Of a stretch of 64,000 nucleotides of DNA, positions 1-64,000 are shown in pieces. A program made the position numbers and the translations under genes. The first letter of the stretch is position 1. Every line of letters begins with the position of its first letter. Below the pieces are notes generated by a model. The model was not told the origin of the DNA. It did no database searches and saw nothing but the letters and a program-made list of their open reading frames with translations. This DNA is from Tomocerus qinae (Eukaryota > Arthropoda > Collembola > Entomobryomorpha > Tomoceridae): contig CM034546.1 of NCBI GenBank assembly GCA_020055645.1, forward strand, positions 44,578,001 to 44,642,000. Direction: 5' to 3'.

Positions 1-342
1 ATATTTAACGATATTAATTTTTAAATTGCCTACCGGTAATACTTATTAAACCATTATTATAATATAGGTTGACCAAATTCAAACTTAAATTTGGGCTGTA
101 ATACAAAACAATGATATAGGCAATTATTTGGGTATTCATTTAATTTGTATCAATGTTACAGTTTTATTCAAATAGGAGACATTTGGTTTTCACAATCAAG
201 CCAAAGATGGCATATTTACTCTTTATATTTTCCATCGGCCTGCAGATGACAACAATTTATTCCGAATCTTTGGCAAACAAAGACGACTTCGTTGAAAGGT
301 AAAGAAATATTTTATTATTCCATTGTTTAAATCATAAAGTTC

Positions 343-1425
343 CAGGTTAGCTGCCAAACTGAGCGGACATGATTTAGTCGTGGTCCTCGTGTGACGCGTG
401 ACAAAATTCGGTGCGTGAATGTGGGGCCAAAGCCCGAAAAAGACTTTTTTGGTGCAAAAACCCAACAGAAACATCATTTCTTCAGTGCTACGTGTGGAAA
501 ATTTTGCATGGAACGTGAAGGGAGATAATCGTGTTGGCGACTCAGACAGCGGCGTGAACGCTGGCGATATGCAGATGAGCGATAAGGCCTATTGAAGATC
601 TGATCTTGTATCCTGCCCTGCAGTAATTGTCGCTTGGCAAGTAAATGCTTTTCTTACTAGGCTGAATTCGTCGGCCTTATCTACCACATTTGCATCCCAT
701 GGCTGATTTCCCAAATCGCCGGCTAAAGACAAGCAGTGTAGCACCAGTGATATCGTTTGGTCTAAGGTCCCCACTCTAGCGCAGTTTCTACATGCTTAAG
801 GACTACTTCCCTCTTAACCCTTTGAACACAGCTTCGCAACGGGCCGTCCACATAGTTGGTCAATCTATGAACGAAGCCGCTGCAACGCAAGGTTGGCGTA
901 TTTAGGATGTAATGCGGGATTAACCAGGAATGAGAATTTGGTGGTTTGGGGCAAGGAGATATGAGATAATATGAGCTGATGATTGTTACTTATGAATGAA
1001 CCCTCAACTTTCTCGGCAATGCATTATGAGTAGGGAAATCTCCCTGCGATGAGATAAGCGTTTTGGATAAGCGTACAGAAGCGTGTAGTAGCTTATTCGA
1101 AAGACCGCAAAAAGTACTAGGGCACTTGACAGCCCTTTTTTCCGATTTAAAATTAGAAATAGGAAAAAAGACACCATATTTCGCAGCTCAATGTAAATTC
1201 GTACTCAATTTTTTTATTTTCAAAAAAAGATTAAAAATACTTAAAATTTTTTTTTCAAAATTCCGGCCTTCAGGTGCCCTAGGCAAAAACTGGAACTTTC
1301 AGAATATAACTGTTTCAAAGCTATAAGTTGACCCTGTGACCTGTTCTCATCGCAGGCAAAAGGGGGAAGCCACCCTTAACTAATTGCCCTTTTACGATTC
1401 TGTTATTATCACAAAGCTAACCTGG
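343..1425. mobile_element. Possible DNA transposon with short terminal inverted repeats
   Basis: This block in intron 1 of copy 1 has no counterpart in copies 2 and 3. It begins CCAGGTTAGCT and ends with the reverse complement AGCTAACCTGG, an 11-bp inverted repeat. I see no convincing target-site duplication and no transposase. It could be a non-autonomous element, but the ends are only tentatively placed. Confidence 0.4.
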
Positions 1426-1755
1426 AATCTCCGCATATACTGGAGTATATGCGTAACGTCTGTAAGGTTTATAAAATCTACCTTTATTAACTATTACATT
1501 TGTATTTGTATGTATTCCTTACCTTCTCTTTGTGGGTACTTATAACCCTTGCGCCTGCTTCTAATGATAATATGGACTGTATATGGTTAATAGATGAGAA
1601 ATTGTGTATTACTCTGGGTACTGCGACCTTTCCGCGGATATGGGAGGTAGTAATCCTACATTTTATGTTAACAATATGGTATTGTTCACAACTTATGTAG
1701 GACTCGCAGTGTGGGATGGACTATGTGTACAAATGTTTTGTAATAGTGTTCTAGA

Positions 1756-1853
1756 TTAATGTTTTCCATAATGTACCCCAACGCATACCTTCATGTGCTA
1801 AATTTAATAAATGGAAGTATGCGTTGGGGTACCTACATTATTGAAAACATTAA
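1756..1853. repeat. Imperfect palindrome of about 100 bp
   Basis: Two arms of about 38-40 bases face each other; each contains TACCCCAACGCATAC or its complement. The loop is about 20 bases. It lies in intron 1 of copy 1. It looks like a small hairpin MITE; no flanking duplication was resolved. Confidence 0.6.
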
Positions 1854-1859
1854 TTAAGT

Positions 1860-2748
1860 TATACTATACATTTGATTGGAATTATATTATTAGAAAGTTA
1901 CAATGTAATGGATAATGCTTAAAATCCGTTAATAAAACCTACCTATTACACGCAAAAAGTTAATTGTATTTGTCAATTGGTATGGTTTATTTAGTGTCAA
2001 TAATACACATAGAGATGCACATGATGCACAATGCACAATCCATTAGGGAAACCTTTTACGAGCCGAAATTACGGTTTAATCATTTTATATTTCTACTTTA
2101 AACGTGATGACAAAATTGAATTTTATGCTTGAAAATTGCATTTAAACCTTCATGTCATCATGCCAGCCATTTAATCTCAGATTCTTGCCTTGCCTCCAAT
2201 CTACCACAAGGCTCCAGAATACAAACAGTGTTTGACTTCCCTCCATCTTATGGCTAAATTGGTAGTGCCTAGAATGGTTTTAACCAGGTGAAAATAAGTT
2301 CTATAGTCAGTGGCTGACGAAACGGTATCGTCACTTAAGCCACCAGCCAATTTAACCGGGTAAAATGGACTTACGTCTTTAAAATGTAAAAAATTGGGGA
2401 AAATAATAGTTTGAATAGAAGCGGTACACTTTGCACGCTTCCGAGTCACCCAACTTAACCTAATTGACCCAAATAGATAATAGATTGTTTTTAATGAGGT
2501 TAGGTTAGGTCGCTCGAAAAGATGTATAGATTTTTAAAGCAACGAAAGCACGTAATAAGATATTAAATACTGATACATATATACTCAGGCAATGAATTTC
2601 AATTTTGAAAGTCCAAATTCAATGTCATTAAGTTGTACCACCTTGCCTTCTAGACACAAATACCAATACACTATTAATCGATTAATTCTTATTACTTTTG
2701 TAATTAAGCTAAATATAAATAATATATCCTTTATTTACTTGATTTAAG
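1860..2748. other. Intron 1 remainder of copy 1, no gene seen
   Basis: AT-rich intron sequence. A short GGTTAGGTTAGG stretch near 2500 resembles the CCTAA-type motifs found elsewhere in the window. No coding exon is supported. Confidence 0.5.
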
Positions 2749-3672
2749 ACGTCCTCCAGATAAAATTCAAGAAGCCATGATATCGAAGCTTGTGGAAAAA
2801 GTGGAAGACGTCGAATTAAAGGTAATTTAAATAAATACTGTATAAGTTAAACTACTTACAATACAATTATAGCTTCAATTTGGGTTTCAATTATTGGAGA
2901 TTCTATTACCACAAACTATAATCCATTTCTAATTCCAGTTGGATAATATAACCACTAAATTCGAGCGCATAAATCAAGAAATGTTAATCCTAACGGAAGA
3001 AAATCAAAATACTTCTATTTTATTGCACAACGCAGTTGAAAACATCGAAAATGCAGAGCGACAGGTTTTTCCTTTTTCTGTTTCGTCAGCAAATAGATAC
3101 ATTGGTTATGCAGACGTATTACGTAATATATTATTATATATTGTCGTCCCTTAAGGACGGAAAAAGCCTCTATCCACTTTTAGATTAGCCAATAGGAAAT
3201 AGCCAATATCCATTTTTTGTTTGCTAAAAAGCTTATATCTATACGCTTGTTAGCACTATACAGGTATATACACTATTTCCGGCTCAAAACGAAAAATGCT
3301 TGCATATACCGTATAAACACGTTTATTAAAAGGTGGATTATTTTCTTCATTGCTTAGTATATGCATGAATTATATTATAGGATGAATAGGCATTTAGAGG
3401 CCTACACTAGCAAAGTTGAATAAATTGTGTTTTGATCAACTTTGGTTACAATTTAGACCAGAGTTCAACTAGCCGGTGGGTAGTGGCTAGGGGGCAAAAG
3501 TGGCTAGTGGGCGGGTAAATTGATAGGTGGCTAGTGGGCAAAAGGGGCAAAAGTCAAAATGGGGCTGAGCTACATTAAAGGATGTAAAAATTGTCGCAAA
3601 ATTTTGAATATTAAGTAATTTTGCCCCTTTTCCCCACTGCCCACTTTGCCCCTTTTACCCGAGTGGGTGGGC

Positions 3673-4880
3673 TAGGCTGACCATAATTTGATGAAGGGAA
3701 AACGGGACCCTATATACAGTATTGTATTTAGAAGTCGATATCGAAGGGTAATCCCATTAAACCATATGTATATTAGGAATATCTTCCTAAAGATACTTTT
3801 GCTGATCCTAATTTTATAATACTTTTGCCCAACATTTTAAAAAATGACACAATCGCGCAAAGAGCGATAATTTTAAGCTATTTTTGCCGTAAACAACCAT
3901 AAAAGACAATTATAATCGCGCGTAGCGCGATAATTTTAACCTATTTTTACCGTAAACAACCATAAAAGACAATTATAATCGCGCGTAGCGCGATAATTTT
4001 AACCTATTTTTGCCGTAAACAACCATAAAAGACAATTTTAATCGCGCGAAGTGCGATAATTTTAACCTATTTTTGCCGTTAACAACCATAAAAGACAATT
4101 ATAATCGCTCGTAGCGCGATAATTTTAACCTATTTTTGCCGTAAACAACCATAAAAGACAATTATAATCGCGCGTAGCGCGATAATTTTAACCTATTTTT
4201 GCCGTAAACAACCATAAAAGACAATTTTAATCGCGCGAAGTGCGATAATTTTAACCTATTTTTGCCGTTAACAACCATAAAAGACAATTATAATCGCTCG
4301 TAGCGCGATAATTTTAACCTATTTTTGCCGTAAACAACCATAAAAGACAATTATAATCGCGCGTAGCGCGATAATTTTAACCTATTTTTGCCGTAACCAA
4401 CCATAAAAGACAATTTTAATCGCGCGAAGTGCGATAATTTTAAGCTATTTTTGCCGTTAACAACCATAAAAGAAAATAGATGGTTAACTTTAAGTTTTGT
4501 TTGGCAATATTGGTGTACAATTTCCTCATTATCGTACGATGAGCATGAGCGTTTATTTTAAGGTCCTTTTCCCTAAAACGGCTTAAAGTTCCCAAACTAT
4601 TGTGCCAACCATGAAAATGTTAGGTCCTTTTGCTGTGAAAAGCCAATATATATAGTAGATTTCTCAAGTTGTACCATTAATCGTGCAAAAAATTTTGTTA
4701 CTTTTAGTGAAAATTTTCCTTTTTCGTTCGTAGTAGCCATTAAATTAGGAATCCCTCAATTTTTTCTAAAAAACGGGTCGCGTTTCTGAAAACGGGACAG
4801 TTTCGGGACGCCGGGACAGTGACAGGACAGGCACTAAAAACGGGACGATCCCGTTACAAACGGGACGGATGGTCAGCCTA
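3673..4880. mobile_element. hAT-like MITE family B nested in family A
   Basis: Ends are TAGGCTGACCAT and its complement ATGGTCAGCCTA. It is flanked by the 8-bp duplication GGGTGGGC (3665-3672 and 4881-4888), and the intact sibling of family A at 14.1 kb shows the uninterrupted sequence. The subterminal parts are rich in CGGGAC/GTCCCG. It carries the 63-bp tandem array. No transposase is seen. Confidence 0.85.
3852..4478. repeat. Minisatellite, 63-bp unit with 189-bp higher-order period
   Basis: About ten head-to-tail units of 63 bp, each holding the near-palindrome ATCGCGCGTAGCGCGAT followed by an AT-rich stretch and AACAACCATAAAAGACAA. Variants (GTAGCGCG, GAAGTGCG, CTCGTAGC; GTAAAC versus GTTAAC) recur every third unit, so the array has expanded as trimers of 189 bp. 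It lies inside the nested hAT-like element. Confidence 0.9.
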
Positions 4881-7589
4881 GGGTGGGCAAATGTAGTTTT
4901 TGCCGACTAAAACTGAACTCTGATTTAGACATCTGCACACTCTTAGGTACATTACACTACACGTAGCCAGTGTGCAATGGACGGTTTAATATTACTCAAC
5001 ATACTGATTATTTATTATGCATATTAGGAATAAGCATAGAGATGCTATTCCATCCACTTGGTCAACAAGTAAATGTTGGTAATGTGGAATAGTGTGCTGA
5101 TAGTTAGTGTAGGAACAGGACTTCGGTATTTGGCTTGGGTTTTACTTTTTGCACATTTTTACTCAATATTGACTAAAGCTTCAAATCAACTGTTGAGAGT
5201 TACTTTTATAAATCTGGTTGATTAAAATGAACTCAGTATGTCAGTCGGCGCATTTTTACTAGTTTATGAGTTCAGTTTAATCAAATTTGACTGAAATTTT
5301 TTTTAAAAGATAGCACCAATGCTTTCAACACTGAAATTGTTGTTAATTATTGCCCTCGAGAGATTCGATTGCGATCACTGATAGCAAAAACCTCCTTTTT
5401 GTACCTTTTTGTTCCGTTTTGCTTTTTTGCTGTACCATTCGCTACAACTGAAAGCTGTATTATGATTTGACAAATTGAGGTGGCTACAATTTTCCTTTTT
5501 GCATGAGACAATAATATTGCCATTTTATATTTTATTACGTATAAGATACAAATTGCCGTTTATATAATTTAATTTATAATAACCAAAACGACGAAAAGGC
5601 ACCATTTTGCTAATTTTGCTACTTTTGATTTAATTTTACAACTCAAACATTTACCTTAAAAAACCTTCTGCCCCGGGCATCACTTAGCCAAGAGTCGAGC
5701 TGACAGATGAAGAACACAATAGTCAGTATACACAAAGTCCATATATTAAATTTCCTTTCCAAAAAAGAAACTATTTGCCGTAGATAACCTATTTCTTTAA
5801 ATCATTTTTAGTCCAAAGTAGAAATCTTTTGTAGATTTACAAAAATGTTTAGTTGAAGAAAAAGGTATAGCAAATGACTATTTCAGAGAAATCGTAGTAG
5901 TAATATTATGGAGAATTATAGTTGCAATAAGTAATTATGCATTTCAGATAGCGGATTTGAGCAGCAAGGTGGAGTACATAAACAATGGTCATATTATAAA
6001 CTCCACCAATTTAACACAACAGGTTGATAGATTGGCAAACACAATCATGATGGACTTGTCCCGTAAAGGTACAAATCTCTTAATATAGTACACTTTATGT
6101 TTATGTTATTTCTAATTACATGCTAATGTATATATCATAATATTATATTCAGCAACACTTAAATTAATTTAATGCAGAGTGTAGGATATAATAAAAAATT
6201 GATAAAAGTTGAAAATGTCCTTTAATGACTCGTATTACCATTTCGCATACATGTGGTGAGGTCAGTAAAGGAGAATATGAAAACCAACTAAAACTAAGTT
6301 GCACAATGAAATGTTTTATTGTTATATTATTTATTACAGAGTGTCCTGAAAGTGACCATTTTCGTTGCGATAATGGAGAGTGCGTAAAATATGAAAACCT
6401 CTGCAATTCAAACAATGACTGTGGAGACAACAGCGACGAGGATCCCCGACATTGCAGTAATTACATATAAATCAGTTATATCAATTCACAATACTAAAAT
6501 GATTAATGCAATCGCTTTTGCATTGACTAAGTATTGCTTCTAATGTAGATTCCAATTCAACTTGTACTATGGCCCTGTCTGGTAATAAAGAGGGATTTTA
6601 ATGTGGCTGGCACGGAATTAGTGATGTTACCTGTCTCAAACGAAAATGCTGCCAAATATCTACACGAGTTGGCTTACGGTGTAGTTTTATGAAGGTAAGT
6701 TTATTTTGTAATGGTAAGAACTCATCACTATTCGACGTACTAAATGACCAAGAAATTGGAAAATTTCAATTGATTTTTATTTTTCTATCAAGAATTTCTC
6801 CGCCATTGCTACTGATAACTCAACACAGGAAGGTCTCAATGCTACAAGTAAAAAATGAATTTTGTGATCAAATAACTATAATGTTTTAACTTTTAACTTC
6901 TAGCATGGAATATAATTACAAAAATGTTCATTAACAGTTTTAAATAACAATGCTGTTTCCGTTTAGGTTGCAACGAAGACTTATTTTTCCGCTGCAATAA
7001 TGGTAAATGCATAAGTAAAAATTATGTCTGCGATCGGGACAACGACTGCGGAGACAACAGTGACGAATTTCAACATCACTGTGGTGAGAAAATTAGATAA
7101 AATTGAAAGTATACTTAGCCCAGTTAAAATGCAATAAATGAAATAACTAAACAGCTGCTACAAAAGTTCCTAAACGTAGAAGCTAAATTGTACATTTTGT
7201 TGAGGTTTGAGGTTGGCATTGCATAATTGCAAATTGGTCATATCAATATCAATAATAATATATGCCTTGCCTACATAATAAATCACATTTCATATTTGCA
7301 TGTTTAGACTGCAGGGAAAGCAACAAATTTCGGTGCACTAATGGAAAGTGCATACCAAAAACCTACACCTGCGATGGAGAGAATGATTGCGGGGACAATA
7401 GTGATGAATTACTACCACATTGCGGTAAATAAGTCGATTTAGTTTAATATAGTATGTATAGGTATCGTATGGGGAAGTCCAGACCACTCATATGGCTTTT
7501 ATTCTGGCTAAATAGGTTGGGTTTAGTGTTTACTTTTAGTTAATAACAGCCGATTTATCCTGAATAATGTACAGTACTAAAAATATACA

Positions 7590-8290
7590 CCGCAAATTTT
7601 TGGGAAATATGACGTCGAGTCCCTAACCTATTTAGCCAAAGATTGGAAAGCCTGTTATTTCTCTATCCACCTATAGCGAATATATACCCATCCATGGTAA
7701 GTCCCTATACATGAGTGGTCCGAAATGCCCCATGCGCTATACATTATGCTATATTATTGACAGAATGCAACTTAAATTGCATTCTACCTTTTCCCAATTT
7801 TTCCCAGAATCCAGCAAGCAACACAGCTAATTTTCTTATCTCTGTTCCTTGCTGGACAGAGTTCATTCCCATTCCCTTGAACGGCCAGGTACTGCTGTGC
7901 ATGGCTAATGCATGCACGATATACCTATTAAGCATAAGAAAATCGTCAGAGTTTCTTATGCTCTCCGATAGGATTCTACCATCTTGTCGGGACTCTTTTT
8001 TTGTCCTTCCGCATGCAGCGTTTTTCTGCCCCAGTGGCTTCATTACTTGTTTTTGGACAATTTGTCCAACTAAAATATTTCACGTATTTAGCCCTGCCGC
8101 TATTGTGTACAGCCGTTCTTGTCCCAACAATAAAATAAGTATCTCGGCTTTATTTGGCCTATTTTCTATGTGCAAAAATACAACACGGAGTACATTTTAT
8201 TTCTCCGCATCCTGAATGATAGACTGAACTCATCACATCACATTCATTAGTCACATCACCTTCAACAGTCATCATTCTGACATTATATGT
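7590..8290. other. Insertion in the LDLa3-LDLa4 intron of copy 1, identity unknown
   Basis: Copies 2 and 3 run directly from a CAGTACTAAAAA segment to the sequence matching 8290 onward, so this block of about 700 bp is private to copy 1. It has a stop-free reading frame on each strand (roughly 7715-8215 + and 7744-8043 -). Neither translation is recognisable to me, and I saw no terminal repeats. It may be a decayed transposon fragment. Confidence 0.4.
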
Positions 8291-9329
8291 ACATACTTTA
8301 ATGAACAGACCTACCCCCAGTTTGTCAACACTAAAATGTCAACAGAGCAGAAAAAACCGGAAAAACCTTTTTTCAACATAATGTTTTGTATACACCTAAA
8401 ATGCACGTACAGTATACAATGAACGTGAACATAAAACGTTTAATTAAAAATTAGGGGTTTAAAAACATTGTTGACAAAACAAGGTAGCCCTTTGTATGTA
8501 CTCACGGTTGAAAAAATCTAAACACATTTTAGATAATGGTCTTTATTGTACTCCATTGGTTTGTTTTGTAGCGGTTCGTTGCGGTAATGGAACCTTATTT
8601 TACTGCGACAATGGAAACTGCATAAAAAATTTAAATTTGTGTAACGGAAATAATGATTGCGGAGATAACAGTGACGAAGATCCTAGACGCTGCAGTAAAT
8701 TGTTATCTTTTTTATAACACTATTTTGATCAAAAATAACATGCAGTACAAAATTACTTGATAATTAATCGATCATACAAATAGTAAATATTGTTAATTCA
8801 TAATATAATTAATTTGTAGGCTCAATGGGAACATGCTCTGATCCATTTCAGAGGAAGGTTGATTGCGGTTGGCCTGGAATTCATTCCCGCATTTGTAATA
8901 AACGAAATTGTTGTCACGAAACCACTGCCAATGGTTCAAGTTGTTACTTTAGAATGGTAATTAATACAGTCTAACAAAAAAACTAATTATGTTATTATTA
9001 CTTTATTGATATAGCTATATAAGTGAAAATATTTTCAATGATACCTGAAACATTCTACAATACTACTATTATAATATGGCTAATGAATAATACATTTTTT
9101 ATAACACAGGTTCCTGGACAGATATCTGGCGTGGCGACAAATAGCAAGGGATTTGATTTTGATATAGGTAATTATAAACATCTTCTTTTTCTAATGAAAT
9201 TAATATTATTTTAGAATAAATTTTTCAGTTGTTAAACATTTTTCCAATTCTATATTCAAATACGTCTACGTTGAAAAATAAAAAAGCTGCAAACCATTTC
9301 ATTAAATAAATATTCGTCATTTAAAAAAT

Positions 9330-9740
9330 ATTGACGTGATTTAATGACTTCAAATTCAATGAAAATTTGTTCCATTAGGTTGCGGTGACAATAACTATTT
9401 CCGTTGTAATAACGGACGATGCGTATCGTATATCCATATCTGCAACGGTGATGATGATTGTGGTGACTATAGTGATGAATATCCCGGGCTATGTGGTACA
9501 AGCATTATTTGGAGATCCACCGTTTTGTACCAATTGTTATGACATAAAATAACATGATTTAATGACTTCAAATTTAATCCATCTCTTTGTTCACTTAGGT
9601 TGCGGCGACATTGACTATTTCCGTTGTAATAACGGACGATGCGTATTATATACCCAAATCTGTAACGGTGATAATGATTGTGGTGACCATAGTGATGAAG
9701 ATCCCAGGCGATGTGGTACAAGCATTCGTTATGGAAACTC
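9330..9740 (+). repeat. Tandem duplication of one LDLa exon with its intron flank
   Basis: Two about 200-bp units in copy 1 each contain an intron tail with GATTTAATGACTTCAAATT, an acceptor, an LDLa exon (9379-9495 and 9599-9715) and the donor GGTACAAGCATT. The exons differ at few residues ([11 protein letters not shown] versus [11 protein letters not shown]). Copies 2 and 3 have a single exon here, so copy 1 gained a sixth LDLa module, or the others lost one. Confidence 0.85.
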
Positions 9741-10209
9741 ACTGTTATGTACCAATTGTTATGACATTTGGAATATATTATGTAGGTGTTGACACTACGT
9801 GCTTCTATTCTGAATTCGTCGGAGAAAGGGTTGACTGTGGCTGGCGTGGAATACATCCGGATATCTGTATAAAGAGAAGATGCTGCTCAGACACCACAAG
9901 AGATGGTTATCACTGCTATTTACAAACGGTAAATGATCCTAATAAATGTCAATTATTAAGTTCATATTCTGAATTGAGAAAATGTTAATATAAAAGAGTT
10001 CGTATAGAAAAGGACTAAACTTTTCCACGTTTTTGATGACCTATCTTTTCCGAATTTCATTTTATGGAAACCTGTAAACCAATAATATTTAACATGCAAA
10101 CTATTTGTTGAACTAATTATAAACTTTCCTACAGAGCTCAGCCAGTGTGAATAGAACGCTGAAGCATTGGGACGCTAATGGAATGATACCAGCAGTCACT
10201 AAGACTATG

Positions 10210-10975
10210 TATATATTAAATTCATTATTAGCACAAAAAAGGGTTGTTGGTCGTGTTTTTTATGGGTTGGGGTTTTTTGGGTTTTTTTAAAAAAACATAT
10301 AGTAATATGCGCTAAAGGGGCATCTAGATTTATAAGCAAAAATATACTAATTTTGCCATTATTCTATTCAAACATGTAAACAAATATACAATCTGGTGGA
10401 AACAAATAGTAACTTCTACACTTTTACGTGCAAAACATGCATCGTATCGAGATGACTTGGTTACTTATATATTTGTTTTAAGTTTGTAAGTTTTAATCGT
10501 TGTGGAAGATTAGAATATTGTTGTATGCACAATTATGCTCAATTTTAATTAACTCCTTACATTTTCATTTCACTGCTGTACTGCGTCACAATTAACGCTC
10601 CAAATTAATGAGGGAATTTTATGAAGTTAATTTAATCAGTAAAATATTATAATGAATAGCTACTCAGTAGAGTAGATGATATCAAAGAGTAATTAATATA
10701 GATGTTCAAAAAAATTGCATGTTTGCTGTGTTAAAATATTTTATTAATAAAACATTTTGAGTTTTAATTTTTGCTTTTATAATATGCGTAAGTAATAGCC
10801 ATTGCAAGATTACACTGATGTTGTTATTGTTTGTTAATGTTGTTATAGTTTTTCTATACGGTATAGTATGGACTTGGATTCATGCCTATAGTTATATAAA
10901 AAAACCCTTAAACCCTAAAAACCAGGGGTCGTGGGTTTTTTCCTAAAGAACCACGGTTTTTTGACCCGATGCTCA
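10210..10975. other. Insertion in the last linker intron of copy 1
   Basis: Copies 2 and 3 have only about 80 bp here. The block is AT-rich, with GGGTTTTTT/AAAAAACCC runs near each end (10250-10285 and 10900-10965) that are loosely inverted. No gene and no clear target duplication are seen. The donor for the preceding exon is lost right at its left side (CT at 10205). Confidence 0.4.
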
Positions 10976-12233
10976 ATGATTAACTTTAAATTGTTTTTTT
11001 TTGTTTCTGAGATGCAAGTTGTGGAGGAGTAATAGTAGCAGAAAATGGAGTTATTAATTACAATTTCGACGCATCTTTAAATGACTCAATGAAATGCGTA
11101 TGGACCATTCAAGACAAAAATAAGACAAAGATGGCATTCCATTTGGTTAGTGACAACGATTGTGAATTGGAAAGTACAATTACATTGATGTCGGTTCGAC
11201 CTTTTACTCCACCCACCACCCCGGCGACACCAATCGACTATAAAACTGAAATGTAAATAATTGAGATTATAGTATTTTATTATTATCGTACTAGATACGG
11301 TAAAAGCCATTTTATTACGTTACAGATCAGTATTATTAAGTCATTACTACAATCTATTTGATTATTAACCAAAAAGCGAAAGGAATTAAATACAGTTTTT
11401 TAATCTTTATTATTCTAGGAAATTGTTGTAATTTAGATTATTTAACGCATAGTGTAGTGTAAAAGTAGCAATGTATGATTCAAAAAAGTATTGATAGATA
11501 GATGGTAGCGTTAATCAATTCCTATATTTCATATACAGGAAAAAATCATAGTTCATTTCCGACCACCCCGTATATGTTTATGTATTTAAATAGATTGCCC
11601 GCAGACGGAGAAGAACACATCGTGGACAGTCCTCTAGTGTTTGTCATTCTCTCGCTTCAGGCATCTGAACTACCGTTGAACTGTAGTAATGGTGGTTTTC
11701 AATTAAGATTTGAAGGCAGAGGACCTCCAATGAGTGGAAGAACATTCACCAACTTCCATTTTGAAGGCAGCGAAGGTCAAGTATCCTACCCAACAACGTC
11801 CCATCACTACAGTTCTAAAGAAACTGTGTCATTCGTTATCACTTCAATTCAGTTTCCAATTTATATTAATTTGAATTTTTTGGACACCGATCCTTATGAC
11901 AGATTGACCTTTTTTACCGAAAAAGATCGGAGAACTAATGAAATGGTGATGATAAACAATACAGTAATTCATGACGACAAATATGCGTAAGTGCACTTTG
12001 GACTGATCTACATTTGATTTTTAACCGACATAAAATGAGTTGTGTTTTTTGGCTAATATATCTAAATGTACATCTCTTTGTTCTATATACATACTTATAG
12101 GTACTCTGGATTTCTTGATGATGTGAATTTCGATATCAGGCCATTACATAATGTTCACATTTTCATTGCCATTTTCCAATCAGATGGAAGTCACGAGTAT
12201 TATGGATTCCAGTTTTCATGGAAAAGAATTTAA

Positions 12234-12960
12234 TTTAAAACCTATTTTTCAACTTTAAAATAGCCAAGTGGGTAGATTTTGTTACTAAATTGCTATTTGA
12301 AGATTTTCCATAGATTCAATAATTTCCATCGTATAACTTAAAAAGCTTAATTTATAGGTTTCAATTTTTTCGATATGCTGTAGAAAAGCTTTTATTTGAT
12401 ATTGACAAATTCTTTAAAAAATTTTGCATTTCAACCATACTTATTACAGGAGATTATTTACTACCTGTGTAAATACGGTATAAGAATTTTCATTTGACTC
12501 TTGCTTGCATCTATATACTTGCTTGTATGAATTCATATTTAAACTATGTAAAGCTACTAGTTTCAGTTTTGTTGATATTACTATAATTTATCCATTTTAA
12601 ATGTTGTCATTGTATTTGGCAATATGAATATATTATCTACCATTTGGTCTAGTTTGCAAATTCCCGAATGTGAACTTATTAGGCCTAATTGTTTCATGTA
12701 ATAATAAAATGTATTATATACGCGATGCGCATTCCAACAAAAATGTTCCATGGCATAACACATAGAGACATATAGATGCGACATATGCGACAATTTGTAG
12801 TACATTATTGTAGTACAAATTGCTTTATTTATTATACATTTACATCATTTGACGATTATTATACATTTAGCTATCCAATGATAATGGAAATAAAAATGAG
12901 ATATATTTGGTTCTTCACTAATAAAATATGAGCTCGCCAAATGAGTAAACACTTTTGTGA
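12234..12960. other. 3' flank of copy 1
   Basis: AT-rich sequence nearly identical to 32767-33480 and more distantly related to 46562-47260. No coding exon is supported. The near identity with the copy 2 flank is part of the evidence for an unequal crossover. Confidence 0.6.
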
Positions 12961-12967
12961 AGGATAG

Positions 12968-13190
12968 ATCCTGAACCTAGGACAACAACAAGATAAGAAA
13001 AACCGCTTCTCAATATTTGTCACGACAGACACACATTTTGTGTTTTGAGCACAACATGTTATTGATGGCCCTGACGCAGGCCTAGGCCGCATCGTCAAGT
13101 TCCTGATCGTTGGAGTAGGTGCAGTAACTTCCAAATGATCCAGACTCAGCCGTGACAAAAATGAGAGAGGCGAGAACGAGAATTGTTTTG
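12968..13190 (-). pseudogene. Six-cysteine secreted peptide, decayed copy
   Basis: Minus-strand relative of the intact peptide at 49853-50098. The start codon and the first part of the signal peptide are missing: the reading jumps from the pre-ATG intron border into the leucine-rich part. An in-frame TAG follows the second half of the propeptide (CCTAGG near 13080). The terminal cysteine and stop region are also altered. I regard it as non-functional. Confidence 0.7.
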
Positions 13191-13409
13191 AAATTTCAAA
13201 ACTAATCACAATAATTTTTGAAGGCTTTTGTTAAAATTCGAGCATTTTAATCCTACGGTTGTAATGTTTATAGTTAGTGGGATGAGGTAAAGTGGCAATA
13301 GAAATAGCATATCAGTTTTACAAAAGTTTTTCGAAATTTCAAGCAAACTTTCATAATATTATATTTTCTTTTCTCAGATCTTTAATAATTTTAAAAAGGA
13401 AAGAGTAGA

Positions 13410-14119
13410 CAGAGTTCAACTAGCCGGTGGGTAGTGGCTAGGTGGCTAGGGGGCAAAAGTGGCTAGTGGGCGGGTAAATTGATAGGTGGCTAGTGGGCAA
13501 AAGTGGGCAAAAGTCAAAATGGGGCTAATATATACACTAAAGGTGTAAGGTTTAGGGAGACTCTTCGTCCACAACTCCCCAGCTAGCCTTACAATACTCT
13601 GTTCCGTAAGTTACCGAAGTAACTTACACTGCCCGGATCGACGAGTAGACGATGCACAATGTTGCGTCTGGTCCTCGACGCGATGCCCGGGTAATCACTC
13701 GGTGATTAGAATGAATGATTGTGTGTGTGAACTAATTATGTAATGTATACTTGTTGAATGGATGATGAATAAAATGTGAGTGTGTGATGAGTGGTTGCAG
13801 GAATGAATGATATATTTATTAGACTGGAGATACAACATCTCCAGTCACAGCCAGGAATCCGAATGAGCGGCCAGGCCGCTTTACAATGTATTATAGTTGG
13901 GAAGGAGTGCGGTGGCAGGATAGCAAGCATGGTCCTACAATGGCGGACCATTTGGGCGCACAGCTTTGAGCTGCCGTACTCCTCCCTCCAAAGGATGTAA
14001 AAATTGGCGCAAAATTTTGAATATTAGGTACTTTTGCCCCTTTTGCCCACTACCCACTTTGCCCCTTTTACACGGGTGGGTGGGCAAATGTAGTTTTAGC
14101 CGGCTAAAACTGAACTCTG
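13410..14119. mobile_element. hAT-like MITE family A, second copy
   Basis: Same ends as the element at 3459 (CAGAGTTCAACTAGCCGG...GAACTCTG). Flanked by the 8-bp duplication AGAGTAGA (13402-13409 and 14120-14127). The orthologous position in the next spacer, near 33901-33912, has a single AGAGTAGA and no element, which is a clean empty site. A solo LTR is nested inside. Confidence 0.9.
13544..13990. mobile_element. Solo LTR 1 nested in the hAT-like MITE
   Basis: A 447-bp sequence starting TGTAAGG and ending CCTCCA, flanked by AAGG on both sides (13540-13543 and 13991-13994). The sibling MITE at 3459 shows the uninterrupted site. TG...CA ends, 4-bp duplication and no internal coding region indicate a solo LTR left by recombination between two LTRs. 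A relative lies at 34858-35372. Confidence 0.8.
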
Positions 14120-14454
14120 AGAGTAGATGAATAATATATATGCGGTCTGTTTGGGAATATAATCAAGTTAATTGCAAGACCGAGTAAATTATAGCAAGTT
14201 TCTTGTTTTCATATTTTAATTATTTTAATGGATAATGTTCAAAGTTCGAAGTGGAAAACTCCAGTTATCTATTATGCATGACAAGACATGCGTTTAATTA
14301 TGTATGTTGACCAACATGGTACTTACCGAATTCATTACCGTTCAATTGTTTGTTTACCTTGCCCTGTTGCCACATGTTTTCTGCGTTTCAAATCGTAAAA
14401 TCTGATTTACAAGTTAAGAATTCTGATAATGCTATGTCGATTAAATTTTATGGT

Positions 14455-14462
14455 GTATAAAC
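14455..14462 (+). promoter_or_regulatory. TATA-like box of the decayed peptide gene at 14675
   Basis: GTATAAACTCAAGCAAAAT matches the core promoter of the intact peptide gene at 49289. A 5' UTR exon would run to about 14548, followed by an intron up to the TTTCAG acceptor near 14670. Confidence 0.5.
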
Positions 14463-14674
14463 TCAAGCAAAATCTCAACTCAGCATCCGCAGTTCCACAT
14501 TCACTGCAAGAGAAATATTAAATAACAATCTCCAAATACGCCAAACGGGTTAGTTACTATTTCTTTCAAATTCTAATGTTGTTTTGTTATTTTTAATTTT
14601 TCTTATCAAACATTGTAAAAAATCAGATTTTGTGACTTGAAGTGTAATATATGAAGTTCTGTCCTTTCAGGAAA

Positions 14675-14923
14675 ATGAAGGTCATAGTCTGCATTCTCAA
14701 TTTCGCTGCTGTTATCTTTTTCACGGCCGAATCTGGATCATTTTGGAAGTTCCTGTACCTACTCTAACTCTAACGATCAGGCACTTGACGATACGGCATG
14801 TATCAGGCCAACAATACCATTTTGTGTTCGAAGAACAAAGCGTGTGTGTGTCGTAACAAATACTTTGGAAGCGGTCTCTCTTACCATGTTGCCGATGACA
14901 TGTTGTGCTGCATTCACGACTGA
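14675..14923 (+). pseudogene. Six-cysteine secreted peptide, frameshifted copy
   Basis: Starts with the signal peptide MKVIVCILNFAAVIFFTAES after a TTTCAGGAAA acceptor, as in the intact copy. One extra T in the TTTTGG stretch just after the mature N-terminus shifts the frame into a TAA. A later one-base loss (GGG to GG before the third cysteine) would put the frame back. Promoter, UTR intron and stop region are still recognisable, so the loss seems fairly recent. Confidence 0.75.
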
Positions 14924-14929
14924 AAACAC

Positions 14930-16880
14930 AATGTCTCTTCACTGGCCATATCTAAAACAATAAATAATCATTTTGAGTTCATCTTGATTGTAGATAATAT
15001 TAATCACCTACTTTATGGAATTCCTTTTATGGTGACTCTGATTTTTATTTTTATCTTATTATTATTGAAAACAATCTGTAATTAATATCAATGAAGATCA
15101 TACTGTATATTATTGTTTTGGTAATCTAAAACTGCATAAGTGGTATAGGTACATACAATGGAAAATAACAGGGATGAATGTCCCATATTTATTCTGTATC
15201 TATAATTAACAACCGTTGACTATATAATATTTTGAGATTTGGCCCAAGTAGGGATACAGTAATAAATGTATTATATTATATCATATTATAATCCGACTTT
15301 TTCTTTTAAAAATAAATTGACTATTACCAGTAAGTAAGTCACCGGGCTTGAGTGTGCCTCTACTATATACTCAATAGTATTTGTCATACTCTCCCACTAA
15401 ATCACGTTAATAGATTAACAACTCATCGAATTAGTTTAGATAATTAGAATTATAATTCATACAATTTGTACATTCATTAATATAAGTAATAAATCTTACC
15501 AACTCATCCAGCACAAAATGTTATTCTTATCAATTACAGAACGAGCTACATAACAGAATACATGGAATTGTATCTTCATTGCTTCATTTACTACAGATAA
15601 TTACCCAACAAGCATAGTAATGAAAATATATAAAACACATCTTTGCTAGGATGGTCAAATTGGTCAAGATGTTGCAGAAAAATCTTGTGAATGTAGTAAA
15701 CAGTTCGTGTTTAGAAAACGAATTGTATTTGTGCCACAATTTTTGGAAATTGAATAATTCAGTCTCCTCCAGAGTTTTAATAGTTAACCATTATATTTAT
15801 AACACAATAATCACTATTTATGAAATTGTTTTGTGTATCTATAGAAATTTGATAGTAGACTATAATAAGCACATGGCACACTGTATATGTAGGTATATGC
15901 TTTTTCAAAATTCAAAACATTTTTTCATCTCCTATTCAAAATCATGAATCTAGAAGGGGTGCAGGGCACATTACCCTTTCATCTGTCTGAAAAATGGGCT
16001 TTAGTTAGCAAAAGGTAAATATCAAAGTATTTTTCAAATGTGTCAAGTTTTTATAATGCATAATACAAGTATGCATTCTAATTAATTTCGTACATAATCC
16101 AACGTAACATTGCCGATACTCAGCTTATTCATATGCAAAACGAAGATTTCAAATTGCAAACTCAAAATTTATTTTACTTTTCTCCAAATTTGGTAGTTGT
16201 CAGTCATTACATAAAAAACAAGTTCGTAATGTTCATAACATAATTTCAACTTTCACTTCCAGAGCAGAGTTTATTTAACTTAATAGTAGTCCTGGGGTTC
16301 TTACAATGCTGGGACCTCTAGTTTCTGAAAATGACGGAAATGAATGCAATAATATATTTGCGCCCAACTTGCCTTTATTCGCAATAAATAACGGAAGACG
16401 ATCTTAAAAGGGATGATAATTTGTCTATTTTGCTGTATGATTATTTCTAAGAATTTAAACTCAAATAATATTGTAATGCTATACTGCTGGAGGAAGAAGG
16501 AAGTCTCTTATCTCACTTTTGTAGTCAAGAGTTCTCATCTCAACGCCTAAGAATGCCGGAAGCACTGTAGGACTTGCACATATAAGGTAACTGCTTCAGA
16601 ATTTGGATATGCAGTTAATTAGTTTGTGGTCTTACGAATGGGCTAGACTTAACTGAACTCAACTAATACAACTTCACTTTATTTATTTTTGTGTATTGTA
16701 ACTTTCAACTGTGGTCGTAAATCAAAGTATATTATTTTGACCAAATTCATTATAGATAGACCAATATAGATTGTGCTCTAATAAAAGGCATTGGTGTAGA
16801 CAATTAAGTATTTGGGTATTTAATTATTTGGTATAAATTTTTATTCTAATATAGGAGATATTTGATTTTCATCATCAATC
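14930..16880. other. Spacer 1 distal part, no gene seen
   Basis: AT-rich spacer between peptide pseudogene and copy 2. It is nearly identical to 34700-37390 apart from a solo LTR and a small MITE there. A possible TATA-like GGTATAAAT near 16830 precedes the copy 2 start codon. Polyadenylation-type AATAAA motifs occur near 14960. Confidence 0.5.
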
Positions 16881-17108
16881 CGATGATGGAATATTTACTC
16901 TTTATATTTTACATCGGCCTGCATATTCAAACAGTTTATTCCGAACCTTTGGCGAACAATGGCGACCTCGTTGAAAGGTAAAAAATTATTATTCCATTAT
17001 TTAATTCATAATTATAACATGCAAAAAAATTTTTTTGTCAACAAATGTGGCTTATTTAGTGTAAAAAATTAAGAAATTGAGATACGTAGTAGTAAGTAAA
17101 ACATTCAG

Positions 17109-17880
17109 TATGGAAACCTTTTGCGAGCCGAATTTACGGTTTATGTGTTTTCAAACCTGTTTTAGCTCGCCTGAGTAAGGCAGCTAATATAATCGCATGG
17201 TTGGTCCATCCGGTTCGTTCGCCAACACTAACGTTTGAAGGCAACGACGGAAGTTGACCTAAATTGGCAAAAACAATGCCTATGGATGAATGGCGAACCC
17301 TATTCGACTTGGTTCAAATTGGTCAATAGGTTGTTGAGATACCGCGCGCTCAATATGTCTTCATTTTGATAGTAAGTGTGTGGGGCAAAATGAGATTCCG
17401 CCGGATATGGGCAGGTATCGACCCTAAGAACAAAACCCCACCTACCCCCACCCCATCCGACTCCTCCTGAGGAGGTTAACCTAACCAATAATTTTCATTA
17501 AAGCTCTCGAAAATCTGCCAAAATTTCATTTAGGTTAGCTTAGGTTATAAGCGCAAAACTTTGGACATTTCCAATGACTATTGTATGACATATTAGGGCA
17601 AACAACCCTTATTTGAAACTACCTTCTTGGAGGGGAGCCTGAGGGAGTGGGTGCATTTGAAGAGCTGTTCCAGGGGTCGATATCTGTCCGAATCAGGTTA
17701 TATCTCATTTTCCCCTTCCCACCCACAGGGGGTGGGGAGTGGGAAGTGTGGAAACGTGACCTCCATTTCATGTCCGGTAAACTTCCGATGAAACATTGGG
17801 GGGTCATGTCTAAATATTCCGAGATATAGAAGCGGCTTGGAACTAGCTTTCACGCGCCGTTTGGTGCACTCTAACAGTAT
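17109..17880. repeat. Dispersed repeat in intron 1 of copies 2 and 3
   Basis: Nearly identical to 37620-38395, and absent from copy 1. The part around 17210-17345 (TTCGTTCGCC, GACGGAAGTTGAC, AAACAATGCCTA, GGTTGTTGAGATAC) resembles 30240-30380 and 44080-44210, so it is a scattered repeat family. The rest is GC-richer than its surroundings, with TTAGGTTAG motifs near 17520. No transposase is seen. Confidence 0.6.
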
Positions 17881-20552
17881 AATTGTATTATTGTATTATA
17901 GATTGGATGTAAACCATCCTCCAATAAAGACTCAAGAAGCCATGATGTCGGAGCTAGTGGAAAAAATAGAAGATGTCGAGTTAAAAGTAATCTACATAAA
18001 TACTGTTAATCTAGATACAACACAACTATAGCTTTAAATTTTAATTCTATAACCAAAAACAATAGTCCATTTCTGATTTGTACCTTGTAATTCCAGTTGG
18101 ATAATATGACCACCAAATTCGAGCACGAATTGTTAGTCCTAAAGGAAGAAAATCAAAATACCTCTATCTTATTGCAAAACTCAGAGCGACAGGTTTTTCT
18201 TTTTTTGTTTATAGTCAACAAATAATATACACTGGCTATGCATTATTGTTACTTCATGGATTTCCAATACTATTCTCAATCATGATTTTTTTTAAATCTT
18301 TCATTTGTTTCTGTTTTTGTATTTTTTGTTATCATTATCCATTGAATCATGTCCAAAGGCAATCTCCATTTGAGACAGTAAAGGAAAATTTATTTATGTG
18401 TAAGGCCTGCAGCGGGGAGGCCTTTCCCAAAGAAATTCTGAATCCCAACCTTTATTAGTAAGGTGGTTTATATTCTTTCTTGCTTAGTATGTATTAATTA
18501 TATGGGATGTACTGTCTCAATACGGAGTGATATAGCTGGACAAAGGTCACATTTACATAGGCACAGTGCCAAATCACTCAACACTGGGATCGATCATTGT
18601 TAATTAATGCACTCTAGAGATTGCAGGTAATTTTAGTGCGAATATACAAACTCCTCAACGACATTAGATAAATCTAAAACAAAAAATTATTTATACATAA
18701 TACATATGCATGAAATTATTATAAATGGTTGCATGACCGCCCAGAATAATTGCATGCAGTTCATGCTTTAATGGCTTTACTATTCTCTTATTTAATTTTA
18801 CAACGCAAACCCTGGCCTTAAACAACCTTCTTTCCTATCACTTAGTCAAGAGTCGAGCTGACAGATGAAGTACATAATAGTCAGTATATACAGTGTGGGT
18901 AGATTAACATTTCCTTTTAACAAGATAGAAAATCTTCACTATGAGTTGCCTATGTCTTTAAATGATTTTTTTCGCAGTCGAAATCTTCTGCAGATTTAAA
19001 AGAGTATTTGGTTGAAGAAAAAGGGACAGCAAATGACAATTTCCGTGACAATATTATCCAGAATTAGTTAAAATTAAAATTATGTATTTCAGATAGCGGA
19101 TTTGAGTAGCAAGGTGGAGAGCATAAGCATAAATTCCACCAATTTAATACAACAAGTTGATAGATTGGAAAACACAATCGTAACGGACTTATCCCGGGAA
19201 GGTACGGATTTCGTTATATATTATAATATACTTTATGTTTATGTTATTACTAATTATATTTTAATGTATATATCACAAAATTATATTCAGCAAAACTTAA
19301 ATTAATTTAATCCAGAATATAATAGATAAGAATTGGAAGTGATTTTTAATGCTTGTTATTACCATTTTGCATATAAGGGTCACTGAAGGAAATTTAGAAA
19401 ACTAACTAAAAGCTAGTTGCACAGTAAAATGTTTTATTTTTATATTATTTCCAGAGTGTCCTGACAACGATCATTTTCGTTGCGATAATGGAAAATGTTT
19501 AAAATATGAAAACCTCTGCAACTCAAACAATGATTGTGGAGACAACAGCGACGAGGATCCCCGACGTTGCAGTAATTACATATAAATCAGTTATATCAAT
19601 TCACAATACTAAAACGATTAATGCAATCGCTTTTGTATTGATTAAGTAAGTATTGCTTTTAATTTAGATTCTACCTCAACTAGTACCATTTCCCTGTCTG
19701 GTAATTCCGAAAAAAATGAATGTGGTTGGCACGGAATTAGTATTGTTACCTGTCTAAAACGGAGATGCTGTCCAATACCTACACCAGTTGGCATACAGTG
19801 TAGTTTTATAAAGGCAAGCGTATTTTGTAATATTAAGAACGCATTACTATTCGATATATTAACTAGCCAAAAAACGGAAAACTTCAATTAATTTTTATTT
19901 GTTTATTACGAATATCTCCGCCGTTGCTACTGATAACTCAACACAGGAAGACCTCAATGATACAAGTAAAAAGTGAATTTCATGATAAAATAACTACTAA
20001 AGTTTTAATCGTTGTAGGGTTAAATGTTAATATTCATTAAAATCCTACTTTGTAAAAACTGGTTTTCTGTTTAGGTTGCAACAAAGACTCATTTTTCCGC
20101 TGCAATAATGATAACTTTATAAGTAAAAATAATGTCTGCGATGGGTACAACAACTGCGGGGACAACAGTGACGAATTTAAACATCACTGTGGTGAGAATA
20201 TTAAATAAAATTGAAAGTAATATTAGCCCAGTTAAAATACAATAAATAAAATAACAAAAACAGCTGCTACAAAAGTTCCTAAACGTAGAAGAAGCTCTAT
20301 TGTACATTTTGATGAGGTTTGAGGTTGGCATTGCATAATTGCCAATTGGTCTTATTAATATCAATAATATATGTTTTGCCTACATAATAAATCTCATTTC
20401 ATATTCGCATGTTTAGCCTGCAGGATTAGCAACACATTTCAGTGCGCAATTGGAAAGTGCATACCAAAACCCGAAACCTGCGATGGATACGATAATTGCG
20501 GAGACAATAGTGATGAATTACTACCACATTGCGGTAAATGACTCGATTTGGT

Positions 20553-20659
20553 AAGGTAACAAGCCATTTTATCATGGCTGCGAGAAGGTAACAAACCACA
20601 TCTCTTGATACAGTGGTTTGTTACCTTTTCGCAGCCATGATAAAATGGCTTGTTACCTT
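20553..20659. repeat. 47-bp-arm hairpin MITE
   Basis: Two 47-base arms beginning AAGGTAACAAGCCATTTTAT are inverted around a 13-base loop with a single mismatch. The same hairpin is at 41666-41772 in copy 3 and is absent from copy 1. It therefore inserted before copies 2 and 3 separated. No target duplication was resolved. Confidence 0.85.
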
Positions 20660-22364
20660 GTAATATTAAGCAGACGATGTATATTTATAGATACCGTATG
20701 GGGAAGTACAGACAACTCACACGGCCTTTATTCTGGCTAAATAGGTTGGGTTTTGTGTTTACTTACCCTTACAACCTATTATCTCTATATTATAATCGTA
20801 GACTTGATAAAGCAATAAATTTACCTATCTATATATCTATGTATGTATGTTTGTATGTATGTCTGGTAGGGTGATCGTAAAAGCAAAATGTCATGTTTGG
20901 AAACGAGTGTTGAAAGTGTAATAAGCTGCTGCCCTAGCAGCATACCAAAATTCAAATAGAATTGTTTCATAATATGTACATTTGTACAATGCAACTGTAA
21001 GAAGTGTCAACTGCGTGAAAAGTGTTTTTTACTGTACTGTTTACTTTTTGCACTTTCAATTCATTTTTTGCTGATTTTTGACGAAAACACGAGTTACCAA
21101 ATTCTCTTCTGTCTGCTATCAAAAGGAATACTCATCTTTCTGATCTGAAAATTAGCCACTGTGAATCTATACCTACACATTGTCCTCAAAACTGAAACTG
21201 CTGCTGATTTAAATGAATATAAGGCTCATTCATTGTGATTAGTAAGTAAGTGATTAACCCTTCAGAGCCTACGGTATCATATAAGATATACAACTAAATT
21301 CTGTTATCACTCTCACATTGAGGCAATGCAAAATAGTAAGTTTACGCGGGTAGTACAAGACACTTTCTAGATATATACCAAAAATTTCAGATTTGAGTTT
21401 TGACTTCCCGTTTCCGAGATATCGGATTTCGGAATTCGGACCCACGAAAAAATATGTCAGCGCGGAGCAGGTAAATTTTTGAAAATTTTTTAAATACTTT
21501 TAAAAAATTTTGCACTTTAATTTTTTGTTTTATTTCAGTACAAAATTGGTTGAAGATTGCCATAAAAATGTCGTGTTTGTCCCAATGTCATACTCCTCAG
21601 TTCCGGAAGTGAAAATCCACTTCCGTATCATATATGGTACGGTAGGAATGACCCGATAATAATTATTTCACAATTACTTGCTCTAGGGTCCTAATGGTGG
21701 CTGAATTAGTTGACATGCTCGAAAATGATGATTTTCCAGACATAGATGGAATTTACATTGAACTCCTGACCCAAATGTGGACTCTCAAGATTCTGCTGAT
21801 GAAGATAAAGGGGACTTATTGACAACTTGTCCAGTAACCAGCTGAGAGCCATGGGACACTTCAAATTGAACAGATATACTGATGATCCGGTTGATGATAT
21901 AATGAAGATGTTGATGACCTATAATCAACAGTCACTGTACCACAGCCAGTTGTCACTGTTTCGCCTAGCTCCTCCTCCAAAACACCAGGGAAAATCCCCC
22001 CAGCTAAAAAAGCCGCACAAACTCCAGCAAAACACCCAAGAAACCTCAGAATCCAAAAATATCACAAAAAGGAATTACAACGGCTGCCTTGCCTTCTGTC
22101 TGGAATGTAAATGACTTGTCCCAAATTAGCTCTGGGGTTACTTTCCCCCCTCAGACTACAGTTCGTATAATAATCTAAGTGCTGTTCAATTATTCGAACA
22201 GTTTTTTGATTCAGAGGTAATGGTACTCATCAAAACCGAACCCAAGAGTTACTCTGTCTTCAAAATGGAATAGGACCCCTACATAACTACTGAAGATATC
22301 AAAGTATTGATAGCAATTATGCTTACTATATCTGGTTATAATTGTTTACCTGGCAAATGATGAT

Positions 22365-22820
22365 GTGAAGAAGTTGCCATTTCAATTTTTTGTGGACAAT
22401 TTATTCAACAGCATTAGTTTACTATCCGAAATGAAAATCCGAAGTTATGGGTGTACTGCAACTCTACCAAAAGATCGAATACCCAAAGAATGTTCATTGG
22501 GGGGTAGTACTAATCTGATAAAAACTGAAAGAGGTGCCTACTATTACCAATGTGATGCAAAAGGAGGAAACATCATTGTATCTTGGAAGGATAACGCTGC
22601 CGTAAATTTGGCTTCAAATAGTTTTGGAGTAATCCCAATTTCCAAAGCCTCAAGATATTCTCAAGCATCGAAATCTAAAATTCAGGTACCTCGACCTTTT
22701 CTCATCGGTGAATATAATAAATATATGGGAGGCACAGATATGATGGATCAAATTTTTGGTAGATACCGGCTTGGAGTAAGAAGCAAAAATGATGGTGGTC
22801 ACTATTTCCTTGGCTTATAG
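22365..22820 (+). pseudogene. piggyBac transposase fragment
   Basis: A 151-codon open stretch inside the piggyBac element. It shows VDNLFNS near the start and PRPFLIGEYNKYMGGTDMMD further on, both features of the catalytic region of PGBD-type transposases. The N-terminal region (weakly visible at 21700-22110) and the C-terminal region (22840-23145) lie in other frames, so it is a remnant. Residues of the DDD triad cannot all be placed in one frame. Confidence 0.8.
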
Positions 22821-23151
22821 ATGCATGTTTACAAAATGCCTAGATTTTGCACAAATCTTCCGGTGGAAGCATGACCTAACTGGATTTCCGTCGAGCAATT
22901 GTGGATGAATATTTGATTTTTGGTGTGCAATCAAGAGGTCCAGGAAGAATTCGAAGATCATTTGAAAGTATAACAAAACTGCGGATTTCAGATGGCATTA
23001 GATACGACAGAATGGACCACACTGTCAAATACCGAATGGTAAAAGGAGAAGATGCGCAGCGGAAAATTGTGTAACACTGGCAAGGTCATCTTGTAAAAAA
23101 TGTAACGTTGGACTCTGTGTCAAGTGTTTTGACACATTTTATTATCGCTAA

Positions 23152-23337
23152 CAAGGACGTATCCAGAAAGTTTGTCAGGGGGGGGCGCAACCAAAAATAA
23201 TGTTAAAAATAGGACATATTTGCGCGAAGCGCGAAAATTTTTTGCAATTTTTGGTCTTTTTTGGAAAAAATCCTCTCTCTTTCTCAGATTTGGGGGGGGC
23301 ACTGCGCCCCCCCGACCCCCTACTGGATACGTGCTTG
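23152..23337. mobile_element. hAT-type MITE nested in piggyBac
   Basis: A 186-bp element with ends CAAGGACGTATCCAG and the complement of CAAGCACGTATCCAG (one mismatch in 15). It is flanked by the 8-bp duplication ATCGCTAA (23144-23151 and 23338-23345). Long G and C homopolymer runs (about 23175 and 23292-23320) form a second, inner inverted repeat. The left duplication overlaps the piggyBac transposase stop codon. Confidence 0.85.
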
Positions 23338-24825
23338 ATCGCTAATATGTGTTGTTCTGTAATTGCATCATAAAACTTACATTTTCCCAAAAGTCAATTA
23401 AATAATTAAATATCTCCACCCTAGGGTATCATATATGATACGGGTAGTATATTCGGTACCCGTGAATTTAAAAATTTAAAACTCGGTTGGCACACTAATA
23501 AAATTCTGATATTACCACCCTGAGATTTTGGTTACAATAGCATGGTTACTTTTTTCTGGGCTCTGAAGGGTTAAACGTATTATGGTAAAATTTTAATTTA
23601 ATACACTTTTAATAAGATTTGGAAAATGAGGTTTCATGTTGCTTATTTGAAACCAATTGTTAATTTTAGCTTATAATAATCTCCTTTGTATTTGAATAAT
23701 ATTTTCTGCATTTAAAAGTCGAAGTGTATTTTCTGTTCAATCAAGAAGATTCAATGTGTTTACCATTGGCTAATGACTTTCCAACAAATGGTCAAATAAT
23801 TATAAATATTATATAATAATTACATATAATAATTATAATTTTATATATATTGTCCAACTCCAACATGGTTGGACAATAAATAATGTTACCATATTATTGT
23901 AAAACATTGGGTAACAGCAAAAGGAAAAGTCACAATATTACTGATTACCGAGTAAAAAGCGAAGATCTTATACACATAAATATATTATTATATATAAAGA
24001 TACACCAATAATTTGTGATTACGGTTACATGTAGGATTTTGAATTTAATAGTTGTGCTTGATTCATTTCTTTGCTGGGTTCACTAGTAGTTACTAAAAGC
24101 CAATTTATCCTGAATTAAGCACAGTACTGAAAAGATACATCGCACATATGCTACTACATTTTATGTACATAATTTAATGAACAGACTAAAATGTCAACAG
24201 AGCAGAAAAAACTGGAAACACCTTCTGTCAACATCATGTTTTGTATACACCTAAAATGCAGGGACAGATTACAACAGACATGTACATGTGATGACAAAGG
24301 GGGATTTTTAAAAAAATGTTGACGAAAAGGTGTTAACAAAAAAAGTGTAGCACTGTGTATGTACTCGTGGTTGAAAAAATCTAAACACATTTTTAGATAA
24401 TTGGTCATTGCATTGATTTTTTTTTGTAGCGGTCCGTTGCGGTAGTGGGACCTTATTTTACTGCGACAATGGAAATTGCATAACAAATGTAAATTTGTGT
24501 AACGGAAATAATGATTGCGGAGATAACAGTGACGAAGATCCTAGACGCTGCGGTAAATAATTATCCTTTATTATGACATTATTAATTTTGATAAGAAATA
24601 ACATACAGCTACAGCAATTGAAAACTAAACGGTCATAAATAATTGTTGAATATTCTTAAATAATATTATTAATCTGTAGACTCCAGCAGTAAGACTTGCT
24701 CTTTCCAATATGTCCATGAAGAAAAAGTTGATTGCGGTTGGCCTGGAATTCATTCCCGCATCTGTAATTTTAGAGGGTGTTGTCATGAAACCACTGCCAA
24801 TGGTTCTAGTTGTTTTTTTAAGGGG

Positions 24826-24866
24826 CACATTGTGCGGAATCAATTGACATGCGGCCCTTTGTCAAA
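24826..24866. repeat. Transib terminal inverted repeat, downstream end
   Basis: 41 bases matching the complement of 28725-28765 at about 36 positions. It begins with the heptamer-like CACATTG, the expected recognition and cleavage border for a RAG1-like transposase. Confidence 0.9.
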
Positions 24867-25040
24867 ATGAGACTTATTTCATTGGCGATGTCATTTTTAA
24901 GTTAACTTTAGTACAATTATTTTATTTAGACCTTTAATTCAGGGATTTTTACAAATTTGATTATAAATTATTTTTGCCCACCCGAGGGTGATTACACAAT
25001 AGCATAATATTATAAAAATAATCGTTTTAAGACATACGTT

Positions 25041-27362
25041 TTAAATTTCTGGGGGTATTTCTTCGCTTTCTAATATGCAATCCAAAAATACACCATCTCC
25101 CAAACCATCTTCAATTGCCTCTAGGTTGTCAAAAAGGGTTCTACTAGTACTAGGCATAGCTACTGAATTAAGTTGTAGTTCCATGACTTCATATAGCGGT
25201 TCTTTTAATAAATCTTTAACTTCCTGGGGAAGAGGTAATAGTTTGCTCTGCTTTCTTCTTTCTGTGATGGAAAAACTTGAAATGAACGGATCTGATGTTT
25301 CATGCGCACGATGGAACATATCTGTCAGTGTATTTTCTCTGCTGGTCAATCTGGAATGGCGAAGCCTGTCCATTCTATATAGCTTATTCCTAGCTTCGGC
25401 GCTTTCTTCGCTCATCATACCCAGTGGCAGCTCACTTTCGTTCATAATCTCTTCACCATGGATTAATATTTTATGAAGTGTAGCTGGCAGGAAAAACCAA
25501 TTATATTTTTCATCTGTTACATATCTAACAAAATACTTTTTACAAAAATCCCCAAATTTTTTTGGGTCAACGGGAGACTGGCATGCTAGACATATTAAAA
25601 TTGTTCTTAAATCATGAATTATCCACTCATCAATGCCTAATACAGAGGCAAAGGTTTTATAGTCAGAAAAAGCCCGTCTTGCACAATTTCCATCGTTAGA
25701 TGTCCCATTTCCACTGTTGTCCGGGTAATCCACGCGAAGGCTCATTTTCTCCCATAATTCCTTTTGAATTTTTCCTTTTTTGGAATTCAAAAGTTCTCGT
25801 TTTTCTTTTTTCACTGCCCAGCATTTCAGGCCTTCCACATTTCGATACGCTAAGTGGAGGCAAAATTCAAAAGAGCGAAGCCAACAATGTAACGGGCTAA
25901 TACCGTATTGCAAGTTCTCGACAGGGGCATTAAATGTCCCATTAGCAAAATTTTTCAATACATTAAATTGTTTAGGAGTTGCCTTGCAAATTGGACAAGA
26001 CATAGAAGATTTGTTTTTGGTTATGAAATTTAAAATTTTTCCATCAATCATAGTCATTCTTACTTTGAATTTAATGAATATATTGTGATCTCCGTTAAAA
26101 TTGATAGAATATTCGTATTCTTCAAGTTCTTCTATCTGCCTTTTCAAATCATCAATTTTTAATGTCACAACATCTTCTGTCTCTTTAGCAAATTCTAACT
26201 CGACAGGTCTACAAAATCTTGTCGATTGGGGAGTGGAATTGTTCCAATACAAAGCATCTGAATTGCTAATTAACCGTAATGGTATCATTGTCGTAGCAAA
26301 AAGACTTTTATCACTGGGATCGGCTAACGTTGTAGCAAATGGTTGGTTAAATCTGGAGTGACCGCTACTTCCATCCATACCACAAACACAATGTAAAACG
26401 CCATGGCTATCTTTCCAGCCTCGTTTATCATGCTCTGACGAAATAACGTCTTTTTGTAACTTAATTAGTCTTTCAGCTGTATGTTCTAATAAATTTTTTA
26501 ACGGCACTGACGCCTTAATGTCATTCACTTTTGTCAATGGCACATGACACTTCTTCTTAGCCTCAAAAAGTCGATCATAAGAAGGGTAAATGTTGGATCC
26601 TAATGCTTTAGCGCTCCTTCTTAACGTTTTGTACTGCTGTACTGTTAAATTTAGGTCCAGAAACAATGCCAACGCTTCCTCGGGACTATATGCTCTTGGA
26701 TCTTTAACTACGAGTTTAAATTTTTTATTTATTGTTTCTGCTCGCGTTGGACTTTTAGTTGTTTCTAAAATAGTTTTACCAATTTCAGAATATCCTCGTT
26801 TTTTTACTTCCTTGGCTGCAGCTTTTAATATCAAAGGTGTTGAAATACATTTCAATTCTTCCGACATTTTCATAGTCTCTTTTCTTTGTGTTCTCTTTGA
26901 CATTTCTCTAAAGGGCTTTTTACAGCGAATCTTTGGTACATTTAAAGGGTTACATTTAACCGAAGGAGAAAAAACTGTATATTTGTCCAGAACAAGATTT
27001 TCTGTGTCCCATCGTTTGACAGTTTTATGATTCTTCCATTTGTCTTCTGTTCTTTTTAACCTTTGCCACAATGCGCTTGCTTTACTTCTAAAGGTGAACA
27101 AATATTTTTTTAAGGCAGGTAACTTGGCATCAACAATTGGAACACTACTACATATTGTCGACAAGCACCTTTTCATGTTTTCTTGATCGGTTTCTCTTTT
27201 CTTCAATATGTCTGCAAATAAACGCTTGGTAAATATTTTGTTGTAGTCCTTATCAGCAGCGCTGTCTGTCATTTTTTCCATTTCCGACAGAGGTTTAGAG
27301 TGATAAAGAACTTCATGAGAGCCATGGTTATGCATACCCGATGTATTTGGCGAAAATTCCAT
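25041..27362 (-). CDS. Transib transposase, RAG1-like
   Basis: A single uninterrupted 773-residue frame filling most of the Transib element. Transib transposases share ancestry with the RAG1 recombinase core and cut DNA with a DDE site. Landmarks: a first acidic residue in CGMDGSSGHSRFNQ (D330); the family motif WNNSTPQSTRFCRP (about 373-386); a second in MTMIDGKI (D440); a zinc-binding pair CPIC (456-459); the GNCARRAF block (559-566), matching the GNFARKL region of RAG1; and SEESAEARNK (651-660), where E656 is the likely third catalytic residue. The basic N-terminal 200 residues may bind the terminal repeats. The frame has no lesions. The ATG lies 1.4 kb inside the upstream end, leaving room for a promoter and a possible 5' non-coding exon. 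Family assignment is from motif recall; activity is inferred only from the open frame and clean ends. Confidence 0.92.
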   Translation of the reverse strand: MEFSPNTSGMHNHGSHEVLYHSKPLSEMEKMTDSAADKDYNKIFTKRLFADILKKRETDQENMKRCLSTICSSVPIVDAKLPALKKYLFTFRSKASALWQRLKRTEDKWKNHKTVKRWDTENLVLDKYTVFSPSVKCNPLNVPKIRCKKPFREMSKRTQRKETMKMSEELKCISTPLILKAAAKEVKKRGYSEIGKTILETTKSPTRAETINKKFKLVVKDPRAYSPEEALALFLDLNLTVQQYKTLRRSAKALGSNIYPSYDRLFEAKKKCHVPLTKVNDIKASVPLKNLLEHTAERLIKLQKDVISSEHDKRGWKDSHGVLHCVCGMDGSSGHSRFNQPFATTLADPSDKSLFATTMIPLRLISNSDALYWNNSTPQSTRFCRPVELEFAKETEDVVTLKIDDLKRQIEELEEYEYSINFNGDHNIFIKFKVRMTMIDGKILNFITKNKSSMSCPICKATPKQFNVLKNFANGTFNAPVENLQYGISPLHCWLRSFEFCLHLAYRNVEGLKCWAVKKEKRELLNSKKGKIQKELWEKMSLRVDYPDNSGNGTSNDGNCARRAFSDYKTFASVLGIDEWIIHDLRTILICLACQSPVDPKKFGDFCKKYFVRYVTDEKYNWFFLPATLHKILIHGEEIMNESELPLGMMSEESAEARNKLYRMDRLRHSRLTSRENTLTDMFHRAHETSDPFISSFSITERRKQSKLLPLPQEVKDLLKEPLYEVMELQLNSVAMPSTSRTLFDNLEAIEDGLGDGVFLDCILESEEIPPEI

Positions 27363-28724
27363 TATTTATTCGCGAGGAAATATTTTGCTATTTGTCTAAA
27401 TAATATTATTTCAATTCATTAGTTGCTATATGTCTACAACGTGTTTTATTTTAGCTGCATGTCTTTTATCTCATTTTCATCTACAATAGACCAATTTACT
27501 CGTTTCCATTGGCTTTTATGGCCACACCCAATTTAATTTTATTTTAAGGCTGACACTCAAGTGGCACGCGTTTTCAATTTAAAAAAATATTTTGAAATAC
27601 CTTAATAAAATAGACTTCCTAATAGTGCCATTTAATCAAATGCCTAATCTAATGATTCCTTAACCTCCAATCCAAACATAATACATGCTCCAGTTATAAA
27701 AACATTCTTAACATCTGCAACCAGCTAAAATTGATTTTAGCACTGTATTTGACTAGCCTATAATAAATTTTAGCCAGTTGTAATCCACTTTTTAAGAATT
27801 GACTTCTCAAACATATGTAAGGTAAATCCTAGTAATTACTTATATTCAACAAGCGAAAAAGAATAACAATATATTTCCAATTTACAAATTTTTGACATAT
27901 TAAACATAACAAATATAAAATAAATTGTACTTACCAATTTTTAACCGTTATTACAATTTTTGAAAATTCACTATATTTTCTGTTTCTCAAATGATTTTCA
28001 CAATAACTTTGCTCTGACTCATGATTACTGTTTAACTCCTTGGTTTTGAATGTCATGGAAATTTTAAATGAATGTCAGCTGAACTGTATTTACTGCTAAT
28101 AACCTCCGATTAATTAGTGAATTATGAAGCATATGGAGAGGACTAGCACTTCCAGATGCTACAGGTAGGTGGCATTCAAGTCCACTTATATTCTTCATTT
28201 ATTCGAAGTATTTCTTTCCTTCATACATAGCCGATTTAAACTTAGTTTTTTTGATCTAAATGGAAAATTTCAATTCAAATTCGAAGATTCCATGTTATGT
28301 TAGAACCCTGGAGATATCGTTGGATTTCCTTAATAACTTACAAAACTTATTTTAGGTCGCTGTGAAACATAATAATTTACTTATGTCAAACGTTATTTAT
28401 GATCCTCTCTCGGGCGGGTTCACAACATTTTTGTAACTTTTGAAGTAGCCGCTAGTGGCACCTGAAGTTTTTTTCAAAAAATTCTATCAAAAATTAGAAT
28501 TTTTTCAAGACTAGACACAATGGTGGGTAGTGGTGGGGTTTTATGTTATGTTAAATTTAAAAATTTGTACTGAACTACATTGGTTTAACTATTTCTTCAA
28601 CGTATTTAAAAATTGCAATATGAAGGTGAAACTTTTTGGAGTAATATATTATCTAGTTTAGGGTATTTTCATCCAATTAAAAGTGAAAAATTCAAGATCT
28701 GCGCGAAAAAATTTTATTACAAAA
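27363..28724. other. Transib 5' non-coding region
   Basis: AT-rich sequence between the transposase ATG and the upstream inverted repeat. No second gene is supported. It presumably contains the transposase promoter on the minus strand, but no box is clear enough to place. Confidence 0.5.
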
Positions 28725-28889
28725 TTTGGCAAAGGGCCGCCTGTTTATTGATTCCGCACAGTGTGAGGGGGTATGAATATATTTTTAAAGGATACACAAA
28801 TTAAAAAAACATTAGCTTCATGTTTTTATTACCCGAGTCGAAGCATTTTTAACGGTAACGAACTGAAACGTTCTACAATACTACTATTA

Positions 28890-30082
28890 CATAGATAGTA
28901 GATAGATAGATAGATATTTATTCAAAGTTTCCTTCGAGCCAGTGACCTATAGAACAGTGTACAATAATTCAGAACAGATACAAGTGTTTCATATAAAATA
29001 CATTATCTCATATGCCGATAAACTGATAGTTTTGAAGAAAAATTTCTGATGCATCCTCAATTTCCTCTATTACCCGCGTAACGAAGGCTTGGCGTCCTTC
29101 TCCATTTAGGTACACGGCCCATCAGGACTTACCCCCTTTTGAGATAAGAAAATTACAATTCAGACACATATAAGTATAACAATATTTCAACTAATAGTAG
29201 TACATGTAAAATGCCCCAAATGAGTCTATCTCTAGATTAGGTACATTATTGCATATCATTTAGGTTCATATTACATACAGCAAATCAGCATATTTAACAG
29301 ACGTAAATGACTTACAATTATAAGGAATTCAATTGACACTTGGCTTAACTACATATCTTAATACAGCGTGACTACTCGGTTTTAAATTCTGCACTCCCAT
29401 ATGTACATTATGGCTACTAACACACTTGGCTTCATCAAGTACAGTTTTCGCCAACCCAGCCCCCATACACCAGGTAATACTAGCCAAGATACACATTTCT
29501 GTAGATATAAGCGAGCCAAAGGTACAACAGTTATTAACCTTTGGAATGTTTGGTCAGGTAAATGTGTTACTACCCTGCTATTACAATATATAGACTCATA
29601 ATAGTATACAAATTGATATTATAATATTACTTTACGTACCCAATGCGTGTCAACCACCAATGCAATTGATGGAGGGAGTCTGGTTGAACTGTGATAATAT
29701 TTCGCGTTTTCATGTACATGTGCCATGCTGGAAGCTTATCAGTTATCACAAATGAGCTTCAATGAAGACTCCGGATGACACCAATCTGCCTACAATTTGC
29801 ATATCTCCAGCACACTTTCAAGGCCAATGCTTCTTCTTCTCTTTTCCACACACCATTTTTTCACTTTTTTTCACTGCACAAGGTAAACCCGAAAAAACTG
29901 AATTTTTTGTGGAACGACTGACCTTTAGTCGGCGATGTTGATATATTCAGGAACGTCTTCACGCGAGGATCACTTTAGTGTCAAATTTACCCCTATAGGT
30001 ACATTTTCAACGGGTCAAAAATCAGTTTTTGGCGGAGTGGCACTGCACATGTACTTCCTCGTTCACGACTTCAACCAGACTC
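28890..30082 (-). mobile_element. Retroposon (LINE-like remnant) with 15-bp target duplication, copy 2
   Basis: Flanked by ACAATACTACTATTA on both sides (28875-28889 and 30083-30097); copy 1 has the sequence once near 9056-9071. Read on the minus strand it ends with TTTGAATAAATATCTATC followed by repeats of TATC, a typical non-LTR retrotransposon tail. No reverse transcriptase is seen, so it is an internally deleted or SINE-like derivative. The same insertion is at 42731-43905 in copy 3, so it predates their separation. Confidence 0.75.
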
Positions 30083-30097
30083 ACAATACTACTATTA

Positions 30098-30802
30098 TAT
30101 GCCTACATAATTGACTATATTATACCCCTATAGGTACTTCCTGTGGTGATAGATAATATGGAATTCGCCAAAGCTACAGGTAATTTACCACTTTTCGTTT
30201 TAGCTTCCCGTGACGAGCTTATAGAACCGCACAGTCTACTTAATTTCCGTCTGTCCGTACCCACGATAACTTTCGAATGTAATGACGGATGTTGACTAAA
30301 CTTGGCAAAGCAATGCCTAAGAATTATTGACGATTTATTTAGAGGAAATCAATCCATTTGTTGCTGAGATACTCCGAAATTGATCCATTTAGCATTAATG
30401 TTCCATTTTATTGGCAAAACCTTTTTCGATTTCTTATTCATTTAGATAGTTACTCTATTTATATTTTATATTGATAATTTTAATAATCAATGTACTTTAA
30501 ATTAAAGTTTCTTTAAAATTTAATAATCAATACATATTTTGATTTTTTTAATTTTCATATTCAATAATGACAAATTGTCAATATTAATATGTTTTTATTG
30601 ATTGAATTTGATTTTCATATTTGTAAGGCACTTGTAGGTAATTTAACTTGAATAAACGGTCAAAAAATCAGCGGTAAAAATTAAAATAACTAAATAATGC
30701 TGTTAAGGCATTTCTCTAAATAAATATTCCTTATTTGAAAACAAATATTGACATTAGTAAAAATTAGCCATAGTTTGGTTTAATGAATCTTTGTTTCACA
30801 AG
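30098..30802. other. Intron of copy 2 with linker exon and dispersed repeat
   Basis: Contains the 46-base linker exon 30134-30179 (phase 0 to 1). A repeat stretch near 30240-30380 resembles 17210-17345. The remainder is AT-rich with nothing recognised. Confidence 0.55.
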
Positions 30803-32766
30803 GTTGCAGTGACAGTGACTATTTCCGTTGTAATAACGGACGATGCGTAAGATATACCCATATCTGTAACGGTAATGATGATTGCGGAGACCACAGTGAT
30901 GAAGATCCCAGGCGTTGCGGTACTTAAAATAAACCAAATTACTATGACGATTTAACATATTGACACTTGTGTTCTATTGAAATGTATTACTATTATGTAG
31001 GATCTGACGTTACGTGCTTCTATTCTGAATTTGTTGGAGAAAGGGTTGAATGTGGCTGGCCTGGAATACATCACGACACCTGTACAGAGAGACGATGTTG
31101 TTCAGATACCACAAAAAATGGCTACCACTGCTATTTACAAACGGTAAATGATCCTGTTAGTTGGCTATTCCCAACATAGTTTTCTCAATTAGATTTCCGA
31201 TATTGTTGTACATGAATTCAGTTTGGATATTAATCAAAGGAAACTAAAATATAACACGTCAAAAATATTTTCGTTTTTGGGAACCGCGTTTTTGAATTTA
31301 ATTTTGATTGATGATACCTGTAAGCCAAAATTATTTAACATGGAAATATTTTGCTGAACATATTAGAGTTTGTCAAGATTTAATAGAACGCTAAAACATT
31401 GGGACACTAATGGAATGATACCAGCAGTCATTAAGAGTAATTATTAAATTCATTATCATCTGCTCAAATTGAACTGATGACTAATAATTAACTTAAAATT
31501 TTTTCTTGCTTTTGAGATGGAAGTTGTGGAGGAGTAATAGAAGCAGAAAACGGAGTTATTAATTACAGTTTCGATGCATCTTTAAATTACTCAACCAAAT
31601 GCGTATGGACCATTCAAGACAAAAATAAGAAAACAAAGATGGCATTCCATTTAGTTAACGACGACGATTGCGAATTGGAAAGTACAATAACATTGATGTC
31701 GGTTCGACCTTATACTCCACTAACCAACCCGGCGACACCAATCGACTATAAAACTGAAATGTAAATAATTGAGATTATAGAATAATATTTTATTTTTATC
31801 GTACTAGATACGGTAAGAGCCATTTTAATAGATTACAGATATCACTATTTTTATAACATTAAGTCCCGAATACAATCTACTTGAATTTTTAACAAAAAAG
31901 CGAAAGGAATTAAATATAGTTTTTTAATCTTTATTGTTCTAGGAAATTGTAATTTAACGCATAATGTAGTGTAAAAGAGGTAATGTGTTATTCAAAAAAG
32001 TATTGATAGATAGATGGTTTGGTGCGTTATAATCAATTTCTATATTTCATATACAAGAAAAAAAATCATATTTCATTTCCGACCACCCTGTATATATGTT
32101 TAAGTATTTAAATAGATTGGGCGCAGACGGAGAAGAACACATCGTGGACGGTCCTCTTGTGTTTGTCCTTTTTTCATTTCAGGCATCTGAACTACCTATG
32201 AACTGTAGTAACGGTGGTTTTCAATTAAGATTTGAAGGCAGAGGAAACACAAAGAGTGAAAGAAGATTCTCCAACTTCCATTTTGAAGGCAGTGAAGGTC
32301 AAGCATCCTACCCAACATGGTCTGGAACCTACCGTTTTGAGGAAACTGTTTCATTCGTCATCACTTCCATGCAGTTCCCCATTTACCTGAACTTTAATTA
32401 TATGAAAACCGAGTATATATATGACAGATTGACCATTTTTGCCGATAAAGATCGGAGAACTAATGAAATGGTGATGATCAACAAGACAACAGATGAACAC
32501 GACATGTATGCGTAAGTGCACTTTGGGTTGATCTACATATGATGTTTAATGGACATAAAATGAGCTGTGTTTATTGGCTAATATATCTAAATGTACATTT
32601 CTTTGTTCTATGGACATATACTTATAGGTACGCTGGATATCTTACTCAAGCTGATGTGAATTTTGATATCAGGCCACTACATAACGTTCACATTTTCATT
32701 GCCATTTTCCAATCAGATACAAGTGCCCAGTATTCTGGATTTAAGTTTTCATGGAAAAAAAGTTAA

Positions 32767-33485
32767 TTTAAAAACTTTTTTTCAATCTTAAAATAGCCAA
32801 GTGGGTAGATTTTGTTATTGTTACTACTGCTATTTGAAGATTTTCCATTGATTCAATAATTTCCATCGTATAACTTAAAAAAGCTTAATTTATAGGTTTC
32901 AATTTTTTTCGATATGCTGTAGAAAAGCTTTTATTTGATATTGACAAATTCTTTAAAACATTTTGCATTTCAACCATACATATTACAGGAGATAATTTAC
33001 GTCCTGTGTAAATACGGTATAAGAATTTTCATTTGACTCTTGCTTGCATCTATATACTTGCTTGTATGAATTCATATTTAAACTATGTAAAGCTACTAGT
33101 TTCAGTTTGGTTAATATTACTATAATTTATCCATTTTAAACGTCGTCATTGTATTCGGCAATAAGAATATATTATCTACCATTTGGTCTAGTTTGCAAAA
33201 ATGTGAACTTATTAAGCCTAATTGTATCATGTAATATAATAAAATGTATTATATACGCGATGCGCATTCCAACAAAAATGTTCCATGGCATAACCCATAG
33301 AGACATACAGATGCGACATAATATGTACTACAAACTGCTTTATTTATTATACATTTACATCATTTGATGATTATTATACATTTAGCTATCCAATGATAAT
33401 GGAAATAAAAATGAGATGTATTTGGTTCTTCACTAATATGAGCTCGCCAAATGATTAAACACTTTTGTGAAGGAAAAATTTTTTT
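32767..33485. other. 3' flank of copy 2
   Basis: Within about 50 bases after the stop codon the sequence changes from matching copy 3 to matching the copy 1 flank at 12234-12960 almost base for base. No gene is seen. Confidence 0.6.
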
Positions 33486-33488
33486 TTG

Positions 33489-33704
33489 TCAGTCCTGAAC
33501 GTAGGACAATTCGTCAGCATCCAAAGTATTTGTTACGACACACACACACTTTGTCCTTCGAACACAAAATGGTATTGTTGGCCTGACGCATGCCGCATCG
33601 TCAAGTGCCTGATCGTTGGAGTAGGTCCAGGAACTTCCAAATGATCCAGACTCCGCCGTGACAAAAATGAGAGAAGCGAGAACGAGAATTTTTTGAAATT
33701 TCAA
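33489..33704 (-). pseudogene. Six-cysteine secreted peptide, scrambled copy
   Basis: An open frame of 71 codons with a shortened signal peptide (MKFQKILVLASLIFVTAES). The first cysteine is replaced by tryptophan (GSSWTYSN). A one-base loss shifts the centre into another frame before a second indel restores the C-terminal DELS...QD. The cysteine pattern is therefore lost. It may be transcribed but should not fold like the intact members. Confidence 0.7.
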
Positions 33705-34460
33705 AACTAATCACTATAATATTTGAAGGACTTTGTAAAAATTCGAGCATTTTAATCCTGCGGTTGTAATGTTTAAAGTTAGTGGGATAAGGGAAAGTGG
33801 CAATAGAAATAGCATATCAGTTTTACAAAAGTTTTTCAAAATCTCAAGAAAACTTTCATAATATTATATTTTTATTTCTCAGATCTTTAATATTAAAAAG
33901 GAGAGAGTAGATGAATAATATATATGCGGTCTGTTTGGGAATATAATCAAGTCAATTGCAATACCCAGTAAATTATAGCAAGTTTCTTGTTTTCATATTT
34001 TAATTATTTTAATGGACAATGTTCAAATAGTTCCAAGTGGAAAATTCCAGTTATCTATTATGCATGGCATGCATTTAATTATGTATGTTGACCAACAAGG
34101 TACTTACCGAATTCATTAATACCGTTCAATTGTTTGTTTACCTTGCCCCTTTGCCACGTGTTTTCTGCGCTTCAAATCGTAAAATCTTATTTACAAGTTA
34201 AGAATTCTGATAATGCTATGTAGATTAAATGTTATGGTGTATAAACTCAAGCAAAATCTCAACTCAGCATCCGCAGTTCTACATTCACACCAAGAGAAAT
34301 ATTAAATAACAATCTCCAAATACGCCAAAGGGGTTAGTTACTATTTCTTTCAAATTCTAAAGCTATTTTTTGTTATTTTTAATTTTTCTTATCAAATATT
34401 GTTGAAAATCAGATTTTGGGACTTGAAGTGTAATAAATGAAGTTCTGCCATTTCAGGAAA

Positions 34461-34688
34461 ATGAAGGTCATAGTCTGCATTCTCCATTTCGCCGCTGTTA
34501 TCTTTGTTACGGCCGAACCTGGATCATTTGGAAGTTCCTGGGCCTACTCCAACGATCAGGCACTTGGCATTGCGGCCTGTAGCATTGTCATCAATAACAT
34601 TCTGTGTGTGTGTCGTAACAAATGCTTTAGAAGCGGTCCCTCTTACCATGTTGCCGATGACATAATATTGTACTGCATTCAAAACTGA
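34461..34688 (+). pseudogene. Six-cysteine secreted peptide, cysteine-depleted copy
   Basis: Starts MKVIVCILHFAAVIFVTAEP after a TTTCAGGAAA acceptor and reads open for 75 codons. The first cysteine is tryptophan (GSSWAYSN), and an internal deletion joins INNILCVCRNK, removing the spacing between the third, fourth and fifth cysteines. A TATA-like box with ATAAACTCAAGCAAAAT lies near 34240, like the intact gene. Open frame but altered disulfide pattern; either decaying or diverging. Confidence 0.65.
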
Positions 34689-34857
34689 AAACGCAATGTC
34701 TCCTCACTGGTCATATCTAAAAAATAAATAATCATTTTGAGATCATCTTGATTGTAGTTAATATTAATCACCCACTTTGTGGAATTCATTTGAAGGTGAC
34801 TCTGATTTTTGTTTTATTATTATTGAAAACAATCTGTAATTAATATTAATGAAGATC

Positions 34858-35372
34858 TGTAAGGGGATAATGGGTACTCGTAGTGTTGAATCCCATTTCC
34901 TCTCCATTCCCGACTTGCCTAAGCAGCTTCAGCATGCTCACCGGTTTTGGGCATGGTCAAGTGGGTTAGTCCCGGAGTGTAGAAAGTAGTCTGGCACTCC
35001 TGTGCCAGACTGGTACCCGGGTTGTGCTCTATGTATGATTGTGATATGATTCAGTGCGTGAGTGAAAGAGCACAGAACCATTGAGGAGCGAATATTTATT
35101 TGACCAGGACTTTGCCTCCTCTGGTCTGATTCGGAATGAATGTAATTCCTGGATGCGTGTTATATAATACATCAATTGTGTTATTGTGTGTTTGTGTTGT
35201 ATGGGTGGAAATAGGTAAGTACACAGGTTATAGATTAAGGTGTACATATTAATTAGGGATAGGTATTAGGAATAGATAGGTAGGGAGATGAGGATGGCGA
35301 CATGCAGATCGCCGAGGATAAGGAATGAAGATAAGCTGCAGAGACATGGCATGGGCATGCATGGCTCCCGCA
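34858..35372. mobile_element. Solo LTR 2
   Basis: 515 bp from TGTAAGGGG to CTCCCGCA, flanked by GATC on both sides (34854-34857 and 35373-35376). The matching position in spacer 1 (near 15090) is uninterrupted. The TGTAAGG start and an internal block (GAATATTTATT, GAATGAATG) resemble solo LTR 1, so they are probably one family. No internal retrotransposon part remains. Confidence 0.8.
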
Positions 35373-35376
35373 GATC

Positions 35377-36364
35377 CTACTGTATATTGTTTGGTAATCT
35401 AAAAATACATAGGTGGATAAGTAGTATATAGGTACATACAATGGAAAATATTAGGGACGAATGTTCCATATTTATTCGGTATCTATTTAAAAACCGTTGA
35501 CTATGTAATACTTTGAGATTTGGCCCAAGTAGGAATATATTAATGAATTTTAATATTATCCTCCGACTTTTTCTTCTAAAAATAAATTGACTATTACCAG
35601 CAAGTAAGTCACCGGGGCTTGATTGTGTCTCTACTGTATACTCAATAGTATATATGTCATACTCTTCCACCAATGCACGTTAATAGATTAATAACTCATC
35701 GAATAATTTAGATAGTTAGAATTATAATTCAGTACGTTCCCTAATATAAGTAATACATATCTACCAACTCATCCTGCACAAAATGTTTTTCTTATCAATT
35801 ACAGAACGAGCTACAGAACAGAATACGTGGAATTGTATTTTCATTTACTTTACCATTCATTTATTACAGATAATTACCCAACAAGCATAGTAATGAAAAT
35901 ATATAAAACACATCTTTGCTAGGATGGTCAAAGTTGGTCAAAATGTTGCAGAAAAATCTTGTGAATGTTGTAACATGTTGTGGTTAGAAAACGAATTGTT
36001 TTTAAAACTTAGAAAACGAACCACAATTTTTGGAAATTGAATAATTATGTCTTCAATTCAATCTCATCCAGAGTTATAATAATTAACCATTATAGTTATA
36101 ACACAATAATCCTATATATGAAATTGTTTTGTGTATCTATAGAAACTTGATAGTATACTATAATAAGCACATGGCACACTGTATATTATGTAGGTATATG
36201 CTTTTTCAAAATTCAAAACATTTTCTAATCTCCTATTCAAAATCATGAATCTAGAATAGAAGGGGTGCAGGGCACATTATCCTTTCATCTGTCTGAAAGT
36301 ATTTTTCAAATGTGTCAAGTTCTTATAATGCATAATGCAAATATATGCATTCTAATTAATTTCG
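35377..36364. other. Spacer 2, no gene seen
   Basis: Close match to 15095-16090. AT-rich; no coding region supported. Confidence 0.5.
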
Positions 36365-36594
36365 GGTGCCAATTAGTTTGTATGGCATTTACTAGGGTCT
36401 TACACATTTTAAAATCAAATAAAAAGGTAACATACATATAATGTTAAATTAACTTACCATACAAAGTCATAAAGTTCCATACAAAGTCATAAACCGCCAT
36501 ACAAAGTCATAAGCTGCTTTACAAAGCCACACTATCTATTTGTAGCTCTCTCATACAAAAGTCATGTCTGTGCCATACAAATTACTATTTTTCC
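36365..36594. mobile_element. Small MITE with 10-bp duplication, possibly Mutator-like
   Basis: 230 bp flanked by ATTAATTTCG (36355-36364 and 36595-36604); spacer 1 has the empty site near 16080. The ends share TTTGTATGGCA in inverted orientation a few bases in from the borders. Inside are three or four tandem CCATACAAAGTCATAA units. A 9-11 bp duplication is typical of Mutator-like elements, but the terminal repeats are weak. Confidence 0.65.
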
Positions 36595-36604
36595 ATTAAT
36601 TTCG

Positions 36605-37392
36605 TACATAATCCAACGTAACATTGCCGATACTCAGCTTATTCATACGCAAAACGAAGATTTCAAATTGCAAACTCAAAATTTATTTTACTTTTCTCCA
36701 AATTTGGAAGTTGTCAGTCATTACTAACAGGTTCGTAATGTTCATAACATAATTTCAACTTTAACTTCCAAGAGCAGAGTTTATTTAACTTAATAGTAGT
36801 ACTGGGGTTCTTACAATGCTGGGGCCTCTAGTTTCTGAAAATGACGGAAATGAATGCAATAATATATTTGCGCCCAACTTGCCTTTATTCGCAATAAATA
36901 ACGGAAGACGATCTTAAAAGGGATGATAATTTGTCTATTTTGCTGTATGATTATTTCTAAGAATTTAAACTCAAATAATATTATAATGCTATACTGCTGG
37001 AGGAAGAAGGAAGTCTCTTATCTCACTTTTGTAGTCAAGAGTTCTCATCTCAACGCCTAAGAATGCCGGAAGCACCGTAGGACTTGCACATATAAGGTAA
37101 CTGCTTCAGAATTTGGATATGCAGTTAATTAGTTTGTGGTCTTACGAATGGGCTAGACTTAACTGAACTCAACTAATACAACTTCACTTTATTTATTTTT
37201 GTGTATTGTAACTTTCAACTGTGGTCGTAAATCAAAGTATATTATTTTGACCAAATTCATTATAGATAGACCAATATAGATTGTGCTCTAATAAAAGGCA
37301 TTGGTGTAGGCAATTAAGTATTTGGGTATTTAATTATTTGGTATAAATTTTTATTCTAATATAGGAGATATTTGATTTTCATCATCAATCCG
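36605..37392. other. 5' flank of copy 3
   Basis: Almost identical to 16090-16882, which precedes copy 2. A TATA-like GGTATAAAT lies near 37340, about 50 bases ahead of the start codon. No further gene. Confidence 0.5.
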
Positions 37393-40300
37393 ATGATGGA
37401 ATATTTACTCTTTATATTTTACATCGGCCTGCATATTCAAACAGTTTATTCCGAACCTTTGGCGAACAATGGCGACCTCGTTGAAAGGTAAAAAATTATT
37501 ATTCCATTATTTAATTCATAATTATAACATGCAAAAAAATTTTTTTGTCAACAAATGTGGCTTATTTAGTGTAAAAAATTAAGAAATTGAGATACGTAGT
37601 AGTAAGTAAAACATTCAGTATGGAAACCTTTTGCGAGCCGAATTTACGGTTTATGTGTTTTCAAACCTGTTTTAGCTCGCCTGAGTAAGGCAGCTAATAT
37701 AATCGCATGGTTGGTCCATCCGGTTCGTTCGCCAACACTAACGTTTGAAGGCAACGACGGAAGTTGACCTAAATTGGCAAAAACAATGCCTATGGATGAA
37801 TGGCGAACCCTATTCGACTTGGTTCAAATTGGTCAATAGGTTGTTGAGATACCGCGCGCTCAATATGTCTTCATTTTGATAGTAAGTGTGTGGGGCAAAA
37901 TGAGATTCCGCCGGATATGGGCAGGTATCGACCCTAAGAACAAAACCCCACCTACCCCCACCCCATCCGACTCCCCGTGAGGAGGTTAACCCAACCAATG
38001 ATTTTCATTAAAGCTCTCGAAAATCTGCCAAAATTTCATTTAGGTTAGGTTAGGTTATAAGCGCAAAACTTTGGACATTTCCAATGACTATTGTATGACA
38101 TATTAGGGCAAACAACCCTTATTTGAAACTACCTTCTTGGAGGGGAGCCTGAGGGAGTGGGTGCATTTGAAGAGCTGTTCCAGGGGTCGATATCTGTCCG
38201 AATCAGGTTATATCTCATTTTCCCCTTCCCACCCACAGGGGGTGGGGAGTGGGATGGGAAGTGTGGAAACGTGACCTCCATTTCATGTCCGGTAAACTTC
38301 CGATGAAACATTGGGGGGTCATGTCTAAATATTCCGAGATATAGAAGCGGCTTGGAACTAGCTTTCACGCGCCGTTTGGTGCACTCTAACAGTATAATTG
38401 TATTATTGTATTATAGATTGGATGTAAACCATCCTCCAATAAAGACTCAAGAAGCCATGATGTCGGAGCTAGTGGAAAAAATAGAAGATGTCGAATTAAA
38501 AGTAATCTACATAAATACTGTTAATCTAGATACAACACAACTATAGCTTTAACTTTTAATTCACCAAAAACTATAGTCCATTTCTGATTTGTACCTTGTA
38601 ATTCCAGTTGGATAATATGACCACCAAATTCGAGCACGAATTGTTAGTCCTAAAGGAAGAAAATCAAAATACCTCTATCTTATTGCAAAACTCAGAGCGA
38701 CAGGTTTTTCTTTTTTTGTTTATAGTCAACAAATAATATACACTGGCTATGCATTATTGTTACTTCATGGATTTCCAATACTATTCTCAATCATGATTTT
38801 TTTTAAATCTTTCATTTGTTTCTGTTTTTGTATTTTTTGTTATCAATATCCATTGAATCATGTCCAAAGGCAATCTCCATTTGAGACAGTAAAGGAAAAT
38901 TTATTTATGTAGTAAGGCCTGCAGCGGGGAGGCCTTTCCCAAAGAAATTCTGAATCCCAACCTTTATTAGTAAGGTGGTTTATATTCTTTCTTGCTTAGT
39001 ATGTATTAATTATATGGGATGTACTGTCTCAATACGGAGTGATATAGCTGGACAAAGGTCACATTTACATAGGCACAGTGCCAAATCACTCAACACTGGG
39101 ATCGATCATTGTTAATTAATGCACTCTAGAGATTGCAGGTAATTTTAGTGCGAATATACAAACTCCTCAACGACATTAGATAAATCTAAAACAAAAAATT
39201 ATTTATACATAATACATATGCATGAAATGATTATAAATGGTTGCATGACCGCCCAGAATAATTGCATGCAGTTCATGCTTTAATGGCTTTACTATTCTCT
39301 TATTTAATTTTACAACGCAAACCCTGGCCTTAAACAACCTTCTTTCCTATCACTTAGTCAAGAGTCGAGCTGACAGATGAAGTACATAATAGTCAGTATA
39401 TACAGTGTGGGTAGATTAACATTTCCTTTTAACAAGATAGAAAATCTTCACTATGAGTTGCCTATGTCTTTAAATGATTTTTTTCGCAGTCGAAATCTTC
39501 TGCAGATTTAAAAGAGTATTTGGTTGAAGAAAAAGGGATAGCAAATGCGACAATTTCCGTGACAATATTATCCAGAATTAGTCAAAATTAAAATTATGTA
39601 TTTCAGATAGCGGATTTGAGTAGCAAGGTGGAGAGCATAAGCATAAATTCCACCAATTTAATACAACAAGTTGATAGATTGGAAAACACAATCGTAACGG
39701 ACTTATCCCGGAAAGGTACGGATTTCGTTATATTATAATATACTTTATGTTTATGTTATTACTAATTATATTTTAATGTATATATCACAAAATTATATTC
39801 AACCTAACCTAACTTATAACCTAACTTATCAACCTAACCTAACTTATATTTAACCTAACCTAATAAATAAGAATTGGAAGTGATTTTTAATGCTTGTTAT
39901 TACCATTTTGCATGTAAGGGTCACTGAAGGAAATTTAGAAAACTAACTAAAAGCTAGTTGCACAATAAAATGTTTTATTTTTATATTATTTCAAGAGTGT
40001 CATGAAAGTGACCATTTTCGTTGCGATAATGGAAAGTGCGTAAAATATGAAAACCTCTGCAACTCAAACAATGATTGTGGAGACAACAGCGACGAGGATC
40101 CCCGACGTTGCAGTAATTACATATAAATCAGTTATATCAATTCACAATACTAAAACGATTAATGCAATCGCTTTTGTATTGATTAAGTAAGTATTGCTTT
40201 TAATTTAGATTCTACCTCAACTAGTACCATTTCCCTGTCTGGTAATTCCGAAAAAAATGAATGTGGTTGGCACGGAATTAGTATTGTTACCTGTCTAAAA

Positions 40301-43300
40301 CGGAGATGCTGTCCAATACCTACACCAGTTGGCATACAGTGTAGTTTTATAAAGGCAAGCGTATTTTGTAATATTAAGAACGCATTACTATTCGATATAT
40401 TAACTAGCCAAAAAACGGAAAACTTCAATTAATTTTTATTTGTTTATTACGAATATCTCCGCCGTTGCTACTGATAACTCAACACAGGAAGACCTCAATG
40501 ATACAAGTAAAAAGTGAATTTCATGATAAAATAACTACTAAAGTTTTAATCGTTGTAGGGTTAAATGTTAATATTCATTAAAATCCTACTTTGTAAAAAC
40601 TGGTTTTCTGTTTAGGTTGCAACAAAGACTCATTTTTCCGCTGCAATAATGATAACTTTATAAGTAAAAATAATGTCTGCGATGGGTGCAACAACTGCGG
40701 AGACAACAGTGACGAATTTAAACATCACTGTGGTGAGAAAATTAGATAAAATTGAAAGTAATATTAGCCCAGTTAAAATACAATAAATAAAATAACAAAA
40801 ACAGCTGCTACAAAAGTTCCTAAACGTAGAAGAAGCTCTATTGTATATTTTGATGAGGTTTGAGGTTGGCATTGCATAATTGCCAATTGGTCTTATTAAT
40901 ATCAATAATATATGTTTTGCCTACATAATAAATCACATTTCATATTTGCATGTTTAGCCTCCACACTCTTACGAATCCTTACATGAAAATACGTTGAAAT
41001 CAACGTGTAATGTAGTTATTTCTCCTGTTTTTTGTGTCCTACATTAATTCGTGTTAAAATAACATGATTTAATAACGTTGAAATATATACATCATTGAAT
41101 GTTAAAAGTTTACATTAATTAATGTAAAAAATTAACGTGATGTAATGTAAGGATTGCAAAAAGTATTCTACTGCAGGAGACGTTCTCCGTACCTCTGCAA
41201 TGCTAACCCGAACATACCACCACTGTCCTATACGGGCTAATGTAACAGAAGGTGCTATTTACATGTATTTAACTTGCATAACTATTTTAAAGTTATCTTT
41301 CGTTAAACTTAACATCAGATAATGTTACCGTTAACATTATGAAAACTGTAATTCTACTACAGTGTCAAAAATGTTAATTTAACGTTTATTTGTGTGACTA
41401 TATTCTACCGTCGTAATAATGTTATTTTAAAAGTCAAGTTACATTATTTTAATGTAAACTTGACTGCCTATACTGTTAAAAATAACATTACCATAACAAC
41501 GTTGGTCATTTTTAACGTGGACTTTTAAGAGTGCAAGGAAAGCAACACATTTCAGTGCGCAATTGGAAAGTGCATACCAAAACCCCAAACCTGCGATGGA
41601 TACGATGATTGCGGAGACAATAGTGATGAATTACTACCACATTGCGGTAAATGACTCGATTTGGTAAGGTAACAAGCCATTTTATCATGGCTGCGAGAAG
41701 GTAACAAACCACATCTCTTGATACTGTGGTTTGTTACCTTTTCGCAGCCATGATAAAATGGCTTGTTACCTTGTAATATTAAGCTGACGATATATATTTA
41801 TAGATACCGTATGGGGAAGTACAGACAACTCACACGGCCTTTATTCTGGCTAAATAGGTTGGGTTTTGTTTACTTAGCCGTACAACCTATTATAGTTACT
41901 AAAAGCCAATTTATCCTGAATTAAGCACAGTACTAAAAAGATACATCGCACATATGCTACTACATTTTATGTACATAATTTAATGAACAGACTAAAATGT
42001 CAACAGAGCAGAAAAAACTGGAAACGCCTTTTGTCAACATCATGTTTTGTATACACCTAAAATGCAGGGACAGATTACAACAGACATGTACATGGGATGA
42101 CAAAGGGGGATTTTTAAAAAAATGTTGACGAAAAAGTGTAGCACTGTGTATGTACTCGTGGTTGAAAAAATCTATACACATTTTTAGATAATTGGTCATT
42201 GCATTGATTTTTTTTGTAGCGGTCCGTTGCGGTAGTGGAACCTTATTTTACTGCGACAATGGAAATTGCATAGAAAATGTAAATTTGTGTAACAGAAATA
42301 ATGATTGCGGAGATAACAGTGACGAAGATCCTAGACGCTGCGGTAAATAATTATCCTTTATTATGACATTATTAATTTTGATTAGAAATAACATACACAG
42401 CAATTGAAAACTAAACGGTCCTAAATAATTGTTGAATATTCTTAAATAATATTATTAATCTGTAGACTACAGCAGTAAGACTTGCTCTTTCCAATATGTT
42501 CATGAAGAAAAAGTTGATTGCGGTTGGCCTGGAATTCATTCCCGCATCTGTTATTTCAGAGGGTGTTGTCATGAAACCACTGCCAATGGTTCTAGTTGTT
42601 TTTTTAAGGGGGTATGAATATATTTTTAAAGAATACACCAATTAAAAAGACATTAGCTTCATGTTTTTATTACCCGAGTCGAAGCATTTTTAACGGTAAC
42701 GAACTGAAACGTTCTACAATACTACTATTAGATATATAGATAGATAGTAGATAAATAGATATTTATTCAAAGTTTCCTTATAGAACAGTGTACAATAATT
42801 CAGAACATATACAAGTATTTCATATAAAATACATTATCTCATATGCCGATAAACTGATAGTTTTGAAGAAAAATTTCTGATGCATCCTCAATTTCCTCTA
42901 TTACCCGCGTAACGAAGGCTTGGCGTCCTTCTCCATTTAATTACACGGCCCATCAGGACTTACCCCCTTTTGAGATAAGAAAATTACAATTCAGACACAT
43001 AATATTTCAACTAATAGTAATACATGTAAAATGCCCCGAATGAGTCTATCTCTAGATTAGGTACATTATTGCATATCATTTAGGTTCACATTACATACAG
43101 CAAATCAGTATAGTTAACAGACGTAAATGACTTACAATTATAAGGAATTCACATATGACACTTGGCTTAACTACATATCTTAATACAGCGTGACTACTCG
43201 GTTTTAAATTCTGCACTCCTATATGTACATTAAGGCTACTAACACACTTGACTTCATCAAGTACAGTTTTCGCCAACCCAGCCCCCATACACCAGGTAAT

Positions 43301-46300
43301 ACTAGCCAAGATACACATTTCTGTAGATATAAGCGAGCCAAAGGTACAACAGTTATTAACCTTTGGAATGTTTGGTCAGGTAAATGTGTTACTACCCTGC
43401 TATTACAATATATAAAGACTCATAATAGTATACAAATTGATATTATAATATTACTTTACGTACCCAATGCATGTCAACCACCAATGCAATTGATGGAGGG
43501 AGTCTGGTTGAACTGCGATAATATTTCGCGTTTTCATGTACATGTGCCATGCTGGTAGCTTATCAGTTATTACAAATGAGCTTCAATGAAGACTCCGGAT
43601 GACACCAATCTGCCTACAATTTGCGTATCTCCAGCACACTTTCAAGGCCAATGCTTCTTTTTCTCTTTTCCACACACCATTTTTTCACTCACTTCACTGC
43701 ACAAGGTAAACCCGAAAAAACCGAATTTTTTGTGGAACGACTGACCTTTAGTCGGCGATTTTAATATATTCAGGAACGTCTTTACGCGAGGATCACTTTA
43801 GTGTCAAATTTACCCCTATAGGTACATTTTCAACGGGTCAAAAATCAGTTTTTGGCGGAGTGGCACTGCACATGTACTTCCTCGTTCACGACTTCAACCA
43901 GACTCACAATACTACTATTATATGCCTACATAATTGACTATATTATAACCCTATAGGTACTTGCTGTGGCGATAGATAATATGGAATTCGCCAACGCTAC
44001 AGGTAATTTACCACTTTTCGTTTTAGCTTCCCGTGACGAGCTTATAGAACCGCACAGTCTACTTAATCTCCGTCTGTCCGTACTCACGATAACGTTCGAA
44101 TGTATTGACGGATATTGACTAAACTTGGCAAAGCAATGCCTAAGAATTATCGACGATTTATTTAGAGGAAATCAATCCATTTGTTGCTGAGATGCTCCGA
44201 AATTGATCCATTTAGCATTAATGTTCCATTTTATTGGCAAAACCTTTTTCGATTTCTTATTCATTTAAATAGTTACTCTATTTATATTTTCTATTGATAA
44301 TTTTAAAAATCAATGTACTTTAAATTAAAGTTTCTTTTAAATTTAATAATCAATAATATGTTTTGATTTTCTTTTATTTTCATATTCAATAATGAAAAAT
44401 TTTCAATACTAATATGTTTTATACTTCTTTTGATTTTCATATTTTTAAGGCACTTGTAGGTAATTTAACTTGAATAAACGGTCAAAAAATCAGCGGTAAA
44501 AATTAAAATAACTAAATAATGCTGTTAAGGCATTTCTCTAAATAAATATTCCTTATTTGAAAACAAATATTGACATTAGTAAAAATTAGCCATAGTTTGG
44601 TTTAATGAATCTTTGTTTCACAAGGTTGCAGTCACAGTGACTATTTCCGTTGTAATAACGGACGATGCGTAAGATATACCCATATCTGTAACGGTAATGA
44701 TGATTGCGGAGACCACAGTGATGAAGATCCCAGGCGTTGCGGTACTTAAAATAAACCAAATTACTATGACGATTTAACATATTATTGACACTTGTGTTCT
44801 ATTGAAATGTATTACTATTATGTAGGATCTGACGTTACGTGCTTCTATTCTGAATTTGTTGGAGAAAGGGTTGAATGTGGCTGGCCTGGAATACATCGCG
44901 ACACTTGTACAAAGAGACGATGTTGTTCAGATACCACAAAAGATGGTTACCAATGCTATTTACAAACGGTAAATGATCCTGTTAGCTGGCAATTCCCAAT
45001 TAAGTTGTACATGAATTCAGTATGGATATTAATTAAAGGAAACTAAAATATAACACGTCAAAAATATTTTCACGTTTTTGGAAACCACTTTTTTGAATTT
45101 AATTTTGATTGATGATACCTGTAAGCCAAAATTATTTAACATGGAAATATTTTGCTGAACATATTAGAGTTTGTCAAGATTAAATAGAACGCTAAAACAT
45201 TGGGACACTAATGGAATGATACCAGCAGCCATTAAGAGTAATTATTAAATTCATTATCATCTGCTCAAATTGAACTGATGATTAATAATTAACTTAAAAT
45301 TTTTTTCTTGTTTTTGAGATGGAAGTTGTGGAGGAGTAATAGAAGCAGAAAACGGAGTTATTAATTACAGTTTCGATGCATCTTTAAATTACTCAACCAA
45401 ATGCGTATGGACCATTCAAGACAAAAATAAGAAAACAAAGATGGCATTCCATTTAGTTAACGACGACGATTGCGAATTGGAAAGTACAATAACATTGATG
45501 TCGGTTAGACCTTTTACTCCACCCACCGTCCCTGGAACACCAATCGACTATAAAACTGAAATGTAAATAATTGAGATTATAGAATAATATTTTATTATTA
45601 TCGTACTAGATACGGTAAGAGCCATTTTAATAGATTACAGATCAGTATTTTTATAACATTAAGTCCCGAATACAATCTACTTGAATTATTAACAAAAAAG
45701 CGAAAGGAATTAAATATAGTTTTTTAATCTTTATTGTTCTAGGAAATTGTAATTTAACGCAATTATAATGTACTGTAAAAGGGGTAATGTGTTATTCATA
45801 AAAGTATTGATAGATAGATGGTGCGTTAATCAATTCCTATTTCATATACAGGAAAAAAAATCATAGTTCATTTCCGACCACCCTGTATATGTTTATGTAT
45901 TTAAATAGATTGCCCGCAGACGGAGAAGAACACATCGTGGACGGTCCTCTTGTGTTTGTCCTTTTTTCATTTCAGGCATCTGAACTACCTATGAACTGTA
46001 GTAACGGTGGTTTTCAATTAAGATTTGAAGGCAGAGGAAACACAAAGAGTGAAAGAAGATTCTCCAACTTCCATTTTGAAGGCAGTGAAGGTCAAGCATC
46101 CTACCCAACATGGTCTGGAACCTACCGTTTTGAGGAAACTGTTTCATTCGTCATCACTTCCATGCAGTTCCCCATTTACCTGAACTTTAATCATATGGAC
46201 ACCGAGTATATATATGACAGATTGACCATTTTTGCCGATAAAGATCGGAGAACTAATGAAATGGTGATGATCATCAAGACAACAGATGAACCCGACATAT

Positions 46301-46561
46301 ATGCGTAAGTGCACTTTGGGCTGATCTACATATGATTTTTAATGGACATAAAATGAGCTGATTAAAATGTTTATTGGCTAATATATCTAAATGTACATTT
46401 CTTTGTTCTATGGACATGCTTATAGGTACGCTGGATTGGCATATACTAAAGTGAATTTTGATATCAGGCCACTTCATAACGTTCACATTTTCATTGCCAT
46501 TTTCCAATCAGATAGTAGGGGCGAGTATTCTGGATTTAAGTTTTCATGGAAAAGAAGTTAA
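37393..46561 (+). CDS. LDLa/trefoil/CUB secreted protein, copy 3, intact model
   Basis: Exons 37393-37487, 38417-38501, 38608-38703, 39607-39715, 39996-40112, 40209-40354, 40488-40506, 40616-40732, 41530-41646, 42220-42342, 42466-42611, 43957-44002, 44625-44741, 44826-44968, 45168-45237, 45319-45562, 45909-46304 and 46426-46561 join in phase to 773 codons plus stop. Order: signal peptide ([20 protein letters not shown]), a heptad-rich segment (about 33-128) likely to oligomerise, LDLa1, trefoil 1, LDLa2-4, trefoil 2, LDLa5, trefoil 3, two CUB domains (about 516-773). LDLa modules carry the calcium motif DCGDNSDE; trefoil 2 and 3 keep all six cysteines ([18 protein letters not shown]). Domain exons mostly have phase 1 borders, as in shuffled extracellular modules. 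Oddities: trefoil 1 lacks its first cysteine and uses a GC donor; LDLa2 lacks a core cysteine; the LDLa3 acceptor is inside a MITE end. It is likely secreted, binding carbohydrate or protein; the physiological role is unknown. Confidence 0.85.
37620..38395. repeat. Dispersed repeat in intron 1 of copy 3
   Basis: Counterpart of 17109-17880 with few differences, including a 5-bp duplication GGGAT in the GTGGGGAGTGGG stretch and TTAGGTTAGGTTAGG near 38040. No gene seen. Confidence 0.6.
39800..39866. repeat. Interstitial CCTAA-rich repeat
   Basis: Three or so irregular units of AACCTAACCTAACTTAT replace about 40 bp present at the same place in copy 2. The core CCTAA is the complement of the TTAGG telomere repeat common in arthropods, although here it is mixed with CTTAT. 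Shorter forms are near 2500, 17520 and 38040. Confidence 0.65.
40964..41533. mobile_element. MITE at the LDLa3 exon border of copy 3
   Basis: About 570 bp with ends CACTCTTA and TAAGAGTG, absent from copies 1 and 2. The interior has several inverted AACATTATTTTAATGT-like segments. The exact target duplication is unclear (borders uncertain by about 3 bp). It separates the old acceptor (TTTAG at about 40957) from the exon. The superfamily is not certain; CACT ends recall CACTA-type elements. Confidence 0.75.
41666..41772. repeat. 47-bp-arm hairpin MITE, copy 3
   Basis: Same hairpin as 20553-20659, again 47 + 13 + 47 bases, with one loop difference. It is inherited with the duplicated block. 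Confidence 0.85.
42731..43905 (-). mobile_element. Retroposon (LINE-like remnant), copy 3
   Basis: Counterpart of 28890-30082, flanked by the same ACAATACTACTATTA (42716-42730 and 43906-43920). Minus-strand tail of TATC repeats. No reverse transcriptase. Confidence 0.75.
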
Positions 46562-47275
46562 TTTAAAAACTATTTTTCAATCTTAAAATAGCCAAGTGGT
46601 AGATGTTGTTACTAAACTACTATTTAAAGATTTTCCATAGCTTCAATAATTTCCAACGTATAACTAAGAATGAAAGCTTAGTTTATAGGTTTAAATTTTT
46701 TAGATATGCTGTAGAAAAGTTTTTATTTGGTATTGATTAACTCTTTAAAACATTGTTGCATTCAACAATACATATTACAGGAGATTGTTTACTTCCTGTG
46801 TAAATGCGGTTTTAGATTTTCATTTGACTCTTTTTTTGCTTAATATGAATTCAATTCAGTATGAATTCATATTTAAACTATGTAAAGCAACTAGTATAAG
46901 TTTTGTTGATATTGCTATAATTTATCCATTTTAAACATTGTCATTGTATTCGGCAATACGAATATATTATCTACCATTTTGTCTAGTTTGCAAATTCGCG
47001 AACCTATAGTAGACCTAATTGTTTTATGTAATACATGTATTATATTCGCTATGTACATTTCAACAAAAATGTTCCATTGCATAACACATGGAGACATATA
47101 CATGGGAAATATGTACTACAAATTGCTTTATTTATAGTGTTGACGATTACTATATATACATTTAGGTATCCATTGATAATATTATGATGGAAATAAAAAT
47201 GAGATATATTTCGTTCTTCACTAATATGAACTCGAAATGATTACTAAATTATAATAATGTGTGAAGGATATTTTT
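46562..47275. other. 3' flank of copy 3
   Basis: Clearly related to the flanks of copies 1 and 2 but more diverged from both than they are from each other. No gene seen. Confidence 0.55.
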
Positions 47276-47278
47276 TTG

Positions 47279-47500
47279 TCACGACAAAGTCGGACCACTT
47301 CTCAAGTATTTGTCACGGCAGACATACACTTTGTCTTTTGAGTACAACATATTGTTATTGGCCTTGACGCAAACCGCAAAGTGCTTGGTTTTTTGGAGTA
47401 GGTGCAGGAAGTTCCAAATGATCCAGACTCTCAGCCGTGACAAAGATGACAGCGACGAGGATGAGAATGCAGACAATGATTACCTTAATTTTTCTGTAAT
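47279..47500 (-). pseudogene. Six-cysteine secreted peptide, decayed copy
   Basis: Minus-strand relic. The start ATG has become ATT ahead of the signal-peptide codons, an extra base after the signal peptide shifts the frame, and the C-terminal end with the last cysteine is missing. The order is otherwise collinear with the intact gene. Confidence 0.7.
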
Positions 47501-47851
47501 TTCAAAAGTAACCAATATAGTATTTGAAGTATTTTGTAAAAATTCGAGCATTTTAATCCTATGGTTGCAAAGTTTAAAATGGCCAAACAAGGAAATACGT
47601 TATACCTACTACTGTATCCGATTTTTGAAATTAGAGACCTGGCAAATTTTGGCGTGCTTAGATTAAATAGTGATATGAAGGAAAATGACAATAAAATTAT
47701 TACATTATATTATCCTTTAAAAGTTGACATTTTTTATACATTTAGGTGTCCATTGATAAATGATAATATTATGATGGAAATAAAATTTCATTCTTCACTA
47801 TTATGAAGTCGAAATGATTACTAATTATACTACTAAGGATATAATTGCTTT

Positions 47852-48099
47852 TCAGTCCTGAACGCAGGACAATTGGTCAGCAGCAACATGGAAAGAAGGA
47901 CCTCTTCCCAAGTATTTGTCACGACACACACACACTTTGTCTTTTGAGCACAACATGTTATTGTTGGCCCTGACGCAGGCCGCATATCGTCAAGTGCCTG
48001 AACGTTGGAGTAGGTGCAGGAACTTCCAAATGACCCAGGCTCGGCCGTTGCTAGGATGACAGCGGCGAGAACGAGAATGCAGACAATAACGACCTTCAT
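47852..48099 (-). pseudogene. Six-cysteine secreted peptide, two-base frameshift
   Basis: Starts at 48099 with MKVVIVCILVLAAVILATAE. The N-terminal half matches the intact peptide, but two extra bases (AT in CATATCG near 47993) shift the frame after the DALDD-equivalent, giving a different C-terminus. Promoter (TATATAAACTCAAGCAAAAT on the minus strand at 48305-48312 and beyond), UTR intron and terminal stop region are all conserved. A sequencing error is possible and would make this a third intact gene. Confidence 0.65.
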
Positions 48100-48304
48100 T
48101 TTCCTTAAATGACAGAACTTCAAAAATTAGGCTCAAAGTCTCAAAACCTGATTTTCAATAATGAAAAATTTAAACTAACTAAAAATTTAGAATTTGAAAG
48201 AAATAGCAACTTACCCCTTTGGTGTATTTTACGAGAACTTCGTTGAGATTGTTATATTTCTGTTGATGTGGATCTGTGGATGGTCAGCTGAGATTTTGCT
48301 TGAG

Positions 48305-48312
48305 TTTATATA
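48305..48312 (-). promoter_or_regulatory. TATA box of the peptide gene at 48099
   Basis: Minus-strand TATATAAA followed by CTCAAGCAAAATC and then CCATCCACAG, the same module found in front of the genes at 49853 and 51462. Confidence 0.65.
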
Positions 48313-48439
48313 CCATAAAATTTACATAGCATTATCAGAATTCTTAACTTTTAAATTATTTTTTACGACTTACGACGCAGAAAGCACGGGACAAGGTAAA
48401 CAATTGAACCGCATTAATGAATTCAGTAATTAGCTTGTT

Positions 48440-49280
48440 GGTCAACGTACATAATTAAATTAAATGCATTTCAAGCTGTATAGAGACAACTGGAATTTTC
48501 TGAATAGAACTACTATGAACCTTTTCCATTAAAATAGGATCGATATGAATGGACAAACTGCTTAAATTTCTTTAATTTAATTTTGTCTTTGGATATCCTT
48601 TTTATCCATGTAACGCCATAATCCTTTAACTTATTAAAAATAAACTACACGAAAAGTTGTATTAAAGGTATATAGTATTAACAGTTATTGTTGCTAGTAT
48701 AGTCCGAATATATAAATAGAGACATTATTGGTATTGGATATTTAGAGTAGACATGCGTTTTCTAAAAAACCTAATGTCTATAAGGTCAAAGCCAGACACC
48801 GTCCTTATTGTATGTATGAAATATGACATTGTACATATGTGGCTGTTAATAATTAAAGTTAAACAACAATCGCGGTTCTTTATATGCTTTCAAAAATTGT
48901 AAACGTGATCATTATAAAAGATTGGAACGAAATAGAAAACCTATTTACAACTATATTATAGAGAAGAACTAACACTAACCAATCTAAAGGAGAAAATAGT
49001 TGAGACAATTTTAATTCGTTTGCTAACTCTGACTATACTCATATTTTAATTAGCGTCAACGGACAATGGACATAGTTCTAATCAGAAAATTCCAATTACT
49101 ACAAATGCATGAGGGCTATTTAATTAACCGTGTTGAGCAACAAGCTAATTAGTTGATGCATTAATGTGTATTTTGTTTACATTGCTCCATATTTTCTGCG
49201 TCGCAAGTCGCAACCCAATACAACCAATAAATAGATAAGGGAGGATTTTCGTTTTCACTTCTGATAAAGATTTTTATGGT
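48440..49280. other. Intergenic between divergent peptide genes, no gene seen
   Basis: AT-rich. Parts near 49030-49260 match the upstream regions of the other plus-strand peptide copies (CAACAAGCTAATTAG, GTTTACATTGCTCC), so this may hold shared upstream control sequence. Confidence 0.45.
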
Positions 49281-49288
49281 GTAACTGG

Positions 49289-49296
49289 TATATAAA
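49289..49296 (+). promoter_or_regulatory. TATA box of the intact peptide gene
   Basis: TATATAAACCCAAGCAAAAT lies about 30 bases ahead of a likely transcription start near 49318. A 5' UTR exon reaches about 49388 (donor GTAAGT), and the coding exon begins after TTTCAG at about 49848. Confidence 0.7.
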
Positions 49297-49852
49297 CCCA
49301 AGCAAAATTAACAGTTCACCATCCACAGTTCAATATCAACACCTGAGCAGAACTTTCAATAAATCCAGAGAGTTTTTCAAAAAAATCGAGTAAGTCATTT
49401 ATAACTTTAAATTATTTTAAATATTGAAAAAAGAATTTTGAGCCCTTAATTAAAACTGATTCGGAAGAATAAAACTTGCTATAATTTACTGGATCTTGCA
49501 ATTGACTTAATTATATTGCCAAACAGATCGCATATACTTAAAATTATTCAGCTGCTCATCTTCTTTTTAGTATTAAAGATCTAGGAAACGAAAATATAAT
49601 ATGAAAGTTGTTTGAAATTTCGAAATATTTTGATTGATATAAATTCTATTATTGTCACTTTCCCTCATTTCACTACTTTAATCTATACGCCAAAATGCCA
49701 GGTATCTAATTTTTAAAATTGCGTATAGTAGTAGGTATATATTTTATTGTTTCGTCAATTTTAAAAATCCCAACTGTAGGCTTAAAATCTTCGAATTTTT
49801 CCAAAATCTTCTAATGTAATTGACGAATAGCGAATGTTGAAATTTCAGGAAA

Positions 49853-50098
49853 ATGAAAGTCATTATTGTCTGTATTCTCGTTCTCGCTTCTGTCATCTTT
49901 GTCACTGCCGAGCCTGGATCATTTGGAAGTTCATGCACCTACTCCAACGATCAAGCACTTGACGATGCGGCCTGCGTCAGGGCCAAAAATAACATGTTGT
50001 GCTCAAAAGACAAAGTGTGTGTCTGTCGTGACAAATACTTGGGAAGCGGTCCTTCTTACCATGTTGCTGCAGACCAATTGTCGTGCATTCAGGACTAA
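49853..50098 (+). CDS. Small secreted six-cysteine peptide, intact
   Basis: An 81-residue preprotein. Residues 1 to about 19 form a signal peptide (MKVIIVCILVLASVIFVTAE); the mature part has six cysteines spaced C-x12-C-x8-C-x5-C-x-C-x19-C. The CxC pair following a C-x5 spacing recalls EB-type or EGF-like mini-modules, but I cannot name a family. Start chosen because it follows a TTTCAGGAAA acceptor and opens the signal peptide; the coding sequence is one exon after a UTR intron. AATAAATAAT about 50 bases after the stop is a likely polyadenylation signal. It is the intact member of a local cluster in which most copies are broken. A defence, venom-like or salivary role is possible but not shown. 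Confidence 0.85.
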   Translation: MKVIIVCILVLASVIFVTAEPGSFGSSCTYSNDQALDDAACVRAKNNMLCSKDKVCVCRDKYLGSGPSYHVAADQLSCIQD

Positions 50099-50199
50099 AT
50101 AACACATTGTCTCTCCCCCAATGAGGACAATACACTGTATCTGAAAAATAAATAATCAATTTGGGATTACCTTGATTTTAGCTATTAATAATCACACAC

Positions 50200-51235
50200 A
50201 TTATGGAATTCATTTGGTTTTGACTTTTATGGTGACTCTGATTTTTGTCTTTTTATTATTGAAAACAATCTGTGGTAAATGTCAATAAAGACCATCATAC
50301 TGGATGCTGTTTGGTAATCTAAAAATACATAAGTAAGTAGTGTAGTATACATATATAATGGAATATGTTATTTATAACATGAACGAAGAAAATAATATAA
50401 CTGTAATCTGTAATTATATGCCAATGTAATGTATTTGCAACGATGTCCATTCAAATATTAATCTTTATTATTACTTTATCATTATTTAATTATCTAATTA
50501 ACAACCCTTTTAGCTTGCCATAACAATAATCTGACATCAGGGTACAAAGAAAATTTCTAAAAATACTTAAAATTTTACAATGCAAATATCTTGAGATTTG
50601 GCACAGTAGGAATCCTTATAGTATCCTGCGACTGTTTTCTTTCGGAAATAAATTGACTATTAATAGTAAGTAAGGTATGCATTGCGGTTTGAGTGTGTCT
50701 TTACTATACTCAATATAGTAATAGTATATACTCTCCCATTAATACACATTGATAGCAGTTTCAGTTATGAAGGGCATGTAAGCTGTAGAAATCATTCAGA
50801 AAACCATTAAAATGTATTTCTAATAGTTTCTAATCGTAAGAAGCCTGATTCAATATAATTATAATAATTGCTAACAATCGTTACATTAGAAATGTTGCTG
50901 TGTATTATAATGCCCCTAAATCAAGATCTATTGACAGCATCTTATATATTATTATGATTCAAAGATGCTATTATTAGTTTCTAATGCTGAATGTTTGTTA
51001 ATTGTCTTGTGTAATCAGTATATGTGGACTCAGTTCTAGTGACCACAATGATAATGATGCAGTTTAATATCCAAATTAATTTTATTTCAATTATGTCAAA
51101 ATATTTTAAGGTAAAATGGACGAAGGTTATGATTTTTATTGACTGTAGATTGAATCACATATCAAGAAGATAGAAAGGAGAAAAAATGAAATTAACTTCA
51201 GTTAGATCAAAATAACGATTTGAGGGAATGAATTA
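50200..51235. other. Intergenic, no gene seen
   Basis: The first 500 bases resemble the spacer segments at 15.0-15.4 and 34.8-35.7 kb (GTTTGGTAATCTAAAAATAC, AATAAATTGACTATTA). The rest is AT-rich with nothing recognised. Confidence 0.5.
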
Positions 51236-51237
51236 AT

Positions 51238-51462
51238 TTAGTCGGCAATGCAAGACAATTTGTCTTCAGCAATGTGGAATTTTGGAAGGCATTCGCAAAG
51301 TTTTTCCTTTGTGCAAACCATGTTGTTCTTTACTCCGACACAGGCAACATCATCCTTATCGGCATCACCACTGAATTCGCATTTCTCTCCGAATTTAGCT
51401 GGCTCAGCTGTGACGTAGAGGACAGCGACGAGGACGAGAACGCAAACAAAGACGGCCTTCAT
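51238..51462 (-). CDS. Small secreted six-cysteine peptide, diverged intact paralog
   Basis: A 74-residue preprotein with signal peptide MKAVFVCVLVLVAVLYVTAE. Cysteine spacing is C-x12-C-x8-C-x5-C-x-C-x12-C: identical to the 81-residue paralog except for a seven-residue shorter last loop. It ends DKLSC followed by three residues, like its relative. The mature part is rich in lysine and aspartate. A 5' UTR intron with a TTTCAG acceptor and a TATA promoter at 51655 match the family layout. It is the most distant member in sequence and sits at the edge of the cluster, so it may be the older copy. Confidence 0.85.
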   Translation of the reverse strand: MKAVFVCVLVLVAVLYVTAEPAKFGEKCEFSGDADKDDVACVGVKNNMVCTKEKLCECLPKFHIAEDKLSCIAD

Positions 51463-51654
51463 TTTTCTGAAATTTCAAAATTCAAAATTGAAGCTCAAAT
51501 ACTTTTTTAATAATATTTATTTTAACTATATTAATAAACATTAAGAGAGTGAAGGAAATGACTTACACAGTTGGTGGGCTCTGACAGGTAACTTTGGTAT
51601 TATTGTTGAGATGAGATGTTGAACTGTGGATGCTGGACTTAGACTTTGCTTGGG

Positions 51655-51662
51655 TTTATATA
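51655..51662 (-). promoter_or_regulatory. TATA box of the peptide gene at 51462
   Basis: On the minus strand TATATAAACCCAAGCAAAGTC is followed by GCATCCACAGTTCAACATC, matching the module at 49289. Confidence 0.7.
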
Positions 51663-51699
51663 CAGGATTCTTAACCTACGACTTGGTTCTTATGTTGTG

Positions 51700-53070
51700 A
51701 AGCAGATAACGAGGAGTAATTTAAGAAAGCAATTAAGTCACATTGATAAGTAATTAGCTTGTTGGTCAACACTCTCAATACTAATTGACCTAATTAAACG
51801 ACTCATCGTCTCAACATATTGAAGGTGAAATTTCCTAAAGGCCAATAATGTACAAAACGGTAATCGGGTTTGAAAAAAAGAGACAATAGTGAATTGCTTG
51901 GAAGACCTTATACAAAGCAAAAGTCATTTTTGTGCAACGTAATCGATTTTAAAAATAAACGTTTTTAGTTTGAATAAAATTTTCTATAAATGCAAATACA
52001 ATTCATTTGTTAAAATATGATTAAGTATCTTTATTTTATTAATACTAGATTAATAAGAATAATAACCAATTTTCATTAGACTGCTGAATGTTTAGTATAA
52101 TTGATTTATAATTAGTTATGCATTCGGTCTAGATTACGTTTACGATGTAAACAGTTTTCACTTATTTCCAATTTAGGCCAGTTGAAATCAGTTCACGATG
52201 TCTAACCCTATTATGTAAATGTACAGTAACACATTATTGCTTTGCTAGGATTATTAATATTGACAAAAATTATTCCGTCGTTATGCTATTTGTGACTGAA
52301 GTAGTCAATCCGACGGAAATTACTCTTAGCATTAATAGATAGATACCATATTAGGCATAGATACACGCCACAATTACAAACTCAGTGCCAGTACATTCCA
52401 GTTTCGTGTTATTAGTATATTCACTGCCTTGATGCACATATATTTAAATTCATGTGTATCTGGTGGTAGAAAAATATGATTTTTGGGAAAATTTTAAATT
52501 TTTTTGCCATCGGTAAAAAATTGTGACTTCCCATAAAGAATTATTTTGATTGATTTTCCAATTTCGCTTATACTTTTCTTTAAAGAGCAAACTAATAACT
52601 TAGAAGAAAAATTCATTGCGTCCCAGTTTCGTGGGAACTTGAAAATAATGTCAAAAATAATTTAAACGATATTGGCGAGTTTCTATTTCTAATGACTCTT
52701 ACACCTAGTAAATATTTTATAAGGAATTTTAATATATTTTAATTTCTTGATTATCAATTATTTTATGCGAATTAATTTCTGGAAAAATAAAATATCATCT
52801 GACAATATGGTAAGAACGAGAATTAAAAATTTAATCTTGTTAGAAAAACTTGAATGTAAACTTTAATTTTATTAAATTGATCATTTACCAACTATTCAAT
52901 TACATGAATAATTTACAAAAGTGAAAAATTGTGGAAATTTAAATAGTCATTTGTAGAAAATTATTTAATAATTGTCTAACATTTAATTATAGAAAATTAA
53001 GATTATTTAATTATAATTCATTAAGGCTATTTAATTAAGATTATTTAAGCGATTCAAAAGGCACTTTGTT
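51700..53070. other. Intergenic, no gene seen
   Basis: Very AT-rich sequence between the peptide cluster and the 3' end of SMC2. A segment near 51750 (TAATTAGCTTGTTGGTCAAC) repeats the upstream element of the other peptide genes. No coding region supported. Confidence 0.5.
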
Positions 53071-53073
53071 TAA

Positions 53074-56000
53074 TCACTTCCGAGATGGTCCTGAACGCTG
53101 CTGCTGCTGATTGCGTTGAGCACCGTCATCAGCTGGAGCAGTAAAAACGTATTGAGCAGAATTACCCTTTTTGATACAACGACGCACTTCTGATCGTCCG
53201 TTGACGAAATTCGTTTGGAAAAGCACATTGGCATTAGTATACATTCCTGAAAATTGTAAAACATAATTCAAATAAAGTAAAAATAATTCATGCAATAAAT
53301 AATATAGCATTATTTTTATCTCACCGTCTTTTAGGGACACACAAATGAATTGAGTCTCCTTAAATCGCTCTCGAATGAGACAACCAATATTCTGGGTGTG
53401 GTTCATGTCCAAAGCTGCATCTATTTCGTCCAGAACATAAAAAGGCGCTGGGCTATACATGCAGAGAGACAAAACCAAGGCTAGAGCCACAAGAGATCTT
53501 TGGCCACCACTCAGCTCGGTTAGCGATTCTTTCCATACACCACCAAGGCACACATGAATCTAAAATATATAATTTATTAATTTTTATTATTGTTTAAATT
53601 TTATAACTGTAGGTTTAATTTGAATTTCATAATTGTAATTATTTTTTAATTTAAATTTCATTATAGTAATTCTTGTTTAATTTAAATTTCATAATTCTAA
53701 TTATTGTTCTAAATTTAAATTTCGTAATTGAATTAATGTTTCAATTTTAATTACGGCATAAATTTTATAATTTTAATTACCGCTTAAATTTTATAATTTT
53801 AATTACGGCTTAAATTTTATAATTTTAATTACTGCTTAAATTTTATAATTGTAAATATTGCTTTTTAAAATAGTAGTTATTGCTTTTCAGAATTTTAGTC
53901 ATTGTTAAAATTTTATAATTCCAATTATTGTTTATATAATTTTAATTATTGCTTAAATTTTATATTTTTATATATTGTTTAAATTTATAATTGCAATTAT
54001 TGTTTCTATAATTTTAATTATTGCTTTAATTTATAATTTTAATTGTTGTTTAGTTTTCATAATTTTAATTGTTACGTACATTTAGACCAGCTGTGAGGTC
54101 ATGCGGATTGACAGGAACAAGACGAGCGTGGGATTCGGGCAACAGTGTACTCATCATGCTATCAAATTCTGTGTTGATTCGGTCGTAAGCAGCAGAGACA
54201 AGATTCATCTACCCAAATACAAATTGTAATACATTGGCAATTACATTAGATTGATTTATATTTTTTTAATTACTTTGTGCTTGTCCAACTGCTTTACGGC
54301 TTCTTGCAATTTGTCTCTGTTTGAAGAAACTTGCTTCAATTTCTTTTCCGCTTCTGTAATTTTCATTTTAGTGATGTTCATCTTTTCAGCGCCTTCAAAG
54401 TCAAGCCGTTCTTTCATCGTAATCATTCGAGAGTCAAGAAAATCTAACTCTTCTTTCAATTTCTACAAAAATTGGATATAATTAAATATAATTGAATTAT
54501 TACAAACGTAATTATTTTTTTTATTTCTACCTTTGCACTTTCATTTCTTCCGCTAGGAGGAAGATTAGTAAAGTCAATTTCCGGGTTGGATGCTTCTAAA
54601 TCCTCCAATCGCTTTTTTATGGCTAATTTAAAATACCACAATTAAAAAAGATTATTTTTTATGTAGTAAGTTACTATGCAATAAAATATTAACAAGGGAT
54701 AACATTACCATTCACCGTTGTGCTCAATTCCTTTCTGTCATTATCTCTTCGCATTTTGCTCATTTCTGTCTCATGTAACTTTTCTTTGGCCTTAGCGATT
54801 GCATTTTCTAATCTTTGTTTCTCTTGCTGCCATTTTTTATTGCCACCAATTTCTGCATCGTAAATTTGTTGTTTTGAGTTAAAAAGTTCCTTTGCAGCTT
54901 CAAAGGCTTCCGTTTTCGATTGTGTATCTTTTAAGTATTCATCAAGCTCACTCATTGCTTTATCAACATCCTGAGAAAAAATTCCAATTAATTTCTTCAA
55001 AAATTGTTGTTTGAATAATTTTGATTTACCTTTTGACAATCCAGAATTAATTGTTCACGGGCTTTAATGTCAACATCCACATTAGCATAAACAGCTTGAC
55101 GGGCATCGTAATTCTTTTGTGCAGTTTCCAAAGCTTTTTCATATTTTTTGATATTTTGCTTATTTTCCTCATAATGCTTTGCTCGTATTGTGTCCAAATT
55201 GTCAACTTTGGATTTTAGCTTGGCAGCCTCTTTTTCTAATATTTGTTTCTCCTTTTTCATGGCATTATTTTGCTCCGAAATTGTTTCTGCAATGAAAAGT
55301 TTTAATTAATTAGTATATTAAAAATTTATAATAACGTCTAAAAAGAGTTACCATTTTTCTTTTTGATCTCGGCAATTTCATTCATCGCAACAAACCGGGG
55401 AGTTTGATTTCTCAAATTGGTAGCAGTCTCCAATTCGTAAGACACTTTTCGAAAGGTGAAGGAAAATTCTTGTTCCCTTTTGTTAGTAAAATAAAACTAT
55501 TAAAATATCGTCCAACAAAATTATTTGATGATAAGTTAATACTTACTCTTTCAAGATTTCTTGTTCATGCTGAGCATTGGCGATCTCTTCGTTTAAAACT
55601 CGAACATCATCGGCTGCTTTAATCCAAGCTCCACCGTTTTTTCTAGCACCTCCCTGCATAATTCCATCGGGGTCGACAGAATCTCCATTTTTAGCAATAG
55701 AAAAGAAATGGTGACCGAAAGCAACTTGCTAAAAAATAATTCTCAATGATATTTACAATATAATAAAGCTACATTTTAATAATATACTAATTAATAAATA
55801 ATTACCCGGGCATCTGCAGAAGTTTCTACTAAAACTTTGTGACCGATGTGACTTTGAACTAAGTCATGATATTTGGGATCATATTCGACTAAATCCAATA
55901 GTCTAGTAGCAACACCTTTTCCTAATTTCGCGTCCAACATTTTCTGTGTAATGTTACTTTGTGAGTTTGACTTGAAGACATCCATTGGATGAATTGTCAT

Positions 56001-58995
56001 TCGATTTGGCAGAACTGAAATCGCAACCATTCATTTTAATAATTTATATTTTTAAGAAAATAGTAATTAATTGTGCCAAAAAATACAAATTGAGTTACCT
56101 CCTGGCTCTACTAAATATTTGGCTACTGCCGCTTCGTCGACGACCACATGAAGAAGAAATCCTTTTGCTGCTACTTCAAACGCAGTCCCCCAAGTTTCAA
56201 TATCTTTAAATTTAATGAGATTGTAAACCTGTCCTCGTACTTTGGATGGGTCAGCCCTTCTAGGATTCTCCCTATGATGACATTCAATTTTATTATTCTG
56301 TACTTTGAACAAATACTACATGAAATCAATTTTTAGAAAAATAGAAATTGATCTAGTGAATTATTTAAGTTTCTACTAGCAGCCGACAACACTAATAAAA
56401 GACAATGTAATTAATTATAGGTAAATATGTTAATAACTTGAAATTAATGTATACCAAAACATTAAATTATTATTATATTTAAAATGAATGAAATTACTTG
56501 TAATAAAAATTGAGTTCTGGAAACTGTCGGAAAATGGCCTGCTTTCTTTTCTCCAGCTGATTCAATTTTTGATTCAATTCGGAAAATAATCTTTGCCAGT
56601 CCTTATTGGTTTCCATGTCGAAATTTCGGTTAGCAGCCTCCCTCTTAAAATGTTCCATTTTCTCCACTGCAGCATTGAACCGATTTTCGATGTCTTTGTG
56701 AGCTGGAGCTTTTCTCAACTGATTTTCAGCCGCTGATAATCTTTCGGCAAGTCTCTTTTGGTCCATTTCATTCATCTCAATGTTTGTTTGCAGACCCAAG
56801 ACCTTTTCATCCACATCTGGACACAAATAATTGCCAATCAAATAAAACCTCAATTTCAAATTTAAAAAAATTCTGAATCAATGTAAATATTTAATAAATT
56901 AAAAAATAAATATTTAAATACCTTGCTGTTGTTTTAGTGCATTCATAGCGTTTCCATACTCGTCAACAATAGCTCCCATTTTCAATTCACTTTCCCTGTT
57001 TGAATAAAATAATTAAATTTACTACTAGATAAAATAGTGTAAATATTGCAACTGAAATGCCACTTACAATTTTCTGGCGTCAGTTAAGTTTTTCTCAGCT
57101 GTTTCCACTTCCATTTTGACTTTATTAAATTCCTCGATCAAGGACTTCCCTTTATTTTGGAATTGGTCCATTTGTTTCTTTTCGTCGTCTCGGGCAGCTT
57201 CCTTTTCTTTGACATTTTCACGTGCTTCCTGCTCGTTTTGCTTTGCTGAACTTAATTCCGCCTCCGACAATAACATTTTCTTTTTGTAAACGTTCATTTC
57301 CTTTTCTGCGGCAGATATTTTTGCATCAAAGTTTGTTCCTTCATTTTGCATTTCATTTTGTCTAGCTTGACATTCTTTGATTTCGTCAGCGTAATTCTTA
57401 TGCTTGGCTTCATCTGCACTGTCGGCGGCTAAAACTTTTTCAAGTGCCTTGCTACGACTTTCCAGCTCAACATTCTTTTCTTTGTACACGGCAACATGAT
57501 AAGCTCTTTTCTTCTGTGTATGTTCGTTGGTTAGTAAATTGTACTCTTCAATATCAGCCACTGCCTTCTTTTGTTTATTCAAGGCTGGGAAGATTATCTC
57601 GGTCATTGTCTATTATTTAAAATTAAAATTCACATTTGTTACAAAATTTAAAAACAAAACCCTACTTTCAATTTTAAATTAGATATTGTAATTAGCTAAC
57701 AACTTTTTATTATCTTTTTGTCATATTAGTCCACGTTTTGTACATTCAAGTTATTGAATATGTTTACACCAATACGATATATTTTTTTTCGATATTAACT
57801 AGTTAAATGTTTATTAAGTTTTTCCAATATTCTACAATTGTATTAATTATATACCTCATTGATGGTATCGACTTGTCGTTCTTTGTCGTTTAATTCTTTT
57901 TGGGTTTTGTCTCTTTTGGCTTGATAGGCTGTTGCTCCGACAGTTTCTTCAATCATGAACAAAAGTTCCTTTGGTTTCATGTTGACCACTTTCGTTATTT
58001 TTCCTTGCATGATGACAAAGTTTGGCTGGTTAATATTGAGTTGAACAGAGCCCAGCATATCCGCAATGTCTTTCTTCGAAGACAATAGTCCATTTAAAAA
58101 GTACTGGAGAAATACATAATTTTTAAATACATGTCCCATTGAATAATACTCTTATTTTTATAAAAATAAATTTTTTGATTACTTTGCACAACTCTGCATT
58201 CTCTACAGTTCGAGAGACGATAATTTCGTCATATTTATCATAGCCTACTGGACATTTCCCATTTCTTTTGTCGGTGTTATCAAACACAATGGAAACAGAA
58301 GCTCGGAGAAGACCCGCTCCTTTGTAAATCAAATCTCCTAAGCAAGTAGCACGCACCTGGATTTATACACAATTTAAAATTCTCATGTATTTTTTCAAAA
58401 CCAAAGTCATTTCAGAAAAATGTGTCTTACGGTAGCCAATGAGTTGAGACCCAAAACAAAGCAAATAGCGTCAAGAATATTCGATTTTCCAGACCCGTTA
58501 TATCCGGTAATGGCATTAAAATGTTTGTCAAACGGTCCAACATTTGTCCTGTCTCGGTAGGACTGTAAATTAAATCACAATCACATTATTTTAGTATATT
58601 CACGACCAACATTTAACATCAACATTTTGGATGCAATCAGAAACTAAAAATCATGAAATCAGCTCAATCAGCTGACAATTTGGAGTTTAATTGATATCAC
58701 TACTAAAATGTGATATCTAAATGTCAATAGATGTTTCCCACAATTGGTGACCGGTCACTAAATTAACATGAATAGGTATTGAAATGATGACTACAGTACC
58801 TGCCAGTGTTATCCTGGAATTGTGGGAAACGTCTATTAATTTTAATAGTGTTGTTAGTTTTTCATTTCCCATTATCAATTATACTCACAGCTAATAGCTA
58901 AAACAATGATTGGCCTATTTGTCCTAATTATTAGAAAGATTTTCAATTGTAAAACATACCTTAAACCCGTCAAGAATCACGTGCTTTATGAACAT
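53074..58995 (-). CDS. SMC2: Structural maintenance of chromosomes protein 2 (condensin)
   Basis: Eighteen exons join in phase to 1183 codons: 58960-58995, 58431-58562, 58183-58356, 57855-58103, 57068-57609, 56922-56995, 56498-56816, 56099-56271, 55806-56014, 55547-55728, 55352-55476, 55030-55286, 54709-54970, 54531-54622, 54274-54462, 54080-54208, 53325-53559 and 53074-53246. The N-terminus [20 protein letters not shown] and Walker [10 protein letters not shown] (32-40) are SMC2-like. [18 protein letters not shown] follows. Two long coiled coils flank a hinge with [14 protein letters not shown]. The C-terminal ATPase half has the signature [14 protein letters not shown] (from about 1064) and Walker [13 protein letters not shown] (about 1088-1099). 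With SMC4 it forms the ATPase core of condensin, which compacts mitotic chromosomes. Length agrees with the family. The exon beginning at 55476 uses the acceptor AAAAG, the only one that keeps frame. No lesion seen. Confidence 0.95.
53575..54075. repeat. Degenerate AT-rich tandem repeat in an SMC2 intron
   Basis: About fifteen irregular units of roughly 25-30 bases built on TAAATTTTATAATTTTAATTA fill the intron between the exons at 54080 and 53559. Unit length and sequence drift steadily. No coding content. Confidence 0.75.
58726..58837. mobile_element. Small MITE in SMC2 intron 1
   Basis: About 110 bp bounded by inverted ATAGATGTTTCCCACAATT and AATTGTGGGAAACGTCTAT (one mismatch in 19). Flanking bases TCA and TAA do not give a clear duplication. 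No coding content. Confidence 0.6.
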
Positions 58996-60025
58996 TTTAG
59001 TCCCAAAAGCAAATGTTGGTTAAAAAAATAAAACTGTCGACCACGACAGCAAACAGCTGATCACACTCTGCAAACACAGAAAAGAATTATTACTTCGTTA
59101 AAGTTGTTAATAATAATAATTAAGTAAAACTGTAGCTACAGTAATATGTTTTTATTGAAAAACGAAGGAACAGTTGTAAATTATAACATAACTTGTAATT
59201 CTTAAATTGCTTATACACAAAATCTTAAGAAGTCAGAATAGTCATAGTTAGAAATCAAAATTGATCTGTGAACTGTGACAAATAAAAATGAACATGACAT
59301 AATGAACAAAGCAGTCAGCACTCAGCACAGATGATTTCAACTTCAACACAAACAACAACAAAAATACATAACTTATAAATGACAGTTCAAAAATCGGACC
59401 TTCAACTTCCAAAATTATATTAAATCACCGTTGTTTCGTTTTTATTTCCGGTTTGTCCAGTAAAATTAAAATTACAGCTCTCAGCTGTAATTTTGCAGTT
59501 TTTTTCTTCTCGGTGTCCGTGTCCGCTCCGTACAGTTTGCAGCTCAACAGTGCAATGCTTTTATTTTAACCGTCAAAGAATATAAACCTAAAGCGGCAAA
59601 TCTCAGCCCGCCAATAAAGGTAGGAGAGAAGAGATAAGAAAAGAGACTCAAAACGATGCGATGAGATAAAAAGTATAATGCTTTTGCACTTGAGGTTTTC
59701 CAGACTACATATTAGACAGTAAACAATAGACTAACACAGTAGCTAATGTAGATAATTTTTCAGAAAACTTTGACATGAAGCATTTTGGTTATTAGATGAT
59801 TTAATTAAATATTGGTTATTGATGAAATGTTCTCTTTGCATGATTTTTATTGGGGCAATGAAAACCTTGTGAAGATATAAAGATCGCGCGTTGCGTTGCA
59901 AGAGGCAAATTCATTTTATTGTAGAAACCTGAGATAATTCAATCAAAATAATAATAATAAAATTATTTATGGTCTATTGAATTTTAGGCCACACAACAAC
60001 ACATCTGGTAAAGCTAAAATTACTA
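58996..60025. promoter_or_regulatory. Divergent intergenic region between SMC2 and the zinc-finger gene
   Basis: SMC2 starts leftward at 58995 and the zinc-finger frame starts rightward at 60026. A GC-richer patch at about 59505-59560 (TCTCGGTGTCCGTGTCCGCTCC) is the most promoter-like part. A perfect inverted repeat AAAATTACAGCT/AGCTGTAATTTT lies at about 59468-59494. No TATA box is evident for either gene, in contrast to the peptide genes. Confidence 0.45.
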
Positions 60026-61701
60026 ATGATTAAAATTAACATCATGTCATCACATTGTGTGATATGTTTCAAAGAATTTATTCAGGAAAATCTACGTAAC
60101 CCGTCACAGAAATTATCTGAACTTTGTAGTAAATATTTACATTTCGCATTCCCAGATGAAGAATTCCAATCTAGTCAAGAGAATTTGTCATTTTGCCCAA
60201 AATGCTTCGAATCAGCTACTGAATTAGTTCATTTTGAAGAAAAGATGGAATATTACCAAAGAAAAATCTCAGAATTAGTTTTATCTTTGGAAATTCTTCA
60301 TCACAGTCGGAAAGTTATGAACACGAATTTCAAAATGACTGATGACATTTATTCGGAAAAGGAATTAACGGATTTTAACAATGAAAACCAAATTGTCACA
60401 CCTGGAGACATTTTTACTGACAATTTTGACGATTCCATATTTCCTGTATTTACTGACGATGAAAATATCGTTGATGTCCCATTTGCAGAAATTGAACATG
60501 GAACTAAAACACAGTATTTTATTGATGAAATTTTGGGCGTAGAAACAACAGTAGAGGAAGAAAGTGAAGTAATAAATACTAATTTAGTTCATGAAAACCA
60601 GCATCCATTATTAAAACTGCAAAGTAAGATAATACAAATATTTTTCAATATTGTTACTGCGGTACAAACAAAAACAAACCTGTATTACACATTTAATTTG
60701 GATGTATGATTTTTTAATAGGAATTCAATTTTATGGGAGTGAGAAGGATATGGTCGTTGTCAAAAGTGATACGGTACAATCTAATGATGAAATCAACATC
60801 GTTTGGTCCAAGATTGGTTTGTCAGGAAGTTATAGAATCACTGATACAAATGAAAATACTCAATCATCTAAATCGGGGTAAAAAATTGCATTTTCAAAAT
60901 TACTAATCTCTTCCGAGTTGTAATTAAAAGTAAAATAATCTTTTGCTTATTAGTCTAGAGGAAATAAAATTACTGCCAAACTCCGTTGTAGAAACTGTCC
61001 CTAAATATTCTGCAACGAATTCATTTATTGAAGATCTAATATCTGAACAATCCCAGACCTGTCATGAAACTCTGGAGATTTCACCGTCAACTAGTCATCA
61101 TGATCAAGACAGAAATACCTCATGTGAAGAAAAACATTTGGAGAATAATTTGAGGAAAAAAAGATTTTACAGGAAGTTAAAACATCCCACAAAAATTCAA
61201 AAATGGAAACCAATTTTCCATTGTGACATGTGTACGAAAGAATTTTCAGATCGGCATAAACTATTGCAACACAAAATAGTACACCGGGATGATCAACCAC
61301 ACGGCTGTGAAATTTGCAAAAAAAGATTTAAAAGAAAAAGTTGCTTAACAAGACATTTAAAAAGTCACAGGCGAACTCTATCACATATAAAACCAGAGAA
61401 GGTAGAACGAATTTACGAGTGTGACCTTTGCCTCAACTCATTTGTCAACAAAAGCAATATGCTTTTCCATAGGAGATGTCACACTGGCGAGAAACGATAT
61501 CAATGTGACGAATGTGAGTATGTGTGCAATGTAAAAAGTCATTTAAAAAGGCACAAGATTTACAGACATTCCACAAAGAATAATTTTAAATGTAGAGAAT
61601 GTGGTCATCGTTATAAATTCGCAATTGATGCCAAAAAGCATTATAAAATGACTCATTTTGGTCTTGACTTTTCTGAAGATTGTCTAATTAAAATCTCTTA
61701 A
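60026..61701 (+). CDS. ZAD-type C2H2 zinc-finger protein
   Basis: Three exons, 60026-60623, 60721-60877 and 60954-61701, join in phase to 500 codons. The N-terminus has a zinc-finger-associated domain: CVICFKEF near residue 12 and CPKC near 58 give the two cysteine pairs, followed by a helical stretch; ZADs mediate dimerisation in arthropod transcription factors. An acidic linker follows. The C-terminal 170 residues hold five C2H2 fingers (starting FHCDMC, HGCEIC, YECDLC, YQCDEC, FKCREC), with a TGEKR linker after the third. It is probably a nuclear DNA-binding regulator; its targets are unknown. An alternative start at the second methionine (MSSHCVICF, 60044) would lose six residues and keep the domain. 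A likely 5' non-coding exon or UTR lies upstream. No orthologue name can be given. Confidence 0.88.
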
Positions 61702-62390
61702 TCGCTGTGAAATAGCTTTTAGCAAATAGAAATAGTCAGTCTGTTTGTTTTATTTTGTAAACAAATGTAAAACGCTACAATACAGTGCTAATAGAGCAGA
61801 CCCCTAGTGATTATGTGCATTAAATGTGGAGATTTAAATGTACTTTAGCAATTGTAATTGTATAGTGTAAATTAAAGTCATCTAGAAAATGTTCTCAAGC
61901 ATTCCGTTGTGAAATTTGAAACTTGTAGACTTAATATTATCATGCTAATCCCGTTAGTATTGCCGCATACAATCTAAATTACTGGATGTTTATTTTTAGA
62001 TATGTAGTAGTACAGCAATTAGCTCCTATATGCTAGGGTAGATATTCAAAACTAACTAGCTCCTTTACTTTGCTCATTTTTTAATTAAAAATATGAATAT
62101 TGTGGGAATGTAGAAGAAAACATTTGATAGTCTCATAGTTATTACGTTTTAATTTGCAATTTCTTTTATTTTTGGCACAGAAATAATTTTCTGTAGATTT
62201 TTCATTGCTAAATGCATAAACCGACATATAATTACAGTTTATTTATCAAGTCAGACAAGGAACAAGTCAGGCTTCAATAGTTTGAACATTATATGTCTAG
62301 GTTTTGATTAATGTTAACATTTTAAAAGTCACAACTTTAGCAGATTTAATTACTACTTAGGAATTAAAGACATCCGCCTTCGAAATTCGA
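61702..62390. other. Convergent 3' intergenic region
   Basis: Lies between the stop codons of the zinc-finger gene (+) and the IGF-like gene (-). AT-rich, without recognised genes; an AATTAAA near 61870 could be a polyadenylation signal. Confidence 0.5.
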
Positions 62391-62391
62391 C

Positions 62392-63124
62392 TTAATAGAG
62401 TCCAACGGAGAAATAGTAGTCGTCTTCAGCATCTCGAACAATATTGGACTCTGGAATAACGTGAAGTCTTGCTCGTGGAGACGGTTTTGGGGTTGTTTCA
62501 ACAGCCTGTGGGAAAAATTCCTGATTGGAGGCAATTTCTTCAGCGTTTTCTGAAAATGGAGGAACTCTGGCAGTTTGCACGGGAACGACGAAATTTGATT
62601 GATATCCCAAAGGAGACAAGTTACGAGATTGCGCAAAAAAGTTGCGAAACTGATTCATAAGATTGGATGATAGAGTTTCCTACAAAAAGAGATTTTGTAA
62701 GTAAAAATTAAATAACAAAAACTTTTCAATTTAATCAATTTCTTACCGCAGCGACGGTAGGTTCAGGATCGCAATATTTCAAAAGTGTAGTCCTACTACA
62801 TCCTAACTTGCAACATTCCATTGTAATTTTTGATTCGCCAGTAAATCCTCCAGCAGGTCCATAAACGTAGCTTCTTTTGCCATGATTGGAATAAAATCTG
62901 GATTTGCAAACGAACTTGACCACTTCATGGAGACGGGCACCACAGTACTTCATTTTCCGTTCCTGAATAGCAACCCAACTATTATTTGGTCTTGGGAACT
63001 CCCCCACGTTGGATCTGGATTCCCCTTCGTTGGTTGTTCGCTGCACGCTATTACAACGAATGTCGTGCAGAAAATAAACACCATAGAAAATGATCACCAA
63101 AATGGCACTGGATAAATAGGACAT
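62392..63124 (-). CDS. IGF-like insulin family prohormone
   Basis: Two exons, 62747-63124 and 62392-62679, join in phase 0 to 221 codons. A hydrophobic signal peptide (about 1-25) leads to a B-chain-like segment, YCGARLHEVVKFVCKSRFYS, and after a short connecting segment an A-chain-like segment, ECCKLGCSRTTLLKYC. Six cysteines fit the insulin fold (C...C in B; CC...C...C in A). The connecting piece is only about 25 residues, with one basic pair (GKR) and no dibasic site before the A chain, so B and A may stay joined, as in IGFs. A C-terminal extension of more than 100 residues follows, resembling an IGF E-domain, with a basic RAR site. This layout matches the arthropod IGF group related to Drosophila Ilp6. 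It is presumably secreted and acts through an insulin-type receptor in growth control. A TATA box lies about 100 bases upstream. Confidence 0.88.
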
Positions 63125-63224
63125 GATGTTTAATAAATATCAAGATCAGATAGGGAAGGAATATTTAGAGCCGAATAAGTTGAAAGACAAATAGTATATG
63201 ACAAATGTACCTGAACGACTCCGA

Positions 63225-63233
63225 GCTTATATA
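63225..63233 (-). promoter_or_regulatory. TATA box of the IGF-like gene
   Basis: Minus-strand TATATAAGC about 100 bases ahead of the start codon, with no intron needed in between. Transcription would begin near 63195. Confidence 0.6.
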
Positions 63234-63239
63234 CAAATG

Positions 63240-64000
63240 TAATTTTTGCCTCAAAGATTTTCAATGATGAATTTCTGGCAATAATTGATAATTGGCTATC
63301 TGTCTAAATATACAGAAGAGTCATGGAATACATGATACTGAATATTATCCAGGTTAGACTTTACATCTCAAATCTTGCAACATTTTATTCCAACTTCCTT
63401 TGATCTTCCCACAAGTAGAATTATCTAAATTGGCCAATTTCAATCTTATAAAATGTTTTCAGCAACTGTACTCCGATCTTCTAATGCTACATGCTTGTTC
63501 TATCTCACAGTTTCATTCCATATGCTAATGCATTGATCTAAACATCATTTTGTAGAGCAACTCTATTGAATCCTTCTATTGCTGGGTGTTGATCAATATC
63601 TACGTATATCTTTATAGGTTGACTTTCAAGCAAATTTAAAAATGAATGAAAGTCAAGAATTTCAAGTCTTTCGGGTACTTCGTCTTCCTACTCAACTTAC
63701 AAAAGTCTAGACATATATCATTAGACTATAAGCCGTTTTTACACGTGTATAATATCTTCATGAAATTTTCCGAATATCTATTTACGCTAAGATTCAAGGA
63801 CTAAGATGACTTCCCACAACATATTATACTATTTCCACAGATGTTGTTTAAAACTTCATATGAAGGATTTTTAAAATTGGTCTTCTTTTTCAATCTCTAA
63901 GATATGATATGGGGTTAGTCAAGCGAGGTGTGGTTTATGTTGGCGTATAAATAGTTTCCAGAATGATAAATTGATAAGTGAACAATTGGAGATGTGCCAT
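63240..64000. other. Upstream region to window end, no gene seen
   Basis: AT-rich. GCGTATAAATAG near 63943 is a TATA-like box on the plus strand that might start a gene beyond the window end. No coding region is supported. Confidence 0.4.

What the first reader, a model, noticed from the sequence alone, without database searches (positions are those of the whole stretch)
24826..28765. Complete Transib element with an open RAG1-like transposase and heptamer-like ends
The frame of 773 codons is unbroken, three acidic residues sit in the right motif order (D330, D440, E656), the ends match over about 41 bp and start CACAYTG like the RAG heptamer, and the 5-bp AGGGG duplication is perfect. Transib is the accepted relative of RAG1, so an apparently intact copy in this lineage is useful for comparing recombinase evolution.
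Basis: partly seen in the sequence, partly recalled or inferred. Interest (0 to 1): 0.75.

Follow-up and report, generated by a model that had tools for sequence, protein, structure and literature searches.

The report
Intact Transib transposon in probable springtail
This is a complete cut-and-paste jumping gene of the well-known Transib family, relatives of the enzyme that assembles our antibody genes; it looks intact and is a tidy new example rather than a new kind of thing.

Summary

The host genome (334 Mb, probably a springtail) showed this full-length copy once. It also showed two sister families with open transposase frames (76% and 62% identical) and nine short deletion derivatives, 96-100% alike, with similar ends. 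dN/dS between the window copy and its nearest sister is 0.15, so the gene evolved under constraint.

Verdict: correct; a new member of a known kind. Loose end: 25 of 29 transposase-coding loci lie on one contig holding 42% of the genome; no other transposon superfamily could be run as a control.

The parts
24821..24825 (.). left target-site duplication AGGGG
24826..24866 (+). left terminal inverted repeat, heptamer CACATTG at 24826-24832
24921..24926 (-). AATAAA poly(A)-signal-like hexamer about 115 nt past the transposase stop
   Evidence: consensus match only
25041..27362 (-). transposase gene, 773 aa, single open frame
26697..26927 (-). residues 146-222: N-terminal stretch collinear with the RAG1 nonamer-binding domain in some structural alignments (weak)
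26373..26375 (-). codon of catalytic D330 (= HzTransib D126)
26043..26045 (-). codon of catalytic D440 (= HzTransib D225)
25395..25397 (-). codon of catalytic E656 (= HzTransib E436)
27363..28724 (.). apparently non-coding part upstream of the transposase; no frame there above 66 codons other than the transposase itself, no RAG2-like frame seen
28725..28765 (-). right terminal inverted repeat, heptamer CACACTG read inward from 28765
28766..28770 (.). right target-site duplication AGGGG

Best explanation
A complete, apparently intact autonomous Transib DNA transposon, HzTransib-like, in an arthropod genome that is probably a springtail's. Shown: ends, 5-bp duplication, open transposase with the Transib fold (predicted) and catalytic triad, purifying selection on the gene, and a set of short deletion derivatives with similar ends. 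Inferred from the known chemistry of HzTransib and RAG1: a transposase dimer binds both ends, nicks at the CACANTG heptamer, forms hairpins on the flanking DNA, excises the element with blunt ends and joins the ends 5 bp apart into a target, which leaves the 5-bp duplication. The same enzyme is the best candidate found in this genome to have moved the nine short (MITE) copies in trans. Whether this very copy still moves is not shown.
Against: Only one copy aligned over the whole length was found in the genome (40 of 59 candidates scored), so recent movement of this copy is not demonstrated. Its own left and right ends differ at 5 of 41 positions. The MITEs are only 81-85% (left) and 89-91% (right) identical to this copy, so they were not cut from it directly. 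The GRP motif of the nonamer-binding-like region, present in 16 of the 27 aligned rows, is absent here.
Confidence: 0.94

Rival explanations
1. A recently immobilised Transib: structurally complete but no longer moving, preserved by chance since its last insertion.
For: Single full-length copy found; 5 mismatches between its ends; the nearest near-full-length relatives in the genome are only 76% identical in protein and 78% in DNA.
Against: No stop or frameshift in 773 codons and a perfect TSD; dN/dS 0.15 along the lineage, although that value mostly reflects time before this insertion. Sister family L018/L019 was recently mobile: 98.9% and 99.3% identity over its two longest aligned blocks, at different sites.
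Confidence: 0.45
2. A RAGL/ProtoRAG-type transposon (RAG1-like plus RAG2-like) that lost or hides a RAG2-like gene.
For: Shared RAG1 core fold and heptamer-like ends.
Against: No other frame above 66 codons in the remaining 1.4 kb. BbRAG1L is only a marginal single-sequence match (E=0.0012) against 1.8e-76 for HzTransib.
Confidence: 0.01
3. A domesticated host gene derived from Transib.
For: Purifying selection on the frame.
Against: Intact TIRs and TSD flank the gene; it belongs to a multi-locus, partly decayed family in the same genome.
Confidence: 0.03

Closest known systems
HzTransib (Helicoverpa zea; PDB 6pqn, 6pqr, 6pqx, 6pqy)
   Same: Same predicted transposase fold over 475 residues, same DDE triad, similar size (3,518 bp in PMC1852546, passage seen), 5-bp TSD with inverted ends.
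   Different: 34% identity over the structural alignment; HzTransib is 489 aa as first described (PMC1852546), and the match begins at residue 224 here and 7 of the chain, so this protein has about 220 extra N-terminal residues; different target sequence (GCTCG there, AGGGG here).
   Same: Collinear relatives, most with the N-terminal extension, with conserved catalytic residues.
   Different: 28-44% identity; the three own-genome families form one clade (100/100 support) apart from the 24 other rows of the tree, namely 23 of the 26 proteins and HzTransib.
RAG1 (vertebrate) and RAG1L of ProtoRAG/RAGL transposons
   Same: Catalytic core fold, DDE, C and H pairs taken as zinc ligands (recalled assignment; residues conserved here), heptamer CACANTG, 5-bp TSD.
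   Different: No RAG2-like frame seen, 17% identity to mouse RAG1, long near-symmetric TIR instead of 12/23 spacers; D-to-H spacing 52 against 83 in BbeRAG1L (PMC7204232 residue numbers), as expected if the RAG2-binding insertion is missing.

Membership tests
Transib superfamily | RAG1-core-like transposase | tested here: met
Transib superfamily | DDE catalytic triad at the homologous positions | tested here: met
   Alignment to HzTransib D126/D225/E436; conserved in 27, 27 and 26 of 27 rows, the 27th a gap.
Transib superfamily | TIRs beginning with an RSS-heptamer-like CAC sequence | tested here: met
   CACATTG / CACACTG; sister families CACAGTG.
Transib superfamily | 5-bp target-site duplication | tested here: met
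   AGGGG.
Transib superfamily | single transposase gene without RAG2 | tested here: met
   No other frame above 66 codons in 27363-28765; frames antisense to the transposase (102-146 aa) were not searched for homologs, and spliced genes were not modelled.
Transib superfamily | nick-hairpin cleavage and 5-bp staggered integration | not testable with these tools
   Hairpin cleavage known for HzTransib (PMC6941560 passage); inferred here.
Transib Subgroup II of PMC9435367 | loss of the RAG2-binding helices in the zinc-binding domain; symmetric TIRs allowed | tested here: inconclusive
   D440-H492 spacing 52 against 83 in BbeRAG1L; ungapped symmetric 41-bp TIR. No tree with the paper's own sequences was made.
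RAGL / ProtoRAG | RAG1L and RAG2L gene pair between the TIRs | tested here: not met
   No second frame above 66 codons beside the transposase.

The most novel reading that the evidence does not exclude
The genome carries three recently active or potentially active Transib families whose coding copies are non-randomly concentrated on one chromosome-sized contig (25 of 29 loci on C1, 42% of the genome; binomial P about 1e-6), while short non-coding relatives are not: 4 of 9 of the 578-bp MITEs and 4 of the 20 listed copies of a second short family lie on C1. That would point to a chromosome-specific refuge or local re-insertion of a RAG-like transposase in a basal hexapod. The loci are not independent, and no other transposon superfamily could be run as a control, so general density of old coding repeats on C1 could explain it.
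Probability: 0.2. Interest if true: 0.45.

Novelty: new member of a known kind. Interest (0 to 1): 0.27.

Why it matters
It adds a clean, complete Transib with related MITEs and two sister families in one arthropod genome. That gives a natural set for testing which end positions a RAG1-like transposase needs, and for comparing Transibs that keep the N-terminal extension (the region where an NBD equivalent has been reported) with HzTransib. It does not change the accepted picture of RAG origins.

Tried and rejected

dN/dS was obtained for two comparisons only; the script stopped with a division by zero in the third of seven. Controls for the C1 concentration (PF13843, PF05699, PF13358 in the own genome) did not complete. 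Insertion polymorphism, expression and the host species could not be tested. Kapitonov and Jurka 2005 is not held, so its content is recalled.

Literature searches that bear on this element; I saw their listings, not all papers counted. For springtails 1,209 papers held two or more of the terms and 15 were listed; one of those 15 held the word Transib (PMC12693562, one passage seen), in a table row that lumps it with Mirage and P elements. No claim of absence from print is made beyond those listings.

Full report
Observation. The window holds a 3,940-bp element at 24826-28765. Its ends form a 41-bp inverted repeat that matches at 36 of 41 positions; 20,000 shuffles of one end never passed 23 matches. 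Both sides carry AGGGG (24821-24825, 28766-28770). On the minus strand 25041-27362 encodes 773 amino acids without a stop, with an AATAAA-like hexamer about 115 nt past the stop. Beside the transposase nothing in 27363-28765 reads open for more than 66 codons. The window itself has no second copy.

Catalytic residues. HzTransib's published triad is D126, D225, E436 (PMC6941560, passage seen). The residues aligned to D330, D440 and E656 sit 99 and 211 apart in the HzTransib chain, exactly those spacings. D330 and D440 are identical in 27 of 27 aligned rows and E656 in 26 of 27, the other being a gap. E394 and H492 are invariant too; their spacings from D330 and E656 (64 and 164) resemble those of BbeRAG1L's active-site residues D701, E764, D811, H894, E1063 (63 and 169; PMC7204232, passage). 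C456/C459 and H630/H635 would be the zinc ligands (assignment recalled).

Mechanism. From the known biochemistry of RAG1 and HzTransib (passages), the likely cycle is: paired-end binding, nicking at the heptamer, hairpins on the flanks, blunt transposon ends, insertion with a 5-bp stagger. The sequence shows the products expected of it (5-bp duplications, heptamer ends) in four elements of three families: window AGGGG, L018 CCTAG, L040 CATTG and L042 CTCTG (read by eye). Whether this copy is still active is not shown.

Genome. The own-genome search was answered in three calls. The genome is 334.4 Mb in 115 contigs, and the window lies on C1 at 44.58-44.64 Mb. By DNA, the window copy is the only one that aligns over the whole length; two copies are 78% identical over 2.45 kb, one partial copy is 87% identical, and others are 68-70% (a lower bound because 40 of 59 candidates were scored). 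By protein, 52 matches merge into 29 loci at 20 kb. Three give nearly full-length frames without stops: the window copy (774 codons stop to stop), C1:61062521 (782, 76% identical) and C1:126717973 (766, 62%). In the tree these three form one clade (100/100) among 27 rows (three shortened relatives, P0007, P0021 and P0023, left out). The sister L018 has a near-twin, L019/L020, elsewhere on C1, with aligned blocks at 96.6-100% and one stop in its frame; the third family has copies at 96.3-99.5%. These families therefore moved fairly recently.

MITEs. Nine elements of 571-583 bp consist of parts like the left 215 and right 389 bp of this element. They are 96.2-100% alike over 36 pairs and 81-85% / 89-91% identical to the window copy's left and right ends. 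Against L018 the aligned parts of the two MITEs printed (L009, L010; two of nine) are 74-75%, so the window copy is the closest element with an open transposase that was found. Six of nine have perfect 5-bp duplications at the match ends. By eye, L012 and L017 have one extra base at one end beside a 5-bp repeat; L011 lacks the last 6 bp of its right end and shows no duplication; L016, one of the six, lacks its right terminal 7 bp though its duplication is intact.

Selection. Window against L018: 747 codons, dS 0.94, dN 0.14, dN/dS 0.148 (100 bootstraps, 0.115-0.195); window against L019: 0.149. Five further comparisons in that script did not run to the end. The transposase lineage has been kept under constraint for most of the time since those copies parted; with dS near 1 the value is approximate.

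Host. A query of joined SMC2 exon pieces matches Allacma fusca (38%) and Orchesella dallaii (39%) best, over the whole query; among the other 118 of the 120 rows listed, those that align over more than half of the query are 27-33% identical (995 candidates scored). Both are springtails (Orchesella by its genome paper's title; Allacma recalled). The host is therefore probably a springtail, not identified further.

Comparison with what is known. PMC4411706 (passages) says autonomous Transibs are typically present in one or at most a few copies and-bp duplications and RSS-like ends typical; PMC7204232 (passages) says Transib elements hold a single RAG1-like gene. PMC9435367 (whole main text) describes two Transib subgroups and reports an NBD-like domain in both. 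The present element fits that description; its short D440-H492 spacing and symmetric ends suggest Subgroup II, but no tree with that paper's sequences was made.

Against the reading, and open. The GRP motif of the NBD-like part is missing here, while 16 of 27 rows have it. The concentration of coding loci on C1 (25 of 29; C9 1, C3 3; P about 1e-6 if loci were independent) has no control from another superfamily: three control families were asked for and never answered. Short non-coding relatives do not share it: 4 of 9 MITEs and 4 of 20 listed copies of a second short family are on C1. The element is ordinary in kind, well preserved, and worth recording.

Noticed in passing
own genome, contig C1: 25 of 29 Transib-coding loci lie on C1, which holds 42% of the assembly, while 4 of 9 MITEs do. 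Control superfamilies could not be run.
   Followed up: partly
L016 and L011 (MITE copies at C1:16842287 and C4:3778872): Right ends lack the last 7 and 6 bp, the heptamer region; L016 still has a perfect 5-bp duplication directly beside the shortened end.
   Followed up: partly
e.g. C2:53163271, C2:43071334, C4:7571711: A second MITE-like family, 20 copies listed (10 on C2, 4 on C1), shares only short stretches (about positions 266-379, and in some 11-77) with the 578-bp MITE.
   Followed up: no
window 22314-22820: piggyBac-type transposase fragment (DDE_Tnp_1_7, E=8.2e-12; the name piggyBac is recalled for this Pfam family).
   Followed up: no
window 53074-58574, minus strand: Multi-exon SMC2 gene, strongly diverged (38-39% to springtails, about 30% to others).
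   Followed up: partly
window 11502-11990, 32033-32515, 45814-46308: Three similar frames of about 160 aa, a local gene family without any Pfam match at E 0.001.
   Followed up: no
window 3851-4477: Tandem array, 63-bp unit, 10 copies, 93% matches; a genome search with it did not complete.
   Followed up: no
window 49841-50098 (+) and 51238-51474 (-): Two similar short cysteine-rich frames that look secreted by eye, in opposite orientation, no Pfam match.
   Followed up: no
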